From: an uncultured Planctomycetaceae bacterium
GTDB taxonomy: Bacteria; Planctomycetota; Planctomycetia; Pirellulales; Pirellulaceae
Assembly: GCA_903863885.1 (NCBI GenBank)
Contig: CAIPEB010000292.1
Coordinates: 1 to 64,000, forward strand
Reading direction: 5' to 3'
DNA: 64,000 nt
Positions within the stretch are counted from its first letter, which is position 1. Each line of letters opens with the position of its first letter. The position numbers and the translations under genes were made by a program. The notes below the pieces were generated by a model. That model was not told the origin of the DNA. It did not search any database and was given only the letters and a program-made list of their open reading frames with translations. Below, piece after piece: positions 1 to 64,000 of this stretch.

Positions 1-342
1 CGAGCCAGTCGCTTGCCTCCGCGATACCAGATATTCTCACCCAAACCGCCGCTTCGTCGCCTCCGAGGACCACAACCGCCCGCCCACTTGCCCCCCTCCG
101 GGCCACTACTGTCCGTCTACAACGCAATCGGCTCCCCTTCATTGCAACTCCGTCCAACGATTCCCTCCCGCCGCTCCCCTCTATCGAATGGACAGCCGGC
201 CGGCCCGCTGTTGCCCGGCAGATCGCCAATTTCCAGCCGAATCGCTCCGCCCGCTGAATGTCCCCTTTCGCCAAACTCGCTCGGCGACAACGATGTTCTA
301 CCGAACACGCTACCGCTCCCTGATTCAACCGGCAGTCCGGCA
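1..342. other. No gene recognised upstream of the first CDS
   Basis: The reading frame of the following hydrolase stays open back to position 13. The extra stretch is rich in Pro, Ser and Arg, has no domain-like pattern, and comes before the usual start of the metallo-beta-lactamase fold. I treat it as non-coding or as the tail of an unseen upstream gene. I see no RNA gene or clear promoter in it. Confidence 0.5.
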
Positions 343-1143
343 ATGACGCACTTCACCACCGACTTTCAAGGCCAGATGATCCTGCTCGGCACGGGCACTT
401 CCGTCGGCGTGCCGACCATCGGCTGCGGCTGTGCCGTATGCCGGGGCGGTCATCCGCGGAACCAGCGGACCCGCTGCTCGGCGATTCTCGGCCTCCCCGA
501 AGGCAACGCCCTGATCGACACACCGCCCGACCTGCGCACGCAACTGCTCCGAGAGGGCGTCGGCATCGTCCACGCCGTCGTCTACACGCACGAACACGCC
601 GACCACTTGTTCGGCCTGGACGACGTCCGCGTGCTGCAGTTCTATCTGGGGCGCCCCGTGCCGCTGTACTGCGAGGCCACGGTCGAACAGCGAATTCGCC
701 AGTCGTTCAACTATGCCTTCGTCGACCAGGAACCGACGCACGCGGGTGCAGTGCCGCAACTGGAATTTCACCGGATCCAGACCGAACCCTTCGGACTGCT
801 CGGCGTCCGATTCACACCGATCCGGCTGAAGCATGGTCCGCGGTTCGAGGTTCTCGGCTTCCGCGTCGGCAACATCGCCTATTGCACCGACACCAATGCC
901 ATCCCTCCGGAAAGCCTGCCGCTGCTCGCAGACCTCGACGTCCTCGTGCTCGACGCACTGCGAGATCGTCCGCACGCCACGCATTTCAGTCTGGAAGAGG
1001 CCGTCGCCGTCTCGCGGCAGCTCGCGCCGCGCCGGACCGTGCTGACTCACGTTTCGCATGAACTCGACTACGAGTTCACCAACGCACGGCTCCCCGCCGG
1101 AATCGAACTGGCCTACGACGGAATGCGGATCCCCCTTTCGTAA
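343..1143 (+). CDS. MBL-fold metallo-hydrolase, PhnP-like phosphodiesterase family
   Basis: This is a metallo-beta-lactamase fold hydrolase of about 266 residues, the usual size for PhnP-like cyclic phosphodiesterases. The N-terminus has the typical LLGTGTSVGVPTIGCGC pattern followed by a Cys-rich loop (CGCAVCRG), as in PhnP-type enzymes. The metal-binding HxHxDH motif is THEHADH near residues 82-88. Further ligands are expected at the late Asp (YCTDTN) and the C-terminal His (LTHVSHE). Two starts are possible: ATG 343 and ATG 376, which sits directly before the first beta strand. I chose 343, and the longer upstream extension is rejected. No C-P lyase (phn) genes lie nearby, so the substrate (cyclic ribose phosphate or another phosphodiester) is not known. 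It converges on prc across a hairpin at 1211-1236. Confidence 0.88.
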   Translation: MTHFTTDFQGQMILLGTGTSVGVPTIGCGCAVCRGGHPRNQRTRCSAILGLPEGNALIDTPPDLRTQLLREGVGIVHAVVYTHEHADHLFGLDDVRVLQFYLGRPVPLYCEATVEQRIRQSFNYAFVDQEPTHAGAVPQLEFHRIQTEPFGLLGVRFTPIRLKHGPRFEVLGFRVGNIAYCTDTNAIPPESLPLLADLDVLVLDALRDRPHATHFSLEEAVAVSRQLAPRRTVLTHVSHELDYEFTNARLPAGIELAYDGMRIPLS

Positions 1144-1210
1144 TTGCAGACCGAAAGCCGGCGCAAGCCCGCGGAATGAAAATCCGGAGCGGGGCACCTT
1201 CGTGAAACGG

Positions 1211-1236
1211 CACTGGCGGCCGTTTGGCCGCCAGTG
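1211..1236. terminator. Perfect 11-bp hairpin between convergent genes
   Basis: CACTGGCGGCC, loop GTTT, then GGCCGCCAGTG form a perfect inverted repeat. It lies 68 bases after the hydrolase stop and 58 bases before the prc stop. There is no T-tract on either side, so it may be a bidirectional structural terminator or mRNA 3'-end stabiliser rather than a classic intrinsic terminator. Confidence 0.6.
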
Positions 1237-1293
1237 CATTCAGAATCATCTAATGTCGATCGCTGCTTCTGCAGGAACGCTGCCGAACCGTGA

Positions 1294-3363
1294 TCAGTTC
1301 GCGCGAGCCAAGTTAAGCCGCGACAGTTCGGACAGGTAATCCAGCGCGATTTCGACGACTTCGCGATTGTAGAAGTCGTCCTTGTAGACCTCGTTCTTCT
1401 TGCCGTTCTGGGCGTCAACCTGCTTCTCTTCCTCTTTTTCCGCATCCTTCTCCGCAGCGCGCCGCGCCACGAATTTTTCCTCGTTCAGCGGAACCTTCTT
1501 TTCTTCCTTGTAGCGGTTGTAGCGCTCGATGTCTTTCTGCAGCTTGACAAAGTCCTGCGATGCCTGCACGCGTTCCTCGGAGCGGGCCTTCAGGCGGGCC
1601 AGAGCATCGTTCGGGATCATGTTGTTGGTGGCGAATCGGGCCGCACGCACGCGATCGAACTCCACGGCGTAGTCGAGATCCGCCTCGCCGGTTCCGATCA
1701 GGTTGGAGAGCGAGGGAAGCACGATATCCGGCACCACGCCGCGTTTCTGAGTGCTCTCTCCGCTGGGGCGATAGAACTGCTGAGTGGTCAACTTCAAGGC
1801 ACCCAGGTTCGGCGGGTTGGGAATGCGGAACATCCGCTCGCCCACGTTCAACATCTCCTGCACCGTGCCTTTTCCATGAGTCGCGGCATCGCCGATAATC
1901 AGACCGCGATGGTAGTCCTGGATTGCGCCGGCGAAGATCTCGCTCGCGCTGGCGCTGAACTTGCTCGTCAGCACAACGAGCGGCCCTTTCCAGATCATGC
2001 CGCTGTCTTCGTCGTCGAGCGACCGCACGCTGCCGTCAGCGTCCTTCACCTGGACGATCGAGCCGTGGTCGATGAACAGCCCCGTCAGGGCAATGGCCTC
2101 CGGCAGACTTCCGCCGCCGTTGAACCGCAAATCGAGCACGACTTCATCGATTCCCTTGGACTGCAGGTCGGTCAGAATGCGGCTCACATCCTGAGTCACA
2201 CTCCGTCCTCCCGATTCGTGATCCATGTCCGAGTAAAAGCTCGGCAGGTCGATCCAGCCGATCCGATACGGGGAACCATCCGGTTTCTTGCCCCGCTCGA
2301 GAATCACGCTGCGAGCCGCGCTGTCCTCCAACGCCACCTTCGCACGCGTAATGCTGACGAGCTTCGTTTCGAGCGAACCCTTCGATCGCACGCCCAGACG
2401 CACGATCGTGCCGGCCTTGCCGCGAATCAGCTTGACCACGTCGTTCAGCCGCATTTCCGTGACGTCTTCCATCTCGCCGTTTTCGCCCTGGCCGACGCTG
2501 ACGATCCGGTCATCCGGCTTCAACGTTCCCTGCTTGTCCGCCGCACCGCCCGGAATGATCTTCGAGATGATCGTGTAACCTTCGTCGTCCGGCTGCAGCG
2601 CAGCTCCGATCCCCTCGAGATTCAGGCCCATCAGGATGCGGAAGTTCTCCAGCGAAGCGGGCGACATGTACGTGCTGTGCGGATCAAAGCTCGTCGTAAT
2701 CGCCGTCAGAAACTGCTCCAGCAATTCGTCTCCGTTGGTCTGCTCCCAGATCCGGGCGTTCATGCGATAGCGGCGCAGAATCTTGGCGCGGGCCGCCTTG
2801 TCGTCCTCTTTGTCGGCCTTGGCAACCAACAGGTTGTACTTGATCATCTTGCGCCAGCGGTCGCGAGCCTCCGCTTCGTCACGCGGATACTGCAGCACGT
2901 CCGGATCGGTGATCAAGTCCTCGTCCGCCGTGAAATCGAAATCCTGCTTCAGCAGGTCCTCGACCAGCGCAACCCGCTCGTTCACCCGCTGCATGAACCG
3001 CTTGTAGACTTCGTAAGCGAAATCGACGCGCCCTTTCTTGACGTCGTCGTCGATCATCGTCTCCTTCTTGCGGAACTCGTCCACGTCCGACTGATAGAAG
3101 TAGAGCTTCCGCGGATCGAACGTGTTCAGAAAGGCCTTCAGCGCCCGCTTCGAGATTTCGTCGTCCAGCGGGCGGCGAGACAGATGGTTTGTTTCAGTCA
3201 GTCGCTCGACCGCTTTGGTCACGCCGTAGTCGCTGCGCTGCGGGCCTGTAACCACCGCTCCCGTCGGTCGACACCATACCGTCGCTGCGAGGCCAGTGGC
3301 TGCCAGTACCAACAGCCCGTGCATCCCGGGCAGCCGAAACGACGGTGAAAAATATCCGCGCAT
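1294..3363 (-). CDS. prc: Tail-specific carboxy-terminal processing protease Prc (S41 family)
   Basis: This is a periplasmic serine protease that trims or degrades proteins from non-polar C-termini. Its 689 residues closely match E. coli Prc (682). An N-terminal hydrophobic stretch (about residues 13-30) acts as a signal peptide or anchor. Next come the Prc N-terminal helical domain (FDPRKLYFYQSDVDEF), a PDZ domain (about 235-320, GIGAALQPDDEGY, IPGGAADK), and the S41 core with FSASASEIFAG (catalytic Ser about 470) and HGKGTVQ (catalytic Lys about 498). The C-terminal third is the highly charged Prc-specific region (EEEKQVDAQNGKK). ATG 3363 follows an AAGGGA ribosome-binding site. It is monocistronic and convergent with the hydrolase. 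The Ser/Lys dyad is intact, so it should be active. Confidence 0.95.
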   Translation of the reverse strand: MRGYFSPSFRLPGMHGLLVLAATGLAATVWCRPTGAVVTGPQRSDYGVTKAVERLTETNHLSRRPLDDEISKRALKAFLNTFDPRKLYFYQSDVDEFRKKETMIDDDVKKGRVDFAYEVYKRFMQRVNERVALVEDLLKQDFDFTADEDLITDPDVLQYPRDEAEARDRWRKMIKYNLLVAKADKEDDKAARAKILRRYRMNARIWEQTNGDELLEQFLTAITTSFDPHSTYMSPASLENFRILMGLNLEGIGAALQPDDEGYTIISKIIPGGAADKQGTLKPDDRIVSVGQGENGEMEDVTEMRLNDVVKLIRGKAGTIVRLGVRSKGSLETKLVSITRAKVALEDSAARSVILERGKKPDGSPYRIGWIDLPSFYSDMDHESGGRSVTQDVSRILTDLQSKGIDEVVLDLRFNGGGSLPEAIALTGLFIDHGSIVQVKDADGSVRSLDDEDSGMIWKGPLVVLTSKFSASASEIFAGAIQDYHRGLIIGDAATHGKGTVQEMLNVGERMFRIPNPPNLGALKLTTQQFYRPSGESTQKRGVVPDIVLPSLSNLIGTGEADLDYAVEFDRVRAARFATNNMIPNDALARLKARSEERVQASQDFVKLQKDIERYNRYKEEKKVPLNEEKFVARRAAEKDAEKEEEKQVDAQNGKKNEVYKDDFYNREVVEIALDYLSELSRLNLARAN

Positions 3364-3596
3364 CGTGTTCCCTTAATCCTGTACGGCGAGTTCGAAAAAA
3401 CGTCCCAAATTAGCCAAGCGATCTGCGCGCTAATGTTAAGCGGAAAGTCAGCGGAGTGACAAGGTGAATATCGCAGGCAGACAGACTGTCGAATTGTATC
3501 CCCCATCGGCCCGACGACTAGAGCCGCAGATATTACAGCGCAAAGTACGCGTTGGGGGGGATGCCAGATGCCGGATGGGCGTTCTTTCCGTCCAGC

Positions 3597-3624
3597 GACT
3601 CCAGACTCTAGACTCCAGACTCCC
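3597..3624. repeat. Heptamer tandem repeat (GACTCCA x4)
   Basis: Four consecutive 7-base units (GACTCCA, GACTCTA, GACTCCA, GACTCCC) lie directly after the stop codon of the oxidoreductase on the minus strand. A shorter run with the same periodicity (GACTCCG, GACTGCA, GACTTTT) occurs at 12401-12421. Confidence 0.7.
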
Positions 3625-3625
3625 C

Positions 3626-4729
3626 TCAGTCTGCAAGCCGGACCAGCGGATTTGTGCGGTTCTTCAGCGGAATCGCGACGGGCCCCCCCACAACGTGCGA
3701 TTCGAAAACGGCCGAGATCATCTCAATTGTCATCCGAGCCTCGAAGATATTGCACTCCGGCAGCCGATCCTGCTCAATCGCGGCAATCAGGTCACGGCAG
3801 GCCAGCAGATTCCCCCCATCCAGACCACCGTCCTTCAAGGGTTCCGGTTTGCCGGGCCCCGCGGAACTGACCGGAACCCAGGATCGGCCTGATCGCCCGG
3901 GCGACCAACCGGCATCCGGCAGGTAATAGACTGCCGGCAGATGCCCGGTGAGGATCTCGATCACCCCCTCCGAGCCGAAGATCTGCAAACCGAACCGTCC
4001 GCCGTTCGCGTTGCGTTGGGAGGCGAAATAACCGGTCGCTGCGTGGTCCATGCCAAACATGGCAGCAATGCTGTCACCCGCCAGCGGACCGATCCCTTCG
4101 TTTCCCTCCACAACATGGGCTTTGCCGACCCGTTGGTGTTCCATCAACACGCTGGCAAAACACCAATGCGGCTCGCCGCCGAAGTAATGCATCAGATTCA
4201 TGACGTGGCTGCCGAGAACCCACAAGTCCTCGCCGCCTCCTCGGTGATCTTCCTTGCCGCGTCCGCGCAGCTCCATGAGGTCGCCGATTCGGCCTTCCGC
4301 GATCATCTGCCGTACGACGTTCAGCTTCGGACTGTACCGAGTCTGGTGCGCAATGGCGAACTTGATCTTGTGCTGCTCGCAGGCCGCGACCATCCGGTCG
4401 GCCTCTTCCAGCGAGCGGCACAAGGGTTTTTCCTGGTAAATATGGATGCCCCGGCTGGCCGCCTCGCAGGTCATTTCGCAGTGTCGATCGAGCCATCGCG
4501 GACCGATGGCCACGATATCGGGCTTCGTCTCGTCCATCATCTTTCTGTAGTCCGCGAAGCCTTGCGGCGAACCAAGACGTTTGACGGCATCGGCAAGCCC
4601 CTTTTCGTCGGCATCGGCGACACCGACGATTTCACATTCGGGCATGCTGAGCCACACCTGGTCGAGCCCGTGGCCGAAGTTGCCCCGTCCCGTATGGCCC
4701 ACGACACCGATCCGGTACTTCTTCGCCAC
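3626..4729 (-). CDS. Gfo/Idh/MocA family oxidoreductase
   Basis: This is an NAD(P)-dependent sugar or cyclitol dehydrogenase-like protein of 367 residues. The Rossmann fold starts at residue 4 (RIGVVGHTGRGNFGHG), though the glycine loop is looser than the canonical GxGxxG. The family motif EKPLCRSLEEAD is present, and its Lys is the catalytic or substrate-binding lysine. The C-terminal half has the usual open-sheet domain. I chose GTG 4729 because AGGAG lies 7 bases upstream; the ATG 34 codons earlier would add a non-homologous extension. Planctomycetes carry many paralogues of unknown substrate. It lies 135 bases downstream of a Ser/Thr kinase in the same direction, but without a clear functional link. 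The substrate cannot be predicted. Confidence 0.88.
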   Translation of the reverse strand: MAKKYRIGVVGHTGRGNFGHGLDQVWLSMPECEIVGVADADEKGLADAVKRLGSPQGFADYRKMMDETKPDIVAIGPRWLDRHCEMTCEAASRGIHIYQEKPLCRSLEEADRMVAACEQHKIKFAIAHQTRYSPKLNVVRQMIAEGRIGDLMELRGRGKEDHRGGGEDLWVLGSHVMNLMHYFGGEPHWCFASVLMEHQRVGKAHVVEGNEGIGPLAGDSIAAMFGMDHAATGYFASQRNANGGRFGLQIFGSEGVIEILTGHLPAVYYLPDAGWSPGRSGRSWVPVSSAGPGKPEPLKDGGLDGGNLLACRDLIAAIEQDRLPECNIFEARMTIEMISAVFESHVVGGPVAIPLKNRTNPLVRLAD

Positions 4730-4864
4730 GACGATGCTCCTGAACGCAAGATTGCCGCGGGAGGCTGTAAAACTCCCGACGTATTGTGGCGGTTCCCGCG
4801 GCGCACTGGCAAGGCGGCGCCGGATGTTCACGAACCGGCCCGAGGAGATGGGACCGCGGCGGCC

Positions 4865-6343
4865 TTATTGGCCGCTGGCCGGAGCCGAATCGGGCTTGGT
4901 GAGAAGCTTGAGCAGTATCGCGCGCAATTGCCGCACTTTCAGCGGCATGGAAATCAGTACGCGATGCGGCGCAACGGCAGCTTCCGAAGCGAAGTGCTGG
5001 TGTTCTTCGGCCAGGAACAGAATCGCGGGCACGTTCCGGGTGCGTTCCTGCTGCCCGAAACGGTTGAAGGCCTCCAGAGCGCTGCGTCCCATTTCGGTGG
5101 TGCAGAAGATCACGCACTCGCTGGGCAGATTAGTCTCTTCAAAGCGAGCCAGTGCGCGCGCCGCATCGCTGATGACGAGCACCCGGTAGCCTCGCCGCTT
5201 CAGCAGATCGCGCAGCACATCCTGCATCTCGGCGTTCGACTCGACCACCATCACGCTGCGAGATTCGCCTTCACGGTCCAGCAGTTTGCGCCCGCCCGGC
5301 CCGGCTTCGAGATCGTCGCCGTCGCCATGCTCCAGCTTGCGCTGCACGGCCTTGATTTCCGTGAGCAACTCGGTCGGCGTTGAGAAACGCCTTTCAACGT
5401 CCAACTCCATGGCTCGATTGACCAGCGCCACGACCGACGCGGGAAGATCCGAAGCATGCGTCGTGATCGGCTTGATTTCCCGAAACCTCGCGACACTCAA
5501 ACGCTGAGCGCGGTCTTTGGTCTCCAGCAGAGGCGCAACGCCGGTCAGCAACTGATAAAAAATACAGCCTGCAAAGAAGATATCGCTGCGTGCGTCGTCC
5601 TTCTTGACGCCCGTGATCCGCTCTAGTCCGGCGTAGTCGATACTGCGCGGATTGGGGGTTTTCGGGTCCCCTTTGGCGACCGCGGAGATCGCCGCCAAGC
5701 CGAAATCCACCAGCTTGGCCCGCCCCGTGCTCGTCACCAGCACGTTGGACAGCTTGAGATCGCGATGCGTCACTCCTTTGCTCAATGCGTACTCGAGCCC
5801 GGAAGCCACATCCGCAAACAGCCGCAGCGAATCCGCGACGTCGAAACGCCCCCGCACTTTGGCAAAATCCCGCAGATTCTGGCCCTCGACAAACTCCATC
5901 ACCATGTAGGGCCGGCCACGCTCTTCGGCCACTTCATAGATCGGCACGATGTTCACGTGCCGCAGAGGCATCACCAGTTTGGCTTCGAGCAGAAACCGTT
6001 CGCGCTCCAGCGGGTCCTTGGAATGCTGGTTCCGCAGCACTTTCACGGCGTGGACCTGGCCGGTCTGAACGTGCGAGGCGCGATACACGCGGGCAAACGT
6101 CCCCTTGCCCACGACGTACAGCAGCTTGTACTTGCCGTAGAAGTACCCGTACCGCTCACCCTTCAGCAGTCGATCCACCTGAAGACCGGTGAGCAACTCG
6201 CGCCGCAGAAGATGCGAGACCAGCTGCTCCGTTTCCAGGGAGCGGGTGCCCAGTTCACTCCACACAGCCTGCATGCGCGCCGGCTCGATCAGCCCCGTGT
6301 CCTGGACCCGGTTGGCGAACTCTTCCGCAGTCATTTCGGCCAT
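4865..6343 (-). CDS. Ser/Thr protein kinase with C-terminal degenerate receiver domain
   Basis: This is a cytoplasmic Hanks-type kinase of 492 residues. Residues 1-65 are the short helical domain that often precedes planctomycete kinases (LLRRELLTGLQVDRLLKGE). The kinase domain has the loop GKGTFARV (the third Gly of the usual GxGxxG is replaced), VAIK-type Lys in HAVKV (about 101), HRDLKLSN (about 193) and DFGLAA (about 213). The APE motif is replaced by YAGLE. From about 364 to the end there is a CheY-like fold (MVVESNAEMQDVLRDLLKRRGY), but the acidic pocket, phospho-Asp strand (CVIFCTTEMG) and switch Lys (SMPLKV) have all lost their key residues. It is therefore a pseudo-receiver. ATG 6343 has AGGGAGG upstream. 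A promoter candidate lies at 6433-6461. Confidence 0.9.
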   Translation of the reverse strand: MAEMTAEEFANRVQDTGLIEPARMQAVWSELGTRSLETEQLVSHLLRRELLTGLQVDRLLKGERYGYFYGKYKLLYVVGKGTFARVYRASHVQTGQVHAVKVLRNQHSKDPLERERFLLEAKLVMPLRHVNIVPIYEVAEERGRPYMVMEFVEGQNLRDFAKVRGRFDVADSLRLFADVASGLEYALSKGVTHRDLKLSNVLVTSTGRAKLVDFGLAAISAVAKGDPKTPNPRSIDYAGLERITGVKKDDARSDIFFAGCIFYQLLTGVAPLLETKDRAQRLSVARFREIKPITTHASDLPASVVALVNRAMELDVERRFSTPTELLTEIKAVQRKLEHGDGDDLEAGPGGRKLLDREGESRSVMVVESNAEMQDVLRDLLKRRGYRVLVISDAARALARFEETNLPSECVIFCTTEMGRSALEAFNRFGQQERTRNVPAILFLAEEHQHFASEAAVAPHRVLISMPLKVRQLRAILLKLLTKPDSAPASGQ

Positions 6344-6432
6344 GTGCGGGCAGCCTCCCTCTGCAGCCAATAACTCGGCCCCGCATTGCCGGACCAAGTC
6401 GCCGTTTGCCGTCTTGAGCTCAACTCACATCA

Positions 6433-6461
6433 ATCGTATTCAAGCAGTCCAGTAGCCGCAA
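6433..6461 (-). promoter_or_regulatory. Sigma-70-like promoter candidate for the kinase gene
   Basis: On the minus strand TTGCGG and TACGAT are separated by exactly 17 bases, giving a leader of about 80 bases before ATG 6343. It was found by eye only. Confidence 0.4.
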
Positions 6462-6594
6462 CGCGAAGAGCCCCGTGTTGCGTGCGTCAGAGGCACAATG
6501 CCTCCTGTCCCGGGCCGTCCCGTCAGAAGACGTCCGACCCGCCGGAAGTCGATGTCGCATCGGGCCGTTTGCGTGCGGCCCGATCGAAACGATC

Positions 6595-6891
6595 TCATTC
6601 GTCCTCGAGGTTCGTGCCTTCCAGCTCCCGGCGAAAGGTATCTCGCTCGCGGCGAGTCGCTTCCAGGTCGAATACCAGATACTTCATGTCGAGACGCAAC
6701 TGGCTCAGCGCGTCCTGTACCAGATTCAGAATCCGACGTCTCCGCCGGGTGCTTTCCACGACTCGCCCCAGCACGGGTTCGAGCCGGCAACGGTGCTCTG
6801 CGGGGAGGGAAGCGATCAGAGTGGCCAGTTCCTGCATATCTTTCGGGGCTTCGTCAGTCTTTGCGGTTGAGAAACGGGGGGCGGTCGCCAT
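6595..6891 (-). CDS. Small conserved hypothetical coiled-coil protein
   Basis: This is a 98-residue charged protein. After a short flexible N-terminus it is mostly helical, with an Arg-rich patch (ESTRRRRRILNL) and the segment SQLRLDMKYLVFDLEATRRERD, which reads as a coiled coil. ATG 6891 has a GGAG site 8 bases upstream. The codon pattern and strong heptad character support real coding. The function is unknown. It could be a DNA-binding or structural protein, since the basic patch would suit nucleic-acid contact, but no HTH is visible. Confidence 0.7.
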   Translation of the reverse strand: MATAPRFSTAKTDEAPKDMQELATLIASLPAEHRCRLEPVLGRVVESTRRRRRILNLVQDALSQLRLDMKYLVFDLEATRRERDTFRRELEGTNLEDE

Positions 6892-7198
6892 CGGTGCATC
6901 TCCAGGTAGATCGATTCTGAGTGATTGACTTTAAAGCAGCCCCTGTGCCAATTCGCCGCACGACACGAAAATCTACGCAAACTCCTTATCAGAAATAACT
7001 TACAGACAAACCGGTTCTTTCCCGGAAAAGGCCGCATGTTGAGAAATCGCAACGCAGTTGATCTGGATGCACGACGCAAAGCTTGTTACAAGCCCGATTT
7101 ACGATCCGAGAAACTGCGCGCGGACGGGATGTTGCCGATCGGCAACGTGCTCCGCGAATTGTCAACATGCTCCACGACCCTGTTGCGAGTCCGACACG
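6892..7198. other. Divergent intergenic region without a recognised gene
   Basis: These 307 bases separate the divergently read small coiled-coil gene and the large secreted protein. They are relatively AT-rich for this window (for example 7000-7100) and should hold promoters for both sides. I could not pick out a convincing -35/-10 pair. No RNA gene was seen. Confidence 0.5.
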
Positions 7199-9895
7199 AT
7201 GAGTCCGATCGTCCACATGATTTCGCTCGCATGGCGACAGCCAATGGCGATCGGGTTGCCCAAGGCGATCGAGGTCTTGGCATGTGCGGTGATACTGACG
7301 TGCGCGACAATATCGGCCGCGGCCATTCAGGACGACTTCGAATCGCCTGAACCCAGTTGGCGGATTGCGGACGCGGATTGCTCATTCGAGGTACTGCAGC
7401 ATCTGCGGACTTTTCAAGAAGCCCATTCGGGGCGTGGAAGCGAGCACCTTCGCTTGCGGTTCGGACAGGGCACGTACGTGCATCTGGTTCACGACGTGAC
7501 GCCTTCGCGGATCATCGCCGAATTGCTTCCCCAGGTCTGGATCAAAACGGACCGCACCGGTCTGCAGTTTTATGCGCGGGCCGTGCTGCCGCGAAGTCGC
7601 GACAAGAAAGGCCAGACCCTGACCGTCCTGTTGCCTGGAACGAATTACGAGCAGTCAGGCGTGTGGCGACAGTTGGTCGTGCGCGACATTCAGCTGGAGC
7701 TCGAGCGTCAGGTCCGGATTCTGCGGCACGATCACGGACCGCAGGTAGACGCTAAAGAAGCCTACATCGACATGCTGGTGATCAACGCGTACGGCGGCCC
7801 CGGCTCGACAGAACTCTGGATCGATGACCTCCAGTTGCAGGGAGTCGCGTCGAACGGAGTGCCGATTCGACTGGCGACGTTCCAGGACTCGGGCTGGAGC
7901 AGCATGAACAAGCAGGACAAAGAGCCGGTTGGCGGTCCGGCCGGGCCCTCCGGCGCCGGAGAAGCTCCTCGCATGGACGGATCCGTGCTCCTCGCAGGAG
8001 GACGGCCCCTGTTTGCGCGTGCCATCGAACATCAGGGTGAGTCCTTCGCGTGGCTTGCGAAGGCCGGGTTCAACGTAATACGGCTGGCTGCATCGCCGAC
8101 GGCGGCCGAGCTGGCCGAAGCCAAGCAGCTGGGGATCTGGCTGATCGCGCCGCCACCCCCGGACGGCAGCGTCGCGAGCATCGCGCCGAGCGACGACCGA
8201 GTGATTGCGTGGATACTGGGCGACGGGCTGACCCGATCCGAGCAGGGCGCGACTCGGCTCATTGCCAGCCGGGCCCGCGCACTGGGAGGCAGCAAGCCGC
8301 TGGCGTGCGGAGTTAACGAAGGATTCACGAACTACGCGGAGATCGCGGACGTCGTGGTGTTCACTCGCGAAACGCTGGGCACGAGTTTTCCGCTGTCGAG
8401 TTTCGGCGACTGGATGCAGGACGGCGCGCGGGGTTTTCCGCGCGGCGCCGCGGCGTGGGCCAGTGTCGAAAGTGAAATCCCGCCCCGCCTGGAATCGCAG
8501 ATCGTGGCCATGAGCGGCGGCGTGGCGACTCCGACAGCGGTCGAGCCGCTGCAAGTCGAGATGCTGGTTGCCGAGGCCCTCGCCTCCGGCGCTCGCGGCA
8601 TCTATTTCCGGTCTCGTGCCCGGCTGGATCTGCAGGACACGGGAACACGAATTCGCGCGGCGACACTGCAGCTTGTGAATCGGCAACTCGCTCTGGTCGA
8701 ACCCTGGGGAGCCGGCGGCACATTCGAGGAAGAACTGTCCGGCCCCGAAGCGGACACGCGGATCCGCGTGCTCCAGACCCAGCGTGCGCGACTGCTCGTC
8801 ATCACGCAGCACGCCACTTACCAGCAGTTCGCGGCCGGCCCCTGGCGGTCCACTCCGACATCCTTCGCGGCGCGATCGGCTCCGATCACCGATCAGGCCT
8901 TCCTGATCGGCCCGTCGCGGTTGGAACCGCTGCGAGGGGAACGGGCCAGCGGCATGCGGATCGGATTGGATTCCGGCAGCGCCGTCGCGCTGGCAATGCT
9001 CACCCAGGAACCGCTGGCGATCAACCATATCCGCCGCAAGCTGGCCGAAAATGCCCAGCAATCAGCCGCCATTCGTCAGCAGCTCACGTCCCTGCTGATG
9101 TCGCAAACCAGCGAAACCGACCGCCGCATCACCAGTCTGGGACAAGGACTGCCTCAGGCGCAGCTCTGGCTGACTCGCGCCGAGCAGGGATACGCACAGA
9201 TGGGCAAACTGCTGCAGTCGGGCGACGTTGACAACGCCTGGCACGTGTCGGACCAGGTCACCCAGACGCTGCATCAGCTGCGACGAGCCCACTGGGATCG
9301 CGCGGTGCGCGCCGTGCAGTCGCCGTGTGTGAGTCCGCTGTTGGCCACCTACGACAGCCTCCCGCGACACTGGCAGCTCATTTCCCAGATGAACTCGGCG
9401 CGCTGGCAGCCTAATTCGCTGGCCGGCGGGGATTTCGAGAACCTCGACCTGATGCTGAAGAACGGCTGGCAGCAGGTCCGCAGTTCCCAGACCGGCATCC
9501 AGTCCACCGTGGAACTGTCGTTTCACTCGCCGCGGGAGGGCCGATCGTGCCTGCATCTGCAGGCATGGACGGAGCGTTCGCCCGGCGGATCCCGGCTGGA
9601 AGACTGGCCTGTATCGATCATCACAGCCCCGGTGCCGATCTTGCCGAACCAGATGGTGCGAATTCACGGGTGGGTCAACGTCGCCGGCACCGTGCGCGAA
9701 AGTCGCGAGGGCGTGCTGATCGCGGATACGATCGGCGGCCTGACGCTCGCCGAACGCATCTTCGACACAAAAGGCTGGCAGGAATTCACGTTCTACCGCA
9801 TCGCGCCGAATGACCAGCCGCTGGCCGTCACCATGGCCTTGACCGGCCTGGGCGAAGCCTGGTTCGATGATCTGTCCATTACAATCAAGGAATAA
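7199..9895 (+). CDS. Large secreted protein with carbohydrate-binding-like and TIM-barrel-like regions
   Basis: This is an exported protein of about 898 residues with unknown function. A signal peptide lies near the N-terminus (LPKAIEVLACAVILTCATISAAA, ending just before QDDFESP). Starts at ATG 7199, 7217 or 7244 are all possible, and I give the longest plausible one. The first 200 residues of the mature chain look like a beta-sandwich carbohydrate-binding module (DDFESPEPSW, ELWIDDLQLQG). A middle alpha/beta part (FAWLAKAGFNVIRL, RVIAWILGDGL) resembles a glycoside-hydrolase-type barrel but has no clear acid pair. The end is again sandwich-like (EAWFDDLSITIKE). It precedes a membrane protein in the same direction. 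An envelope or polysaccharide role is an inference. Confidence 0.75.
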   Translation: MSPIVHMISLAWRQPMAIGLPKAIEVLACAVILTCATISAAAIQDDFESPEPSWRIADADCSFEVLQHLRTFQEAHSGRGSEHLRLRFGQGTYVHLVHDVTPSRIIAELLPQVWIKTDRTGLQFYARAVLPRSRDKKGQTLTVLLPGTNYEQSGVWRQLVVRDIQLELERQVRILRHDHGPQVDAKEAYIDMLVINAYGGPGSTELWIDDLQLQGVASNGVPIRLATFQDSGWSSMNKQDKEPVGGPAGPSGAGEAPRMDGSVLLAGGRPLFARAIEHQGESFAWLAKAGFNVIRLAASPTAAELAEAKQLGIWLIAPPPPDGSVASIAPSDDRVIAWILGDGLTRSEQGATRLIASRARALGGSKPLACGVNEGFTNYAEIADVVVFTRETLGTSFPLSSFGDWMQDGARGFPRGAAAWASVESEIPPRLESQIVAMSGGVATPTAVEPLQVEMLVAEALASGARGIYFRSRARLDLQDTGTRIRAATLQLVNRQLALVEPWGAGGTFEEELSGPEADTRIRVLQTQRARLLVITQHATYQQFAAGPWRSTPTSFAARSAPITDQAFLIGPSRLEPLRGERASGMRIGLDSGSAVALAMLTQEPLAINHIRRKLAENAQQSAAIRQQLTSLLMSQTSETDRRITSLGQGLPQAQLWLTRAEQGYAQMGKLLQSGDVDNAWHVSDQVTQTLHQLRRAHWDRAVRAVQSPCVSPLLATYDSLPRHWQLISQMNSARWQPNSLAGGDFENLDLMLKNGWQQVRSSQTGIQSTVELSFHSPREGRSCLHLQAWTERSPGGSRLEDWPVSIITAPVPILPNQMVRIHGWVNVAGTVRESREGVLIADTIGGLTLAERIFDTKGWQEFTFYRIAPNDQPLAVTMALTGLGEAWFDDLSITIKE

Positions 9896-9970
9896 TCGAG
9901 CGCGGAACTGCATCGTCGTGCAGCCGCCGCCTTTTGGCCCGTCGCACATCCGTTTTCCGCGAGCAGCCCC

Positions 9971-10603
9971 GTGGACCAGGCAACGCAACAGTTTTGGGAT
10001 TTGGTGCAGGAATGTCAGCGGCCCGAATTCTGGATCCCCGCGATCTCGGCTTTCGGCGGAGCCGTCGTCATGATGGTTGTCCTGTTCGCGCTGGTGTGGT
10101 TCGTGCGGAGGCGAAGAGCGGGCGCGGTCGATGAAGAACCGCAGCTTGCCTCGATCGATGTGGGCGCTCTGGCTCCGATCGGCCCGCCGGCAGACAGCCC
10201 GCGGCTGACCGTCTACGGAACGCCCGTTCGCCTGACGATCCTCGCCATCGCGCCCGTGGGACGTGACAGCCAACTGCCCGATGCCCTCGACATCCCGGCG
10301 CTCATGGACCAGCTTGTGCCAGGCATGAAGCGGATCGTGGAGACTCACCACCCCGAAATCGTGTGCTGGCCGAGCCAGTTGAGTTCCCACGGTTTCGTGC
10401 GGTCGTTCTTCCAGCTCGTTCGGCTGCCCGGCGACAAGGGCCGCGAGACTCCCTGGTGCAGCGTTGCCGGCAAGTTCCGCGCGTCGGGACGGCACTATCT
10501 TGCGGGGCTGGTCATGTGCGGCCAGTGCGACAACGGCCTAAATCAGGTCGAAGTCCGGCACGACGGTTTGTGGAACGACATCTTGAGAATCCAGGAATCT
10601 TGA
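9971..10603 (+). CDS. Single-pass membrane protein of unknown function
   Basis: This 210-residue protein has one transmembrane helix (about residues 25-46, AISAFGGAVVMMVVLFALVWFV) followed by RRRR, which predicts a cytoplasmic C-terminal domain. The soluble part contains LTVYGTPVRLTILAIAPVG and a Cys pair in GLVMCGQCDNG. I recognise no named family. It starts 75 bases after the secreted protein and ends 30 bases before glycerate kinase, so the three may be co-transcribed. A short hairpin overlaps the stop codon. Confidence 0.72.
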   Translation: MDQATQQFWDLVQECQRPEFWIPAISAFGGAVVMMVVLFALVWFVRRRRAGAVDEEPQLASIDVGALAPIGPPADSPRLTVYGTPVRLTILAIAPVGRDSQLPDALDIPALMDQLVPGMKRIVETHHPEIVCWPSQLSSHGFVRSFFQLVRLPGDKGRETPWCSVAGKFRASGRHYLAGLVMCGQCDNGLNQVEVRHDGLWNDILRIQES

Positions 10604-10610
10604 GATTCCT
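10593..10610 (+). terminator. Hairpin overlapping stop codon, followed by TTTCC
   Basis: AGGAATC, loop TTGA (containing the TGA stop), GATTCCT form a perfect 7-bp stem, followed by a short run of T. It could be a weak terminator or attenuator before the glycerate kinase gene, whose start is only 24 bases further on. Confidence 0.35.
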
Positions 10611-10633
10611 TTTCCAAACAGCGAGGCCGCGAC

Positions 10634-12052
10634 ATGCTCCGATCTACCGCTCAACGGCGCGACGACGCGCTGGCGATCTGGTCAGCTGCCGTGCGGGCGG
10701 TTGACAGTTGCCGGCTGGTGCGCAAATACGTCCGCGTCGAGGGACGCCAGCTGCTGATCGGCGATGAATCGATCCGCCTGGACTCGATCCGGCGGATCAT
10801 CGTGGTCGGCGCGGGCAAGGCGGGCGCCGGGATGGCTGAAGGAATCGAACTGGCGCTGGGCGAACCGCTGATGGCCGCGAAAGACCTCGCAGGTTGGATC
10901 AATGTGCCGGAGGACTGCGTGCGTCCTCTAAGCCGCATCCGTTTACACGGAGCCAGGCCGGCCGGCATCAACGAACCAACCGAGGCGGGTGTCATCGGCA
11001 CGCAGCGCATTCTCGACCTCGTAACACAAGCATCGGCTGATGATCTGTGCATCTGCCTGCTGTCAGGGGGCGGCTCCGCTTTGCTGCCTGCTCCCGTGCA
11101 GGGAATCCGCCTTGCCGACAAGCAGGCCGTCACCAAGCACCTCAGCGGTGCCGGCGCGAACATCCTGGAATTGAACACGGTACGCAAACAGCTCAGCCGT
11201 ATCAAAGGCGGCGGACTGGCTCGCGAATGTCGCGCCGGCCGGTTGAGAACGCTGATCATCTCGGACGTGCTCGGAGATCCGCTCGACGTCATCGCGTCGG
11301 GCCCGACGGTACCGAATCAAACCACTGCGCAAGACGCGCTGCGGGTTCTTGAGCAGTTCTCGGCCCGCGAAGCCGGTATCGCTTCACAGGTCTTCGACCG
11401 GCTCGAGCAGGCCGACCGAACAGCCTCGTCGCGCGCGGAACCCGGCATTGATGTGAAGAACCTGATCATCGGCAACAACGCGGCAGCCGTCGACGCGGCA
11501 GGTATCGAAGCCGAACGACGCGGCTACAACCGCACGATGACGTCGTCGAGCAAACCGGAAGGCACGGCCGAAGAAGTGGGAAGTGCCCTGGCCCGCACGG
11601 CCCGACGCATGCAAAGCGAACCCGGCCCGGACTGTCTGATCACCGGCGGCGAACCGGTGGTGCAACTCGTCCCATCCCCACGCCGAGGTCGCGGAGGCCG
11701 CAATCAGCAACTCGTGCTGGCGTCGCTGCTTGAACTGATCGATCCGCTCCGATCCGGCGAGGCTCGCCACAACGCGACGGCCCAAATGTTATCAGGCATC
11801 ACGATTCTCTCCGGCGGCACCGATGGCGAAGACGGCCCGACCGACGCGGCCGGTGCGATGATCGATGACGATTTCTGCAGGTCGATGGCGCAGCTGGGAC
11901 TTGATCCGTTTGAGCATCTGGCCCGCAACAACGCCTACCCCTTCTTCGAGGCTATCGGCAGCCTGCTAAAGACCGGGCCCACGCATACGAACGTCTGTGA
12001 TGTGCGCGTCGTCGTCGTTGATCGAATGGACCGGCAAACCGGAGCAAGCTGA
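10634..12052 (+). CDS. Glycerate 2-kinase (GckA/TtuD, MOFRL family)
   Basis: It phosphorylates D-glycerate to 2-phosphoglycerate using ATP in the cytoplasm, feeding glycolysis from serine, tartronate or glycolate-type routes. The 472 residues are slightly longer than the usual 420-450. The N-terminal DUF4147-type domain has GAGKAGAGMAEG and the signature CLLSGGGSALLPAP. The C-terminal MOFRL part has GGRNQQLVLA and SGGTDGEDGPTDAAGAM. Both halves are complete, including the SGGTDG substrate loop. No hydroxypyruvate reductase or tartronate semialdehyde reductase is adjacent. The HIBADH-type dehydrogenase at 18.7 kb could in principle make glycerate, but that is speculative. Confidence 0.9.
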   Translation: MLRSTAQRRDDALAIWSAAVRAVDSCRLVRKYVRVEGRQLLIGDESIRLDSIRRIIVVGAGKAGAGMAEGIELALGEPLMAAKDLAGWINVPEDCVRPLSRIRLHGARPAGINEPTEAGVIGTQRILDLVTQASADDLCICLLSGGGSALLPAPVQGIRLADKQAVTKHLSGAGANILELNTVRKQLSRIKGGGLARECRAGRLRTLIISDVLGDPLDVIASGPTVPNQTTAQDALRVLEQFSAREAGIASQVFDRLEQADRTASSRAEPGIDVKNLIIGNNAAAVDAAGIEAERRGYNRTMTSSSKPEGTAEEVGSALARTARRMQSEPGPDCLITGGEPVVQLVPSPRRGRGGRNQQLVLASLLELIDPLRSGEARHNATAQMLSGITILSGGTDGEDGPTDAAGAMIDDDFCRSMAQLGLDPFEHLARNNAYPFFEAIGSLLKTGPTHTNVCDVRVVVVDRMDRQTGAS

Positions 12053-12488
12053 GACACTCCCTGCCGCTCGGCCGGGAATTGCGCGATTCGGCACGACGGA
12101 CTCTTTCCGCACGGCTCGCCTCGGGCTCGGCCGGCACCGGACAACAACCGCATCCTCCAACCGAATCGCGACTTACACACACGACAGCTGAAGACTTCGC
12201 ACCCGAAAAAGGCTGGCAATCCGGCCTAGGGCAGTTCCGCTGATCCTGCTAATATCCGGCCGCGAACTGCTCGCGCATCGCGTTGTCCGAGACAACGGCT
12301 GTGGTGTTGATGCACGGACTTGCCATGGATGGGCATCACCTCGCAGGATGAAAACGCGATGCCGGGTGCCAGTAGTCGGGTGGACGATTGTCGTTCTCCG
12401 GACTCCGGACTGCAGACTTTTTGGTACGAGAGTTTAAAGAGAAAACCAGACCGATCAGTTGGCTTCAGTGAAGCAAGGATGCTTGGCG
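12053..12488. other. Intergenic region with short GACT heptamer run, no gene
   Basis: These 436 bases lie between glycerate kinase and the TIGR03009-type gene. Short open frames exist, but none has a ribosome-binding site plus protein-like composition. The notable element is a heptamer-periodic run at 12401-12421 (GACTCCG GACTGCA GACTTTT) similar to that at 3597. A relatively AT-rich stretch (12415-12450) is a plausible promoter area. Confidence 0.5.
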
Positions 12489-13607
12489 ATGGCAGCCGTT
12501 TTGCGATTTTCGATGGTCGTGGTGGTGATCGCGTCAATTCCGCTGTTGGCAATGCAGGCGGACGCACAGCAGCCGTCGGGCGTTCAGCCGGCGGCTGGCA
12601 TGCAGCAGCAGGCGGGAATGCAGCAGCCGGCGGGCGTTCAGCAACCGGCAGCAGCCGCAGCAGCCCAGCCCGCGGCCCGACCGGCCACGGCTCAACCGCA
12701 AGCCTCTTCTTCGTCGGTCACCACGCCGCAGGCACCGGCCTGGTATCCCTTGCCCAAGGACCATGCCGAGTATGTCGACAAGGTGCTCGCCTTCTGGGAA
12801 TTCAAGTCCAAGGAGACGGAGCGTTATCGTTGCCGCTTCAAGCGATGGGAATACGACCCCGACTGGGTCGGCAGTCCGAACGTCGCCAAGTCCTATTCGG
12901 AAGGCACGATCAACTATGCGTCGCCCGACAAGGGCCTGTTTCGCGTCGACAAGTGCATGCAGGTTTCCCTTCCGTTGACCCAGGGCCAGGAGCCGAAGTT
13001 CACGGAAACCGAAGCCACGATGAACGAGTATTGGGTCTGCGACGGCAAGTCGATCTTTGAGTTTGACGGACGCAACAAGAACCTCGTCCAGCGGGAACTG
13101 CCGCCGGACATGCAGGGCAAGCAGATCGTCGAAGGACCGCTGCCGTTCCTGTTCGGCGCAAGTGCCGATTCGATCAAGGCCCGGTACTGGATCCGCGCGA
13201 TCATTCCACCGCCGAAGAAAGGCGTCTTCTGGCTGGAAGCCGAACCGAAGATGCGCGAGGACGCGGCCAACTTCAAGCGAGTGCACATCATCATCGCCGA
13301 GACGGACTTCCTGCCCGAGGGCCTGGTGCTGTTCCATCGCACGAAAGCCACCACTACGTTCGCGTTCGAAGAGCGCGAGCGGAACTGGAACGAACTGCTC
13401 GAGAAGATCAACGTCTGGCACCGCCAGTTCTTCGAGCCGGCCACTCCGTCGGGGTGGAAGAAAGTCGTCGAGCGATATCAGGAGCCCACGACGGTTCCCG
13501 TATCCGCGCCGAACGCCGCACCGGCGGGTGCGCTGAAAAAGGCGCCCAACGGCGTTCCAGCCAACGGTCCCGCGGCACAACCGCAGCGTATGCCGAAACA
13601 GGGCTGA
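12489..13607 (+). CDS. Secreted planctomycete protein with TIGR03009-type domain
   Basis: This is an exported protein of 372 residues. A signal peptide (VLRFSMVVVVIASIPLLAMQADA) is followed by a low-complexity Gln/Pro/Ala linker with short repeats (GMQQ, GVQQP) to about residue 80. The globular domain follows, and I recognise it as the planctomycete TIGR03009 domain (DHAEYVDKVLAFWEFKS, VEGPLPFLFGASADSIKARYW). It ends in another Ala/Pro-rich tail. The fold resembles outer-membrane lipoprotein-carrier (LolA-like) proteins in its strand pattern, but that is only an impression. ATG 12489 was chosen because AAGGA is 9 bases upstream; the in-frame TTG 12459 lacks a site. The function is unknown. 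Confidence 0.8.
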   Translation: MAAVLRFSMVVVVIASIPLLAMQADAQQPSGVQPAAGMQQQAGMQQPAGVQQPAAAAAAQPAARPATAQPQASSSSVTTPQAPAWYPLPKDHAEYVDKVLAFWEFKSKETERYRCRFKRWEYDPDWVGSPNVAKSYSEGTINYASPDKGLFRVDKCMQVSLPLTQGQEPKFTETEATMNEYWVCDGKSIFEFDGRNKNLVQRELPPDMQGKQIVEGPLPFLFGASADSIKARYWIRAIIPPPKKGVFWLEAEPKMREDAANFKRVHIIIAETDFLPEGLVLFHRTKATTTFAFEERERNWNELLEKINVWHRQFFEPATPSGWKKVVERYQEPTTVPVSAPNAAPAGALKKAPNGVPANGPAAQPQRMPKQG

Positions 13608-13680
13608 GCTTTTCGCGACATTGAGCCGGACAATTGCTCTGGCTGGGCCGCCCGCCTATGCCGCCCGCCCCGGGGATACC

Positions 13681-13686
13681 TATAAT
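13681..13686 (+). promoter_or_regulatory. TATAAT -10 hexamer upstream of the NfeD operon
   Basis: A perfect TATAAT lies 97 bases before ATG 13778. There is no convincing -35 at the right distance, because the upstream sequence is very GC-rich. It may be a weak or activator-dependent promoter for the NfeD/FloA genes. Confidence 0.35.
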
Positions 13687-13777
13687 ACATCATCCCTGGG
13701 CGCCCTAAGACTTGCGCATCCGGAGCGAATGGATACTGGGTGCGGCACGTTTCGTTCGACAGCCGGGCGGTTCCTCT

Positions 13778-16045
13778 ATGTTCCAGCTGTTTGGCACAAA
13801 TCGAAGTCGGGGACTCGCCTGCGGGTATCCGGGTATCCGTGAAGGCGAGGAGTTCCGGGTTCTCGGTCTGTTTTTCTGTCTCGTCGCCTGCTCTCTGGCG
13901 GGCCTGATCGGCAGAGGTCTGGCGGGTGCCGAAGAGAGCAAGAAGGCAGCGGTGGCTGCCGTTCAGCCGAAGCCGGCCGAATTGGCCAGGGCTTATCTGA
14001 TTCCTGTGCCGCTGCCGATCGCGGGCTCGGTGGACAATCATCTCAAGCGGCGTATCGATCAGATTCTCAGCGAGTTGCCGCGGGGCACGGCGCGTCAGAT
14101 TCTCGTGCTGGAGTTTCGGCCGGCGGCGGGCAAGCCTGCGGACGCGAGCGAATTCGAGCGGTGTCTTTCGCTGGCTCGATATCTGGCCAGCGAGCGACTG
14201 GCTCCCTTGCGGACGGTCGCCTACCTGCCTGCCGCGGTCAAGGGACACGCGGTGCTGGCCGTGCTCGCGTGCGAAGAGATCGTAATTGCACCGGACGCGA
14301 TGTTCGGCGCCGCGGGAATCAAAGAAACGCACATCGACGCGACGATGCAGCAGGGCTATACGGAAATCGCCGAGCGGCGGCGAACCGTGCCCGTGGCGAT
14401 CGCGTTGGGCATGCTCGACAAGAGCGCCGGCGTCCAGAAGGTGCAGACCCTCGACGGACCGCGGTATGTGCTCAACAGCGAACTCGATGACTTGAAACGC
14501 AAGACCACGATCAGTTCGATGGAATCGGTGGTTCAGCCCGGGGACATGGCCGTCTTTTCGGGGCGGGACCTGCGGCTGAAGCACAGTTTTGCCAGCCACC
14601 TCGCCGCCAATCGCAGCGAACTGGCATCGGCGCTCCAGGTTGCTCCGCAGTCGCTCGAGGAGGACCCGTCGCTGGGAAGCAAGTGGACGGCCGTGCGGGT
14701 CGATGTGAGCGGCCCGATCCAGGCCAAGTCGATCAACTGGGTGGAACGCAGCATTCGCCAGCGCACGTCGGGCGGCAACGCGAACCTGCTGTGCGTCGTC
14801 GTGGACAGCCCGGGCGGATCGGTGACGGACAGCCTGAGGCTGGCGAATTTCCTAGTCAGCCTCGATCCGAGCGAAGTGCGCACCGTGGCCTATGTGGGAG
14901 GCGAAGCGAGGGCCGATGCGGCCTTGATCGCCATGGCCTGCGACCAGCTCGTCATGGCCGACGAAGCCGTGCTGGGCGGCCCCGGCGCGGTGGATATCGC
15001 AGAGGGCCAGATTGTCGAGGTGCGGCGGGCCGTGCGCGCCATTGCCGATGCAAAGCAGCGGGACTGGTCCTTATGGACGGCGCTCGTCGATCCCTCGCTG
15101 ACCCTGAACCGGTTCACTCGCGAGGGCACGGGCCAGACGCGGATTTTCTGCCCGGAGGAGCTGGCGCTGCAGAAGGATCCGGAAGCATGGAGCAGGGGCG
15201 ACACGGTGGACACTCGCCGCGGCCTGACGGGACATGACGCGGAGCGGTTGGGCGTCGCGCGTTTTCTGGCTGCCGATTTCGGCGAATTTCAGCAACTCTA
15301 TCATCTCGAGGGCGACATCGAATCCGTGCGGCCCACCTGGGCGCACGTGCTGGTCGAACATCTGGCTTCCCCGCAGATCGCGGGACTGCTGCTGTTTGTC
15401 GCCTGGTTCGCCCTGCTGATCGAACTGTCCCACCCGGGCCTGAGCCTGGCGGGCTTTCTGTCGATGCTGTGCTTTGTGGTCTACTTCTGGAGCCAGTTTC
15501 TGCACGGGACGGCGGGGTGGCTGGAGATCCTGCTGTTCACCGCCGGCGTCGTCAGCGTGCTGGTGGAAGTCTTCGTGGTGCCCGGCACGGGGGTTTTCGG
15601 TTTTGGCGGCGGTCTGATGATCGTGGCTTCGATCATCCTGGCCAGCCAGACGTTCATCATTCCGCGCAACGTGTACCAGTTCGAGCAACTGCCCGGTTCG
15701 CTGATGATGGTCGCCGCGGGAGGTGCGGGAGCCTTTGCCTCGATGATCCTGATGCGGCGGTACCTCGCCGAGGCGCCGTTGCTCAAGCGACTGATGCTGC
15801 CCGCTCCCGACGAAGAAGCGCAGGAGAAACTGTCGCGCCGCGAATCGCTGGTCGATTACGAATACCTGCTCGGCAAGCGCGGCCGGACGGTTACTCCGCT
15901 TGTCCCCGCTGGAAAGGCGAGGTTCGGAGACGATATCGTAGACGTCATCAGCGACGGAGCGTTAACGGAACGGAGCGTCGATGTCTATGTGGTCAAGGTG
16001 CTGGGCAATCACGTCTACGTGCAGTCGATCGAAGATCAGACGTAA
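13778..16045 (+). CDS. Long NfeD-family membrane protein with two ClpP-like domains lacking the catalytic Ser
   Basis: This envelope protein of about 755 residues combines, in order: a hydrophobic N-terminus (about 30-48); a first ClpP/crotonase-like domain (about 80-250, FGAAGIKETHI); a second one (about 300-490, LLCVVVDSPGGSVTDS); four or five membrane helices (about 537-640, FVVPGTGVFGFGGG); and a C-terminal OB-fold NfeD domain (about 690-755). In active NfeD-type proteases a Ser sits in a SAG-like turn. Here the two equivalent turns read VKGHAVLAVLAC and ARADAALIAMAC, so Ser appears to be missing in both. It is probably a pseudoprotease or scaffold. The start is uncertain: ATG 13778 has no good ribosome-binding site, and TTG 13712 is the alternative. 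It is first in an operon with nfeD-short and floA. Confidence 0.88.
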   Translation: MFQLFGTNRSRGLACGYPGIREGEEFRVLGLFFCLVACSLAGLIGRGLAGAEESKKAAVAAVQPKPAELARAYLIPVPLPIAGSVDNHLKRRIDQILSELPRGTARQILVLEFRPAAGKPADASEFERCLSLARYLASERLAPLRTVAYLPAAVKGHAVLAVLACEEIVIAPDAMFGAAGIKETHIDATMQQGYTEIAERRRTVPVAIALGMLDKSAGVQKVQTLDGPRYVLNSELDDLKRKTTISSMESVVQPGDMAVFSGRDLRLKHSFASHLAANRSELASALQVAPQSLEEDPSLGSKWTAVRVDVSGPIQAKSINWVERSIRQRTSGGNANLLCVVVDSPGGSVTDSLRLANFLVSLDPSEVRTVAYVGGEARADAALIAMACDQLVMADEAVLGGPGAVDIAEGQIVEVRRAVRAIADAKQRDWSLWTALVDPSLTLNRFTREGTGQTRIFCPEELALQKDPEAWSRGDTVDTRRGLTGHDAERLGVARFLAADFGEFQQLYHLEGDIESVRPTWAHVLVEHLASPQIAGLLLFVAWFALLIELSHPGLSLAGFLSMLCFVVYFWSQFLHGTAGWLEILLFTAGVVSVLVEVFVVPGTGVFGFGGGLMIVASIILASQTFIIPRNVYQFEQLPGSLMMVAAGGAGAFASMILMRRYLAEAPLLKRLMLPAPDEEAQEKLSRRESLVDYEYLLGKRGRTVTPLVPAGKARFGDDIVDVISDGALTERSVDVYVVKVLGNHVYVQSIEDQT

Positions 16046-16146
16046 GCCGGCCGCGGATCCGCAATTCCCGGAAGACAGCGGACCGGCAGCGTCAGCGTGG
16101 AAAGATTCCGTCGGAACAAAACAACAGGCGTAAAGATCATTTCGTC

Positions 16147-16725
16147 ATGCAGCCTATTGCCTGGTCGATATTGTTGCTGATCGCGGGGCTGACCCTCGTT
16201 GGGCTGGAGATCTTCATCCCGTCCGCCGGCGTCATCAGTTGCCTCGCCGCGCTGACGGTCATCGCATCCCTGGTCGTGGCGTTCATGCAAAGCGCCATGC
16301 ACGGTCTGGCGATGCTGGCCGTGACGGCCGTGTTGCTGCCCGCCATGATCGCGATCGCCATCCGCTGGTGGCCGCAGACGCCTATCGGCCGGCTGGTGCT
16401 GATCCCGCGGCCGGAAAGCCCTGACGATGTGCTGCCGGAAAGCGAAGAATACCGGGGTCTGCGCAACCTGATCGGACTGTACGGAGTGGCGCGAAGCAAG
16501 ATGCTGCCCAGCGGTGTGGTGCGCATCGAGAGCAGGAACTACGATGCAGTCAGCGAAGGGATGCCCGTCGACGTGGGCGAACGAGTGAAGGTCATCGACG
16601 TGCGGACCAACCGGATCGTCGTGCGCCGCGTGGCCGAAGGCGAGTTCTTCGCCGAACCGGCGGCCGGCGAGGACGTCATGTCGCGTCCGCTTGATTCGTT
16701 CGGACTGGATGATCCGCTCGCCTGA
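16147..16725 (+). CDS. Short NfeD-like membrane protein
   Basis: This 192-residue partner of flotillin has membrane helices between residues 3 and 75 ([40 protein letters not shown]). A C-terminal soluble beta-rich OB-like domain carries the NfeD pattern ([43 protein letters not shown], given here as family-like). There is no protease domain, as in NfeD1b-type proteins. ATG 16147 was picked because the frame upstream overlaps the preceding gene and looks non-native. It sits between the long NfeD and floA, with 112 bases to floA. Known NfeD proteins cooperate with flotillins in membrane microdomains, and that role is inferred here. Confidence 0.88.
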
Positions 16726-16837
16726 AGCGTCCCTTAGCTTGACAACGCGGGCGGGCCCCGTTACAGGACTGGTTGAGCCGGCCGTTGCATTCGCGGATCC
16801 CGGGCGGTCCGCGGCCTTCTTGAGAAAGGATGAGCTG

Positions 16838-17890
16838 ATGCTCCTCGCACAACAAGTTGACCCCAAGGTCCTGGTGATGATCTTCATCGGCCTGGCCGTC
16901 CTGGTGATGCTGCTGGTGATCTTCGCCGTCTTCGCGAGCTACTTCCGCTGGTGGATCCAGTCCGTGCTGACCAATGCCGGCATCACGATCTGGGACCTGA
17001 TCGGCATGACCTTCCGCAAGGTTAACGCAGCGGTCATCGTCAAGAGCAAGATCATGGCGGTCACGGCGGGGCTGGATCGGCGCGAAATAACCACCAAGGC
17101 CCTGGAGGCGCACTACCTGGCCGGCGGCAATGTGCCGGTCGTCATGCGGGCGCTCATTGCGGCGAACAAGGCCAAGATGCTGAAACTGTCTTTCCGCGAG
17201 GCGACAGCCATCGACCTGGCCGGCCGCAATATCCTCGAAGCGGTCCAGACGAGCGTGTATCCCAAAGTGATCGACTGTCCGGCCAAGGGAAGCTCGCGAA
17301 GTTCGCTGGACGCAGTGGCCAAGAACGGCATTCAGTTGAAGGTGACGGCGCGAGTCACGGTGCGGGCCAACCTGCAGCAATTGATCGGCGGCGCCGGCGA
17401 AGAGACGATCATCGCCCGCGTCGGTGAAGGCATCGTCAGCGCCATCGGCTCGGCCGACGACCATCGCATGGTGCTGGCCAATCCGAACATGATTTCCAGG
17501 ACGGTGCTCGAGCGTCGGCTCGATTCCCAGACCGCGTTTGAAATCGTGTCGATCGATATCGCGGATATGGACGTCGGCGAGAACATCGGCGCCCGCCTCC
17601 AGGCGGATCAGGCCGAGGCGGATACGCGGGTCGCCCGGGCACGCGCGGAAGGTCGGCGCGCCATGGCGGTCGCCGCCGAGCAGGAGCGCATGGCGGAAGT
17701 CGAACAGAGTCGTGCCCGGCTCGTCGAAGCCGAAGCGGATGTGCCCAAAGCGATGGCCGATGCCTTCCGCTCCGGTCGATTGGGAATCATGGACTACAAC
17801 AAGCTGCGGAATATTCAAGCGGACACCGACATGCGGCGTTCGATCGCCGGCGTGAGCACGGGTGTCGGCGCCAGTCTCTCCAAGACTTAG
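16838..17890 (+). CDS. floA: Flotillin-like protein FloA
   Basis: This membrane-microdomain scaffold protein has 350 residues, against about 330 in B. subtilis FloA. One N-terminal hydrophobic hairpin ([26 protein letters not shown]) anchors it. The SPFH-like domain follows ([55 protein letters not shown] in part). The C-terminal Ala/Glu-rich coiled coil ([20 protein letters not shown]) is the oligomerisation segment. ATG 16838 has AAAGGA 7 bases upstream. Its position after two nfeD genes is the standard bacterial arrangement and makes the assignment secure. Confidence 0.95.
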
Positions 17891-17912
17891 AGACCCCGGA
17901 CTTCGGCCCGAC

Positions 17913-17944
17913 GACCGACAGACCGATCGACCGACAGACCGACA
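17913..17944. repeat. Octamer tandem repeat (GACCGACA x4)
   Basis: Four consecutive 8-base units (GACCGACA, GACCGATC, GACCGACA, GACCGACA) lie between floA and the next gene. They are too short for a satellite and not CRISPR-like, but could vary in number between strains. Confidence 0.75.
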
Positions 17945-17989
17945 TGACACCCGACGCGACAAATCGCATCCGCTGAAAGAGAGCCGGCC

Positions 17990-18481
17990 ATGGCCAACGA
18001 CATCGCGGATTTCCTGCGTAGGGCAGCAGAGCGTTACGCACAGCAGCAGACCGGCCGCCCCGGCTCTCCGTTTGTACTGGAAGCCGACATCGTCGAGGAC
18101 GCGGACGTCATCGAAGACGCTGAGGTCCTCGATCCGGGCGAAGCCTCCGGCGAGGAAGTGGCTTCGCATGTGCGGCAGCACATGGACACGTCGAACTTCA
18201 CCCGACGAGCCGCGTCGCTGGGTGCCTCGGTTGACCAGTCCGACGACCGGATGGAAGCCCACCTGCAGCAAGTGTTCGTGCACAAACTCGGCAGTCTGGC
18301 CAAGCGCGAACCGGCCGCGACGCCCGTGGCCCCCGGTCCGGAAAAAGCGGCGGTCGTCGAAACAGCGACGCCTGCCGCCACCCCTGCCACGGCCGCCGGC
18401 ATCGTCGCCATGCTGCAGGATCGGAACCAACTCCGCAACGCGGTGCTGTTGAGCGAGATTCTGAAGCGACCCGAGTTTTGA
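17990..18481 (+). CDS. Acidic hypothetical protein of the floA operon
   Basis: This 163-residue soluble protein has an N-terminal helix (DIADFLRRAAERYAQQQ), an acidic stretch (IVEDADVIEDAEVLDPGE), a helical centre (DDRMEAHLQQVFVHKLGSL), an Ala/Pro/Thr linker, and a C-terminal amphipathic helix (LRNAVLLSEILKRPEF). The N- and C-terminal helices with a flexible middle suggest a protein-interaction role. It follows floA by 99 bases and is probably transcribed with it. I recognise no named family. Confidence 0.72.
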   Translation: MANDIADFLRRAAERYAQQQTGRPGSPFVLEADIVEDADVIEDAEVLDPGEASGEEVASHVRQHMDTSNFTRRAASLGASVDQSDDRMEAHLQQVFVHKLGSLAKREPAATPVAPGPEKAAVVETATPAATPATAAGIVAMLQDRNQLRNAVLLSEILKRPEF

Positions 18482-18664
18482 GCGGTGGGTTCATTGGAGG
18501 TTCACGTCTGCCCCGAACCTCAATCCGTCGATGCCGCAGCCTGTTCCGCAGGGTTGCGCCGGGTCTTTCCTTTTTCAGTCTGCAGTTTTCACTGTGCCGG
18601 CGGGTTCAACGGATCAACCGATTCAGCCACTCATCGGCTCAGCCTGTTTTCAAGGGTGAACGGC

Positions 18665-19585
18665 ATGGCGATACAGTGCATTCAAAGCGGCGTCACTAGG
18701 GTCGGCTGGATAGGTCTGGGGGTCATGGGCTCGAGCATGTGCGGCCACCTGCTGGCGCGCGGATTTGCGACCACGGTGTTCACTCGCACGAGAGGCAAAT
18801 CTGCAGGACTTATCGAACGCGGCGCACGCTGGGCCGATACGCCTCGTGCGGTCGCTGAGCGGAGCGACGTCGTTTTCTCGATCGTGGGCTTTCCGAGTGA
18901 CGTCGAGGAAGTGTTGTTGGGAGCCGACGGCGTTCTCGCCGGGTGCCGGCCGGGTTCCATCTTGGTCGACATGACCACCAGCCAGCCGTCGCTGGCGCGC
19001 AGGATCTACGATGCCGCCAGTGCGAAAGGAGTCCGCAGCATCGATGCTCCGGTTTCCGGGGGCGACGTGGGAGCCCGCGAAGCGAAGCTCTCGATCATGA
19101 TCGGCGGCGACCGCGAAGTCTTCGAGGCTCTGCAGCCCTGCTGGGAAGCAATGGGAAAAACGGTTGTTTACCAGGGCGGCCCTGGATCCGGCCAGCACGC
19201 CAAGATGATGAACCAGATTCTCATCGCCACCAACATGATCGGCGTGTGCGAAGCGCTGCTGTACGCTTATCGCGCTGGGCTGGATCTCAACTCCGCCATG
19301 CAATCGGTGACTTCGGGGGCCGCCAACAGCTGGTCGCTCGCCAACCTCGGCCCGCGGATCATCAACAACAATTTTGACCCGGGCTTCTTTGTCGAACATT
19401 TCGTCAAGGACATGGGCATCGCGCTGGATGAAGCACGCCGCATGGGACTGGCCCTACCGGGACTGGCGATGGCACACCAGTTCTATCTGGCTCTGCAGGC
19501 CCAAGGTCACGGGCGCAAGGGAACGCACGCGCTTCAATTGGCGCTGGCATCGCTGTCGAACATTGACTGGCCGAGTCGCGTTTGA
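18665..19585 (+). CDS. 3-hydroxyisobutyrate dehydrogenase family oxidoreductase
   Basis: This is a cytoplasmic NAD(P)-dependent beta-hydroxyacid dehydrogenase of 306 residues (family usually 290-300). Visible motifs are the Rossmann loop [12 protein letters not shown] (about 13-24), the substrate-binding signature [11 protein letters not shown] (about 128), and catalytic Lys in [11 protein letters not shown] (about 179). The all-helical C-terminal domain is complete. ATG 18665 has AGGG 8 bases upstream, and the longer frame is Ser/Cys-rich and non-homologous. Likely substrates are 3-hydroxyisobutyrate, tartronate semialdehyde/glycerate or gamma-hydroxybutyrate. The sequence alone does not decide, although a glycerate kinase 6.6 kb upstream makes tartronate semialdehyde reductase a possibility. 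Confidence 0.9.
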
Positions 19586-19601
19586 GCGTGCGGGCCCGAA
19601 C

Positions 19602-20603
19602 CTACCGGGACCATCGCCACGCCGGCCGCAGCTGTTCGTTGATCACTGCGCCGGTCGGCCAGGTTCCCTGATACAGCTGCACGATGCACTGCGCCGCTTC
19701 CAGAGCCATGCCCTCCAGACTGGTTTCGTCGGTGCCGGCCAGGTGCGGGCTGAGCACGACGTTGTCCAACTGAAACAGGGGGTTGGCGGGATCCGGAGGC
19801 TCCTGCTCGAAGACGTCCAGCCCGGCACCGGCCAGCGGCCCGTCGGTCAACGCGGCCAACAGATCGGCTTCGACAAGCACCCTGCCCCGCGAAGTGTTGA
19901 TGAGCACGCTCCCCGGCTTCATCCGCGCAAAGACCTTCCGGTCGAACAACCCTCGCGTCTGGTCATTGAGCGGACAGTGGATGCTCAGATAATCGCTGGA
20001 TTTCAGCAGCGTATCAAAGTCCACCAGTTCCGCGCCGCACTGTCCGGCGGCATCCGGATTCGGCCGGCTTTCGGTCGCGATGACCCGCATGCCCAGCGCC
20101 GCGGCCCGACTGGCCAGGCTGCATCCGATCCGGCCCAGGCCGAAGATTCCCAGCACCCTTCCCCGCAGCGGCAACAGCAGTTTGCGGGGCCAGTGCCCGG
20201 CACGCACGGCTCGGTCGTTCCGTACCAGCGACTTGGACACGCCGAACATCAGAGCCAGCGCGAGTTCGGCCACCGCTTCCTTGTTCGTGGTGGGCGTGAT
20301 CGTCAGCAGCACCCCGCGGGCCGTCGCTGCGGCCACGTCGACCTGATCGTATCCCACGCCGCAGCGGGCGATGACCCGCAGCCCGGGCAGGCGATCGAGA
20401 ACGCCGGCCGAGTAGGTCTCGGCGCCGGCAATCGAGGCATCGACCACCGATAGTTCTTCGATCGTCTCCCGCTCGTCGCAAAGGCCCCGCGCGAACAGCG
20501 GATTGCGAGGATAGACGATCTCGAAACCGGCGGCCCGAAGAGCCCGGGCATAGGGCCCATCTAGTTCGCGGATTGCTTCCGGCGTCACCAGCACGCTTGG
20601 CAT
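19602..20603 (-). CDS. D-isomer-specific 2-hydroxyacid dehydrogenase (phosphoglycerate dehydrogenase-like)
   Basis: This NAD-dependent dehydrogenase has 333 residues. The nucleotide-binding loop is GIFGLGRIGCSLASRAAALG (GxGxxG). The catalytic triad is Arg in NTSRGRVLVE, Glu in FEQEPPDPANPLF and His in LSPHLAGTDE. There is no ACT or ASB regulatory domain, so it is a short SerA-like, hydroxypyruvate-reductase-like or glyoxylate-reductase-like enzyme. It converges with the HIBADH-type gene with only 16 bases between stop codons. The substrate is not determined. Confidence 0.9.
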   Translation of the reverse strand: MPSVLVTPEAIRELDGPYARALRAAGFEIVYPRNPLFARGLCDERETIEELSVVDASIAGAETYSAGVLDRLPGLRVIARCGVGYDQVDVAAATARGVLLTITPTTNKEAVAELALALMFGVSKSLVRNDRAVRAGHWPRKLLLPLRGRVLGIFGLGRIGCSLASRAAALGMRVIATESRPNPDAAGQCGAELVDFDTLLKSSDYLSIHCPLNDQTRGLFDRKVFARMKPGSVLINTSRGRVLVEADLLAALTDGPLAGAGLDVFEQEPPDPANPLFQLDNVVLSPHLAGTDETSLEGMALEAAQCIVQLYQGTWPTGAVINEQLRPAWRWSR

Positions 20604-20952
20604 GACCAGGGTTCTCTCATACGGGGGTGGACGAAGGCGGTCTCGCTACCGGCGCAGGACGACGGGCGCTGTTGGCCTGCCGGTCGCGACAGTATTTATG
20701 ATGCCCAAACGGGGCCCCGCGTGCCACTGCCCGGGCCGTCGGATGGCTCGATTGGGGGCAGGGCCTTTCGCCTTTGCTATCCGACAGTGGCCAGCTATAC
20801 TCTAACGCGGCCTGGCCACAGGAAATCGCCCGGAGGGACCAACCGGGGGAACCGGTGGCATCACGTGATCTTTGGTCGAACATTCGGTCCACTTCCTTTG
20901 CCGGCGGCCGGACAGCGACCTTGCCGCAGTTCCCAGATTGAGCATTTCGACC
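20604..20952. other. Intergenic region upstream of ricT, mostly promoter and leader
   Basis: These 349 bases separate the divergent dehydrogenase and the ricT gene. They contain the promoter candidate at 20774-20801 and an expected leader of about 145 bases. I saw no gene, and no strong hairpin in the leader. Confidence 0.5.
20774..20801 (+). promoter_or_regulatory. Sigma-70-like promoter candidate for ricT genes
   Basis: TTGCTA and TATACT are separated by 16 bases. The start codon at 20953 lies about 145 bases beyond the expected transcription start. Confidence 0.45.
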
Positions 20953-21759
20953 ATGCCGAAATATGTTGTGCGTTTCGGAGCCATGCGGTTTCTCGGCGTT
21001 TTTACCACGCGCGGAAGCGACCGATGGCCGCGAGGCTCACGCGTTATTGCCCGCACGAACCGCGGTCTGGAAGTCGGCGAAATCCTCTGCGAAGCGACGG
21101 ACGCCGTCGTGCAGCAGTTGCCCGAACCCACCTACGGCCAGATCCTTCGCGAGATGACGGCCGAGGACTCCAACGAGCTGAACCACATCCGCTCGCGCGA
21201 ACCCAGCGAATTCCAGACGTGCCAGCGGATTGTGGAGCAACTGAAGCTCCAGATGCAGCTGGTCGATATCGAGCACCTGTTCGGGGGCGAACGGATCGTC
21301 GTGTATTACCTGGCCGAGCAGCGAGTCGATTTCCGCGAGTTGGTCAAGTTGCTGGCCGCCGAGTTCCAGACCCGAATCGAGATGCGCCAGATCGGCGTGC
21401 GCGACGAAGCCAAGTTGCTGGCCGATTTCGGCGACTGCGGCAAACCGGTCTGCTGCAACTCGCACCTGGCCCAGATGCCGCCCGTGTCGATGAAGATGGC
21501 CAAGCTGCAGAAAGCCACGCTGGACCCGACCAAGATCTCGGGCCGCTGCGGCCGGCTCAAGTGCTGCCTCCGGTATGAATTCGACTCCTACGAGGCCCTG
21601 CAGAAGGAACTGCCTCCCGTCGGCGCAACGGTGGTGACCGCACATGGCCGTGCTCGAATCCTGAATCAGGAAATCCTCGCCCAACAACTCCTCGTGGAAA
21701 CTGAGGACAATCGCAAACTGCTCATTGACGCATCGGAAATAATGTCCGTTATTCCATAG
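20953..21759 (+). CDS. ricT: PSP1 domain protein, RicT family
   Basis: This 268-residue cytoplasmic protein has the PSP1 C-terminal domain with the RicT cysteine clusters CGKPVCCNSHL (about 162) and GRCGRLKCCLRYE (about 195). In Bacillus, RicT works with RicA and RicF as an iron-sulfur complex affecting RNase Y and RNA maturation. No RicA/RicF homologue is visible here, so only the family role is carried over. The N-terminal part (YVVRFGAMRFLGVF) and middle (GERIVVYYLAEQRVDFRELV) fit the family. ATG 20953 matches the family start. It is followed after 4 bases by the Minf_1886 gene. Confidence 0.88.
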   Translation: MPKYVVRFGAMRFLGVFTTRGSDRWPRGSRVIARTNRGLEVGEILCEATDAVVQQLPEPTYGQILREMTAEDSNELNHIRSREPSEFQTCQRIVEQLKLQMQLVDIEHLFGGERIVVYYLAEQRVDFRELVKLLAAEFQTRIEMRQIGVRDEAKLLADFGDCGKPVCCNSHLAQMPPVSMKMAKLQKATLDPTKISGRCGRLKCCLRYEFDSYEALQKELPPVGATVVTAHGRARILNQEILAQQLLVETEDNRKLLIDASEIMSVIP

Positions 21760-21763
21760 TGCC

Positions 21764-22216
21764 ATGTCTTCATCCGCCATGTCCAAATCGCTGCAACGCA
21801 TTGCCCGACTTGCCAAGGAAAGCGGCCGCTATCGCCTGGACGCCTACCTGTTCGTTCAGCAGGCGCTCGTATATGCCCAGTGCGAACTGGGAATGGGCCG
21901 CCCGCGCACCCACGATCCGGAAAACGAAACGGACGATGACGAACCGCCGCCCGAGTCGCACCTGACCGGCCAGCAACTCTGCGAAGCCATCCGCCTGTAC
22001 GCCGCCGACCTCTATGGCCTGATGGCCAAAGTTGTGCTGAACAGCTGGGGGCTGACGGCCACGCGGGATTTCGGCGAGATCGTGTACCAATTGATCGATA
22101 TCGGCGAAATGACCAAGTCCGAAACGGATCGTCGCGAGGATTTTGACGGCGTTTACGACTTTGACGAAGCGTTCCAGCAGCGATACGAGATCACTGCATC
22201 TGCGGACGAATCGTGA
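21764..22216 (+). CDS. Minf_1886 family conserved protein
   Basis: This 150-residue protein (145 if ATG 21779 is used) has the pattern of the uncharacterised Minf_1886 family: an N-terminal helix (IARLAKESGRYRLDAYLFVQQAL), a HLTGQQLCEAIRLYA segment, KVVLNSWGLTATRDFGEIVYQLIDIGEM, and a tail with FDGVYDFDEAF. It begins only 4 bases after ricT, which suggests translational coupling. The function is unknown, and the neighbourhood points weakly to RNA or translation-related work. Confidence 0.82.
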   Translation: MSSSAMSKSLQRIARLAKESGRYRLDAYLFVQQALVYAQCELGMGRPRTHDPENETDDDEPPPESHLTGQQLCEAIRLYAADLYGLMAKVVLNSWGLTATRDFGEIVYQLIDIGEMTKSETDRREDFDGVYDFDEAFQQRYEITASADES

Positions 22217-22226
22217 GAATCCCCGC

Positions 22227-22397
22227 GTGCCTAAACACTCTACGAAAGAGCCGCGAAGCAGAGTAACCGCCAGTCCGGCGGTCGCGCCGCCGACACCCCT
22301 GCCCGCTCCCGGCACGCCGCGACTGATGTTTGTCTTCGTCGCAGTTCTTTTCGCAATCTGGGCCGGTTTACTGATTCTGGTGGCAATTTCGCCCTGA
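22227..22397 (+). CDS. Small single-pass membrane protein (56 residues)
   Basis: This GTG-started frame begins 10 bases after the Minf_1886 stop. It encodes a basic, Pro-rich N-terminus (KHSTKEPRSR, PAVAPPTPLPAPGTPR) and a C-terminal transmembrane helix (LMFVFVAVLFAIWAGLLILVAI). The clean hydrophobic span and tight spacing support a real gene. The ribosome-binding site is weak, so coupling is likely. The function is unknown. Confidence 0.5.
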   Translation: MPKHSTKEPRSRVTASPAVAPPTPLPAPGTPRLMFVFVAVLFAIWAGLLILVAISP

Positions 22398-22715
22398 AGC
22401 GGAAACGGGCCTCGGAATTCGCGACGGCGTCTATCGAGTTCGGCCCGCGCACGCCGATTGGTATCGGCATGGCGATTAGCCGTTCCGCGCCGCCGCTCCG
22501 GGCGCTGACGTGAAACCCCTCGACGAATTCCTCCCCAAAGGAGGGAGCCCCCGTCGGCGAGGTTTAAGTTTGACAACACTCCGACAGTGTTCTAGGGTTG
22601 GAAATCGGACCTCCGGCCGACTGCTGCGCCTGCGGCAACAAATCGATTTGCACCGCATCGTGCCGCTCCTCCGACAGCGACGGGCAACAATCGGCGGACG
22701 CAAGGAACCGCGAAC
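22398..22715. other. Intergenic region with promoter and inverted repeat upstream of response regulator
   Basis: No gene was seen in these 318 bases. They hold a short stem at 22535-22550 (CCTCC...GGAGG) and the promoter with embedded inverted repeat at 22570-22598. Confidence 0.5.
22570..22598 (+). promoter_or_regulatory. Promoter with inverted repeat between -35 and -10
   Basis: A perfect TTGACA (22570) and a weak TAGGGT (22593) are 17 bases apart. Between them AACACT-CCGAC-AGTGTT (22575-22591) is a perfect 6-bp inverted repeat. This layout resembles an operator that blocks or modulates RNA polymerase. It would drive the response regulator at 22716. Confidence 0.45.
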
Positions 22716-23153
22716 ATGTGCGACGAGACCGTGGCCCAACTCCAGCCCGCAAACAGCCAGTCCGCTGCGTCCACCCGAATTCTCGCTGTCGACGACGACG
22801 AAAGCCAACTGGCCTTACTGGAGCACAGCCTGCGAAAACAGGGGTATTCCGTAACCACTGCCGGAACGGCGGCACAGGCCAGGATTGCCGCGATGCAGCA
22901 CAGGATCGACCTGATCCTGCTCGACCTGAAATTGCCCGACCAGGAGGGGTTTGGACTGTGCGCCGAACTGGCCGACCATCCGCAAACCTGCGGTGTGCCC
23001 ATCATCGTCATCAGCGGACTCGATGGGCCCGATATCGTCCGGCAAGCCAGGGCGGCCGGCGGATCTTTCTACCTGCGCAAACCTTACGATCCGAGCGTTG
23101 TGCTTGCGCTGATTGAACAGGCACTCCGCGAAGACACGCAGATCGATTGGTGA
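22716..23153 (+). CDS. Receiver-only response regulator
   Basis: This CheY-like protein has 145 residues and no output domain. It has the acidic pocket (ILAVDDDESQ, about 23-31), phospho-Asp in DLILLDLKLPDQEGFG (about 71), conserved Ser in PIIVISGLDG (about 101) and switch Lys in FYLRKPYDPS (about 123). All active-site residues are intact, unlike the pseudo-receiver on the kinase at 4.9 kb. ATG 22716 has AAGGA 9 bases upstream. There is no histidine kinase in the window, so the partner is unknown. Confidence 0.9.
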   Translation: MCDETVAQLQPANSQSAASTRILAVDDDESQLALLEHSLRKQGYSVTTAGTAAQARIAAMQHRIDLILLDLKLPDQEGFGLCAELADHPQTCGVPIIVISGLDGPDIVRQARAAGGSFYLRKPYDPSVVLALIEQALREDTQIDW

Positions 23154-23470
23154 CCGAGAACAGCGTCGCCCGCCCGGGAGATCGCCGCCCGGCGGCAAAT
23201 CGCGCCCCGCAATCGAACGTCATCCAACCCGGCAAGGGGTTTCACAGGCAGGTTCGCAGGCGACGACGCCCGCCTCAAGACTCGACCAAGCGACTGCACT
23301 AGACTTGCCACACCGCTGAGTGATCTGATATCGTAGCCTTTTCCTGGGCCCGCAATTGGACCGCGTCGGCATGGACCGGCCTGCCAATCGAGTCCCCGGG
23401 AAACGGCTGGCGACTGCAACGGCAGAATCACAGCGAGCAACACCTTCGTACTGAAACGGAGCTGGCCTGA
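23154..23470. other. Intergenic region upstream of the basic mini-protein
   Basis: No protein gene or tRNA was recognised in these 317 bases. It contains the promoter candidate at 23305-23334, leaving a leader of about 130 bases before GTG 23471. Confidence 0.45.
23305..23334 (+). promoter_or_regulatory. Promoter candidate for the basic mini-protein
   Basis: TTGCCA and TATCGT are 18 bases apart, with a TGA directly before the -10 (extended -10 type). It was found by eye. Confidence 0.35.
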
Positions 23471-23560
23471 GTGGGAACGAAAAAGACGGGAAAAGGGCGA
23501 CGAAAGATCGGACGCAAGAAACGGCGGATGCGGGCCAGGATTCGACATCGCAAAAAGTAA
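23471..23560 (+). CDS. Very basic 29-residue peptide, candidate ribosomal protein bS22 (AURKAIP1/COX24 type)
   Basis: This short frame (GTG start, TAA stop) reads MGTKKTGKGRRKIGRKKRR followed by MRARIRHRKK, with 18 Lys/Arg among 29 residues. A GGAG site lies 9 bases before GTG. The pattern KKRRMRARIRHRKK resembles the small AURKAIP1/COX24-domain peptides, including actinobacterial ribosomal protein bS22, which are 30-37 residues long and bind 16S rRNA. No long gene reads through this stretch in another frame. The family call is by pattern recognition and is less certain than the coding call. Confidence 0.65.
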   Translation: MGTKKTGKGRRKIGRKKRRMRARIRHRKK

Positions 23561-23865
23561 TGCGATGAGCGGGATGCTGATCAGTCCATGGCGAATAGCC
23601 GGTGGCTGATTTGCGCAGCTTCCGCCTCGGAAATCCTCTGCATGCGTCCGCCACCGGACCGCTTTTTCGCGCGCTGCGAAAGAACCCGCCTGGCATGCCG
23701 AGCTGGCAAACCAGCTCGGCATGCCAGGCGGTTGTGTGTGCTGCGCTTCTTGCCTTGCGCCGCGATTTCTTTGCGCGACAATTGCCTCGCGCGATCTCAA
23801 CGTGCTTCGCTGGTTGATTTGCGCAACCACAGATGGCCGCAGGCAGCCTTCAGCATTTCGCCCGA
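23561..23865. other. Region with long palindrome between convergent genes
   Basis: These 305 bases lie between the basic mini-protein (+) and a hypothetical gene (-). They hold a 46-base perfect palindrome at 23686-23731 and two near-identical direct repeats, GCTGATTTGCGCAGC (about 23607) and GTTGATTTGCGCAAC (about 23812), some 200 bases apart. The open frames here are by-products of the repeats. Confidence 0.5.
23686..23731. repeat. Perfect palindrome, 21-bp arms and CAAA loop
   Basis: The left arm CCGCCTGGCATGCCGAGCTGG is followed by CAAA and its exact reverse complement. It sits between two convergent genes, and no T-tract follows. It may act as a bidirectional terminator or be a member of a dispersed palindromic repeat family. 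Confidence 0.85.
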
Positions 23866-24687
23866 TCAGAGGCTGTGCCGCGGGGGCAGCTGCAAAGCCG
23901 ACTCGCGATGGTCATTCGGATCCAGGAGCCGATCCAGAAGCGCTCCGGCTTCTTCGCTGGTGCGTTCCATCCGGATCAGCCACAGACTCTTCGGCAGCCC
24001 TGTCGAATCGAACGTATCGGAGGGGCATTCGGACAACACGGCACCGGCCACCTGCCGATTGAGGTCCGGGTTCGCCACAGCACTCGAAATGGCGGCGTGC
24101 AGCGAAAAACTCAAGGAAGCTCTCAACACGTCCCATCCTCTGTCTCGCCCGCGATTTTGGGCCATCTCGTCGGCAAACTGACGCACTCGGCGCGGACTGT
24201 GCGCAAACTTCCCCACGGGACACGTGGCAAACAAATGGCCCAGCAGCAGGTCGGTCCACCGCTCACAAAGTCGGCGAGTCCGGTTGACGGCAATTAATTG
24301 CTCGAGACTCAACCCGCCCCCCGTCACCATGCGGCCGAGCACTCGATGGCGAGCTTGCAGGTGGACATTCCAGATGTTGATCAGAATCGGCCCGGCCTCT
24401 TCAACGCCTGCCGCTTCGTCGCAGGCGCAGCCGATCGCGGTCCAGACCCGCGTCAACATTTCGCTCGACAGAACCTCTTCGATCACAGACTGCAATTTCT
24501 CGGATGCGGTCAGGTGGTCGGTGGTCTCGGGCGACTTCAGACACGCCAACCAGAGTTCGTACCGGCGTTTGCTCGCAGACCAGTACTCAACCAGCCCCCT
24601 GTCATTGAAACGCTTGCCCAAAGCAACGCGTGCCGGGCCACGGGATGCGGCAAACAACGCCATTTCTGCTAGATCGCGTGCGTGCAT
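23866..24687 (-). CDS. Hypothetical helical protein
   Basis: This 273-residue soluble protein is mainly helical, with segments such as ARDLAEMALFAASRG, KRRYELWLACLKSP, LIAVNRTRRLCERWTDLLLGH and LPKSLWLIRMERTSEEAGALL. Two Cys occur in AIGCACDEA. ATG 24687 was chosen for the AGGAAG site 8 bases upstream; TTG 24705 is in frame. I recognise no family. The composition and length argue for a real gene. The neighbours give no clue. Confidence 0.7.
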   Translation of the reverse strand: MHARDLAEMALFAASRGPARVALGKRFNDRGLVEYWSASKRRYELWLACLKSPETTDHLTASEKLQSVIEEVLSSEMLTRVWTAIGCACDEAAGVEEAGPILINIWNVHLQARHRVLGRMVTGGGLSLEQLIAVNRTRRLCERWTDLLLGHLFATCPVGKFAHSPRRVRQFADEMAQNRGRDRGWDVLRASLSFSLHAAISSAVANPDLNRQVAGAVLSECPSDTFDSTGLPKSLWLIRMERTSEEAGALLDRLLDPNDHRESALQLPPRHSL

Positions 24688-25074
24688 CGAACGGACTTCC
24701 TGCAATGCGATTTCAGCTGCGACCGATCAGCCCGACCGGCTACAGGCCCCGTCCCTTGCCCTCGATGGAGACATGAACGGGTAGTGTCTTCCGGCAGGAC
24801 TCTTCGCGAAAGCCCATCGATCAATGCATCGTTCCGGCCTTCGCTTGGAATCGTCTTTCGCTGCACACCTGAACGAGCAAACCCCGAACCAAGACGGACT
24901 ATCGGCACACGAAAATCCACAAGCAATTACAGGCAAAGGACTTGCGACACACGCCAAACCGCCGTTCGGTGATGCAAAAGAACGACCTGCGTTGCTAAAC
25001 GTCAACACAGGCCGCAGCAAAGGGCTTGCACTGGAACGGATCGACGCTGACTCGCGAGTTGACCTCGAGCGTCT
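24688..25074. other. Intergenic region, no gene recognised
   Basis: These 387 bases separate two minus-strand genes. Frames on both strands are Ser/Arg-rich shadows without ribosome-binding sites. There is no strong hairpin or repeat. Presumably they hold the promoter of the hypothetical gene and the 3' end of the anti-sigma operon. Confidence 0.45.
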
Positions 25075-26100
25075 TCAATCCTGCGCTGGCCGAATTCCCT
25101 GAGATATGAACCGGAAAGGCGACGCGACGCTTTGGCCGATCACGGCGTCGTTTTCATCAACTCCGGCCTCGACCAGGCCTCGGCGGTTGCGAAACGGGTC
25201 GTCCTGGTCGGCGTACTCCAACTGGGCTTCACCGAACGCCACATGGCCATCCTCGTAAAGCAGATTCAGACCGCGCCCCCAGTGCGGCGCGTTGACCACG
25301 GGCTCGCCGTACAGCAGCGGACGATCGGACATCAGCGCGAAGTAGTTGCGTCCCAGATTGCGGGGCGGCTCATAGCGGCCGTCAACGACGGCACCGAGAC
25401 TGTAACCGTACGTTCCGCCGGCTCGATCCTGCAGCGCCACGATCTGTGTTGAGGAAGCCAGATCGATCTCATCCAGGGTCGGAAGTCGGAATACGGCACG
25501 TCGCTGCAGCAAATGGGAAGAGGGGCAAATCACGACGCGGGGATCGGTCAGGTAGCCGCCCTCGACGAGAATCGGAGCATAGATTCCGGCAAAGGCCCGG
25601 TTGCCCCGACTCGATGCGCCCGGAAAAAAACCACCCCCGACCTTATCGCTGTAGTCTGCGACGGCGTACCCGATCTGACGCAGGTTGTTCTGGCAGGCGG
25701 TCACGTGCGCCGCGTATCGACTGTTCGAGATCACCGGAAAGAAGAGCAGAGCCGCAACGGCGCACACGCCAATGGCAACCACCATGTCGGCCATGGACCA
25801 CCGACCCGCTACCGGGGGCATTGGGCCACCGACGCCGGCGCGGGCCAACTGGGGTGCGGCGGCGGCAACGGCATCCGCGTGCTCGAAAACGAGGGCACTG
25901 GTCCGTTCGGCCAGATCGAACGGCGGATCACAGTCTTCGTCTCGCAGGGCTTCGAGCGGCTCCAGCGCCGCCTTCAAACACTTCAACTCGACGCGGCACT
26001 CCTCGTCTTCGACCAGACGCCGCTCGATCTCGCTCCGCTCATGTTCATCGAGAGCGTCGAGAAGGTAACCCAGTAATTGCTCACGGGTCGGACGATTCAC
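25075..26100 (-). CDS. Anti-sigma-like membrane protein with DUF1559-like C-terminal domain
   Basis: This 341-residue protein is coupled to an ECF sigma factor: its GTG start overlaps the sigma stop as GTGA. Residues 1-60 look like an anti-sigma N-terminal domain (REQLLGYLLDALDEHERSEIERRL, ECRVELKCLKAAL) without the HxxxCxxC zinc motif. A membrane helix lies at about 105-125 (VVAIGVCAVAALLFFPVI). The outer part starts with CQNNLRQIGYAVADYSD and ends with HWGRGLNLLYEDGHVAF. This is the same layout as the DUF1559 (pseudopilin-like) proteins abundant in planctomycetes. I infer a membrane-bound sigma regulator sensing an envelope signal. A start further upstream would overlap sigma and is less likely. 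Confidence 0.85.
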   Translation of the reverse strand: MNRPTREQLLGYLLDALDEHERSEIERRLVEDEECRVELKCLKAALEPLEALRDEDCDPPFDLAERTSALVFEHADAVAAAAPQLARAGVGGPMPPVAGRWSMADMVVAIGVCAVAALLFFPVISNSRYAAHVTACQNNLRQIGYAVADYSDKVGGGFFPGASSRGNRAFAGIYAPILVEGGYLTDPRVVICPSSHLLQRRAVFRLPTLDEIDLASSTQIVALQDRAGGTYGYSLGAVVDGRYEPPRNLGRNYFALMSDRPLLYGEPVVNAPHWGRGLNLLYEDGHVAFGEAQLEYADQDDPFRNRRGLVEAGVDENDAVIGQSVASPFRFISQGIRPAQD

Positions 26101-26759
26101 GTTGAACTTGTTCCTGAGTTCGGCCGGTTCCAGCACTCGTGCAACTTCTGAATCGCAGTATGCAGTCTGCTTTTCACGGTTCCCACAGGGACGTTCAGAA
26201 TATCCGCTGCTTCGCGATACTTGAGTCCCTGGTAGTAGACCAGATGCACGACCGTCCGCATTTGTTCGGTGAGGCTCTGCATCGCGGCCTGTACCAACGC
26301 CCGATTTTCCTTGCGGGTGACCATCGACGGCGGATCGAGGTCATCACTGACCAGCATCTCTGCCGGCCGAGACTTTTCGTGACTCGGCTTGCTTCCCATC
26401 CGATCCAGGCTGACAGCGCGATGCCGCCGATCACGGCGTTGGGCATCGATGGCCGCATTCGTCGCAACGGCATACAGCCAGGGGCGGAAGCGTCTTCCCT
26501 CCTCGAACTGCTGACACTTCAGGTGGATCAGGAGAAACGTCGCTTGAAAAACATCCTCTGCCGCCTGAGAGTCTCTCAGGTACCGTCTCAGGTAGTTGAA
26601 CAGTTCCCGCTCGTAGCGCTGAACCAGTTCGGAGAAACAACTGCGATCACCGCTCTGACGGTATTCCAGAAGCAGCTCTTCGTCCGTCAGCACGGCGACC
26701 TCCCGGTAGTCACCGGAAGGCTCGACGAGTTCCTTGACTGTTACTTTTTCTGTACGCAT
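26097..26759 (-). CDS. ECF-family RNA polymerase sigma factor
   Basis: This is a 220-residue group 4 sigma factor. Region 2 reads CFSELVQRYERELFNYLRRYL and AAEDVFQATFLLIH (about 58-90), with FRPWLYAVATNAAIDAQRR next. Region 4 is LTEQMRTVVHLVYYQGLKYREAADIL with the HTH VPVGTVKSRLHTAIQKL (about 190). Region 3 is absent, as expected. ATG 26759 gives the family length, and the longer frame has no homology-like content. It overlaps the downstream anti-sigma gene by 4 bases. It is probably autoregulated with its anti-sigma partner, as is usual for this family. Confidence 0.92.
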   Translation of the reverse strand: MRTEKVTVKELVEPSGDYREVAVLTDEELLLEYRQSGDRSCFSELVQRYERELFNYLRRYLRDSQAAEDVFQATFLLIHLKCQQFEEGRRFRPWLYAVATNAAIDAQRRDRRHRAVSLDRMGSKPSHEKSRPAEMLVSDDLDPPSMVTRKENRALVQAAMQSLTEQMRTVVHLVYYQGLKYREAADILNVPVGTVKSRLHTAIQKLHECWNRPNSGTSST

Positions 26760-27033
26760 GGACCCAAGAATAGTTCGAACCGTGAAATCGGAAAACCGGC
26801 CGTCAGTGGTCGGATGAACATCGATTGCCGAGGAAAAGGAATTCCTATGGTAACACGTGTGTGTCAGCTTGGCCAATGAAAGTGCGCCCTCCAAATCGCT
26901 CACCCCCCCCTTGCGGACGGGCCGGCAGACTCCTCCTGCGTCTCGCAGCCGCCGGCGAATTGACACACGTAGACGGCCTACCTAAACTCAGCGCCGCCTC
27001 GAACGTCCGCACGCCTACCGAACATCCGAGACC

Positions 27034-28653
27034 GTGGTGAACCGGCGAATTTCCTGGGCCTCGTTGGGGGACATCAATGCGTTTTTCGGGTTGATGCTCG
27101 ACAACGTCGCCAACCTGCTGCTGCTGGTTGGCCTGATGTCGCGCGTCTTCGAGTTCCCTGCGCGGTTCGCGTTGCGCTACATGATCCCAGGGACCGCCAT
27201 CGGCGTACTGGTCGGCGATCTTCTCTATTTCTGGATGGCGTTACGGCTGACGCGAAGAACCGGGAAGCCTGTAACGGCCATGCCGCTCGGACTGGACACG
27301 CCCAGCACGTTCGGAATGATCTTCTTCGTTCTCGGTCCCGCCTTCCTCGAAGCACGGCAGCACATGCCGGTCGATCAGGCGGCGGTACACACGTGGCACG
27401 TCGGCATGTGTTCGATCTTCCTCAGCGGCATTTTCAAATTCGCCTGCTCGCTGGGATCGAACTGGGTGCGAAGGGCCGTGCCGCGCGCGGGGTTGCTTGG
27501 TTCTCTGGCCGCGATCGCCCTGGTATTGATCAGCTTTCTGCCGCTGGTCGAGCTGTTGCGGTTTCCGGTTGTTGGCATGGTGTCGCTGGCCATCATACTC
27601 ACCACCCTGGTCGCCCGGATCGAAGCGCCGTTTCGCATACCCGGGGCGCTGGCAGCCCTGCTCGTCGGTTCCGTGATTTACTACGCGATGCAATTCACCG
27701 GGATGCTGACGCCCGAAGGCGCTCCGATCAATGCGAGTGAAGGATTGCTGCCCACCGAATGGATGTCGGCATGGCACTTCGGATGGATCGCCGCCATGCG
27801 TGACGCATTGCACTACCTGCCGCTCGTGATTCCTTTCGCACTGGCCACCGTCGTGGGCGGCATCGACTGCACGGAGAGCGCTGCGGCGGCGGGCGACGAA
27901 TACAACACGGGACGAGTCATTGCCGTCGAAGCGTTTTCGACATTGGTCGCCAGCGCCTGCGGTGGAGTGATTCAATCGACTCCGTACATCGGCCACCCGG
28001 CATACAAGGCGATGGGAGCCAGGGCCGCCTATACGCTCGCTACGGCGCTGTTCATCGGTTCGGCCGGAGTGCTCGGTTACTTCGGGTATCTGTACGTGAT
28101 CATTCCGAAGGTCACCGTCTTCCCGATCCTGGTGTTCGTGGGCCTGGAGATCACGGCCCAGAGTTTCCAGGCCACGCCGACTCGGCATTATCCGGCCGTC
28201 GCGCTCGCCTGCGTTCCCGCGCTTGCTTCGCTGGCCCTGATGTTTGTCGACAAGGTTCTCGGCGACGTCGCCGCGAAAGGAATCTCGCTCGAGCAGTTGA
28301 CCGGCGAGCTGCAGCTGCAGGTGTCGATCATTCGCGTCCTGGCCGGCGGGTTCGTGTTGACGAGCCTGATATGGGCTTCGGCGCTCGCCGCGATCATCGA
28401 CCGCAAACTGGCCGTGGCGGCAACCTGCTTCGCGATTGCCGCGGGATTCACGCTGTTCGGCGTGATCCATTCGCCGCTGCCCGGAAACGCCCTGTTCCTG
28501 CCGTGGCAGCTGAGTTCCACGATGTGGTCCACGCCGTTAAATTACGGGCTGGGATACTTGAGCATGATGACTGTGCTGCTGGCGTGGCACTTCACAAGTC
28601 GTCACGCAGATTCCGGCGAACCAGCCCACAGGAGCAACGAGAGTGGCAATTGA
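27034..28653 (+). CDS. NCS2/AzgA-like permease
   Basis: This inner-membrane protein of 539 residues has at least 12 hydrophobic helices. Its pattern fits the nucleobase-cation symporter-2 superfamily, closer to AzgA-type than UraA-type: SLGDINAFFGLMLDNVANLLLL at the start, the central GGIDCTESAAAAGDEY, and SACGGVIQSTPYIGHPAYKAMGARA in the conserved half-helix region. The substrate (purine, xanthine or other) is not decidable. GTG 27034 or 27037 is the start. It overlaps the downstream methyltransferase by 11 bases, so the two are translationally coupled. It is divergent from the sigma factor gene. Confidence 0.75.
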   Translation: MVNRRISWASLGDINAFFGLMLDNVANLLLLVGLMSRVFEFPARFALRYMIPGTAIGVLVGDLLYFWMALRLTRRTGKPVTAMPLGLDTPSTFGMIFFVLGPAFLEARQHMPVDQAAVHTWHVGMCSIFLSGIFKFACSLGSNWVRRAVPRAGLLGSLAAIALVLISFLPLVELLRFPVVGMVSLAIILTTLVARIEAPFRIPGALAALLVGSVIYYAMQFTGMLTPEGAPINASEGLLPTEWMSAWHFGWIAAMRDALHYLPLVIPFALATVVGGIDCTESAAAAGDEYNTGRVIAVEAFSTLVASACGGVIQSTPYIGHPAYKAMGARAAYTLATALFIGSAGVLGYFGYLYVIIPKVTVFPILVFVGLEITAQSFQATPTRHYPAVALACVPALASLALMFVDKVLGDVAAKGISLEQLTGELQLQVSIIRVLAGGFVLTSLIWASALAAIIDRKLAVAATCFAIAAGFTLFGVIHSPLPGNALFLPWQLSSTMWSTPLNYGLGYLSMMTVLLAWHFTSRHADSGEPAHRSNESGN

Positions 28654-29308
28654 GCGGATTCTGGAAAAGGAAGTGATGAGCGGCCGCGACGAGGCCAGCG
28701 ACTACGATTCCATGGATCACTCGGAAGTCAACCGGATCTTCGTTGACGACCTGTTGTCGCAGGGCGAACTCGGCACCGACATCGTGGACCTGGGCACGGG
28801 TACGGCTCGGATTCCGATCGAATTGTGCCGCAGGTTCGAGGCTTGCCGCATCATGGCGGTCGATGCCTCCATTGCGATGCTCGAACTGGCGAGACTGAAC
28901 ATCGAGATTGCCGGCCAGATCCAGCGCATCCAGCTCGACCAGACCGACTGGAAAAAACTGCACCACGCCGATGCGTACTTCGACGTTGTGCTGTCCAACG
29001 GCGCATTGCACCATCTTCCCGATCCGCTGGTCGGACTGCGCGAAGCCGTGCGGGTTGCGAGGCCCGACGCCCTGCTGTTTCATCGGGATCTGCTCCGCCC
29101 GGAGACCGACGAAGAAATCGAGAACCTGGTGCAGCAGTACGCGGGCGAGTGCGACGAGCGACAGAAGGCTTCATTCCGCGATTCGCTGCGGGCATCGCTG
29201 ACGCTCGCCGAAGTACGAGACCTCGTATCGGCACTCGGCTTCGCTCCCGACACGGTGCAGCAGACCAGCGACCGGCATTGGACGTGGTGCGCCCGCAAGC
29301 CCCGCTGA
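28643..29308 (+). CDS. Class I SAM-dependent methyltransferase
   Basis: This 221-residue cytoplasmic methyltransferase has motif I IVDLGTGTARIPIELC (about 47-62), motif II acidic residue in IMAVDASIAMLELAR, motif III DQTDWKKL and post-motif VVLSNGALHHLPDP (about 117). GTG 28643 has AGGAG 8 bases upstream and lies inside the permease end. There is no specific substrate signature. It may act on the compound handled by the permease, or belong functionally to the convergent radical SAM cluster whose last gene ends 9 bases away. Both are guesses. Confidence 0.88.
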   Translation: MAIERILEKEVMSGRDEASDYDSMDHSEVNRIFVDDLLSQGELGTDIVDLGTGTARIPIELCRRFEACRIMAVDASIAMLELARLNIEIAGQIQRIQLDQTDWKKLHHADAYFDVVLSNGALHHLPDPLVGLREAVRVARPDALLFHRDLLRPETDEEIENLVQQYAGECDERQKASFRDSLRASLTLAEVRDLVSALGFAPDTVQQTSDRHWTWCARKPR

Positions 29309-29317
29309 ACGACCGAC

Positions 29318-30199
29318 TTATTCCCGCGCATCGAACTCGTCGAGTTCATCCAGCAGTTGGTCGAGGCGGTCCGAACCTGCTTCCGGCCGGACCGGCTTCA
29401 GATGCCGCTCGCGTTCGGACATCGCCAGCGTCCGCGCATCGCCCGGTTCGGCCGCCCCGCCGAAGATCTGCGACAGATCGAGTTTCAGCGGCACAACGTC
29501 GCCCGTCGCGCCCGCAATTGCGGGCGTCGCATGCATGGGAAACATGATCGCGTGCTCGGGACAAACGCGACTGCACGCCGGACATCCTTTGCGGCACTGG
29601 TCGGGTTGTTCGACGAGGATCCGGTCCGCGTCATCCACGCCGTAGACACCGAACAGGCAGAAATCGATGCACTCCATGCAATTCGTGCAGCGGGCGTAGT
29701 CGATCACGGGGTACCATCGGCGCTCGAGAGTCCCGGCTTCCCCCGAGCCCGGCGTATCGGCCCGCTCAGCGTTCGGCGCCGATTCATACCACTCGGCCCC
29801 TTGAGCCAACTGCCGGATCGCTTCCGCAAACGAAGCCGCATCGGGGCGGGAACGGAGATCCAGGCAGGTCAGCGTCCGTCGCCGGCGATCGCTGGATGCT
29901 GCGGTCTCCTGGGATTCCGCCTCGGAGACTTCGTCCGCAAATCCGCGCACGTCGAGCGAGTGCAGCACCCAGCGGGTAGCACGCTCGTAGATCCATGAAA
30001 GCACCGCCGTGTCACCCGCGGCATCACGCATCGCCTGAACCGCCAAGCTGCCCGGCCGCAGATCGTAGAGCGGAGGAATGACGTGAATCCGGATGTGCGG
30101 CTCTTTGTCCAGCGCCGCGACGATGGATTCTTCGAGAGCGATCTTCGCGGGATCGGTGCTGCGCGACCTGGAAACAAAGACCGAGAACTGCGAAGCCAT
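29318..30199 (-). CDS. Two-[4Fe-4S] ferredoxin-type protein with long N-terminal domain
   Basis: This is a 293-residue iron-sulfur protein. The first about 165 residues form an unknown alpha/beta domain (SVFVSRSRSTDPAKIALEES, VIPPLYDLRPGS). A ferredoxin module follows with CTNCMECIDFC and CRKGCPACSRVCPEHAI, which can bind two [4Fe-4S] clusters. The C-terminus is acidic (LDQLLDELDEFDARE). ATG 30199 has GGGAG 6 bases upstream. It is the last gene of the seven-gene minus-strand cluster and probably supplies electrons to the radical SAM protein. The long N-terminal domain is unusual for a ferredoxin and may be a docking domain. Confidence 0.87.
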   Translation of the reverse strand: MASQFSVFVSRSRSTDPAKIALEESIVAALDKEPHIRIHVIPPLYDLRPGSLAVQAMRDAAGDTAVLSWIYERATRWVLHSLDVRGFADEVSEAESQETAASSDRRRRTLTCLDLRSRPDAASFAEAIRQLAQGAEWYESAPNAERADTPGSGEAGTLERRWYPVIDYARCTNCMECIDFCLFGVYGVDDADRILVEQPDQCRKGCPACSRVCPEHAIMFPMHATPAIAGATGDVVPLKLDLSQIFGGAAEPGDARTLAMSERERHLKPVRPEAGSDRLDQLLDELDEFDARE

Positions 30200-30224
30200 C
30201 AACCGCTCCCCGTGGTGGATCTGT

Positions 30225-30680
30225 TCAGCCCAATTGCCCGCGCAGTTTCTTGCGAGTCGTCTCCCACGCAACGGCGAGAAACTCGAGGTAGGACTCCGGC
30301 GACATCAGTTCCTCGATGTCGGCCTCGATATCAAACAGCCACCCCGCTCCGTAAGTGTCGAGATTGATGGCTGACGGATCGGAAAGCAACTCCGGATTGA
30401 ATTGCAGCAACCGCCCGCCCACGGGCGAATAGAGACTGCTCTCGGCTTTCTTGCTTTCGATGGCGCCGATCTCCTGTCGGGCAGCCAGTTGAGCAGGTTC
30501 GGCGACGCTCCAATCCAGGAAATAAACGTCCAGCATCAGTCGCACGGCATAGGCCGTGAAGCCGAAACGCAGGACTCCGCCACCGCGGTCGCTTCCCCAC
30601 ATGTGGTTGAGAGCGTAGCGGCGGTCCTTGGGAATCCGGGCTTCGAACTGCCCCATCAGGAACACGAGGTCGCTGCTCAC
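30225..30680 (-). CDS. Glycine-cleavage H-protein homologue (lipoyl carrier)
   Basis: This 151-residue protein matches the H-protein fold throughout: an opening DRRYALNHMW (for YTKEHEWV), GFTAYAVRLMLDVYFLDW, the lipoyl site GAIESKKAESSLYSPVGG with Lys in place (about 76), and the end LDTYGAGWLFDIEA (for PYGEGWLFKI). GTG 30680 overlaps the stop of the radical SAM gene as GTGA, so the two are translationally coupled. No genes for P-, T- or L-proteins of glycine cleavage are in the window. The N-terminus (SSDLVFLMGQFEARIPKD) is not typical. I infer a lipoyl or acyl carrier dedicated to the cluster rather than a glycine-cleavage part. Confidence 0.85.
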   Translation of the reverse strand: MSSDLVFLMGQFEARIPKDRRYALNHMWGSDRGGGVLRFGFTAYAVRLMLDVYFLDWSVAEPAQLAARQEIGAIESKKAESSLYSPVGGRLLQFNPELLSDPSAINLDTYGAGWLFDIEADIEELMSPESYLEFLAVAWETTRKKLRGQLG

Positions 30681-31996
30681 GTATACCGCACCCCTCGATG
30701 TTCCGGTTCAAAGAACGCCGCCAACAAGGCATCCGCCCTCAGCAGCCCCTGACGCGTCAGCTCGATGCGATCGCCGGCTACGCTGAGCAGGCCCTCGCTC
30801 GCGTGGCCGTCCCATTGCGGTCGCCAGTGATCGAGAATGTCCACGTTGAACTTCTGGCGAAAGTACCCGGCATCGAGGTATCCTCGCTTGAGCTGCAGGA
30901 TCATCTCGCGCACAAGCAACTGATGAGGCGTCGGACGCAGAGCGCGTCCCAGCGGCAGCCGGTTCTCGTCGAGCAGCGTGCTGATGTACGGCTTCCATTC
31001 AGGCAAGTTCTGATAGTGCACGCCCGAAATGTGCCCGAAGCTGGCGATCCCCGTGGCCAGCAGATCCGAACCCATCCACAGGTTGTCCCGGTAGCTGAAG
31101 TTCACTCGAGCCGGATCTTTGACCAGTGTGTAAGCACTGGACACGTGGTACCCCGCCGCGAGAAACTCGTCGAAAGCCAGATTGACCCATGCCCGCTTGG
31201 TCGGCCAATCGGCCACGGTCACCTCGGTCTGATGACCCAGGATGTCTCGCGAATAGACGGTGTTGTACGGCAGTTCCAACTGATAGATCGTCACGCTGTC
31301 CGGAGACAGCTCCAGAGTGCGGCGGATATTCTCCCGCCAGTTCGCCTCCGTCTCGCCGACCATCCCGGCGATCAGATCGATGTTGATGTTGGGAAACGCA
31401 GCGGCCTGAATCCACTCCCACGCGCGGAAGATCTCGGCCGAGAGATGGGCTCGTCCGTTTTCACGGAGTACATCATCCGAAAAATTCTCGACCCCCAGGC
31501 TGAGCCGAGTGACTCCGAGTTCACGGATCGTCATGAGTTTGGGCTGCGAAAGCGTTCCCGGCTCGCATTCAAAGGTAACTTCCTCCGCGTCGTCCCATTT
31601 GACGTTCTGTCGCAGCCGGTCGACGAGCGAGGTGAGTTGTTTCGCACTCAGGAAGGAGGGCGTTCCGCCCCCGAAGTAGACGAAACGAAACGGCCGCTGC
31701 CCCATCACAGGCAGACGGCTGACCAGTTCCATCTCGCGGGCCAGCGCCGAGACATAGCCTTCGATCTCGCCGGCATTCTTCTCCGTGAACACCTTGAAGT
31801 AGCAGAACTTGCATCGTTTGCGGCAGAACGGAATGTGAATGTAGAGGCCCAGCGGCACGTCTCGCGGCGGCGACCGCATGGCCGTCTCGGCTTCGGCAAC
31901 CAACTCGGGACGCCACTGCGAAAAGGGCGGGTAGTTCGCGACGAAGTAGCTTCCGACCTCGGTCTTGCTGGTTTCCGTTGCCATACGATTGTTCAT
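30677..31996 (-). CDS. Radical SAM protein, HemN/HemW-like (coproporphyrinogen oxidase family)
   Basis: This is a 439-residue radical SAM enzyme. The cluster-binding motif is CRKRCKFCYF (CxxxCxxC, about 57-64), preceded by LGLYIHIPF as in HemN/HemW. The GGE-type motif is YFGGGTPSFLS, and ECEPGTL and RLSLGVENFSD follow the family order. The C-terminal part keeps the HemN-like domain (YRDNLWMGSDLLATGIASFGH, LLVREMILQLKRGYLD). It could be a heme-handling HemW-like protein, but coupling to an H-protein gene and to acyl-activating and acyl-reducing enzymes suggests a different substrate. The start is ATG 31996 or 31984; neither has a strong ribosome-binding site. Confidence 0.88.
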   Translation of the reverse strand: MNNRMATETSKTEVGSYFVANYPPFSQWRPELVAEAETAMRSPPRDVPLGLYIHIPFCRKRCKFCYFKVFTEKNAGEIEGYVSALAREMELVSRLPVMGQRPFRFVYFGGGTPSFLSAKQLTSLVDRLRQNVKWDDAEEVTFECEPGTLSQPKLMTIRELGVTRLSLGVENFSDDVLRENGRAHLSAEIFRAWEWIQAAAFPNINIDLIAGMVGETEANWRENIRRTLELSPDSVTIYQLELPYNTVYSRDILGHQTEVTVADWPTKRAWVNLAFDEFLAAGYHVSSAYTLVKDPARVNFSYRDNLWMGSDLLATGIASFGHISGVHYQNLPEWKPYISTLLDENRLPLGRALRPTPHQLLVREMILQLKRGYLDAGYFRQKFNVDILDHWRPQWDGHASEGLLSVAGDRIELTRQGLLRADALLAAFFEPEHRGVRYT

Positions 31997-32048
31997 GCGA
32001 GTGTTAAAAGGCCGCCGAACACGTGGCGTTCATGACTTCAGCCGGCCG

Positions 32049-33179
32049 TCAGGAACGTTTCCCGAAACAATAGACGACCCCTCGGTCGCTGGCAATGACA
32101 AGCCGCCCGTCGGCAATGGCCGGCGAACCGGCAAAGCCGGCACCCGCATTATATTCCCAGACCATCTTGCCGGTGGCCAGTTCGAGCGCATACAGGCGTC
32201 CTCCCATCGAGCCGACATAGACCTTCGTGCCGGCAATCACGGGCGACGAATCGACCGGTTGCTTCGCGAGGAACGTCCAGCGCTGCGTCCCCGTTTTGGG
32301 ATCGAATGCCATCACCCGTTTGTTGCGTCCGCCAACGATCACCCAGTTATCGGCGACTGCGGCGGAACTTCGGCAGGATTGAGCCCCGCCCTCGGGCTGA
32401 TATGTCCAGAGCGTCTTGGCGTTCTTCCAATCGACGCCGAAGAACTGCCCGCCCTCCGTGCCGAAAAAGACGCACTCGCCCAGCACGGCAGGCGTGACCC
32501 CGGTTGGAGAACCAATCTCGACCTTGGCGACGAGTTCACCTTTGTCGAGGTCGACGATGTGCAGACAGCTGTCGCACCCGGCCAGAAACACGCGATTGCC
32601 GGCGATCGTCGGCGTGCAGCGGATCTGGTCGGGGATCGTGTACTTCCAAACCAGTTCGCCCGACTTGGACTGAAAACAGTACAGCGATCCGTCCTGGGAA
32701 CCGACCAGGACCCGGTCGAGATAGAAATTGGCGCTCGAGTCAATCTCGGCTTCGGTCTGGTGCTTCCACAGTTCGCGGCCGGACGCCGCTTCGTAACAGT
32801 GAAATACGCCGTCGAAATCGCCCACGTACACCATTGCGTCACGGACTGCGGGCGAGGCTTTGAAGCCCACATCGAACTTCTGCTGCCAGCGAGCCTGGCC
32901 TGTTGCCAGATCAATCGCGTGCAGTTTGCCGTCGAGGTCGCCGATGTAAACGACTCCGCCCTGAATGGCCGCCGTGCTCTCAAACGCGCCGGATTCGACG
33001 GTGTACTTCCAGAGCAATTCCAGTTGCTCGGGGAGAGCCACGGGAGCTGCGCCCGTGGACTGGGGATTGCCGCGGAACAGCGGCCAGTCGCCGGCGGCAG
33101 CGGGAACTGCCGTCTCGGCACCGCACGCGAGAGAATGAAGAACGACCACCAACGCGACAACTCGCAGCGCATTCGGCAT
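32049..33179 (-). CDS. Exported PQQ-type beta-propeller protein
   Basis: This 376-residue secreted protein has an N-terminal signal (ALRVVALVVVLHSLACGAE; a poor lipobox ends at Cys). About seven propeller blades follow with repeated units such as GVVYIGDLDGKLHAIDLATG, RVLVGSQDGSLYCFQSKSGELVWKY and KVYVGSMGGRLYALELATGKMVWEY. It looks like BamB or PQQ-like proteins without dehydrogenase residues. ATG 33179 was chosen for a GAGGTG site 5 bases upstream. It sits inside the cluster between the alcohol dehydrogenase and the radical SAM gene. It is probably a scaffold, sensor or binding protein, since most such propellers do not bind PQQ. Confidence 0.85.
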   Translation of the reverse strand: MPNALRVVALVVVLHSLACGAETAVPAAAGDWPLFRGNPQSTGAAPVALPEQLELLWKYTVESGAFESTAAIQGGVVYIGDLDGKLHAIDLATGQARWQQKFDVGFKASPAVRDAMVYVGDFDGVFHCYEAASGRELWKHQTEAEIDSSANFYLDRVLVGSQDGSLYCFQSKSGELVWKYTIPDQIRCTPTIAGNRVFLAGCDSCLHIVDLDKGELVAKVEIGSPTGVTPAVLGECVFFGTEGGQFFGVDWKNAKTLWTYQPEGGAQSCRSSAAVADNWVIVGGRNKRVMAFDPKTGTQRWTFLAKQPVDSSPVIAGTKVYVGSMGGRLYALELATGKMVWEYNAGAGFAGSPAIADGRLVIASDRGVVYCFGKRS

Positions 33180-33196
33180 GAGTTCACCTCGACGCA

Positions 33197-34345
33197 TCAA
33201 AAGGCCTGCTGGTACAGACGCACCCATTCATCGGGAGCGACGTCGCGAGGATTGAAGGTGCCCGTCCACTGCCTCGCGGCATCGGCCGCAAGGGCCGGCA
33301 GCGATTCCTCGGTCACTCCACGGCAGGACAACCGCGCCGCCAGGCCGGCCCGGCGCAGCAGGAGTTCCACAAACTCCGCCAGGCCTCCGGCCGCATCAAC
33401 TCCCGAAGCCCGCGATGCGGCCGGCCCGACCTCGGCCAATTCCCGATACCAGTCCTGAAACAACTCGCCATTGAAGCGAATTACGTGAGGCAGCATAAGC
33501 CCCACCGCCTCGCCGTGAGCCAATCCGAAGCGGGCGGTCAGCGGATTGGCCAGCGCATGGGCGGCACCGAGCATGGAATTTTCGATGGCCAGGCCGGCGA
33601 GACTCGCACCCCATTGCATCGCAGCGCGTGCCGTCAGGTCGGAAGGCTGGTCGATCACCCGGCTGAAACCGGCCGAGAGCAGTCGCCAGGCCTCGCGACT
33701 GAACATCAGCGAGATGCTGTTGCGGCGTTTGCTGACGAACGTTTCGATTGCATGGGCAATCGCATCGATTCCCGTCAGAGCGGTCACGCGTGCGGGTTGC
33801 GTCACCGTCAACTCCGGATCGAGCAGCGCGACGCGGCAGGCTGCCTTCTTGTCGCCGCAGGCCATCTTGGCCTTGGTCTGCGCATCCGAGATCAGCGCGA
33901 AGGACTGTGTTTCACTTCCCGTCCCGGCGGTCGTGGGAACGGCGATCATCGGCAGCATGGGGCGAGTCGCTTTGCCGACGCCCCAGTAGTCCTGCATGCG
34001 TCCGCCGTTGGAATGGATGAAATTGACGCCTTTCGTGCAGTCCAGAGCACTGCCGCCCCCCAGTCCCACCAGCAAATCGGGCTGCCAGGCAGACGCCGCT
34101 TCCACTCCGCGCTGCACGTCGTCCGTCGACGGATTCTCGCGAACCGCGTCAAACAGCTGAACTGCGAGCCCCGCGGCGGCGAGCGTGCGCATTCCGCGCT
34201 CGGTGTGCCCCGCAGCCACGACTCCCGGATCGCTGACGACCAGCGCGCGGCAGGCCCCCAGTTCGCGCGCCAGTTCGCCGAGTCGTTCGAGACTGCGCGG
34301 GCCGAAGACAATCCGCGTGCGTGACTCGAAATCGAAGGGAATCAT
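33197..34345 (-). CDS. Iron-containing alcohol dehydrogenase
   Basis: This group III alcohol dehydrogenase has 382 residues, the normal family length. The cofactor loop is VGLGGGSALDCTKGVNF (about 94). Metal ligands are visible as Asp and His in TGIDAIAHAIE (about 191-195), His in GAAHALANPL and His in FGLAHGEAVGLM, so all four are present. It would interconvert an aldehyde and an alcohol with NAD(P)H. Its location directly downstream of an acyl-CoA-reductase-like gene suggests it reduces that enzyme's aldehyde product. ATG 34345 replaces the in-frame TTG three codons earlier. Confidence 0.92.
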   Translation of the reverse strand: MIPFDFESRTRIVFGPRSLERLGELARELGACRALVVSDPGVVAAGHTERGMRTLAAAGLAVQLFDAVRENPSTDDVQRGVEAASAWQPDLLVGLGGGSALDCTKGVNFIHSNGGRMQDYWGVGKATRPMLPMIAVPTTAGTGSETQSFALISDAQTKAKMACGDKKAACRVALLDPELTVTQPARVTALTGIDAIAHAIETFVSKRRNSISLMFSREAWRLLSAGFSRVIDQPSDLTARAAMQWGASLAGLAIENSMLGAAHALANPLTARFGLAHGEAVGLMLPHVIRFNGELFQDWYRELAEVGPAASRASGVDAAGGLAEFVELLLRRAGLAARLSCRGVTEESLPALAADAARQWTGTFNPRDVAPDEWVRLYQQAF

Positions 34346-34423
34346 GGCATGCAATCGCCGGGTGCGCGAGGTGGTCTTGACGATCGAGTCTCGAACCGCC
34401 GGCCCCCAGGCCGACGTTGAACC

Positions 34424-35842
34424 TCAGAATTCCTGAGTCTGGTACGCCCGGGACCGGAACAGGAATTCGATCAGGTTGCCTTCGTGCGGCTGAAGCCAGT
34501 TCAGCCGGGTTGTCGGGATTCGGCCGACGTTCAAACGGTCCACGTGGGTCGCATCGCTCAGCGACCGGATCAGTGTCTCATTGCGCGTCAGCGCCGTGCA
34601 AACAAGCGTCTGACCGATACGACTGACCAGTTCGTCCTGTGGACACTGTACCACGGAGGCGAAGGGGAACATGTATTCCTTTTTCGCGATATCCCGCTCC
34701 GGAGAATCGCAGTGGGCGATCACCGGGCGAATGTAGGCGCAGCGTTCCATTTCAATCAGCCGGTCTCCGTACCGCGACGTCACATCGGTGACGCCCGACT
34801 GCCGGAGATCCGACTCGATCATGTTCCATATGGACTTGCCCGCGCCGGGCACGGTGAATGCAGCCAGCCCCGCATCGGAATCATCGGGCGGCTTGACGTC
34901 GACCGGCCCGAGCCGCTCGGCGATCGCATCGGCGATTTCCCTCGTGTGGCGCGATGCCCAGATGCTCGAACAGTTGATGCAGCCGCGACCGCCATTGGCG
35001 TAAATGCTCTCGACCATCAGATCGAGGTAATCTCTCCAATGATCGACCAGATCGTCGCCCAGCACGATCTTGGAAAAACCGGGCCCGTGCACCTGGACGC
35101 GCGGATTCCCCCGGTACTGCTCGACCGTTGCGGAACTGCCGAAGATCATGGCGCGCCGGCTCGTCGAGAGAATCGCAGCCCCCGCATCGTGCCCGCCCGG
35201 ATACAGACCGAAGACCTCCGCCGGAATGCCGGCTTCGACGAACGCGGCAAACAGGCGATAGGGAGTCCACGGCTCCTGCGATCCCGGCTTGAGTACGAGG
35301 CCAAGCTGCAGCGGCAGCGCCGGCAGCCACAACGTGTGCACTCCAGGCGAGTTTGAAGGCAGCACCGCGCCGAGCACCGGGGACTGAGCCTGGTAGCTGA
35401 TGGTCACGCCGCGCTCCACCCCGTATCCGCGGGTCAGAACATTCAGATCGAGCCCGCGAGTCAGGCATTCGAGCACCTGCTCCATGCTCTTGAGCACGAA
35501 CGAGTTCTTGGCCATGTTCGAGAGACACATGGCTACGGGAATGCCCGTGCTGGCCGACTGCTGAAAAACGAATTCCTCGACGTTCTGCCGTCCATCGCCC
35601 AGAGGCAGCGTGCCGCGCTCGTAGAGTTCCGCGGCGTGCGCCAGGCGCTTGATCAATTCCGCGCAGGGAATGCTGCAGAGCGTGCGGCGCGCCTGGTCGG
35701 CTCGGCGCATGTCCCGCTGAATGAGCCCGCCGTTGGCCTGACCGAGCGTCGCGATCGGCTCCCCTGTGAGGAAGTGCCGGATCTCTTCCTTCTCCAGAGA
35801 ATCGTACGGCTTGCCCCAGCGAACAACCGGGATACTCAACAT
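34424..35842 (-). CDS. Aldehyde dehydrogenase superfamily protein, acyl-CoA reductase-like (LuxC-like)
   Basis: This 472-residue enzyme has the ALDH fold: GAVLPSNSPGVHTLWLPALPL (coenzyme-binding, about 161), AMIFGSSATVEQY (Rossmann loop, about 234), and the catalytic Cys in YANGGRGCINCSSIWAS (about 290). The usual ELGGKSP/Glu base region is replaced by HGPGFSKIVLGDD, which is typical of CoA-acylating or acyl-reducing members. ATG 35842 has GGGGAG 7 bases upstream. It follows the adenylate-forming enzyme by 43 bases, an order like LuxE-LuxC in fatty acid reduction. The likely reaction is reduction of an acyl-thioester to an aldehyde; the acyl group is unknown. Confidence 0.82.
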   Translation of the reverse strand: MLSIPVVRWGKPYDSLEKEEIRHFLTGEPIATLGQANGGLIQRDMRRADQARRTLCSIPCAELIKRLAHAAELYERGTLPLGDGRQNVEEFVFQQSASTGIPVAMCLSNMAKNSFVLKSMEQVLECLTRGLDLNVLTRGYGVERGVTISYQAQSPVLGAVLPSNSPGVHTLWLPALPLQLGLVLKPGSQEPWTPYRLFAAFVEAGIPAEVFGLYPGGHDAGAAILSTSRRAMIFGSSATVEQYRGNPRVQVHGPGFSKIVLGDDLVDHWRDYLDLMVESIYANGGRGCINCSSIWASRHTREIADAIAERLGPVDVKPPDDSDAGLAAFTVPGAGKSIWNMIESDLRQSGVTDVTSRYGDRLIEMERCAYIRPVIAHCDSPERDIAKKEYMFPFASVVQCPQDELVSRIGQTLVCTALTRNETLIRSLSDATHVDRLNVGRIPTTRLNWLQPHEGNLIEFLFRSRAYQTQEF

Positions 35843-35885
35843 CGACTCGCTCCCCGAAATAGGCCTTCAGCAGACGCCCGCGCGT

Positions 35886-37019
35886 TCAATAAACGCCCAC
35901 CGTCGTTTCGCCCGCCAGACCGCGGAACGGCCGCACGCCGCTGATGCCGTCCCATGGGTACGCGGAATACGGCGTTTCTCGCTCGCCTTCGTCCCGTTCG
36001 AGAAACCCCGGCACGAAGAATTCCTTGGTCAGCGTTGTCAGCTTGACCCGTCCGGTCTCGCCGTAGCCGACAACCTGATTGGGATCATCGAATGAAACGA
36101 CTTCGATCGCGGCGCGAGGCTGCGGCGCATAATACGTGATCTTGTACCCGTCCGCTGCAGTGACCGGCTTGCTGCAGGCCAGCCCCATCAGGGTATTGCC
36201 GTACGTGGGCGTCATGTAGACGCCGCTCGCTTCCGTCGGTCCGCCCAGCAACTCCTCGACGCAGTATCGCGTCCACTGCGGAGTGAACTCGGTCCCCCCG
36301 GAGAATATCCCGGTCACGCCGAGTTCGCGCAGGTTCATCCCGCGATCCTCCAGCGCCAGGGCAAGAGCGTCGAGCAACTTGGGCGTCGCGAACATGCAGC
36401 GGATGTCGTGGCCCGCCGTCAGGATCGTGATCGCCTGATCGATGCAGTGCTTCTTGTAGGCCTCAAGGTGGTCCATCCACCCCTTCTTGATCAGCTTGAT
36501 CACCCAGCGGGGATCGAGATCGATGCAGAAGCAGATTCCGCCCCGAAACTGGCAGAGATGTTCGACGGCCAGCCGCAGACGCCGCGGCCCCGACGGTCCC
36601 AGCATCAGCCAGTTCGCGCCGCGCGGAAAGTACTTGTCCGGCAGCGTGGTGCTGAACAACTCGTAGTCGATCCGGAAATCGTCAATCACGATGCGCGATT
36701 TGGGTATGCCGGTCGTGCCTCCGGTTTCGAACACGTAGACCGGGCTGTTTTCGTAAGCCTTGGGCACCCATCGCCGCACGGGTCCGCCGCGCAGCCACTC
36801 GTCCTCAAACAGCGGAAACTTTCGCAGATCCTCGAAGGTCTTCACTTCCTTCAGTGGATCGAACTTCAATTCGGACTTCTTCTGGAGCCAGAAGGGGCAT
36901 CCCGTGGTCTCGTGAAAATGCCACTGCACGATTTCGTACGTGTGCGCGTCGAGTTGCTGCTTTGCCTGCCGCGCGCGACTTTCCAGATCGCCGGTCGACG
37001 ACAATTCCGTGGAGTTCAT
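35886..37019 (-). CDS. Adenylate-forming acyl-activating enzyme, PaaK/LuxE-like
   Basis: This 377-residue member of the phenylacetate-CoA ligase/acyl-protein synthetase group has the phosphate-binding loop FETGGTTGIPKSRI (about 97), GIFSGGTEFTPQW (about 242), YGNTLMGLACSKPV (A5-like, about 272) and GYGETGRVKLTTLTKEFFVPGFLERDEGE in the hinge region (A7-A8). It is shorter than PaaK (about 430) and near LuxE size. ATG 37019 has GGAAGGG 7 bases upstream. It heads the seven-gene cluster, preceded by a TATAAT at 37165-37170. It presumably activates a carboxylic acid (acyl-AMP) for transfer to CoA or a carrier before reduction. Confidence 0.85.
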   Translation of the reverse strand: MNSTELSSTGDLESRARQAKQQLDAHTYEIVQWHFHETTGCPFWLQKKSELKFDPLKEVKTFEDLRKFPLFEDEWLRGGPVRRWVPKAYENSPVYVFETGGTTGIPKSRIVIDDFRIDYELFSTTLPDKYFPRGANWLMLGPSGPRRLRLAVEHLCQFRGGICFCIDLDPRWVIKLIKKGWMDHLEAYKKHCIDQAITILTAGHDIRCMFATPKLLDALALALEDRGMNLRELGVTGIFSGGTEFTPQWTRYCVEELLGGPTEASGVYMTPTYGNTLMGLACSKPVTAADGYKITYYAPQPRAAIEVVSFDDPNQVVGYGETGRVKLTTLTKEFFVPGFLERDEGERETPYSAYPWDGISGVRPFRGLAGETTVGVY

Positions 37020-37139
37020 CCGATGGCCCTTCCAACATGAACGAGGAATGTCGCAACGAAGCGACACCGGCACGGACGGGATCCTCGCGATATCCGCGCA
37101 ATCCGCGACGGTTCTTGTTCAGTACATGCGAGAACCGCT

Positions 37140-37159
37140 GCAGTCGGCGAAACGACTGC
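37140..37159 (-). promoter_or_regulatory. Stem-loop at the 5' end of the cluster leader
   Basis: GCAGTCG, loop GCGAAA, CGACTGC form a perfect 7-bp hairpin just downstream of the -10 at 37165-37170 in the minus-strand direction. The transcript would begin at or in the hairpin, which could protect the 5' end of the leader of about 140 bases. Confidence 0.4.
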
Positions 37160-37164
37160 GCGCC

Positions 37165-37170
37165 ATTATA
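37165..37170 (-). promoter_or_regulatory. TATAAT -10 hexamer for the acyl-reduction/radical SAM cluster
   Basis: A perfect TATAAT on the minus strand lies about 145 bases before ATG 37019. No good -35 at 17 bases was found. Confidence 0.4.
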
Positions 37171-37263
37171 CGCCTCTGACAAGCCTGCGCCATTTCAGGC
37201 CTGAACGGCGTCCCCGGACCCGATTCGGGGCCCCGCGGATTTACCGCTTCATTGCTCTTCCGC

Positions 37264-37728
37264 TCAAGAATTCGCCGTCGCGGGAATGCTGCTCAATTGG
37301 GACAGCACCTGCAGCACTCCGTTGAGGTGGGCCAGACGGGGGCCATACCGATCGACGAACTCGTTCAGCATGAACTCGCCGTCGAGAAGGCATTCCTCGT
37401 TCTCGAGCACTTCGTCGGTGAGATTGCGAAGGAACTGAGTCTGCACGCGGCTGAGCGTTTCGGCCGCCGTGCGACAGCAGCGGGCCAACTCGGGGTTAGC
37501 CTGCTTCCACTGTCCGAGTTCCATCATCCGCTGCCGCTGGGCCGCATTCTGCTGCTGAAGCAACTCTTCGAGAACCTGGGTTTGCTTCGCCTGTCCCGCC
37601 ACCAGCTGCCGCAACAGCGAGATGACGACGACGTTAACGTCATATTGCGGTTGATTCGCCGATGCAGCCGCATCAGCGGAAACATCTATACGGAAGACCG
37701 GAGGAAAGCCGTTGGATTCGTTCGACAT
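37264..37728 (-). CDS. Hypothetical helical protein with coiled coil
   Basis: This 154-residue soluble protein has a flexible N-terminus, then a coiled-coil-like stretch (VVVISLLRQLVAGQAKQTQVLEELLQQQNAAQRQRMMEL), a Cys pair in ELARCCRTAAE, and an acidic C-terminal region (LTDEVLENEECLLDGEFMLNEFVDRYG). ATG 37728 has AAGGAG 9 bases upstream, and the promoter at 37758-37785 is good. It is probably a real monocistronic gene of unknown role. Confidence 0.78.
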   Translation of the reverse strand: MSNESNGFPPVFRIDVSADAAASANQPQYDVNVVVISLLRQLVAGQAKQTQVLEELLQQQNAAQRQRMMELGQWKQANPELARCCRTAAETLSRVQTQFLRNLTDEVLENEECLLDGEFMLNEFVDRYGPRLAHLNGVLQVLSQLSSIPATANS

Positions 37729-37757
37729 CGCAGGTTGCTCCTTGCCGCTTGAATCCC

Positions 37758-37785
37758 AGTATAAACGATCAATGAGTCGTGTCGA
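37758..37785 (-). promoter_or_regulatory. Sigma-70-like promoter for the helical hypothetical protein
   Basis: TCGACA and TATACT are 16 bases apart on the minus strand, each one mismatch from consensus. The start codon follows about 23 bases after the expected transcription start. Confidence 0.5.
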
Positions 37786-38023
37786 TCCTTTCGTTCGGAA
37801 TCACGGAAACGTCTTGAATCCGGCAAATTTGCGAAAGACTTGACAACGTTCGAAAGTCTATTCCCGGTCGAATCGACACGTCCCCCGCTGCCGAGGATAT
37901 GCCTCTGCCACGTCGCAAAGTCGCTAAAGTCAGAGTTGCCGCGCACCCGATCCACAACAATAAGCCACGCCCGCTGGCGGCAACACGAGACGCAACTGTT
38001 GATGTTTCGGGAGGAGCTACTAC

Positions 38024-38605
38024 ATGGCCGCTAGCAGTGCGAAGTCATTGCCGACGGTCGGATTCATTTCGGTCTGCCAGCAGAGTGACCGCAGCGTAGT
38101 GGGCGGTTACCTCGTGCTTAATGCAGCGGGCCGTCCCGTCGAGTTTCACTGCACTGCGCCGGTGCGTCCCAGCCGCGCTCAAGAGATCCTCTACGGTCCG
38201 ACCCTGAAGACGTTTCTCCACGGCGAGCAGATTGCCAAGACGCTGGCAGGCAAAGCCGCCTGCGATCCGCTGTTTCTTTGCACGGACAGCGAAGCGGTTC
38301 TGGCGCTGCGCAACGTTGACGACACACCGATCGTTTTGATGGCGGACGACTCGGACATCCGGACCGCTGCTTCAGCCGCGGATTCCCGGCGAATCGACGG
38401 CCCGCACAGCGGCCCGCCCCGGCCCGCCGCGCTCGTCTGGTTCACACTGGGCCAACAGAAGGCCGCCGTACTCAGCACGCATGCGGGAGATCGAGAGACC
38501 ATTCAGCAAAGATGGCGGGCCAAGGTCGAAGGACTTGATTTGCGCGAGCCGTTCGCGCGGATTCGCGAAGCCCTTGAAGAAGCACAGAAGACCGCAGCGC
38601 GCTGA
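38024..38605 (+). CDS. Conserved-looking hypothetical protein upstream of SNF2 helicase
   Basis: This 193-residue alpha/beta protein starts with VGFISVCQQSDRSVVGGYLVLNAAGRPVEFHC (given in part), then APVRPSRAQEILYGPTL, a Cys-containing DPLFLCTDSEAVLAL and a helical C-terminus (FARIREALEEAQKTAAR). ATG 38024 has GGAGGAG 7 bases upstream, an excellent ribosome-binding site. It precedes the SNF2-type helicase by 95 bases in the same direction and is probably co-transcribed. No named family is recognised. Confidence 0.78.
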   Translation: MAASSAKSLPTVGFISVCQQSDRSVVGGYLVLNAAGRPVEFHCTAPVRPSRAQEILYGPTLKTFLHGEQIAKTLAGKAACDPLFLCTDSEAVLALRNVDDTPIVLMADDSDIRTAASAADSRRIDGPHSGPPRPAALVWFTLGQQKAAVLSTHAGDRETIQQRWRAKVEGLDLREPFARIREALEEAQKTAAR

Positions 38606-38700
38606 GGCGATTGTGCACGGCGAATGGCCCCGCACCTTGACCGCAGCAGAACGGAATTCGTTTTTCAGCCGACCCTTTCCTCGACTCGACGAGATGCTCT

Positions 38701-40542
38701 GTGTTCTGGCGTAAGAAGCCTGGTCCGGTCGCCTCGGCGGAGACCGCCGCAAGCACGTGCGAAAGTCCCGCAAAAGGCGGCGCTATTGGTGCTGCCGCGC
38801 CTCCGACGTTTGCCGTGTCGGTTTTCGCGACCGGCTGGAATGCGGCACTCGCTCGCGGATGCCGGGTTTCCGTCGATGCAACACAATTGGATCTGCCGGC
38901 GGTTCACACCGTGTCGGTATCCATCAAACCGATCTGCCTGAAGACGTTCAGTTATCAGTTTCCCGAATTGCCTCAGTGGGCTCAGGCGGCTCCGCCACCC
39001 TCGAAGACCGCCGCACCCGCTGCGGGCAGCAGCGAGAACGAGAAGAAGACGAGGATCCGTCCTCCCAACGACATCATTAAACTCGCGGATCGACTGTACT
39101 ACGTCCTGCAGCCTTCGCTCGAAACGCTGCTGGCATCCGGCTCCATGCGAATGCCGTTCGAGCCGTTCCCCTACCAGTATCAGGGCGTCGGATTCCTGTA
39201 CCCTCGAGTCGCCGCGATCCTCGCCGACGAGATGGGGCTGGGCAAGACGATGCAGGCCATCACGGCCATCCGCCTGTTGCTGCGCATGGGCGAAGTGCGC
39301 AGCGTTGTGCTGATCTGTCCCAAGCCGCTCGTTTCCAACTGGCGGCGCGAGTTCGGCATGTGGGCTCCCGAGATCCCGCTTTGCGTAATCGAGGGCGACC
39401 AGGCACGGCGGCGCTGGCAATGGCGCCAGGCTGCGCCCGTGAAGATCGCGAACTACGAGTTGATGACTCGCGATCAGGACATCGTCCTCGACAGTTCCCT
39501 GCATTTTGACCTGGTCGTGCTGGACGAGGCCCAGCGGATCAAGAACCGGTCCAGCACGACCAGCCAGGTGGCCCGCCATATCTCGCGAGCTCGCAGTTGG
39601 GCGCTGACAGGCACCCCCGTGGAAAACAGTTCCGACGATCTCGTGGGCATCTTCGATTTCATCGCGCCGGGGTACTTGTCGGCGGAGATGGGCGTGCGGC
39701 GCATGGCTCAGGCCGCGCGCGACTATATACTGCGCCGCACCAAGGACATGGTGTTGACCGACCTTCCGCCCAAGATGTTCCGCGACGCTGAACTCGAATT
39801 GTCGCCCGAACAATGGGCCGCCTATGAAACAGCCGAGAAGGAGGGCGTCGTCCGGCTTGAGGATCTGGGGGAGGAGATCACGATCCAGCACGTATTCCAA
39901 CTCGTGCTGCGGCTGAAGCAGATCTGCAACTTCGATCCGGTCACGCTCAGCAGCAGCAAGCTGGAACGCCTCGAAGCAGACATCGAAGAAATCGCGGCCA
40001 GCGGCCAGAAAGCCATCGTCTTCAGCCAATGGGTGCAGTCGCTCGAACGAATCCGTGATCGCATCGCTCCGTTCGGACCGCTCGAATACCATGGCCAGAT
40101 CCCGTCAAAGCGGCGAGACGGAATCATCGATCAGTTTCGCAACGATCCCTCCAAGCACGTGATCCTGATGAGCTACGGCGCCGGAAGCGTCGGGTTGAAT
40201 CTCCAGTTCTGCCAATACGTCTTTCTCTTCGACCGCTGGTGGAACCCGGCCGTGGAAGATCAGGCGATCAACCGCGCACACCGCATCGGAGCGGCCGGTC
40301 CCGTGACCGTAACCCGCATGCTGACGGTGGGCACAATCGAGGAGCGAATCCAGCAGGTGCTCGAACGCAAACGTGATCTGTTTGCGACGCTGATTCCCCA
40401 GGGAGAAACGCGGCATCAGCACCTCAGCCTCACGCAGGACGAAATCTTCGGACTGTTCAACCTGCAGGCACCCAAACGGCCCACCTCGCTCGCGGCCCGG
40501 CACAGTTCCGACTCGCGACATGACGCCGACCCGTCGCAATAA
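38701..40542 (+). CDS. SNF2-family DNA helicase/ATPase
   Basis: This is a 613-residue SF2 helicase of the Snf2/RapA group. The N-terminal 145 residues are a domain of unknown type with a charged linker (SSENEKKTRIRPPND). Helicase motifs are PYQYQGVGFL (Q-like), DEMGLGKTMQA (I, about 179), LVVLDEAQRIKN (II, DEAQ, about 270), WALTGTPVENSSDDL (III, about 302), FSQWVQSLERI (IV), GAGSVGLNLQFCQYVFLFDRWWNP (V, given in part) and QAINRAHRIG (VI, about 520). All are intact. It starts at GTG 38701. It is a DNA translocase or remodeller; a partnership with the preceding hypothetical gene is inferred. Confidence 0.92.
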   Translation: MFWRKKPGPVASAETAASTCESPAKGGAIGAAAPPTFAVSVFATGWNAALARGCRVSVDATQLDLPAVHTVSVSIKPICLKTFSYQFPELPQWAQAAPPPSKTAAPAAGSSENEKKTRIRPPNDIIKLADRLYYVLQPSLETLLASGSMRMPFEPFPYQYQGVGFLYPRVAAILADEMGLGKTMQAITAIRLLLRMGEVRSVVLICPKPLVSNWRREFGMWAPEIPLCVIEGDQARRRWQWRQAAPVKIANYELMTRDQDIVLDSSLHFDLVVLDEAQRIKNRSSTTSQVARHISRARSWALTGTPVENSSDDLVGIFDFIAPGYLSAEMGVRRMAQAARDYILRRTKDMVLTDLPPKMFRDAELELSPEQWAAYETAEKEGVVRLEDLGEEITIQHVFQLVLRLKQICNFDPVTLSSSKLERLEADIEEIAASGQKAIVFSQWVQSLERIRDRIAPFGPLEYHGQIPSKRRDGIIDQFRNDPSKHVILMSYGAGSVGLNLQFCQYVFLFDRWWNPAVEDQAINRAHRIGAAGPVTVTRMLTVGTIEERIQQVLERKRDLFATLIPQGETRHQHLSLTQDEIFGLFNLQAPKRPTSLAARHSSDSRHDADPSQ

Positions 40543-40903
40543 AGCGAACATGTTCCGACGTTGAGTTCGCAACTCGAATTCGCCGCGGCGGGACCGATCC
40601 CGCAAAATCTACGGAACCGATCAAGTCCGTCGCGCGACAGACCGCGAAGCGGTGGGCCTCCATGCCAAAAGTGTCGCGCATCGACACGTTTTCCCCATCG
40701 CGACGGTGACCTGCACAGGCGGCAAACACCCTCTGCAACGCGGCTTGCGCAAACTGCCGAGTTTCGACTTTTCGGAGTCTCGATCCACCGCTAAGTTTGG
40801 ATGAGCGCTTTATCTCAGGCGCAGGGTTCAAGCGCCTTGCGCAGGTGCCGGATGGCATGCGGCGTGTCGCTGATCGTAAGCCCCTTCTGAAAAGCAGGAA
40901 AGC
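40543..40903. other. Intergenic region, no gene recognised
   Basis: These 361 bases follow the helicase gene. Short frames are Arg/Ser-rich shadows. I saw no strong hairpin, repeat, tRNA or promoter. Confidence 0.45.
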
Positions 40904-41731
40904 ATGGACGAGACTCCTCAGATTAGCGTTCCCCAGGTCGATGCGGCCGAGGCGAGCCTGGACCAGAAATCCGAGCCGTTTGTCGGTCGATGGAACCGTC
41001 TGATCAGCACGAGCAACTGGGAAAAAGGGCGCATCATCAGCCAGTGGCGCGAGGCCTTGATCGAAGCGGGCGCTGCCCACACCGAGTATTCGGACGACAC
41101 ATGGAGCCGTCTGGTGGAAGGCGTCAGCGGCCAGCACACGGGTCGTCTGCGGCGCGTGTATTCACGATTCGGTCACGTCGCGACCCAATACGAAGGGCTG
41201 TACTGGAGCCATTTCCAGGCAGCGCTGGATTGGGACGACGCGGAAATGTGGCTGGAGGGTGCTGTCCAGAACGGGTGGTCCGTTTCCCGCATGCGCCGCA
41301 CCCGCTGGGAAGCCCTGGGTGCGGTTGCCGATCAGGAACCCCGCGAGGACGCAGTCGAGTCGGATCTGGACGAGGACTTTGTCGAGCGGGCTGACGAGGC
41401 TCCCGTTGAGATGGGCGGCGACGACGCAGTCCTGGGCGGACGTTCTTCAGCCGATGCGGACGAAGAGGAGGACGAGTTGGCCGACGGCGAGGATCAGATT
41501 GCCTCGGCCGATGATGAGGACGCGGCCAACCCCGTGCAGCTGGTTCGGCCGTTTGCGGACCTGCCGGACCTGCCGGCCGACCTTGCCGACGCGTTCGACA
41601 CGTTCAAGCTGGCCATCTTGCGCCACAAGACCGAGGGCTGGGAACAGACGACACCCGAGGATGTGATCCGCTGCCTGGATTCTCTCAAGCAATTGGTAAC
41701 CGCTCCGTCGTCGGAAGACTCGCCGTTCTGA
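40904..41731 (+). CDS. Hypothetical protein with acidic linker
   Basis: This 275-residue cytoplasmic protein has an N-terminal helical domain (WNRLISTSNWEKGRIISQWREALIEAGA, GRLRRVYSRFGHVATQYEGLYWSHFQAAL, both given in part) and the segment GWSVSRMRRTRWEALGA. A long Asp/Glu-rich linker follows (ADADEEEDELADGEDQ, about 186-205), then a small C-terminal helical domain (PADLADAFDTFKLAILRHK). The first domain looks like a DNA- or protein-binding helical bundle. AGGA lies just before ATG 40904. No family is recognised. Confidence 0.75.
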   Translation: MDETPQISVPQVDAAEASLDQKSEPFVGRWNRLISTSNWEKGRIISQWREALIEAGAAHTEYSDDTWSRLVEGVSGQHTGRLRRVYSRFGHVATQYEGLYWSHFQAALDWDDAEMWLEGAVQNGWSVSRMRRTRWEALGAVADQEPREDAVESDLDEDFVERADEAPVEMGGDDAVLGGRSSADADEEEDELADGEDQIASADDEDAANPVQLVRPFADLPDLPADLADAFDTFKLAILRHKTEGWEQTTPEDVIRCLDSLKQLVTAPSSEDSPF

Positions 41732-41796
41732 GGATTCTCGCGTTCCGCCCGGCAGGCTGAAGACGCCCATAGCATGGAGTTGCCCAGCCGCGGGAT

Positions 41797-41805
41797 TGCT
41801 ATAAT
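41797..41805 (+). promoter_or_regulatory. Extended -10 promoter for the alpha/beta hydrolase
   Basis: TGCTATAAT is a perfect extended -10 element about 31 bases before ATG 41836, giving a short leader that contains a CGGAG ribosome-binding site. Confidence 0.5.
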
Positions 41806-41835
41806 CGTCGTCGAGTAACGACCGGAGTTTCGACG

Positions 41836-42936
41836 ATGAGAAGCCTCATATCCCGACGCGAATTGATAGCCTGGTCGCTGGGGGGCGCGGCATGTCTGGC
41901 AGGCGGTTCTCGCATGCGCGCGGACGTGCCCTGGCTGTCCCAGACTCAGCAACCGCCGGCGGCCCCGCCGCATCCGTCGTTGAGACTTCCGCCGCTGCTT
42001 GTCGATAAGGAAGGTAACTCGATCTCTTCCGTTGCGAAATGGAACCTGCGCCGGGACGAGCTGCTCGCATGGTGGCGGAAGTTCATCGGGCAGATCCCGC
42101 TCAGACGCGACAATCCCCCGGCGTTTCAGGTGCTCGACGAAGAGAAAGTCGGCAGCGTGCTGCGGCAGCACCTGCGATATGAAGTCGAACCCGGTGAAAC
42201 CACGGAAGCCTATCTGCTCAAACCGCTCGAACTGAAACGGCGGGCGCCGGGGATCCTTGCGTTTCACTCCACGGTTCCGTACTCAATCCTGCAACCGGCC
42301 GGGTTGGCAGGCCCGCCGCAGAAGCACTTCGGCCTGACATTTGCGCAAGCCGGCTATGTGACGCTGTGTCCCCGGAATTATCTCTGGCCGGAGAACGACC
42401 ACATCGACACAGCGGCGACGGTCGAACGATTCCACCGCCGCCATCCCGAATGCACGGGGATGGCCAAGATGCTTTGGGACGCGATGCGGGCCGTGGATCT
42501 GCTGGCAGGCCTTCCCGAGGTAGACAACTCTCGCATCGGCGCGCTGGGCCATTCGCTCGGCGCAAAGGAAGTTCTTTACCTGAGCGCGTTCGACGAGCGA
42601 ATCCGCGTTACGGTAAGCAGCGAGGGAGGCATCGGAACGAAATTCTCGAACTGGGACGCACCGTGGTATCTGGGCGACGCAGTCAAACAATCCCAATTCG
42701 ACCACGAACACCACGAATTGCTGGCCCTGTCAGCGCCGCGCGCATTTCTGTTGATCGGCGGCGATTCCTCCGACGGCGACGCAAGTTGGCCCTTTGTCGA
42801 ATCGGCACTGGACGTGTATCGTCTGTTTGGCGGCACACCGAAGCTGGGCCTGTTCAACCACAAGCAGGGACACAGCGTGCCGCCGGAAGCTGCCGAACGT
42901 ATCGACGAATGGTTTCGCGAATATTTGCCGACTTGA
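41836..42936 (+). CDS. Tat-exported alpha/beta hydrolase (esterase-like)
   Basis: This 366-residue hydrolase has a twin-arginine signal (SRRELIAWSLGGAACLAGG, residues 5-23). The alpha/beta fold carries the nucleophile elbow GALGHSLGAKE (Ser about 238), an acid in LLIGGDSSDGD (about 307-311) and His in HKQGHSVPPE (about 341). It is related to the dienelactone hydrolase/acetyl-xylan-esterase-like planctomycete proteins. Export by Tat means it folds before transport and acts in the envelope or outside, probably on ester-linked sugars; the substrate is inferred only. A 17-bp tandem duplication includes its stop codon. Confidence 0.88.
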   Translation: MRSLISRRELIAWSLGGAACLAGGSRMRADVPWLSQTQQPPAAPPHPSLRLPPLLVDKEGNSISSVAKWNLRRDELLAWWRKFIGQIPLRRDNPPAFQVLDEEKVGSVLRQHLRYEVEPGETTEAYLLKPLELKRRAPGILAFHSTVPYSILQPAGLAGPPQKHFGLTFAQAGYVTLCPRNYLWPENDHIDTAATVERFHRRHPECTGMAKMLWDAMRAVDLLAGLPEVDNSRIGALGHSLGAKEVLYLSAFDERIRVTVSSEGGIGTKFSNWDAPWYLGDAVKQSQFDHEHHELLALSAPRAFLLIGGDSSDGDASWPFVESALDVYRLFGGTPKLGLFNHKQGHSVPPEAAERIDEWFREYLPT

Positions 42937-42959
42937 GTCGCGACCCGACTTGAGTCGCG
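42928..42959. repeat. 17-bp tandem duplication across the hydrolase stop codon
   Basis: CCGACTTGAGTCGCG occurs at 42928-42942 and again at 42945-42959. Each copy contains the small palindrome CGACT-TG-AGTCG and a TGA in the same phase modulo the repeat. The first copy encodes the last codons and stop of the hydrolase. It may also provide hairpins at the mRNA 3' end. Confidence 0.75.
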
Positions 42960-42980
42960 GCTGAACAGGGACATCAAAAA

Positions 42981-43646
42981 ATGCCGGACCGGATGGGAGT
43001 CATTTTCGACGTGGATGGAGTGTTGGTGGATTCGTACCACGCCCATTTTGACAGTTGGCAGATCGTGGCGAGGGCCGAGGGTTTCGAATTCACGGAGCGA
43101 CGGTTTGTTGATACCTTCGGCCGGACGACTCGCGACATTCTGCGAGAAGTACTTGATTCGGCTCGAGCCACCGACTCGGAGATCGAGCGACTCGACTCGA
43201 TGAAAGAGACCGCATTCCGCGAAATCCTCTCCTCGAATTTTCCGGTGATGGACGGCGCAAAGGAACTGATCGACGCCTGTGCCTCTGCCGGCTTCCGACT
43301 TGCCGTCGGCTCGTCCGGTCCGCCCGAAAACGTGCAACTGGTGTTGAGGTCCCTCGGCCGTCAGCAGGTTTTTCAGGGCGTCGTCAACGGCATGGACGTT
43401 ACGCGGGGAAAACCCGACCCGCAGGTCTTTCTTCTGGCGGCCGAGCGACTGGGGCTCGCCCCATCGCGATGCGTGGTGATTGAAGACGCACCGTTCGGCA
43501 TCGAAGCAGCACACCGGGCGGGTACGAAGTGCATCGGCTTTGTGAGCCGCGGACACACCCGGGACGAACTGCGCGACGCGGATCAGCGAGTCGATCGGCT
43601 TCAGGAAATCTCGCCGGCGACAATTCGCGAATTGATCGGTGGATGA
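42981..43646 (+). CDS. HAD-superfamily phosphatase, beta-phosphoglucomutase-like
   Basis: This 221-residue HAD hydrolase of subfamily IA has the nucleophile motif I FDVDGVLVDSYH (Asp about 10 and 12), motif II LAVGSSGPPENV (about 112), motif III Lys in TRGKPDPQVFLLAAERLG (about 141) and motif IV VVIEDAPFGIEAA (about 163). The helical cap lies between motifs I and II. It could be a sugar-phosphate phosphatase or phosphomutase. AGGGA lies 9 bases before ATG 42981. It lies 44 bases after the hydrolase. Confidence 0.9.
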   Translation: MPDRMGVIFDVDGVLVDSYHAHFDSWQIVARAEGFEFTERRFVDTFGRTTRDILREVLDSARATDSEIERLDSMKETAFREILSSNFPVMDGAKELIDACASAGFRLAVGSSGPPENVQLVLRSLGRQQVFQGVVNGMDVTRGKPDPQVFLLAAERLGLAPSRCVVIEDAPFGIEAAHRAGTKCIGFVSRGHTRDELRDADQRVDRLQEISPATIRELIGG

Positions 43647-43824
43647 GCCGAATTGCTCAGCTTCATTCCGTGCCGGGCCGTTTGGTATTGGACGATCTTC
43701 GTCCGGGCGATCCGAAAAGCAAAACACGCGCCCTTCTTCATCTCGGATCGGGCAATGTGTACCATATGCGTTCGCAATGGTGAGTACGAATTGGCCAATG
43801 GGATTGAGACGACAGGAGACGGCA

Positions 43825-44859
43825 ATGGCTGCAGAGTATCGTTTTTCGTTCGGACCCTGGAATATCCACGAAGGCGCGGACCCGTTCGGACCGGCAGTGC
43901 GGCCGTCGCTCGAATTCGCCAAGAAGCTGAAGATGTACAAGCAGCTCGGTTTCGACGGCGTGCAGTTCCACGACGACGACGCGGTTCCGAACATGGAACA
44001 CGTTTCGCCGGCCGAAATGCAGCGTCAGGCGAAAGACGTGAAGAAGATGCTCGACGACGAAGGACTGGTCGCCGAGTTCGTGGCTCCGCGTCTCTGGGAA
44101 GACCCGCGCGGCGTGGATGGCGGCTTTACCGCGAACGACGCGAAGTGCCGCGATTGGGCCATCGAACGCCTCAAGAGGTGCAATGATATCGGCAACGCCC
44201 TGGGCACCCGCCTCCGGGTGCTGTGGCTGGCCCGCGAAGGCACGTACATCCGCGAATCAAAGAACGCGATCGAGGCCTACCAGTATCTGCTCGAGGCCCT
44301 CAATACGCTGCTTCGTTACGACAATCAGTGCGAGATCGCCATCGAGCCGAAGCCGAACGAACCGATGGACCACGCCTACTGCCCGACGATCGGCCACGCG
44401 ATTGCGCTCGCCCTGAAGTCGATCGACCCGAACCGCGTGGGCGGCCTGATCGAAACAGCGCACGCGCTGCTGGCCGGCCTCGACCCGGCGGACGAAATGG
44501 CTTTCGCCATGTCCATCGGCAAGCTGTACAGCGTGCACCTGAACGACCAGAACGGTCTGAAGTTCGACCAGGATAAGAGCTTCGCGGCAGCCAATCTGCG
44601 AACCGCCTACAATCAGGTCCGCGTGCTGGAACTGGGCGGTTACCCGGAAACGGGCCGGTTCATTGGTCTTGACGTCAAAGCGATGCGGACCCAGAAATTC
44701 GAAACGTCGCACAAGCACCTCTCGAACAGCCGCACGATTTTCCTGAAGCTGGTCGAGAAAGTGCGGACGTTCCCGCGTGATGTCGAGGCGCAGTGCATTG
44801 CCGATCGCGACTACGAAGCGCTGGAACTGGCCGTTTTGCAGCACCTGATGGGCGGCTGA
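43825..44859 (+). CDS. xylA: Xylose-isomerase-like TIM-barrel protein
   Basis: This 344-residue protein aligns with class I (actinobacterial-type) xylose isomerase, which is about 388 residues. The N-terminus YRFSFGPWNIHEGADPFGPA and catalytic His in DGVQFHDDDAVP match, as does DGGFTANDAKCRDWA. Metal and substrate ligands appear in place: CEIAIEPKPNEPMDHAY (Glu and Lys), GLIETAHALLAG (Glu and His), VHLNDQNGLKFDQDKSF (Asp) and FIGLDVKAM (Asp). It is shorter at the C-terminus, where the full enzyme has the tetramer arm. ATG 43825 has AGGAG 6 bases upstream. Activity on xylose or another aldose is likely but not certain, and no xylulokinase is nearby. Confidence 0.85.
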   Translation: MAAEYRFSFGPWNIHEGADPFGPAVRPSLEFAKKLKMYKQLGFDGVQFHDDDAVPNMEHVSPAEMQRQAKDVKKMLDDEGLVAEFVAPRLWEDPRGVDGGFTANDAKCRDWAIERLKRCNDIGNALGTRLRVLWLAREGTYIRESKNAIEAYQYLLEALNTLLRYDNQCEIAIEPKPNEPMDHAYCPTIGHAIALALKSIDPNRVGGLIETAHALLAGLDPADEMAFAMSIGKLYSVHLNDQNGLKFDQDKSFAAANLRTAYNQVRVLELGGYPETGRFIGLDVKAMRTQKFETSHKHLSNSRTIFLKLVEKVRTFPRDVEAQCIADRDYEALELAVLQHLMGG

Positions 44860-44886
44860 ACCCACGGCGGCAGGACCGCACCCGAA

Positions 44887-44975
44887 GCGGTGCTGCCGCA
44901 CCGGGTGAATAACCCGCTCCCGTTAGTCGCTGGACTTTGCGCGAAAGACAAACATCCTGACGGTTAGTGCCACAG
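44887..44975. repeat. 89-bp dispersed repeat, copy A
   Basis: It is about 82% identical over 89 aligned bases without gaps to 61145-61233. The conserved core is GGACTTTGCGCGAAA followed by ACATCCTGACG, and a CGGTG-N6-CACCG hairpin opens it. This copy ends exactly at the GTG start of the next gene. It may be a shared regulatory leader or a small mobile or repeat element. Confidence 0.8.
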
Positions 44976-45877
44976 TGGAAGCATCTCGCCTCAGCGTGAA
45001 CGCGACCGCGTATCGCGGGGGCGCGTCGCTGGAGCCTGTGCTCCGCGCCGCGTGGTGGTCGGCCCTGTCCGTCATCTTCCTCTTGTGCGCAATGCTCCTG
45101 GCGAGACGAATTGCCGGCGAGTTACGGCAGCCCATCCGGGGCGAAGTATTGATTGCATTGGGTCTCGTCGCAGCAGGCCTCGCATCCCTGCTGCGACTGG
45201 CCCGAGTCAGCAGCCCGGCCTCTCCACCTGACTGGAGGGACCGGGCCGGGCGACTCTTCGCACCCGGCTTGTGCGTTCTTTTTTTCGGCACGGCGGTCTC
45301 TCTGCCCGGCACTCCGGCGTGGGCGCTGAGTGTCTTCTGGTGCACGCTCCTCGTTGCCGAATCGATGTGGTGGTACTTTGCCGCGGGGCTTTCCTATCCG
45401 GTGATCCGCTGGCCGCAGCGCCGGCGAGTTGTGGCGGTGAAGAGCGGACAAAGTCCCCTTCCTGCCGGTTTCCGGAAACTCGGCATCGACGCGGCGGACA
45501 TGATCGAACTCACCGACGAGGAAGAGGAGATCGAACCGTCGCTTCCCGCACGAGTGACCCAGCAGTTCACCCGCCTGAATTCGGAACCGGCAGGAGAACT
45601 CCTCGTGGGACTCGTGCGAGCGGGATTTGCCGGCGGCGAACGGTCACAGAACGTTCACCTGGCGTTTTGTCCGCCGTTTGAAGGCACGCCCGCGCTGCAT
45701 GCAGAGCAGATCGAGGGCCCGTCCGTCTCCATCAAAGCAGCTCAGGTCGAATCCTACGGCGCGAGGCTGGAACTGAAACTTGCGGCCCGTGCGGATGCGA
45801 GCGAGAGCGTCATCATCCGCTTTCAAGTCAGTTGGACTCCACAAGAAGACACACATCCGTCGCCGGATAGAAACTGA
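44975..45877 (+). CDS. Membrane protein of unknown function
   Basis: This 300-residue protein has three to four hydrophobic helices in the first half (WWSALSVIFLLCAMLLA, VLIALGLVAAGLASLL, LFAPGLCVLFFGTAVSL, LSVFWCTLLVAESMWWYFAA). A cytoplasmic-type soluble half follows with an acidic patch (ELTDEEEEIEPSLPARV) and a beta-rich end (GARLELKLAARADASESVIIRFQVSW, given in part). GTG 44975 follows repeat copy A directly and lacks a classical ribosome-binding site. No family is recognised. It converges on the 45930 gene. Confidence 0.72.
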   Translation: MEASRLSVNATAYRGGASLEPVLRAAWWSALSVIFLLCAMLLARRIAGELRQPIRGEVLIALGLVAAGLASLLRLARVSSPASPPDWRDRAGRLFAPGLCVLFFGTAVSLPGTPAWALSVFWCTLLVAESMWWYFAAGLSYPVIRWPQRRRVVAVKSGQSPLPAGFRKLGIDAADMIELTDEEEEIEPSLPARVTQQFTRLNSEPAGELLVGLVRAGFAGGERSQNVHLAFCPPFEGTPALHAEQIEGPSVSIKAAQVESYGARLELKLAARADASESVIIRFQVSWTPQEDTHPSPDRN

Positions 45878-45929
45878 CATCGCTTCGCCGCACGAACCGG
45901 CACACCCGCGTCGTTCCAGCGTTTCGGCT

Positions 45930-46958
45930 TCACTTGCCGGGCGTTGGCTTTGCCCCTTCGACCGGCGCGGCCGCCCATTTCCCGTCGCGAAAGCGGTTGG
46001 CCCGCGGATCGAACTCGGTCAACGAATCCAACTGCAACGAAGCCACCGTTCCCGTTTCATTCCGCGCGATCGGCTGGGCCCAGTTCGACGTTCGCGCGGG
46101 CTTGCTCGACGTATCCCGGGGCGGCGCGCCGGCAAGCGCCAGTTCGACATCCAGGATCTTCCGCAACATCTGCGGCGACATTTCCCCCGCGGCGGCACGC
46201 AGTTCTTCCTCGGTGATGGCCGGCGCCAGTCGCGGCAGCAACTGCTTGACCGCTGGACGGTTCAACATTTCGAGCGACTCATCCCTGCGGCCGCTGCGCA
46301 CCAGCCGCAACAAAGTCCGCAGTGTGCCGCGGTTCTCGTCCGGCACGGCGCCGGCGTCGAACACGATCTTCGCCGGCTCCGAAAGCACCGACGGATCGTG
46401 CTTCGCATCGAGAAGATAGGCCATCGCACGAAAGGCCCGTTCCTCTCGGGTGGATCGGGCCAGACGAGTCATGCCCAGAAGCGAACTGCGCCCCAGTTCG
46501 CCCGGCTTGAGGTACGCCGCGATGAGGTAGAGCCGGATCGCGGTGACTCGGGCATCGGGGTCCTCCCGCTTCTCCGCCAGTTCCTCGGCATAGTCGCGGT
46601 AAGCTTCCGGTTTGGCCGGATCGAGCGCGGCGAGACGCTGAGGTTCAACGGCAATGATCAGCTCCTCGATCGCAGTGCGGGGGAACTCGCGGCGTTCCCT
46701 GCGTCCCTCCGGCGATTCCACTTCCACGACCACCTGCACGTTGTCGGCTTTGACCAGATAGCCGCGCAGCGGCGCGGTCTTTCCTTTCTCCAGCAGAATG
46801 ACGGCCCGCGCCGGCGATGCCGCAAACAGCAACGCGGTGGCCAACGCTGCAGCCAGAATCGCAGGAACGCGGCGAGGGTTTCCTGCGAGGCGAGACCATG
46901 CACCCGATTGGTTCAGAAGAACCGTCCGCCGCGGTGTTCCGCACGAGAGGTGGGTCAT
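45930..46958 (-). CDS. Exported helical-repeat protein of unknown function
   Basis: This 342-residue protein has a signal sequence (RRVPAILAAALATALLFAASPARA) followed by a beta-type segment (LRGYLVKADNVQVVVEVES) and then helical repeats of tetratricopeptide-like character (EAYRDYAEELAEKREDPDARVTAIRLYLIAAYL, given in part). ATG 46958 overlaps the stop of the upstream 1272-residue protein gene as ATGA, so they are translationally coupled and probably work together at the membrane or periplasm. The first gene of the ExbB operon (55340-56506) has a similar layout: signal, ILTDRTVSGLDEDGVRL-type beta segment, helical repeats. Confidence 0.78.
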   Translation of the reverse strand: MTHLSCGTPRRTVLLNQSGAWSRLAGNPRRVPAILAAALATALLFAASPARAVILLEKGKTAPLRGYLVKADNVQVVVEVESPEGRRERREFPRTAIEELIIAVEPQRLAALDPAKPEAYRDYAEELAEKREDPDARVTAIRLYLIAAYLKPGELGRSSLLGMTRLARSTREERAFRAMAYLLDAKHDPSVLSEPAKIVFDAGAVPDENRGTLRTLLRLVRSGRRDESLEMLNRPAVKQLLPRLAPAITEEELRAAAGEMSPQMLRKILDVELALAGAPPRDTSSKPARTSNWAQPIARNETGTVASLQLDSLTEFDPRANRFRDGKWAAAPVEGAKPTPGK

Positions 46959-49900
46959 TTGGGTTCTCCCGCCAGAAGCCACAACCGCAGCAGAGCCGAC
47001 TCGCCGTCGCGAACCTGGACCATGATGTGTTCGGCCTGCCGATCGCTCCCGGCAAGCTCGTCGAGGATGGCCGCCGCCTGCGAGCGACGATCCGCGTGGC
47101 GTTCGGCCACCATCAGGCTCAGCAGGAACCCCCATTCGCGCTGCAGGAGAACGGTCAGCTGCAGATCATTCGCGGCAACGTACTCGATCGCCGTGAGACG
47201 TTGCGCAAGCTGCCCCAAACGCTCGCGTTGCAACGCAGACATTTCGCCCCGCAGTCGCGGCGAAAATTGCCCGACGAGCTGTTTCAGCACAAGGCCGGGA
47301 CGATCGGCCGACGCCGAATCCGGCAGAGTAATTCCAAGCAGTTGAGATTGCGTGACATACTGCCGCGTCAGTATCTCCGACGCGGTGTTGTACGCGGTGA
47401 ACGTCTCGACGACGCCGCCTGCCGCATTCGCCAGATCATCCAGCACACTTCGGAGCAACTCGATCCGTGCGGTATCGTAACCGGCGTCGCCGGCCTCCAG
47501 CGTGACCAGCCGGGGGAGTACTTTGTTTAACAGACTCTGCAGCTGCTCGCGTCGCGGCTTGGCCTTTTCGAGCTGATCCGCCAGCGCCAGCCGCAGATGC
47601 TTCCAGCGTGTCAACTGCCCGACATAGTCAAGCACTCTGGCGTGCTCGGCATCCGTCTTGGCGCGCAGCAGATACTCCGCGATCAAGTCCGCGCTGCGGG
47701 AGTCGATATCCGGCAGGCCGCTGACCGCCGCGGCAAGGCTCTCCAGCCTCATCACCCGATCCGCATTGCTCGCGTCACGGTTCTTGAGCCGTTCGGCCAG
47801 AGAACGTATCCGGTCCAGCGATCCGCCGCCGCGGCCGCCCGACGATGCAGACCCTCCCGATTCGGACTTCGCCGCCTCGCCCGCAAGCGAGGGCATTCCC
47901 TTGTCTGTCATTTCCTTGAATGTGGCCAGTCCCGACTCTTCGCGGGTCAACGCACAGGCGAGCGTGGACAGGTAATTCAGCCGCGTGATCTCGGCCAGCG
48001 TCTGTTCGTTCAGCGACGGAGAGACACTCGAAGTAGCCAGGACGGTCTTGGCCGAATCCGCGAGCGTCGACCAGCGTTCGTCGACCGTTGCTTCCGCGCC
48101 CGCTCCCAGAGCACGGCGGACTGCTGCAGCAACCGCCGCGGCGCCGTTGGACTCCGGCGTTACGCCGGCTCTTTTCAGCAGCGGCTCCGACATGAAGTTC
48201 TGCAGGTCCGCACTCTTCGTCCGTTCGTAAAGCCGCAGAAGCTTGATGACCGCCAGCGGATCGGGCGACTGGATTGTGTCGATGATCAACGTGTCATATG
48301 CATGCCAGAGATCGACGGCCGCAGTCAGCAACTCAACCAGAAATTCGGCATTCAGCCGATCCAGTTTCGACCTGTCGAGGTACAGCCTCGCCTGCGCCGA
48401 GACGGCCGCATAGGATTTACTCGCCGCCTGTGGCTGAGAACCGGCGACGGAGATCAGCAGTCGGCAGAGTTTGTCCGCCAGCGCAGCCAGGCACTCGTGT
48501 TCGGTTTCGCGGAACGGCCGTCCCGTATCCACGGGAACGCCGAGAATCTGTCCAATCGCCGACGAAAGCCGAGACGCTCTCGCCGCGTTGCCTTTCGCCT
48601 GATAGAGAGAGGCGAGAGATGCCTTGATCGCTCGGAACATCCGGTCGCAAGCTTTGGGATCTTCGCTCAGCTTCGCATCCGCGCGAGGCAGCGGCCGGAG
48701 CAACGCCGTGGCGATGCGCTGAGCATTCTCGTCCACCGGTTCCAGCGCGTAGCTGTGAGACAGTACGCGTGACAACACATCGCGTTGGGCTTCATCGGTC
48801 GGTCCCTCAAAGAACTGCTCCGCGAGCTTGTCGTAAGCCGCACGTCGCCGCTCCGGTGCCTTGGCGTCGAGTTCCCGAAACACATTCAGCAGTTGAGGCA
48901 TCTCGACACGGGCATTCCCCACTGCGACCGACATGTCCGCATCCCACCACGAGTCGTCTTCTTCGGACACGGCAACCGGTCTTGCCGCGGGGACCTTCGG
49001 CTTCTCGACCACCGACGCTGGCTGACTTCCGCGAAAATGCGCCGGCAGCATGGCCCAGGTGAAGAAACCGATCACGAAGAGCACCGCGATACTCGCACCG
49101 AACAACGCGAAGTTCGTGACCCTGCGTTCCCACCTCTGGTGCGCAACTCTCGAGCCGATCAACTCGCTGACGATCGATTCGACGGCGTCGGGTGCCAACC
49201 CCCACTGTTTGCCTTCCGCGTCAATGCGATCCCGCAACTCACGCGGGAGGCGTGCGCTTTCCCCCATCAATTCGGCGACAAGCTCCCGCAGGTGGTGTTC
49301 AGCCCGCTCAACGGAAATCACCGGCAGATGACGCTCGCGCGCCGCCTCGCGAATCAGCGCGCGCACTCGATCCGCGCGCAGACCGTAGAGCATTCGCCCC
49401 TGCTCCTCGAGCGTGTGCTCGACGGCAGAGGTCAGAATGGGCGGCGAAAGTCTGGCGAGAAAACCGGCAAGGTACTCGCCGAAAGGAACCAGTCGTTCCC
49501 GCTCGGTGTCTTCTTCGTCCGAACCGCGGCGACTCTGCAGCAACGACAGAGCTTCGTCGACCTGGCGGTCGCTCAGGTTCTTCGTGCGGGCGATCGCGTT
49601 CAGCAGCACGCGGCTCTTGACGTTCACGCCGCGATGCTCCGCGAGAATAGGCACCGCCTCGTCGATGAACGCGGCGATGGCCGGGTCCATTTCCTGCCGC
49701 TGCCCCCCGCGGTCCTCGCCGCCCGCCGTATCCGGCATCGCCATCTTCTGCTCGGCCGCAACCTCGGCCACAAGGTGCCTCGCATAAACCGACGAGAGCC
49801 CGAGCGCCGTCGTCCCGTGACGCACCAGTTCCTTCAGACGATCCGCGTCCAGAGTCCGGCTCTGCTCGAATCCAAGCCGCACATAATCGCGGAATGTATC

Positions 49901-50773
49901 CCTCGGCTCCTTCAGCGGAGGCGGCGGCGGGGCAACCTCGTTTTCATCAAGCCGCCATCGCCTCCTCTGGTCAGCCCTCACCGCACCCGCGGCAGCAAGC
50001 GGCGGGGCTGTCGGTTCGCCCGCCTTCGCCGCGGATGACAACGGGGATGACAACGGGGGTCCGGACGGAGGTGACAGGGGCGGCTGAGTTGACGCAGGAG
50101 GCGAAGGAGTGGTGGCCGTTCGAGGCGAAGCGGATGGCAACGGCCGCGCCGAAACGGGCGGCGAAGGCGGTACGGCGACCGGTGCCGGCGCGATGGTCTT
50201 CGGAGCGGTAACCCGCTGCAGCGGTGCGGCCGGCGAGGCATTGCCCGCCAGCTGACGCAAAAGTTCGCGGGCCTGCGCGGCATCAATCCCTAAATCCTGG
50301 GCACAGGCAGCCAGTTCCACCTGGGCGGCTGGTCCGCTGCCCCGATGCCTGGCGATGATCGCGCCGGCACGGTCGAGGTATTGCTGCGCCGGCGAGGGCG
50401 CCGCGGGTCCGGCACGACGACTCGCTGTTTTGGGGGCATGCCGCGGAGGCGGCGTGAGGGCGAAGTTGCTGTCCGGCATGCTGCGCACAGCCGCGTCGCC
50501 CGCTCCGGGCACGGCAGAAGGCAGCGGCGGCGGCTTGGGCCCCGGAATTTCAAACGGCTTCAACACCCCGCGATCGCAGAGATCCTGGACGGTGCGTCGC
50601 AGCTGTTCCGGGGTGAGCTGCAATTCGTCGGCCAAAGCGGACAGTTGCCGCCACCGGGCCTCGTCAATATTCGGCCCCTGCAGCACCAGCGGCGCAGCTC
50701 GCTCCAGAAACCGCTGGATTTTCTGCTCCTCCTGCGGATCCAGTGTTCGCGGCGGTGGCTTTCGACCGGCCAT
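46955..50773 (-). CDS. Very large single-pass membrane protein with internal helical repeats
   Basis: This is a 1272-residue protein. The cytoplasmic half contains several related helical units of about 50-60 residues, for example IQRFLERAAPLVLQGPNIDEARWRQLSALADEL..LTPEQLRRTVQDL, VELAACAQDLGIDAAQARELLRQL, AIAAFIDEAVPILAEHRGVNVKSRVLLNAI and ELRDRIDAEGKQWGLAPDAVESIVSEL (all in part), separated by Pro/Ala/Ser-rich linkers. One membrane helix is at about 562-585 (NFALFGASIAVLFVIGFFTWAML). The about 680-residue outer half is helical. It is coupled by ATGA to the next gene. No enzyme motif is visible. A scaffold role is inferred from its architecture. Confidence 0.8.
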   Translation of the reverse strand: MAGRKPPPRTLDPQEEQKIQRFLERAAPLVLQGPNIDEARWRQLSALADELQLTPEQLRRTVQDLCDRGVLKPFEIPGPKPPPLPSAVPGAGDAAVRSMPDSNFALTPPPRHAPKTASRRAGPAAPSPAQQYLDRAGAIIARHRGSGPAAQVELAACAQDLGIDAAQARELLRQLAGNASPAAPLQRVTAPKTIAPAPVAVPPSPPVSARPLPSASPRTATTPSPPASTQPPLSPPSGPPLSSPLSSAAKAGEPTAPPLAAAGAVRADQRRRWRLDENEVAPPPPPLKEPRDTFRDYVRLGFEQSRTLDADRLKELVRHGTTALGLSSVYARHLVAEVAAEQKMAMPDTAGGEDRGGQRQEMDPAIAAFIDEAVPILAEHRGVNVKSRVLLNAIARTKNLSDRQVDEALSLLQSRRGSDEEDTERERLVPFGEYLAGFLARLSPPILTSAVEHTLEEQGRMLYGLRADRVRALIREAARERHLPVISVERAEHHLRELVAELMGESARLPRELRDRIDAEGKQWGLAPDAVESIVSELIGSRVAHQRWERRVTNFALFGASIAVLFVIGFFTWAMLPAHFRGSQPASVVEKPKVPAARPVAVSEEDDSWWDADMSVAVGNARVEMPQLLNVFRELDAKAPERRRAAYDKLAEQFFEGPTDEAQRDVLSRVLSHSYALEPVDENAQRIATALLRPLPRADAKLSEDPKACDRMFRAIKASLASLYQAKGNAARASRLSSAIGQILGVPVDTGRPFRETEHECLAALADKLCRLLISVAGSQPQAASKSYAAVSAQARLYLDRSKLDRLNAEFLVELLTAAVDLWHAYDTLIIDTIQSPDPLAVIKLLRLYERTKSADLQNFMSEPLLKRAGVTPESNGAAAVAAAVRRALGAGAEATVDERWSTLADSAKTVLATSSVSPSLNEQTLAEITRLNYLSTLACALTREESGLATFKEMTDKGMPSLAGEAAKSESGGSASSGGRGGGSLDRIRSLAERLKNRDASNADRVMRLESLAAAVSGLPDIDSRSADLIAEYLLRAKTDAEHARVLDYVGQLTRWKHLRLALADQLEKAKPRREQLQSLLNKVLPRLVTLEAGDAGYDTARIELLRSVLDDLANAAGGVVETFTAYNTASEILTRQYVTQSQLLGITLPDSASADRPGLVLKQLVGQFSPRLRGEMSALQRERLGQLAQRLTAIEYVAANDLQLTVLLQREWGFLLSLMVAERHADRRSQAAAILDELAGSDRQAEHIMVQVRDGESALLRLWLLAGEPK

Positions 50774-50923
50774 AAAAACTCGCCCGACAGATTCGGTGCG
50801 TCAAGGGTATCCTGACCGTGCGAGAACCCGGGACGCCCTAAAGCGGTTCCCTCGAAAATCGTCGCGGCACGGCGTCGCACAGTACCGGGTATTGTACGCG
50901 ACTCGGTCCTCTCCGGGGGATGT

Positions 50924-53539
50924 TCATCCCTTCCGTTCGAATTCCTGGAACCGCTCGCGCCACTTGGGAGGACCCATGTCCGGGTAAAGCAGCTTGAACT
51001 GTTCCCAAACCGGACGCGCTTTCGCCGCATCGCTGCGAAACAGACAGGCAAGCTGGTAGTACTTGGCTTCAAACCAGCTTTCAGTGTTCTTGTCGAGCCC
51101 CGCCAGCAGCGTGCGCCACGCGTTGAGTGATGGCTCGTACTTCCCCGCCTTGAAAGTCGCCAGGCCGGCGCGGCGAAGATAGTCTTTGTTGTTGGGAAAC
51201 GCCGCGACCAGCCGATCCAGATGTTGCGAGGCCTCGTCAAAGCGTCCCGCATCGAAGGCAAAGCCGGCGAGCTTCGATTGAACCACCTGAGCGTTCTTGT
51301 CGCGCTGCAGCACTTCCGTCGAACTACCCAGCAACTCGCCGAGCCGCCGAAACAGCCGAACCATCTCGGCCTCGGCCGCCGCTTTGTCGGCTTCGCTCGC
51401 GGTCTTCCAGGCGGACTCGGCGGCTTTGGCCGAGGCGACAAGGCCGGGCATTTCGTAAGGCGTCCCCGCTGCGTTGGCGGCCAGCCAATCCGCATGTTCC
51501 CGGCGCTGCTTCGAGTCACTGGATACCCCGGCATCCTGCAGGCGGCGGTAGTGGTATTCGGCTGCGGCAACCGACTTGGCAGGCAGCGACTTCACCAGCG
51601 GCGCGGCCTGATCGAGATATCCCCGAGCGCGCGGCGCATCGCCGAGTTGCATCGACACGTCGGCGCCGATCAGACAGGCTCTCACCCGGCGTTCGACATC
51701 CGCCTCCTTCGCCGCCGCCGCGAGATACTTGTCGACCGCCCCGAGCGTCTGTGCGGCCAAAGGCTGTTTTGCGTCAGCCGTCGCTCCACTCCATTTTCGA
51801 TGCAGCATCAACACGATATCACTGCGGGCGTTGAGATAGTTCGGGGAATCGGGAGGCGTCGCCTCGAGACGGGCCAGCGACTCCTCGGGAGACATCAACT
51901 GCGACTGGAGTTTCCCCAGATAGTAGTCGGCTCGTTTTGCGTATTCGTGCTCGGGAAACTCCCGTTTCACCACATCCAGAGCCGCGATCGCGGAGGCGTT
52001 GAAACGGGCCTGCTTCTTCGCCAGTCCCGCATAGGAGACAAACGCCATCCACGCCGCCTGCACCGCGGACTCCTGCTTGGCTGCCTGCAGACCGGCAACC
52101 GACTGCTCGAAATTCCGCGCGGCAGCTTCGAGGTCGTTGAGCCGATACGCGCACCAGGCGGCGATGAAACGGCACTGGGCCGCGCTTCCCACGTCCTGCT
52201 TCGCCTGCTCGTCGGCCAGCGCGTCGGAGAGTTCCTTGAGCGCCGCCTGATAGTCCTCGGGAGCACGCGAGCGTTCCGCCTTCTCGAACAGCCCCTGCCC
52301 CCTGGCCCATCGCAGGTAGAATCCCCCTGCGACGCCCGGGTCGATGGAATACTGTTCCAGCAACTCGCGCACGATCTGGGTCTGCCGCAGTTTGGAAAGT
52401 CCGGTCAGACCCAACTTCACCAGTTCCTGGGATTGAGGAGCGGGTACCGGCGGATCGCCGAACGCGGCGCGGATCAGGCTGACACAGAAGCTCACTTTGC
52501 CCTGAGTGGCGCTGCCGGTGAATGACGCGACTCGCTGTTGAGCGAACTGCAGAGCCGCATCGTACTGGCGACCGACGATCAGCGACTCGAACCGGAAGTA
52601 CGGCAAGAGTTCCCTGATTTCGGGACTCGCGCCGGACTGCTCCAGCAGGTCAAAACACTTCGCGCTGCCTTTGACGTTCCCCAAACCGGCTTCGCAAAGC
52701 CCAAGGCCCACCAGCGCACGGGCCCGCCACACGGAATCCAGCCCGAGCCCGTCCGCCTGCACTTCGCTGTAGTCGGACTCGAGGGCGAGGATTCCCCGAA
52801 ACAACTCGGCCGCCTTTTCCATCCGGGACCTGGTTTCCGCCGCCGGCGCGAGTCGGGCCGCATAATAGCCGGACCACGCCAGGAAATAGGTCGCACGGCC
52901 CGCAACCGCGAGGATCCGAGAGTACTCGGCCGAAGCGGTCTCCCTCGCATCGCCGTCAGGGAGCTTGTCGATTTCCGCCTGGAGTCGCTCGAGAGCAGCG
53001 TTCAGTTCCCTGCGGCGCTGATCCAGAGGCGGGGCGATGCGTGCGAGAATGGCCGCTGCTTCGTTTCGCGATGCCGCAGCCGCACCGGGAGACTGGCTTC
53101 CGCTGATCAACTGCTCGGCCCGCTGGTAATCGGCCTGCAGCAGCATCACCTCCAGCGCGGGCGTCTTGGCCGATGGCACCTTGGCCGTCAGCTTGTCAAT
53201 TCTCGCGAGAATCCCATCATATTTCGGCTTATCCGCAGCGTTGGCAATCAACTCCGTGGCATACGAGTCGGCCAGCCGCAACGCGATCCGCTTGCGGTCT
53301 TCGTCATTCGAAGCCGATTCCAACTGCTGTTCTTCGTACAGCGTCTGCAGTTCAACCAACCCCAGCCTGGTCAGAAATTGTTCGAAGCGGGTTTCGTCCT
53401 CAGCCGGGGCGGCGGCCTGAACCGATGAGGTGGCGGCGAGCCATCCGGTCAGCAGACACAGCGCCAGCGGGTATCGCAGCAATGCGATAGCGCTCGACTC
53501 TCCGCGCGGATTGGGTTGAGGCCTAGTCGATCGGAACAT
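50924..53539 (-). CDS. Exported tetratricopeptide-like repeat protein
   Basis: This 871-residue periplasmic protein has a signal peptide (YPLALCLLTGWLAATSSVQAAA). The rest is almost entirely helical pairs typical of TPR/SEL1-like solenoids, such as LLQADYQRAEQLISGSQ, RARALVGLGLCEAGLGNVKGSAKCFDLLEQ and NKDYLRRAGLATFKAGKYEPSLNAWRTLLAG (in part). ATG 53539 overlaps the end of the upstream exbD gene by 17 bases, which supports co-transcription with the ExbB/ExbD module. It resembles the YbgF/CpoB or gliding-type TPR partners of Tol/Exb systems in position, but not in close sequence. Confidence 0.85.
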   Translation of the reverse strand: MFRSTRPQPNPRGESSAIALLRYPLALCLLTGWLAATSSVQAAAPAEDETRFEQFLTRLGLVELQTLYEEQQLESASNDEDRKRIALRLADSYATELIANAADKPKYDGILARIDKLTAKVPSAKTPALEVMLLQADYQRAEQLISGSQSPGAAAASRNEAAAILARIAPPLDQRRRELNAALERLQAEIDKLPDGDARETASAEYSRILAVAGRATYFLAWSGYYAARLAPAAETRSRMEKAAELFRGILALESDYSEVQADGLGLDSVWRARALVGLGLCEAGLGNVKGSAKCFDLLEQSGASPEIRELLPYFRFESLIVGRQYDAALQFAQQRVASFTGSATQGKVSFCVSLIRAAFGDPPVPAPQSQELVKLGLTGLSKLRQTQIVRELLEQYSIDPGVAGGFYLRWARGQGLFEKAERSRAPEDYQAALKELSDALADEQAKQDVGSAAQCRFIAAWCAYRLNDLEAAARNFEQSVAGLQAAKQESAVQAAWMAFVSYAGLAKKQARFNASAIAALDVVKREFPEHEYAKRADYYLGKLQSQLMSPEESLARLEATPPDSPNYLNARSDIVLMLHRKWSGATADAKQPLAAQTLGAVDKYLAAAAKEADVERRVRACLIGADVSMQLGDAPRARGYLDQAAPLVKSLPAKSVAAAEYHYRRLQDAGVSSDSKQRREHADWLAANAAGTPYEMPGLVASAKAAESAWKTASEADKAAAEAEMVRLFRRLGELLGSSTEVLQRDKNAQVVQSKLAGFAFDAGRFDEASQHLDRLVAAFPNNKDYLRRAGLATFKAGKYEPSLNAWRTLLAGLDKNTESWFEAKYYQLACLFRSDAAKARPVWEQFKLLYPDMGPPKWRERFQEFERKG

Positions 53540-53942
53540 ACGCAACCGACAGAAAACGGGCATCTTTGCAGGATTGAATCGCCGCCGCCGCCATTTCAAA
53601 GGGCGCCCCGTCGCTGACGCGGACGTATGCGCCGTCAATCTTGTTTGGGAACTTGCGAAGAAGATCGGTCAACTCGCGCGCGGTCGTCAGTTCGCGACTG
53701 CCGACGCGGTACACATACCCGCTGCCGACGCGGGTGATCTCGACAATCGCCGGCTCCAGATCGCTCGAAGCGGCGCGGCCCGACGGCCGCTCCTTGATCG
53801 CCGAATCCAGATCCCGCTCGATGGTCATGAACCCGCCGGTCGTCATGAAGAAGATCAGGAGCAAGAACGTCATGTCGATCATGCTCGTCATGGCAAGCTC
53901 GATCTTGCGATCCCGCTGGACTCCGCGGCTCGTCAGTCTCAT
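53523..53942 (-). CDS. exbD: ExbD/TolR-family biopolymer transport protein (second copy)
   Basis: This 139-residue protein has the family signature of one N-terminal helix with the essential Asp, KIELAMTSMIDMTFLLLIFFMTTG (about 14-36, in part). A periplasmic ExbD domain follows (VEITRVGSGYVYRVG, AAIQSCKDARFLSVAYVP). ATG 53942 has GGGAGG upstream, and the frame-start GTG is one codon earlier. It is the second exbD-type gene of the operon, 41 bases after the first. Confidence 0.92.
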   Translation of the reverse strand: MRLTSRGVQRDRKIELAMTSMIDMTFLLLIFFMTTGGFMTIERDLDSAIKERPSGRAASSDLEPAIVEITRVGSGYVYRVGSRELTTARELTDLLRKFPNKIDGAYVRVSDGAPFEMAAAAIQSCKDARFLSVAYVPID

Positions 53943-53983
53943 CACGACACCTCCCGGAGGACTTCGTCACCCCTCCCCGACGC

Positions 53984-54403
53984 TCATCTACTGGGAACCT
54001 CCACGCCGACGCGGATCTGGTGCACGCCGAGTTTGGCCAGGGCCGATACGACCTGATTCACCATGCGGCTCGTCCCGCGATGATCGGCCCGCACCAGCAC
54101 TTTCACACGGGAACGGTCCCCGCCGAGGCGGCGGATCTCTTCCGATACCATTTCGACCACCCCGGCGACCGTGCGAGGCTCGTTGGTCACGATGATCTGG
54201 CCGTCACGGGTGATGTTGATGGTGATCGCACTCTCCTGCTGGTCCTCCGTGCCCGAGAGCTTCGGCAGTTCGAGCAGTTCCTTATTCACGCGAGTCATGT
54301 GCGGCACGAGCATGAAAAAGATCAGCAGCTGAAACACGACGTCGATCATGGGCGTCATGTTCAGTTCGGGCAGCGGCGTTGCGCGACGTTTGCCTAATCG
54401 CAT
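53984..54403 (-). CDS. exbD: ExbD/TolR-family biopolymer transport protein (first copy)
   Basis: This 139-residue protein has the canonical ELNMTPMIDVVFQLLIFFML signature (Asp about 20) and a periplasmic domain with AITINITRDGQIIVTNEPR and KVLVRADHRGTSRMVNQVVSALAKLGV. It works with the ExbB protein encoded 43 bases upstream to turn the proton gradient into mechanical force at the envelope. It is the first of two tandem, divergent exbD copies, which could form heterodimers. Confidence 0.94.
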   Translation of the reverse strand: MRLGKRRATPLPELNMTPMIDVVFQLLIFFMLVPHMTRVNKELLELPKLSGTEDQQESAITINITRDGQIIVTNEPRTVAGVVEMVSEEIRRLGGDRSRVKVLVRADHRGTSRMVNQVVSALAKLGVHQIRVGVEVPSR

Positions 54404-54446
54404 CGTTCCCTCGCCATGGCATCACGGGATTCCAGGCAGCGCGAAC

Positions 54447-55343
54447 TCACGCTTTCCTGCGACTGAGCGGCATGAGCACCTGTTCGACCCGCTTGCCGGC
54501 CTCGGCGACCAGCGAATCGATGCGGCTGCGAAAATAAGTGAAGACCATCATCGTGGGAATCGCGACCACCAGCCCTTCCACGGTTGTCACCAACGCCTCG
54601 CTGATGCCGCTGGCCAACTGGTCGGGCCGCGCCATGCCGCCGGTCGCGGCAATCACGTTGAATGCCCGGATCATGCCGGTCACCGTACCCAGCAGCCCGA
54701 GCATCGGAGCCACAGTACCGATCACCCCGAGATACTCCGTCTTGCGGTACAGCCTGGCCGTCTGATCCTCGCCGGCTTCCTCGGCCGCCGCCTTGTATTC
54801 GGCGAATCCGAATTCCGAACCCTTGTAACGTTCCAGCCCCGCCAGCACCACGTGCGAAAACAGGCACTGGTTCGCAGGCTCGCAGCAAGCCTCGATCGCC
54901 TCGTCGGTCTTGCCCTGCTTGATCAGGTCGTCCAATTCCTGGACCACGGTTTCCGGCATGATCACGCTCTTGCGAATCGTCATGCCGTGTTCGACGATCA
55001 GCCCTACGGCGACCATCGACAGGACGATGATCACCGCCCCGACGGGCCCACCCTGCCTGATGGTATCCAGCAGGTTCTGCGGCTGCTTCGGCGCGGGTGC
55101 CTCTCCCGTCGCAGCCGAATCGCCCGCGGCCGATTCCGCAGCGGGTGGAGCGGCGGGCTCGGAAAGCTCCTCTTTGCTCGCCTCGGCCGGCTCCGCGGCG
55201 CGCAGCACGCGCGAACGCGGAACCCACGAATCGAACATCGCTACTACGCCCAGCGCCATGAGCAGGATACCGCCGGCGCGAACAAGCCTGTTTGACTGGG
55301 GCCAGTTGGATAAGGGCCCAAGGGAACGATTTTGTCGGCTCAT
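54447..55343 (-). CDS. exbB: MotA/TolQ/ExbB proton channel family protein
   Basis: This 298-residue inner-membrane protein starts with a hydrophobic segment (LVRAGGILLMALGVVAMFDSWV), an Ala/Glu/Pro-rich linker, then three ExbB helices: GPVGAVIIVLSMVAVGLIVEHGM (about 106), YLGVIGTVAPMLGLLGTVTGMIRAF (about 205) and ISEALVTTVEGLVVAIPTMMVF (about 245). The conserved Thr and Gly positions of the TolQ/ExbB family are present. Its ATG overlaps the upstream stop (ATGA). The extra N-terminal part with linker is a common planctomycete extension and probably periplasmic. Confidence 0.94.
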   Translation of the reverse strand: MSRQNRSLGPLSNWPQSNRLVRAGGILLMALGVVAMFDSWVPRSRVLRAAEPAEASKEELSEPAAPPAAESAAGDSAATGEAPAPKQPQNLLDTIRQGGPVGAVIIVLSMVAVGLIVEHGMTIRKSVIMPETVVQELDDLIKQGKTDEAIEACCEPANQCLFSHVVLAGLERYKGSEFGFAEYKAAAEEAGEDQTARLYRKTEYLGVIGTVAPMLGLLGTVTGMIRAFNVIAATGGMARPDQLASGISEALVTTVEGLVVAIPTMMVFTYFRSRIDSLVAEAGKRVEQVLMPLSRRKA

Positions 55344-56506
55344 GGAGTCTCCTTGTCCGCTCCGGAATCAGGTGCCGCCTCGGAAGACGCACCGGGCGCA
55401 ACGCGTTCGGCAAACGAAGTGTGAGGATATTTTTCCAGCAGCTCTTTCCGCACCGCAACGCTGCCCCGCAAGTCCTTCAGCTCCGAAAGAACCTGCATCG
55501 ACCGATACAGCGCGGCTGCGGCAAGATCGGGTTGGGATGTGCCGTAGATCGCCGGGATCCGCAACAGGTCAAGCAATCCGGCTTGCCGCTGGCTGACGTC
55601 GGCCGAACGAGTCCGTGCCGTCCCCAGCCAGTAAAGTGCCACCGGCTTGCTGCTCTCGTCGTAGCCCGCCCATCGCGGGGACAGCCGCTGAATCACCTGA
55701 TCCGCGCGGCCTGCCTGCATGTCCCGCTGCGATTCCACGATTTCACGCAGATTGCCCAGCTCAGGTGTTGTGGCAGTCATCGCCGAAAGCACTCGATTGG
55801 CCGAATCGACCTGTCCGGCGGTCAGAGCCAGAGTCGCGAAATAGATGTTCACGCCGTCCGGCCGCGGTTTGCGCATCCGCGTGATGGCCGCAAAGGCAGC
55901 TGGTATGGCCTTTCCGGCCGCCTGCTCGTCAAACCAGACAGGAAGCAGTTCCTTGGCCAGCCCCGTTGCAGGATCGCAGGCCAGATGCCGCTGCCCCGGC
56001 AACGCATTCTCGGCGCCAGGATGACGTCGCACGTATTCCAGGCACCGCAGATAAGGATCCAGGGACTCTTCGCGACGCCCTGAAGCAAGCCGGGCCCACA
56101 TCAGTGCCTGGGCCACCATATAGGCAGCCGGGCTGTCCCGGTCGGCATAACGCGCATAGATTGCCTCGGCATGCGGAAGCAGCCCGCGATAGTCTCCGAC
56201 AGACAGCCGCTGACGGATCCGGTAAAGCGGTTCGCCGACTTCCGTCAGATATCGGTCGAAGTCCGCCTGCTGGCTGTCAGCAACCTTGCCCTTCTCGACT
56301 TCGTCCCAGCCCAGAACCGAACCGTCATCAAGGCGCACGCCGTCCTCATCCAGCCCGCTGACCGTGCGATCGGTCAGGATCTTCAGATTGCGCAGCACGA
56401 TGCGGTCTGCCGCCTGCGCCGCGACCGCAGACCCCAGCGCGACAAGAACGACGATTCCCTCGATCCACTTCGAGGTACAGCGACGGTAGAAACCGGTGCA
56501 AGTCAT
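55340..56506 (-). CDS. Exported helical-repeat protein, first gene of ExbB/ExbD operon
   Basis: This 388-residue protein has a signal peptide (WIEGIVVLVALGSAVAAQAA), a short beta segment (IVLRNLKILTDRTVSGLDEDGVRLDDG) and TPR-like helices (YRGLLPHAEAIYARYADRDSPAAYMVAQALMWARL in part, SVAVRKELLEKYPHTSFAERV). The final helix pair looks like an outer-membrane-assembly lipoprotein-type TPR. It is coupled to exbB by ATGA. The promoter at 56578-56604 starts the operon. Confidence 0.83.
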   Translation of the reverse strand: MTCTGFYRRCTSKWIEGIVVLVALGSAVAAQAADRIVLRNLKILTDRTVSGLDEDGVRLDDGSVLGWDEVEKGKVADSQQADFDRYLTEVGEPLYRIRQRLSVGDYRGLLPHAEAIYARYADRDSPAAYMVAQALMWARLASGRREESLDPYLRCLEYVRRHPGAENALPGQRHLACDPATGLAKELLPVWFDEQAAGKAIPAAFAAITRMRKPRPDGVNIYFATLALTAGQVDSANRVLSAMTATTPELGNLREIVESQRDMQAGRADQVIQRLSPRWAGYDESSKPVALYWLGTARTRSADVSQRQAGLLDLLRIPAIYGTSQPDLAAAALYRSMQVLSELKDLRGSVAVRKELLEKYPHTSFAERVAPGASSEAAPDSGADKETP

Positions 56507-56577
56507 GAATTTGCAGATCAGACACGGCCCCTTGTGCCCCGGCTCGAAAGATGAATCGCCCCAGGGACCACAGGTGA

Positions 56578-56604
56578 ATTGTACCGAAGTCTGATCGCAG
56601 TCAA
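56578..56604 (-). promoter_or_regulatory. Promoter candidate for the ExbB/ExbD operon
   Basis: On the minus strand TTGACT and TACAAT are 15 bases apart (short spacing), giving a leader of about 65 bases before ATG 56506. Confidence 0.45.
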
Positions 56605-56799
56605 CAGAGAACGAACGCTTGCACCGAGGAAGCAGCGGAAATCCGAAATGCCGTCAGTCAATGAAGGAATTACAACTGAAGGCCTGATCCCATCACGGAA
56701 CCCCAGCAAATAACCCAGGTTCCCAGCACCCGTGCCAGCGGCCAGCTATCAACTGCTTGCGCGACTTGCAGAACTCGAGCGGCCCCTGGCCAAATGAAA

Positions 56800-57111
56800 T
56801 CAATGCATCCAATGACGCGGAGCAACAACCCATACGGCCGCGTGCGGCAACAGGCCGCGAGAGGACCGGTCGCTGCCACCTGCGATGGAAACTGCGGCCT
56901 CGGAAGCATCGCCGCTGTGCCGCCACGGAGTGGACTTGATCACGGCGGGAACAGCCTCATTCCAGGTTGTCGAGAACCCTGCCCGGGATTCCCGCAGACT
57001 TTGAAACGCGTGATACCCGACCAGCGGCGTACCGAGAATCAGCCATACAACGCAAACGACGCCGAACGTATCCACGGTGGCCGCACTAAGGGCTTGGCAA
57101 AACATCTTCAT
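56800..57111 (-). CDS. Small membrane protein (103 residues)
   Basis: This frame has ATG 57111 preceded by AGGAG at 8 bases. It encodes one strong transmembrane helix (VDTFGVVCVVWLILGTPLVGYHAF, about 14-37) followed by a soluble tail (WNEAVPAVIKSTPWRHSGDASEAAVSIAGG). It lies alone in a 890-base gap between divergent genes. The ribosome-binding site and hydrophobic span support coding. The C-terminal composition is less convincing, so the real end could be affected by a frameshift. No family is recognised. Confidence 0.5.
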   Translation of the reverse strand: MKMFCQALSAATVDTFGVVCVVWLILGTPLVGYHAFQSLRESRAGFSTTWNEAVPAVIKSTPWRHSGDASEAAVSIAGGSDRSSRGLLPHAAVWVVAPRHWMH

Positions 57112-57270
57112 TAAATTGGCTCCTGCGATATGCTCAAGACCCGGAGCAGACGGGCCGGCGTCCTTGCCTGACAACCACTTAAAGAGCAAGTGCCGTGCCG
57201 AAGCTTGCCGGCCTCTTACCCTTGGGCCGTCAATCCGAAGCGGGCTAACGGTTTGTGCGTTGTGCGACTG

Positions 57271-57300
57271 CCTGACGTATCGATGGGTTGGATTGTATAA
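57271..57300 (+). promoter_or_regulatory. Promoter candidate for the Ski2-like helicase
   Basis: CTGACG and TATAAC are 18 bases apart on the plus strand, about 95 bases before ATG 57394. Confidence 0.35.
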
Positions 57301-57393
57301 CTGACACATGCTTGCGTCGAAAATTCAACTTACGACCCGCACCTCCGCGCAAGACGCTCGGTCTCTCACGTCCCGAGGAAGCAAAGGGCGCCC

Positions 57394-59694
<2,301 letters not shown>

Positions 59695-59715
59695 CCGGGG
59701 AGGCCAACGGCGGCG

Positions 59716-61020
59716 TTACTTCGTCGGCCCGCCGAGCGGGTTGTCGGAAGCCGGACGCTGACGCGACTGATCCAGACGCGTCTCTTCGCGAACGATCGTC
59801 TCGATCGTCGATTGACGGGGCGATTCGGGCAGCGAGGGAGGCGTGCCGCCAGGCGATTCGGGAATCAGCTTCGCCGTCGAATTCGGCTTGCCCCCCGACT
59901 TCTCCTGCTTCATCGCAAATCGCTTCTTTGCGAGATTGACGCGAGCGGACAGCACCGATCGGAAACTGAACGACACCGCCTGGCGTTCAGCCATCGGCTG
60001 CAGGTACCGAATCACTTCGCCGGCCGTCTGGATGCGGTTCTTGGGGTGCTTGGCCATCATCTTGGTAACGATCGCCGCGAGCCTTGGCGGAATGTCGGTG
60101 CGAAGTTCCTGGACGGGTCTGGCCTGCTTTTTCAGATGCGCCCGCAGTTTCTTGGCGGTGGTGTCGTAAGGAAACGGCACCTTGCCGGTCAACGCGAAAT
60201 AGAGCGTGCAGCCGAGACTGTAGAGGTCGGCGCGGTGATCGATCTTGTAACTGTCGACATATTGTTCCGGCGAGATATAGTCGGCCGTTCCCAGACGGTT
60301 CTGGCCGAAGATCATCGCCATCGAGAACTCTTCGTCGTTCTCGTCCACCATCGCGAGGCCGAAATCCAGTATCTTCACGGTGCCGTCGGCCGTGATGAGC
60401 AGGTTTTCGGGCTTGATGTCGCGATGTATGAGCCCTTGCCCGTGAGCATATTCAAGCGCTGTCGCGGCCTGCATCACGATATCGCAGGCCTGATGCCAGT
60501 CGATCCTCCGCTTCAGCACCAGCAACTCGAACAGATTGATCCCGCGCACCAGTTCCATCACGACGTAGTGGATCGTGCCGTAGATATCCTCGGACCTGCG
60601 CAGGGCGTGCGTGCGAACGATGTTCGGGTGGTTCAACCGCATTCCGGCCTGCGCTTCCAGCTGGAAGCGAGCCAGCGTACCCGAATCGCGGCGGCACTCG
60701 TCCGGCAGCACCTTCAGCGCCACTCGCCATTTCGTTTCGATCTCTTCGGCGATGTAGACCCAGCCCATCCCGCCGGCGCCGAGCACCTCGAGCAACTTGT
60801 AGCCGTCGATGACCAGCCCGCGCGGATTGCCATCAAGCAGTCGCTGGGCCTGGAATCGCGTGAGAAAACCGTCTTCGACCAGCACGGCAGCGATCGATTC
60901 GGGGGTCGGGTCGGCCAATTGCGAGATTGTGATCGCGGCGTCCTTAAGGTCGTCCACCGCGAGCAGACGGCTTCGCTGAAGCTGTACGAGAAAATCGTGC
61001 GTAGGCCGGGAAACCGCCAT
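59716..61020 (-). CDS. Ser/Thr protein kinase
   Basis: This is a 434-residue cytoplasmic Hanks-type kinase. Residues 1-70 are the planctomycete kinase-associated helical domain (IAAVLVEDGFLTRFQAQRLLDGNPRG). The kinase domain has all key motifs: GAGGMGWVYIAEE (about 83), VALKVL (Lys), HRDIKPENLLI (about 198), ILDFGLAMVDEN (about 218) and GTADYISPEQY. A basic and then Ser/Pro-rich tail follows with no transmembrane helix. ATG 61020 gives the usual length. Unlike the kinase at 4.9 kb, its glycine loop and APE-type region are canonical, so it should be active. Confidence 0.93.
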   Translation of the reverse strand: MAVSRPTHDFLVQLQRSRLLAVDDLKDAAITISQLADPTPESIAAVLVEDGFLTRFQAQRLLDGNPRGLVIDGYKLLEVLGAGGMGWVYIAEEIETKWRVALKVLPDECRRDSGTLARFQLEAQAGMRLNHPNIVRTHALRRSEDIYGTIHYVVMELVRGINLFELLVLKRRIDWHQACDIVMQAATALEYAHGQGLIHRDIKPENLLITADGTVKILDFGLAMVDENDEEFSMAMIFGQNRLGTADYISPEQYVDSYKIDHRADLYSLGCTLYFALTGKVPFPYDTTAKKLRAHLKKQARPVQELRTDIPPRLAAIVTKMMAKHPKNRIQTAGEVIRYLQPMAERQAVSFSFRSVLSARVNLAKKRFAMKQEKSGGKPNSTAKLIPESPGGTPPSLPESPRQSTIETIVREETRLDQSRQRPASDNPLGGPTK

Positions 61021-61144
61021 ACCAGATGCCCAATTGAAGAAGCCGCCGGCCGGTTGGTACTCGGTCCTGTGAGATAAGGCCAACCGTTGCCTTCTATTCT
61101 AGCTGCGTTCCCCAAATGATTCATCAGGGGAATTCCGAAATGCC

Positions 61145-61233
61145 GCGGTGACGCCGCACCGGATGAACAGCCCGGTTCCGTCGGTCGCCGGACTTTGCGC
61201 GAAATACGAACATCCTGACGTTTAAATCCACAG
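61145..61233. repeat. 89-bp dispersed repeat, copy B
   Basis: It is about 82% identical to 44887-44975 without gaps, with the same opening hairpin and GGACTTTGCGCGAAA...ACATCCTGACG core. It lies between the divergent kinase and ygiQ genes, just before a TATAAT at 61260-61265. Confidence 0.8.
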
Positions 61234-61259
61234 GACTCCCGACCGCAGCACGTGGCCCC

Positions 61260-61265
61260 TATAAT
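61260..61265 (+). promoter_or_regulatory. TATAAT -10 hexamer upstream of ygiQ
   Basis: A perfect TATAAT lies 27 bases after repeat copy B and about 163 bases before ATG 61428. No -35 at optimal spacing is visible. Confidence 0.35.
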
Positions 61266-61427
61266 TCTACCGCCGTCCGCATTCCGCGGATGGCCGCATT
61301 CCGAAGCGAAATCGATCCGCAACTGCGATTCCCTTCCTCTGGCCAGAATGTCTTGAGAGGCCGGATTTCCTCGAGATGTTGGCATCAGGGCGATCGCGCG
61401 CGGCGTTTCCAAGGTGACCAAACTCGC

Positions 61428-63500
61428 ATGACGAATCCGCCCGCAGCCGGCCGATTTGCCCCGAACCCGGGGCTCGACGCTCTGCTCCGCATACCTCCGC
61501 GAGTGCCCGACGCGGCGGATCCGCAGCCCGCTCCACTGCCCTTGCCGATGTCCGCCGCCGAGGCTACTGCGCGGGGGTGGGATGAGCTGGATGTGGTCTT
61601 CGTCACCGGAGATGCGTACATCGATCATCCCAGCTTCGCCATGGCAATTCTCGGACGCGTGCTGGAAGCAGCCGGTTATCGCGTGGGAATGGTCGCCCAG
61701 CCGGACTGGCAGTCCTGTGCCGAATGGCGGCAGTTCGGACGGCCTCGGCTGTTCTTTGCGATCAGCGCCGGCAACATGGACTCGATGATCAACCACTACA
61801 CGGCCAACAAGAAGGTCCGCAACGACGATGCTTACTCGCCCGGCGGACGGATCGGCACGCGGCCCGATCGCGCGACGCTGGCCTATTGCCAGAGGGCTCG
61901 CGAGGCATTTCACGGCGTGCCGGTAATTGCCGGCGGAGTCGAGGCTTCGCTGCGCCGCCTGGCACACTATGACTACTGGAGCGACCGGGTCCGCCGCTCG
62001 ATCCTGCTCGATGCGAAGGCCGACCTGGTGGTCTTTGGAATGGGTGAGGACGCGATCCTCGAGATTGCCGAGCGACTCGCATCGGGGCAGAGCGTTCGGG
62101 ACCTGCGCGACATGCGGGGAGTAGCTTATGCCATGGGCGCATCGGAGTCGCCGCCCGATGACGCGGTCGTGCTTCCCTCGCACGAAGACGTTTCCCGCGA
62201 CAAGATGCTGTTCGCCGAAGCCACTCGGACAATTCACAACGAAACCAATCCTTTCAACGCACGCCGCCTGGTGCAGTGGCACGGCCGTCAGGCCGTCGTC
62301 TGCAATCCGCCCCGGTTCCCGCTTCCCAAGGCGGCGATGGACCGCATTTACGGTCTGCCGTACACGCGGCGGCCGCACCCCCGTTACCGCGAGAACATCC
62401 CCGCCTTCGACATGATCAAGGACTCCGTCACGATCATGCGGGGCTGCTTCGGCGGATGCACGTTCTGCTCGATTACCGCCCACCAGGGCCGCATCATCCA
62501 GTCGCGGAGCCGCCAGTCGATCCTGCAGGAAATCCGCCACATGGCCGAGGATCCGCAGTTCAAGGGAGTGGTCAGCGATATCGGCGGCCCGACCGCCAAC
62601 ATGTACCAGATGCGATGCAGCCGCCCCGAAGTCGAAGCCGTCTGTCGTCGGCAATCGTGCGTCCATCCGACAATCTGCAAGCTGCTCAATACCGACCATG
62701 GGCCGCTGATCCAGTTGATGAAAGCCGCGCGCAACACGCCGGGCATCAAGAAAGTGCTTGTTTCCAGCGGAATACGCATGGATCTCGCCAACGGCTCGCC
62801 CGAATACCTGCATGAACTGGCCAGCCATCACGTGGGCGGTCTGCTCAAGGTCGCGCCCGAACATACGGACGAAGACGTGCTGCGACTCATGAGAAAACCG
62901 GATTCCAGAGAGTTCGAGAAATTCAGCCGGCGATTCGCCCGGGAATCCCAGCGCGCCGGCAAGAAGCAGCATCTGGTTCCTTACTACATCGCCAGCCATC
63001 CCGGCAGCGACCTGAGCGCGATGGTCGACCTCGCCGTTTTCCTCAAACGAAACGGATACCGGCCCGATCAAGTCCAGGACTTTATTCCGGCTCCGATGGA
63101 TGTCGCGACGGCCATGTATTACACGGGGATCGACCCGTTCACACGCAAACCGGTCGCGGTCGCTCGAAATCTGCGGGACCGCAAGATGCAGCGGGCGCTG
63201 CTGCAGTTCTTCAAACCCGAGAACTACTTCGAGGTGCGGCAGGCCCTCGAGCAGGCGGGGCGCGAAGACCTGATCGGCAGCGGGTGCGACTGCCTGATTC
63301 CCGCCAAGCCTCCGCAGGCGGCGCTAATCCAACGCCGCCAGCGCGAGAATGCTCAACTGCGGGGCGAGCACGTCCGTTCGCCGCAAAAGCAGGCCAGGCC
63401 CCCCAGGGCCCGGAAGAAACAGTCTCGGCATGCACCGGGCCCCGGTTATCGTCCGGACACCCGAAAGGCCAGGCCGAAACCGAAAGACCGGCCATCGTGA
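61428..63500 (+). CDS. ygiQ: YgiQ family radical SAM protein
   Basis: This 690-residue radical SAM protein belongs to the UPF0313/YgiQ family (E. coli about 740). The N-terminal domain has [33 protein letters not shown] and [18 protein letters not shown], typical of the family. The cluster motif is [19 protein letters not shown] (CxxxCxxC, about 342-349). It is followed by [15 protein letters not shown] with further Cys residues (SCVHPTICK), and LLKVAPEHT and YYIASHPGS. The C-terminus is a Lys/Arg/Gln-rich tail. ATG 61428 has AAGGTGA 10 bases upstream. The exact substrate of YgiQ proteins is unknown. Confidence 0.94.
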
Positions 63501-63556
63501 CGCCATGAATCGAAAAGCTTCTTGCGTCCGCGCATTCGCTCGGCGGCCCGAGCGGA

Positions 63557-63562
63557 TATAAT
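63557..63562 (+). promoter_or_regulatory. TATAAT -10 hexamer upstream of the FHA gene
   Basis: A perfect TATAAT lies 106 bases before ATG 63668. The possible -35 (TTCGCT, 16 bases upstream) is weak. Confidence 0.35.
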
Positions 63563-63667
63563 AGAGGCGGTTGAGGTTGATTCGGCGACTTTTCGGTTCC
63601 GCTAGCGAGAACCGTCTGGTCGATGGGGCTGTTCAGATCTTCCCTTCTTTCTCCGCGAACAACAGCC

Positions 63668-64000
63668 ATGACCCTGAAACTCCGAGTGCTGCATGGCAAA
63701 CTCCAGAACCGTGAAGGCGAGAATGCCGGAATGGAAGTCCGCGTGCGCGGTCCGGTGTTTGTGATCGGCAGCGATTCCGATTGCTCGATGTGCTGCCGCA
63801 GCCGGTCGATCAGCCCGCACCACTGCGAGATCCGCATGGAACCACAGGGCGCGGTGGTCCGCGATCTGTACAGCGGCACGGGCACCTTCGTAAACGACGA
63901 GCGAGTCGACCACGAACGGGTGCTGGAGGCAGGCGACCGCTTGCGAGTCGGCCGAATTGAATTCTCAGTGATCGTCGAGCAGGTCGGCGCTCCAACCGTC
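63668..64000 (+). CDS. FHA-domain protein (truncated by window end)
   Basis: The frame from ATG 63668 is open to the last base (111 codons). It encodes a forkhead-associated domain that binds phospho-threonine: VFVIGSDSDCSMCC (GR-type strand), SRSISPHHCEIRME (the S..H motif), VVRDLYSGTGTFVNDERV (the SxNGTxVN-type loop) and AGDRLRVGRIEFSV. The GR motif is replaced by GSDSDC, but the SxxH and TFVN parts are present. It probably reads signals from Ser/Thr kinases such as those in this window. The rest of the protein is outside the window. Confidence 0.87.
   Translation, partial: MTLKLRVLHGKLQNREGENAGMEVRVRGPVFVIGSDSDCSMCCRSRSISPHHCEIRMEPQGAVVRDLYSGTGTFVNDERVDHERVLEAGDRLRVGRIEFSVIVEQVGAPTV

Follow-up and report, generated by a model that had tools for sequence, protein, structure and literature searches.

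A planctomycete ECF sigma factor paired with a predicted anti-sigma factor that carries a pilin-like DUF1559-type domain

In this study, we analysed a stretch of 64,000 nucleotides, here called the window, from an uncultured Planctomycetaceae bacterium (GenBank assembly GCA_903863885.1, contig CAIPEB010000292.1, positions 1 to 64,000 of the forward strand). The locus of interest consists of an ECF sigma factor gene and, coupled to it, the gene of a predicted membrane anti-sigma factor, and its features are as follows.

26097..26693, minus strand: ECF sigma factor with Pfam regions 2 and 4; likely start GTG 26693, with GGGAGG upstream of the GTG
26759, minus strand: ATG start of the longer sigma factor reading frame of the original prediction
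25075..26100, minus strand: predicted anti-sigma factor with a pilin-like (DUF1559-type) outer domain, 341 residues, GTG start
25858..26100, minus strand: residues 1-81 of the anti-sigma factor, putative class I anti-sigma domain (AlphaFold2 helices 6-13, 19-31, 33-53 and 63-81; fold matches to RslA, RsiW and MucA; NCBIfam antisigma below cut-off)
25642..25800, minus strand: residues 101-153 of the anti-sigma factor, predicted membrane-spanning pilin-type helix (model helix 103-153; W101, D105 and P122 at pilin positions 1, 5 and 22)
25078..25641, minus strand: residues 154-341 of the anti-sigma factor, the remaining outer DUF1559/pilin-like domain, with C192 and H273-X10-DG
26753..26777, minus strand: predicted autoregulatory ECF promoter CGAAC-N16-CGTA (-35 and -10 elements), exact site
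23866..24705, minus strand: uncharacterised gene (279 aa), with relatives close to the pair in other loci
27034..28653, plus strand: divergent multi-spanning membrane protein, which we take to be permease-like, with relatives close to the pair in other loci

The sigma and anti-sigma genes overlap by GTGA at positions 26097-26100, where the sigma factor stop codon TGA (26099-26097) meets the anti-sigma GTG start codon (26100-26098), both on the minus strand; the original prediction was right about the strand and about this coupling. The sigma factor contains the sigma-70 regions that place it among the ECF factors, region 2 (Pfam, E 6.6e-16, 58.3 bits) and region 4 (r4_2, E 1.5e-14, 53.8 bits), both above their cut-offs, and it scores 114 bits against NCBIfam TIGR02937. 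The coordinates first given for its open reading frame hold, but the ATG at 26759 is probably not its start. Since this ATG (26759-26757) immediately precedes the -10 element of the predicted promoter (26756-26753), translation probably begins at GTG 26693 behind GGGAGG. In a scan of the neighbours in 56 loci, the window counted, relatives of the divergent membrane protein were found in 28 and relatives of the 279-aa gene in 16, in 13 of these downstream on the same strand. The 279-aa gene product matches nothing in Pfam or NCBIfam at E<=0.1, and the divergent membrane protein has a sub-threshold Pfam match only (E 0.045) and none in NCBIfam. Farther along the window, the translation of a small protein at 22716-23153 on the plus strand reads, by eye, like a response-regulator receiver domain.

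The N-terminal part of the second protein resembles the class I anti-sigma factors. The window protein scored below the cut-off with both Pfam RskA_N (E 0.0042) and NCBIfam 'antisigma' (E 2.3e-12, 47.4 bits against a 100-bit cut-off). The AlphaFold2 model, built from an alignment of 63 rows with a mean pLDDT of 89, has four helices up to residue 81, a single helix at 103-153 and then a small alpha/beta part. A Foldseek search with this model gave no PDB match at E<=0.001. The 13 entries listed by VIA-align were class I anti-sigma domains, matched within residues 1-77, and type IV pilins, matched within residues 98-318, with no other kind among them. The Z scores were 7.4 for RslA, 6.4 for RsiW, 6.2 and 5.9 for MucA, 5.1 for RskA and 4.7 for ChrR, and 5.8 for PilA4, 4.2, 3.5 and 3.4 for TcpA, 4.2 for CofA, 3.7 for Myxococcus PilA and 2.8 for FimA, all of which (2.8-7.4) fall in the range of possible chance matches, a Z below 8 being no proof by itself. 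The arrangement proposed from the sequence, an anti-sigma head followed by one membrane helix and an outer domain, agrees with the model and with the VIA-align matches. Like RskA, RslA, RsiW, MucA and ChrR, the protein has an N-terminal helical domain of the sigma-binding type, as judged by fold matches with both family scores below cut-off, and its gene adjoins that of its own ECF sigma factor (in 56/58 and 73/80 loci, see below). It differs from them in that a DUF1559 domain of pilin type forms its outer part and a pilin helix its span, and its head, inspected by eye, lacks HxxxCxxC, the zinc motif of class I anti-sigma factors. The head would lie in the cytoplasm and hold the sigma factor. 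A published account (PMC7406223) explains the binding of class I domains to ECF factors and the conservation, within groups, of the domains fused to them; a text search for 'DUF' in the main text of that article found no DUF domain mentioned.

The region behind the head matches the DUF1559 proteins, and through them the pilins. Taken alone, the window protein matches Pfam DUF1559 (PF07596) at residues 128-156 with E 0.0052 and 17.3 bits, below the gathering cut-off of 23.3 bits. In the orthologue alignment, 26/63 rows match DUF1559 at E<=0.01, the best at 1.9e-9, and in a comparison with ten DUF1559 prepilins from the window's genome hhalign aligned residues 101-161 with a probability of 98.2% and E 2.8e-14. 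The register of this alignment puts W101 on Phe1, D105 on Glu5 and P122 on Pro22, and it is free of gaps to residue 153. The C-terminal H..GG..DG motif aligns separately with DUF1559 (77.5%, pairwise E 1.9e-5), and in the profile comparison the stretch between the helix region and this motif gave no sequence alignment to the DUF1559 prepilins. Profile homology to DUF1559 is therefore found in the N-terminal region and in the C-terminal motif, with the gathering cut-off not reached by the window protein. The C-terminal DUF1559 domain proposed earlier is thus borne out by the profile check, though the Pfam score of the window protein itself is below the cut-off; the sequence motifs quoted for it also occur in the protein. 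A profile search of PDB sequences retrieved Geobacter pilin domains, PilE1 and GspG, weakly (E 0.0025, 0.0029, 0.017 and 0.036). In five of the seven pilin rows of VIA-align the offset to pilin numbering is 100, with 101 on 1 for FimA, 102 on 2 and 129/130 on 29/30 for TcpA, and 129 on 29 for CofA; the remaining two (PilA4 and Myxococcus PilA) put 98 on 1, ahead of the model helix. Helix and outer domain thus make up one protein of pilin type, and the span does not seem to be a generic anchor with a sensor attached; sequence and predicted fold together indicate that the membrane helix of the anti-sigma factor is the pilin helix itself, and that the anti-sigma domain takes the place of the prepilin leader. 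This identity of the helix and its conserved acidic residue 5, like the promoter and the candidate targets below, go beyond the original prediction.

Position 5 of this register is acidic in all 57 rows of one set (54 Asp, 3 Glu) and in 62 of the 63 rows of a second (61 Asp, 1 Glu, 1 Asn), the two sets both including the window and sharing 10 loci between their sources, and Asp105 is the third most conserved residue among positions 96-199. With respect to the features of type IV prepilins, the acidic residue 5 and a long alpha-1 helix (103-153) are present, and the Gly at -1 is not: the window has Arg there, and Gly occurs in 9/57 and 11/63 rows and Ala in 5/63. Prepilin peptidase needs Gly at -1. 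As this site is missing in most members, the anti-sigma factor should stay an uncleaved anchor in most of them, and in view of the 11 rows with Gly and the 5 with Ala some members may be cleaved. The likeness to type IV pilins and type II secretion pseudopilins (PilA4, TcpA, CofA and FimA, and GspG by sequence) thus comprises the long alpha-1 helix, the acidic residue 5, Pro22 and a similar fold, whereas the anti-sigma factor carries a signalling head and would not be expected to be cleaved or to polymerise.

With the planctomycete DUF1559/SBP_bac_10 (PF07596) prepilins the anti-sigma factor shares the helix, a Cys at pilin position 36, NNL plus QxG, and the C-terminal H..GG..DG. It departs from them in having a long anti-sigma domain for the short leader, usually without Gly at -1, in mostly having Trp1 and Asp5 where the prepilins have Phe1 and Glu5, and in one extra residue between H and DG. 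No variation at the two cysteines C136 and C192 is seen among 33 closer relatives; of the 63 rows, 48 retain the pair, 9 have neither residue and 6 lack only C136. At the position of C136 all ten DUF1559 prepilins also have a Cys, and their CP motif contains another, which can be equated with C192 by motif only. Most proteins of an expanded planctomycete family with a prepilin motif have been reported to contain an SBP_bac_10 domain (PMC8567305), an association that agrees with the pilin reading of DUF1559.

The pairing of the two genes is widespread. An anti-sigma match was obtained in all 60 genomes searched, that of the window included, and the best locus was examined in 58 of the 59 others, with G038 (best E 1e-6) left out. 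In 56 of these 58 loci the sigma orthologue is the next gene upstream on the same strand; in the other two it is about 5 kb away (L086) or absent within 13 kb (L076). The spacing between the genes is -109 to +341 bp in 55 loci with automatic start choice, L040 having been read separately. A search with the sigma profile gave 80 loci, nearly all with planctomycete titles and a few others (bacterium, Kuenenia, Peribacteraceae), of which 10 are common to the 58-locus set. An anti-sigma factor with the N-terminal domain lies downstream of sigma in 73 of the 80, some of them ending at a contig edge, and none was found downstream in the other 7 (L163, L173 and L175 among these). Where the pair seemed separated, in six genomes, five hold one anti-sigma factor with its N-terminal part and one clear sigma orthologue, and the sixth, a 1.3 Mb bin, holds the sigma factor only. 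In G060 the anti-sigma match comes as two stretches of one 482-residue frame.

The same association is seen across 297 genomes of the class, when two lists obtained with thresholds of E<=1e-25 for the anti-sigma factor (197 genomes) and E<=1e-50 for the sigma factor (207 genomes) were compared by eye: 197 genomes have both genes, 10 the sigma factor only (G038, G069, G071, G114, G119, G163, G169, G213, G221 and G275), none the anti-sigma factor only, and 90 neither. For these counts Fisher's test yields 2.6e-65, a value to be read with the fact that related genomes are not independent, and among the 20 sigma absences listed 19 fall in one family (f22). The anti-sigma factor is mostly single-copy per genome, and among the matches listed most begin within the first 15 profile positions and five at 38-55. 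Co-occurrence of the pair in other genomes, which the original prediction had named as a check, is therefore found at the level of both loci (56/58 and 73/80) and genomes (197/297).

The upstream regions of the sigma genes point to autoregulation. An anchor pattern gave 81 such regions, 73 of them distinct and of full length. Among the bipartite words in these regions, CGAAC and CGTA at a spacing of 16 or 17 were the most frequent. Exact CGAAC-N16/17-CGTA occurs in 48 of the 73, against a mean of 0.145 and a maximum of 2 in 200 block shuffles, and never on the opposite strand of these regions. Most of the 47 sites displayed have a start codon no more than about 12 bases behind CGTA, so that the mRNA would be nearly leaderless. 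We predict CGAAC-N16/17-CGTA to be the promoter of the sigma factor itself. The motif was chosen on the same sequences in which it was counted, some of them from close relatives, and an independent test on targets therefore matters. Within the window, sites with at most one mismatch exceed the shuffles (37 against 14.1 for N16, 24 against 14.0 for N17), and a second exact CGAAC-N16-CGTA, probably there by chance, lies at 25233-25257 on the plus strand, within the anti-sigma gene and opposite to it.

For targets, we searched for the pattern with a start codon close behind, which returned 92 rows in 10 genomes, the reversed pattern returning 54. In the 70 loci inspected (30 and 40), most matches lay inside other frames. 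One of these mostly chance matches led to a membrane gene that comes immediately behind a gene for a PilB/GspE-like ATPase. It has relatives in 28/30 genomes, and its DUF4190 match is weak and below cut-off in the two proteins tested. An exact N17 site lies within 260 bp upstream in 7 of 30 loci, that is, in the discovery locus and in 6 of the 29 others, the window's own genome included, where 0.06 exact sites would be expected in the 29 by base frequency; no exact N17 site was present farther upstream in the 30. This DUF4190-like membrane gene is thus the best-supported candidate target. It follows pilT/pilB-type genes in the window's genome and several others, and four such genes that were tested are Pfam T2SSE. 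In G006 (L293) it is not behind pilT/pilB-type genes and the N17 site is still present, and in G015 (L294) the site falls within the last part of the PilB-like frame. As the PilT/PilB genes precede the target promoter, they are neighbours and not shown targets. In the loci L291-L310, which surround the DUF4190-like gene, HisF-like and PilT-like genes occur together, by motif, in 9 of 20, including that of the window's genome.

Whole-genome counts of CGAAC-N17-CGTA, the only spacing listed genome-wide, were 30 against 39 for the reversed control in G030, 60 against 70 in G000, the window's genome, and 62 against 96 in G015. Since these counts do not exceed the controls, the regulon is probably small. 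We inspected all 30 sites in G030, all 60 in G000, and 30 of the 62 in G015 together with three more (C177, C254 and C327). Five of the 30 sites in G030 lie outside long frames with a gene behind them, namely two His/Cys-rich proteins of 140-146 residues with C..C and an RGPP tail, one transporter, one ABC ATPase and one DUF4190-like gene. The transporter is NicO/RcnA-like (DsbD_2 and NicO in Pfam; nickel/cobalt efflux in NCBIfam, below cut-off), and a Flp/Tad-like pilus cluster (class III signal peptide, RcpC/CpaB, AAA_31 and T2SSE) comes after one of the His/Cys-rich genes. A third His/Cys-rich protein, in the window's genome, also has a site ahead of it, and the next gene is a DUF1559 prepilin. 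A motif search of all loci examined found only four His/Cys-rich proteins of the RGPP type, the fourth of which (L169) has no site. In L169 this gene (282-740, plus strand) is likewise followed by a DUF1559 prepilin (811-1590, plus strand), the two sharing a contig with the sigma/anti-sigma pair and lying 2-4 kb upstream of it. With less certainty, these candidate targets point to metal binding or to pilins. A DsbD-like gene was rejected as a conserved target, the exact site being found close upstream in 2 of 27 loci, one of them the discovery site, against 2 exact sites farther upstream. The remaining genes behind single sites are not claimed as targets; they are the ABC ATPase in G030 (L327, by Pfam), L342, L343, L354, L359 (MurQ-like), L367, L404, L414, L424 and an ABC ATPase (L428) in G000, and a short-chain dehydrogenase (L387), L393 and a NuoA-like gene (L396) in G015, the labels in the latter two genomes having been assigned by eye.

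Taken together, we consider it likely that this ECF sigma factor is controlled by a membrane anti-sigma factor composed of a class I head and a pilin-type DUF1559 part, the head holding the sigma factor until its release allows expression of its own operon and of a small set of envelope genes. The anti-sigma factor would be anchored by its pilin helix, for which we infer, from the orientation of pilins, an N-in/C-out topology, and the cytoplasmic class I head would keep the sigma factor bound. The trigger might be that the outer domain changes, or that the helix alters its contacts with other pilin-type proteins through Asp5; proteolysis would probably come next and free the sigma factor, which would then transcribe its own operon from CGAAC-N16/17-CGTA and also the small envelope gene set, the DUF4190-like gene being the best supported. 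The DUF1559 domain would act as the sensor, and the likeliest candidate for its signal would be the state, at the inner membrane, of DUF1559 proteins or others of pilin type. A more specific and rather tentative form of this idea is that the uncleaved, pilin-shaped anti-sigma factor docks in the inner membrane, by way of Asp5, onto processed subunits of DUF1559 or other pilin type, whose pool or assembly state would then set the expression of a small envelope and pilus-linked regulon. In Pseudomonas, the PilS-PilA system has a histidine kinase that reads pilins in the inner membrane; the idea of a regulator reading inner-membrane pilins is common to both, whereas here the regulator would be an ECF sigma factor with a pilin-shaped anti-sigma factor.

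It may also be that the outer domain of DUF1559 type senses a small ligand, a metal or redox state on its own, the pilin helix and Asp5 being mere ancestry. We regard this as a possibility of about equal standing with pilin sensing, itself short of an even chance. The sites found in G030 ahead of a NicO/RcnA-like transporter and of two His/Cys-rich proteins, and in the window's genome ahead of one such protein, speak for it, as does the invariance of C136 and C192 in the 33 closer relatives; these metal-linked targets come, however, from two genomes only. Moreover, the conservation rank of Asp105 is hardly expected of a relic, and the cysteine pair is lost in part of the 63 rows while position 5 stays acidic in all but one, so that thiol sensing is not general; as a general mechanism it is weakened by these losses (both in 9 rows, C136 alone in 6).

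A plainer role for Asp105, as a helix-capping or membrane-edge residue on an ordinary anchor, with a protease alone reading the signal, seems to us somewhat unlikely. At position 102, 29 of the 63 rows have Ser and 3 have Thr, as in a capping box, and the model helix begins at 103. The acid is nevertheless kept in all 30 rows whose residue 102 is none of Ser, Thr, Asp and Asn, and capping alone is therefore no explanation; the gap-free pilin register over 101-153 also argues against it. That the DUF1559 protein has nothing to do with sigma control and adjoins the sigma gene by accident is very improbable: the spacing varies (-109 to +341 bp with automatic starts) and the genes lie apart in some genomes, but they are adjacent in nearly all of the 58 loci, both are present in five of the six genomes in which they are apart, and the N-terminal fold is that of a class I anti-sigma domain.

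The DUF1559 family is large in planctomycetes, with 74 genes reported in Rhodopirellula baltica (PMC2754498) and 68 paralogues of unknown function, two of them essential, in Planctopirus limnophila (PMC10632474). The literature searched, a scope outside which the key ECF surveys lie, held no paper on a DUF1559 anti-sigma factor. An anti-sigma factor apparently built on DUF1559 in 197 of 297 genomes of the class, with a predicted promoter and candidate targets, would give this family a testable signalling role and open it to genetics, and if the pilin reading is true, whole pilins would join the known sensor domains of anti-sigma factors. The genome of the window itself has 56 DUF1559 matches, some of which are pieces of one gene. 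Three of its loci (L101, L103 and L104) encode long proteins that have the DUF1559 core without the FTLVE start of the pilin helix. In a fourth (L105, contig G000:C555, 389-2785, plus strand), a 799-residue protein with a Ser/Thr kinase domain at residues 110-360 matches DUF1559 in its C-terminal part (best stretch 600-682, E 9.1e-34), which places DUF1559 on another signalling protein.
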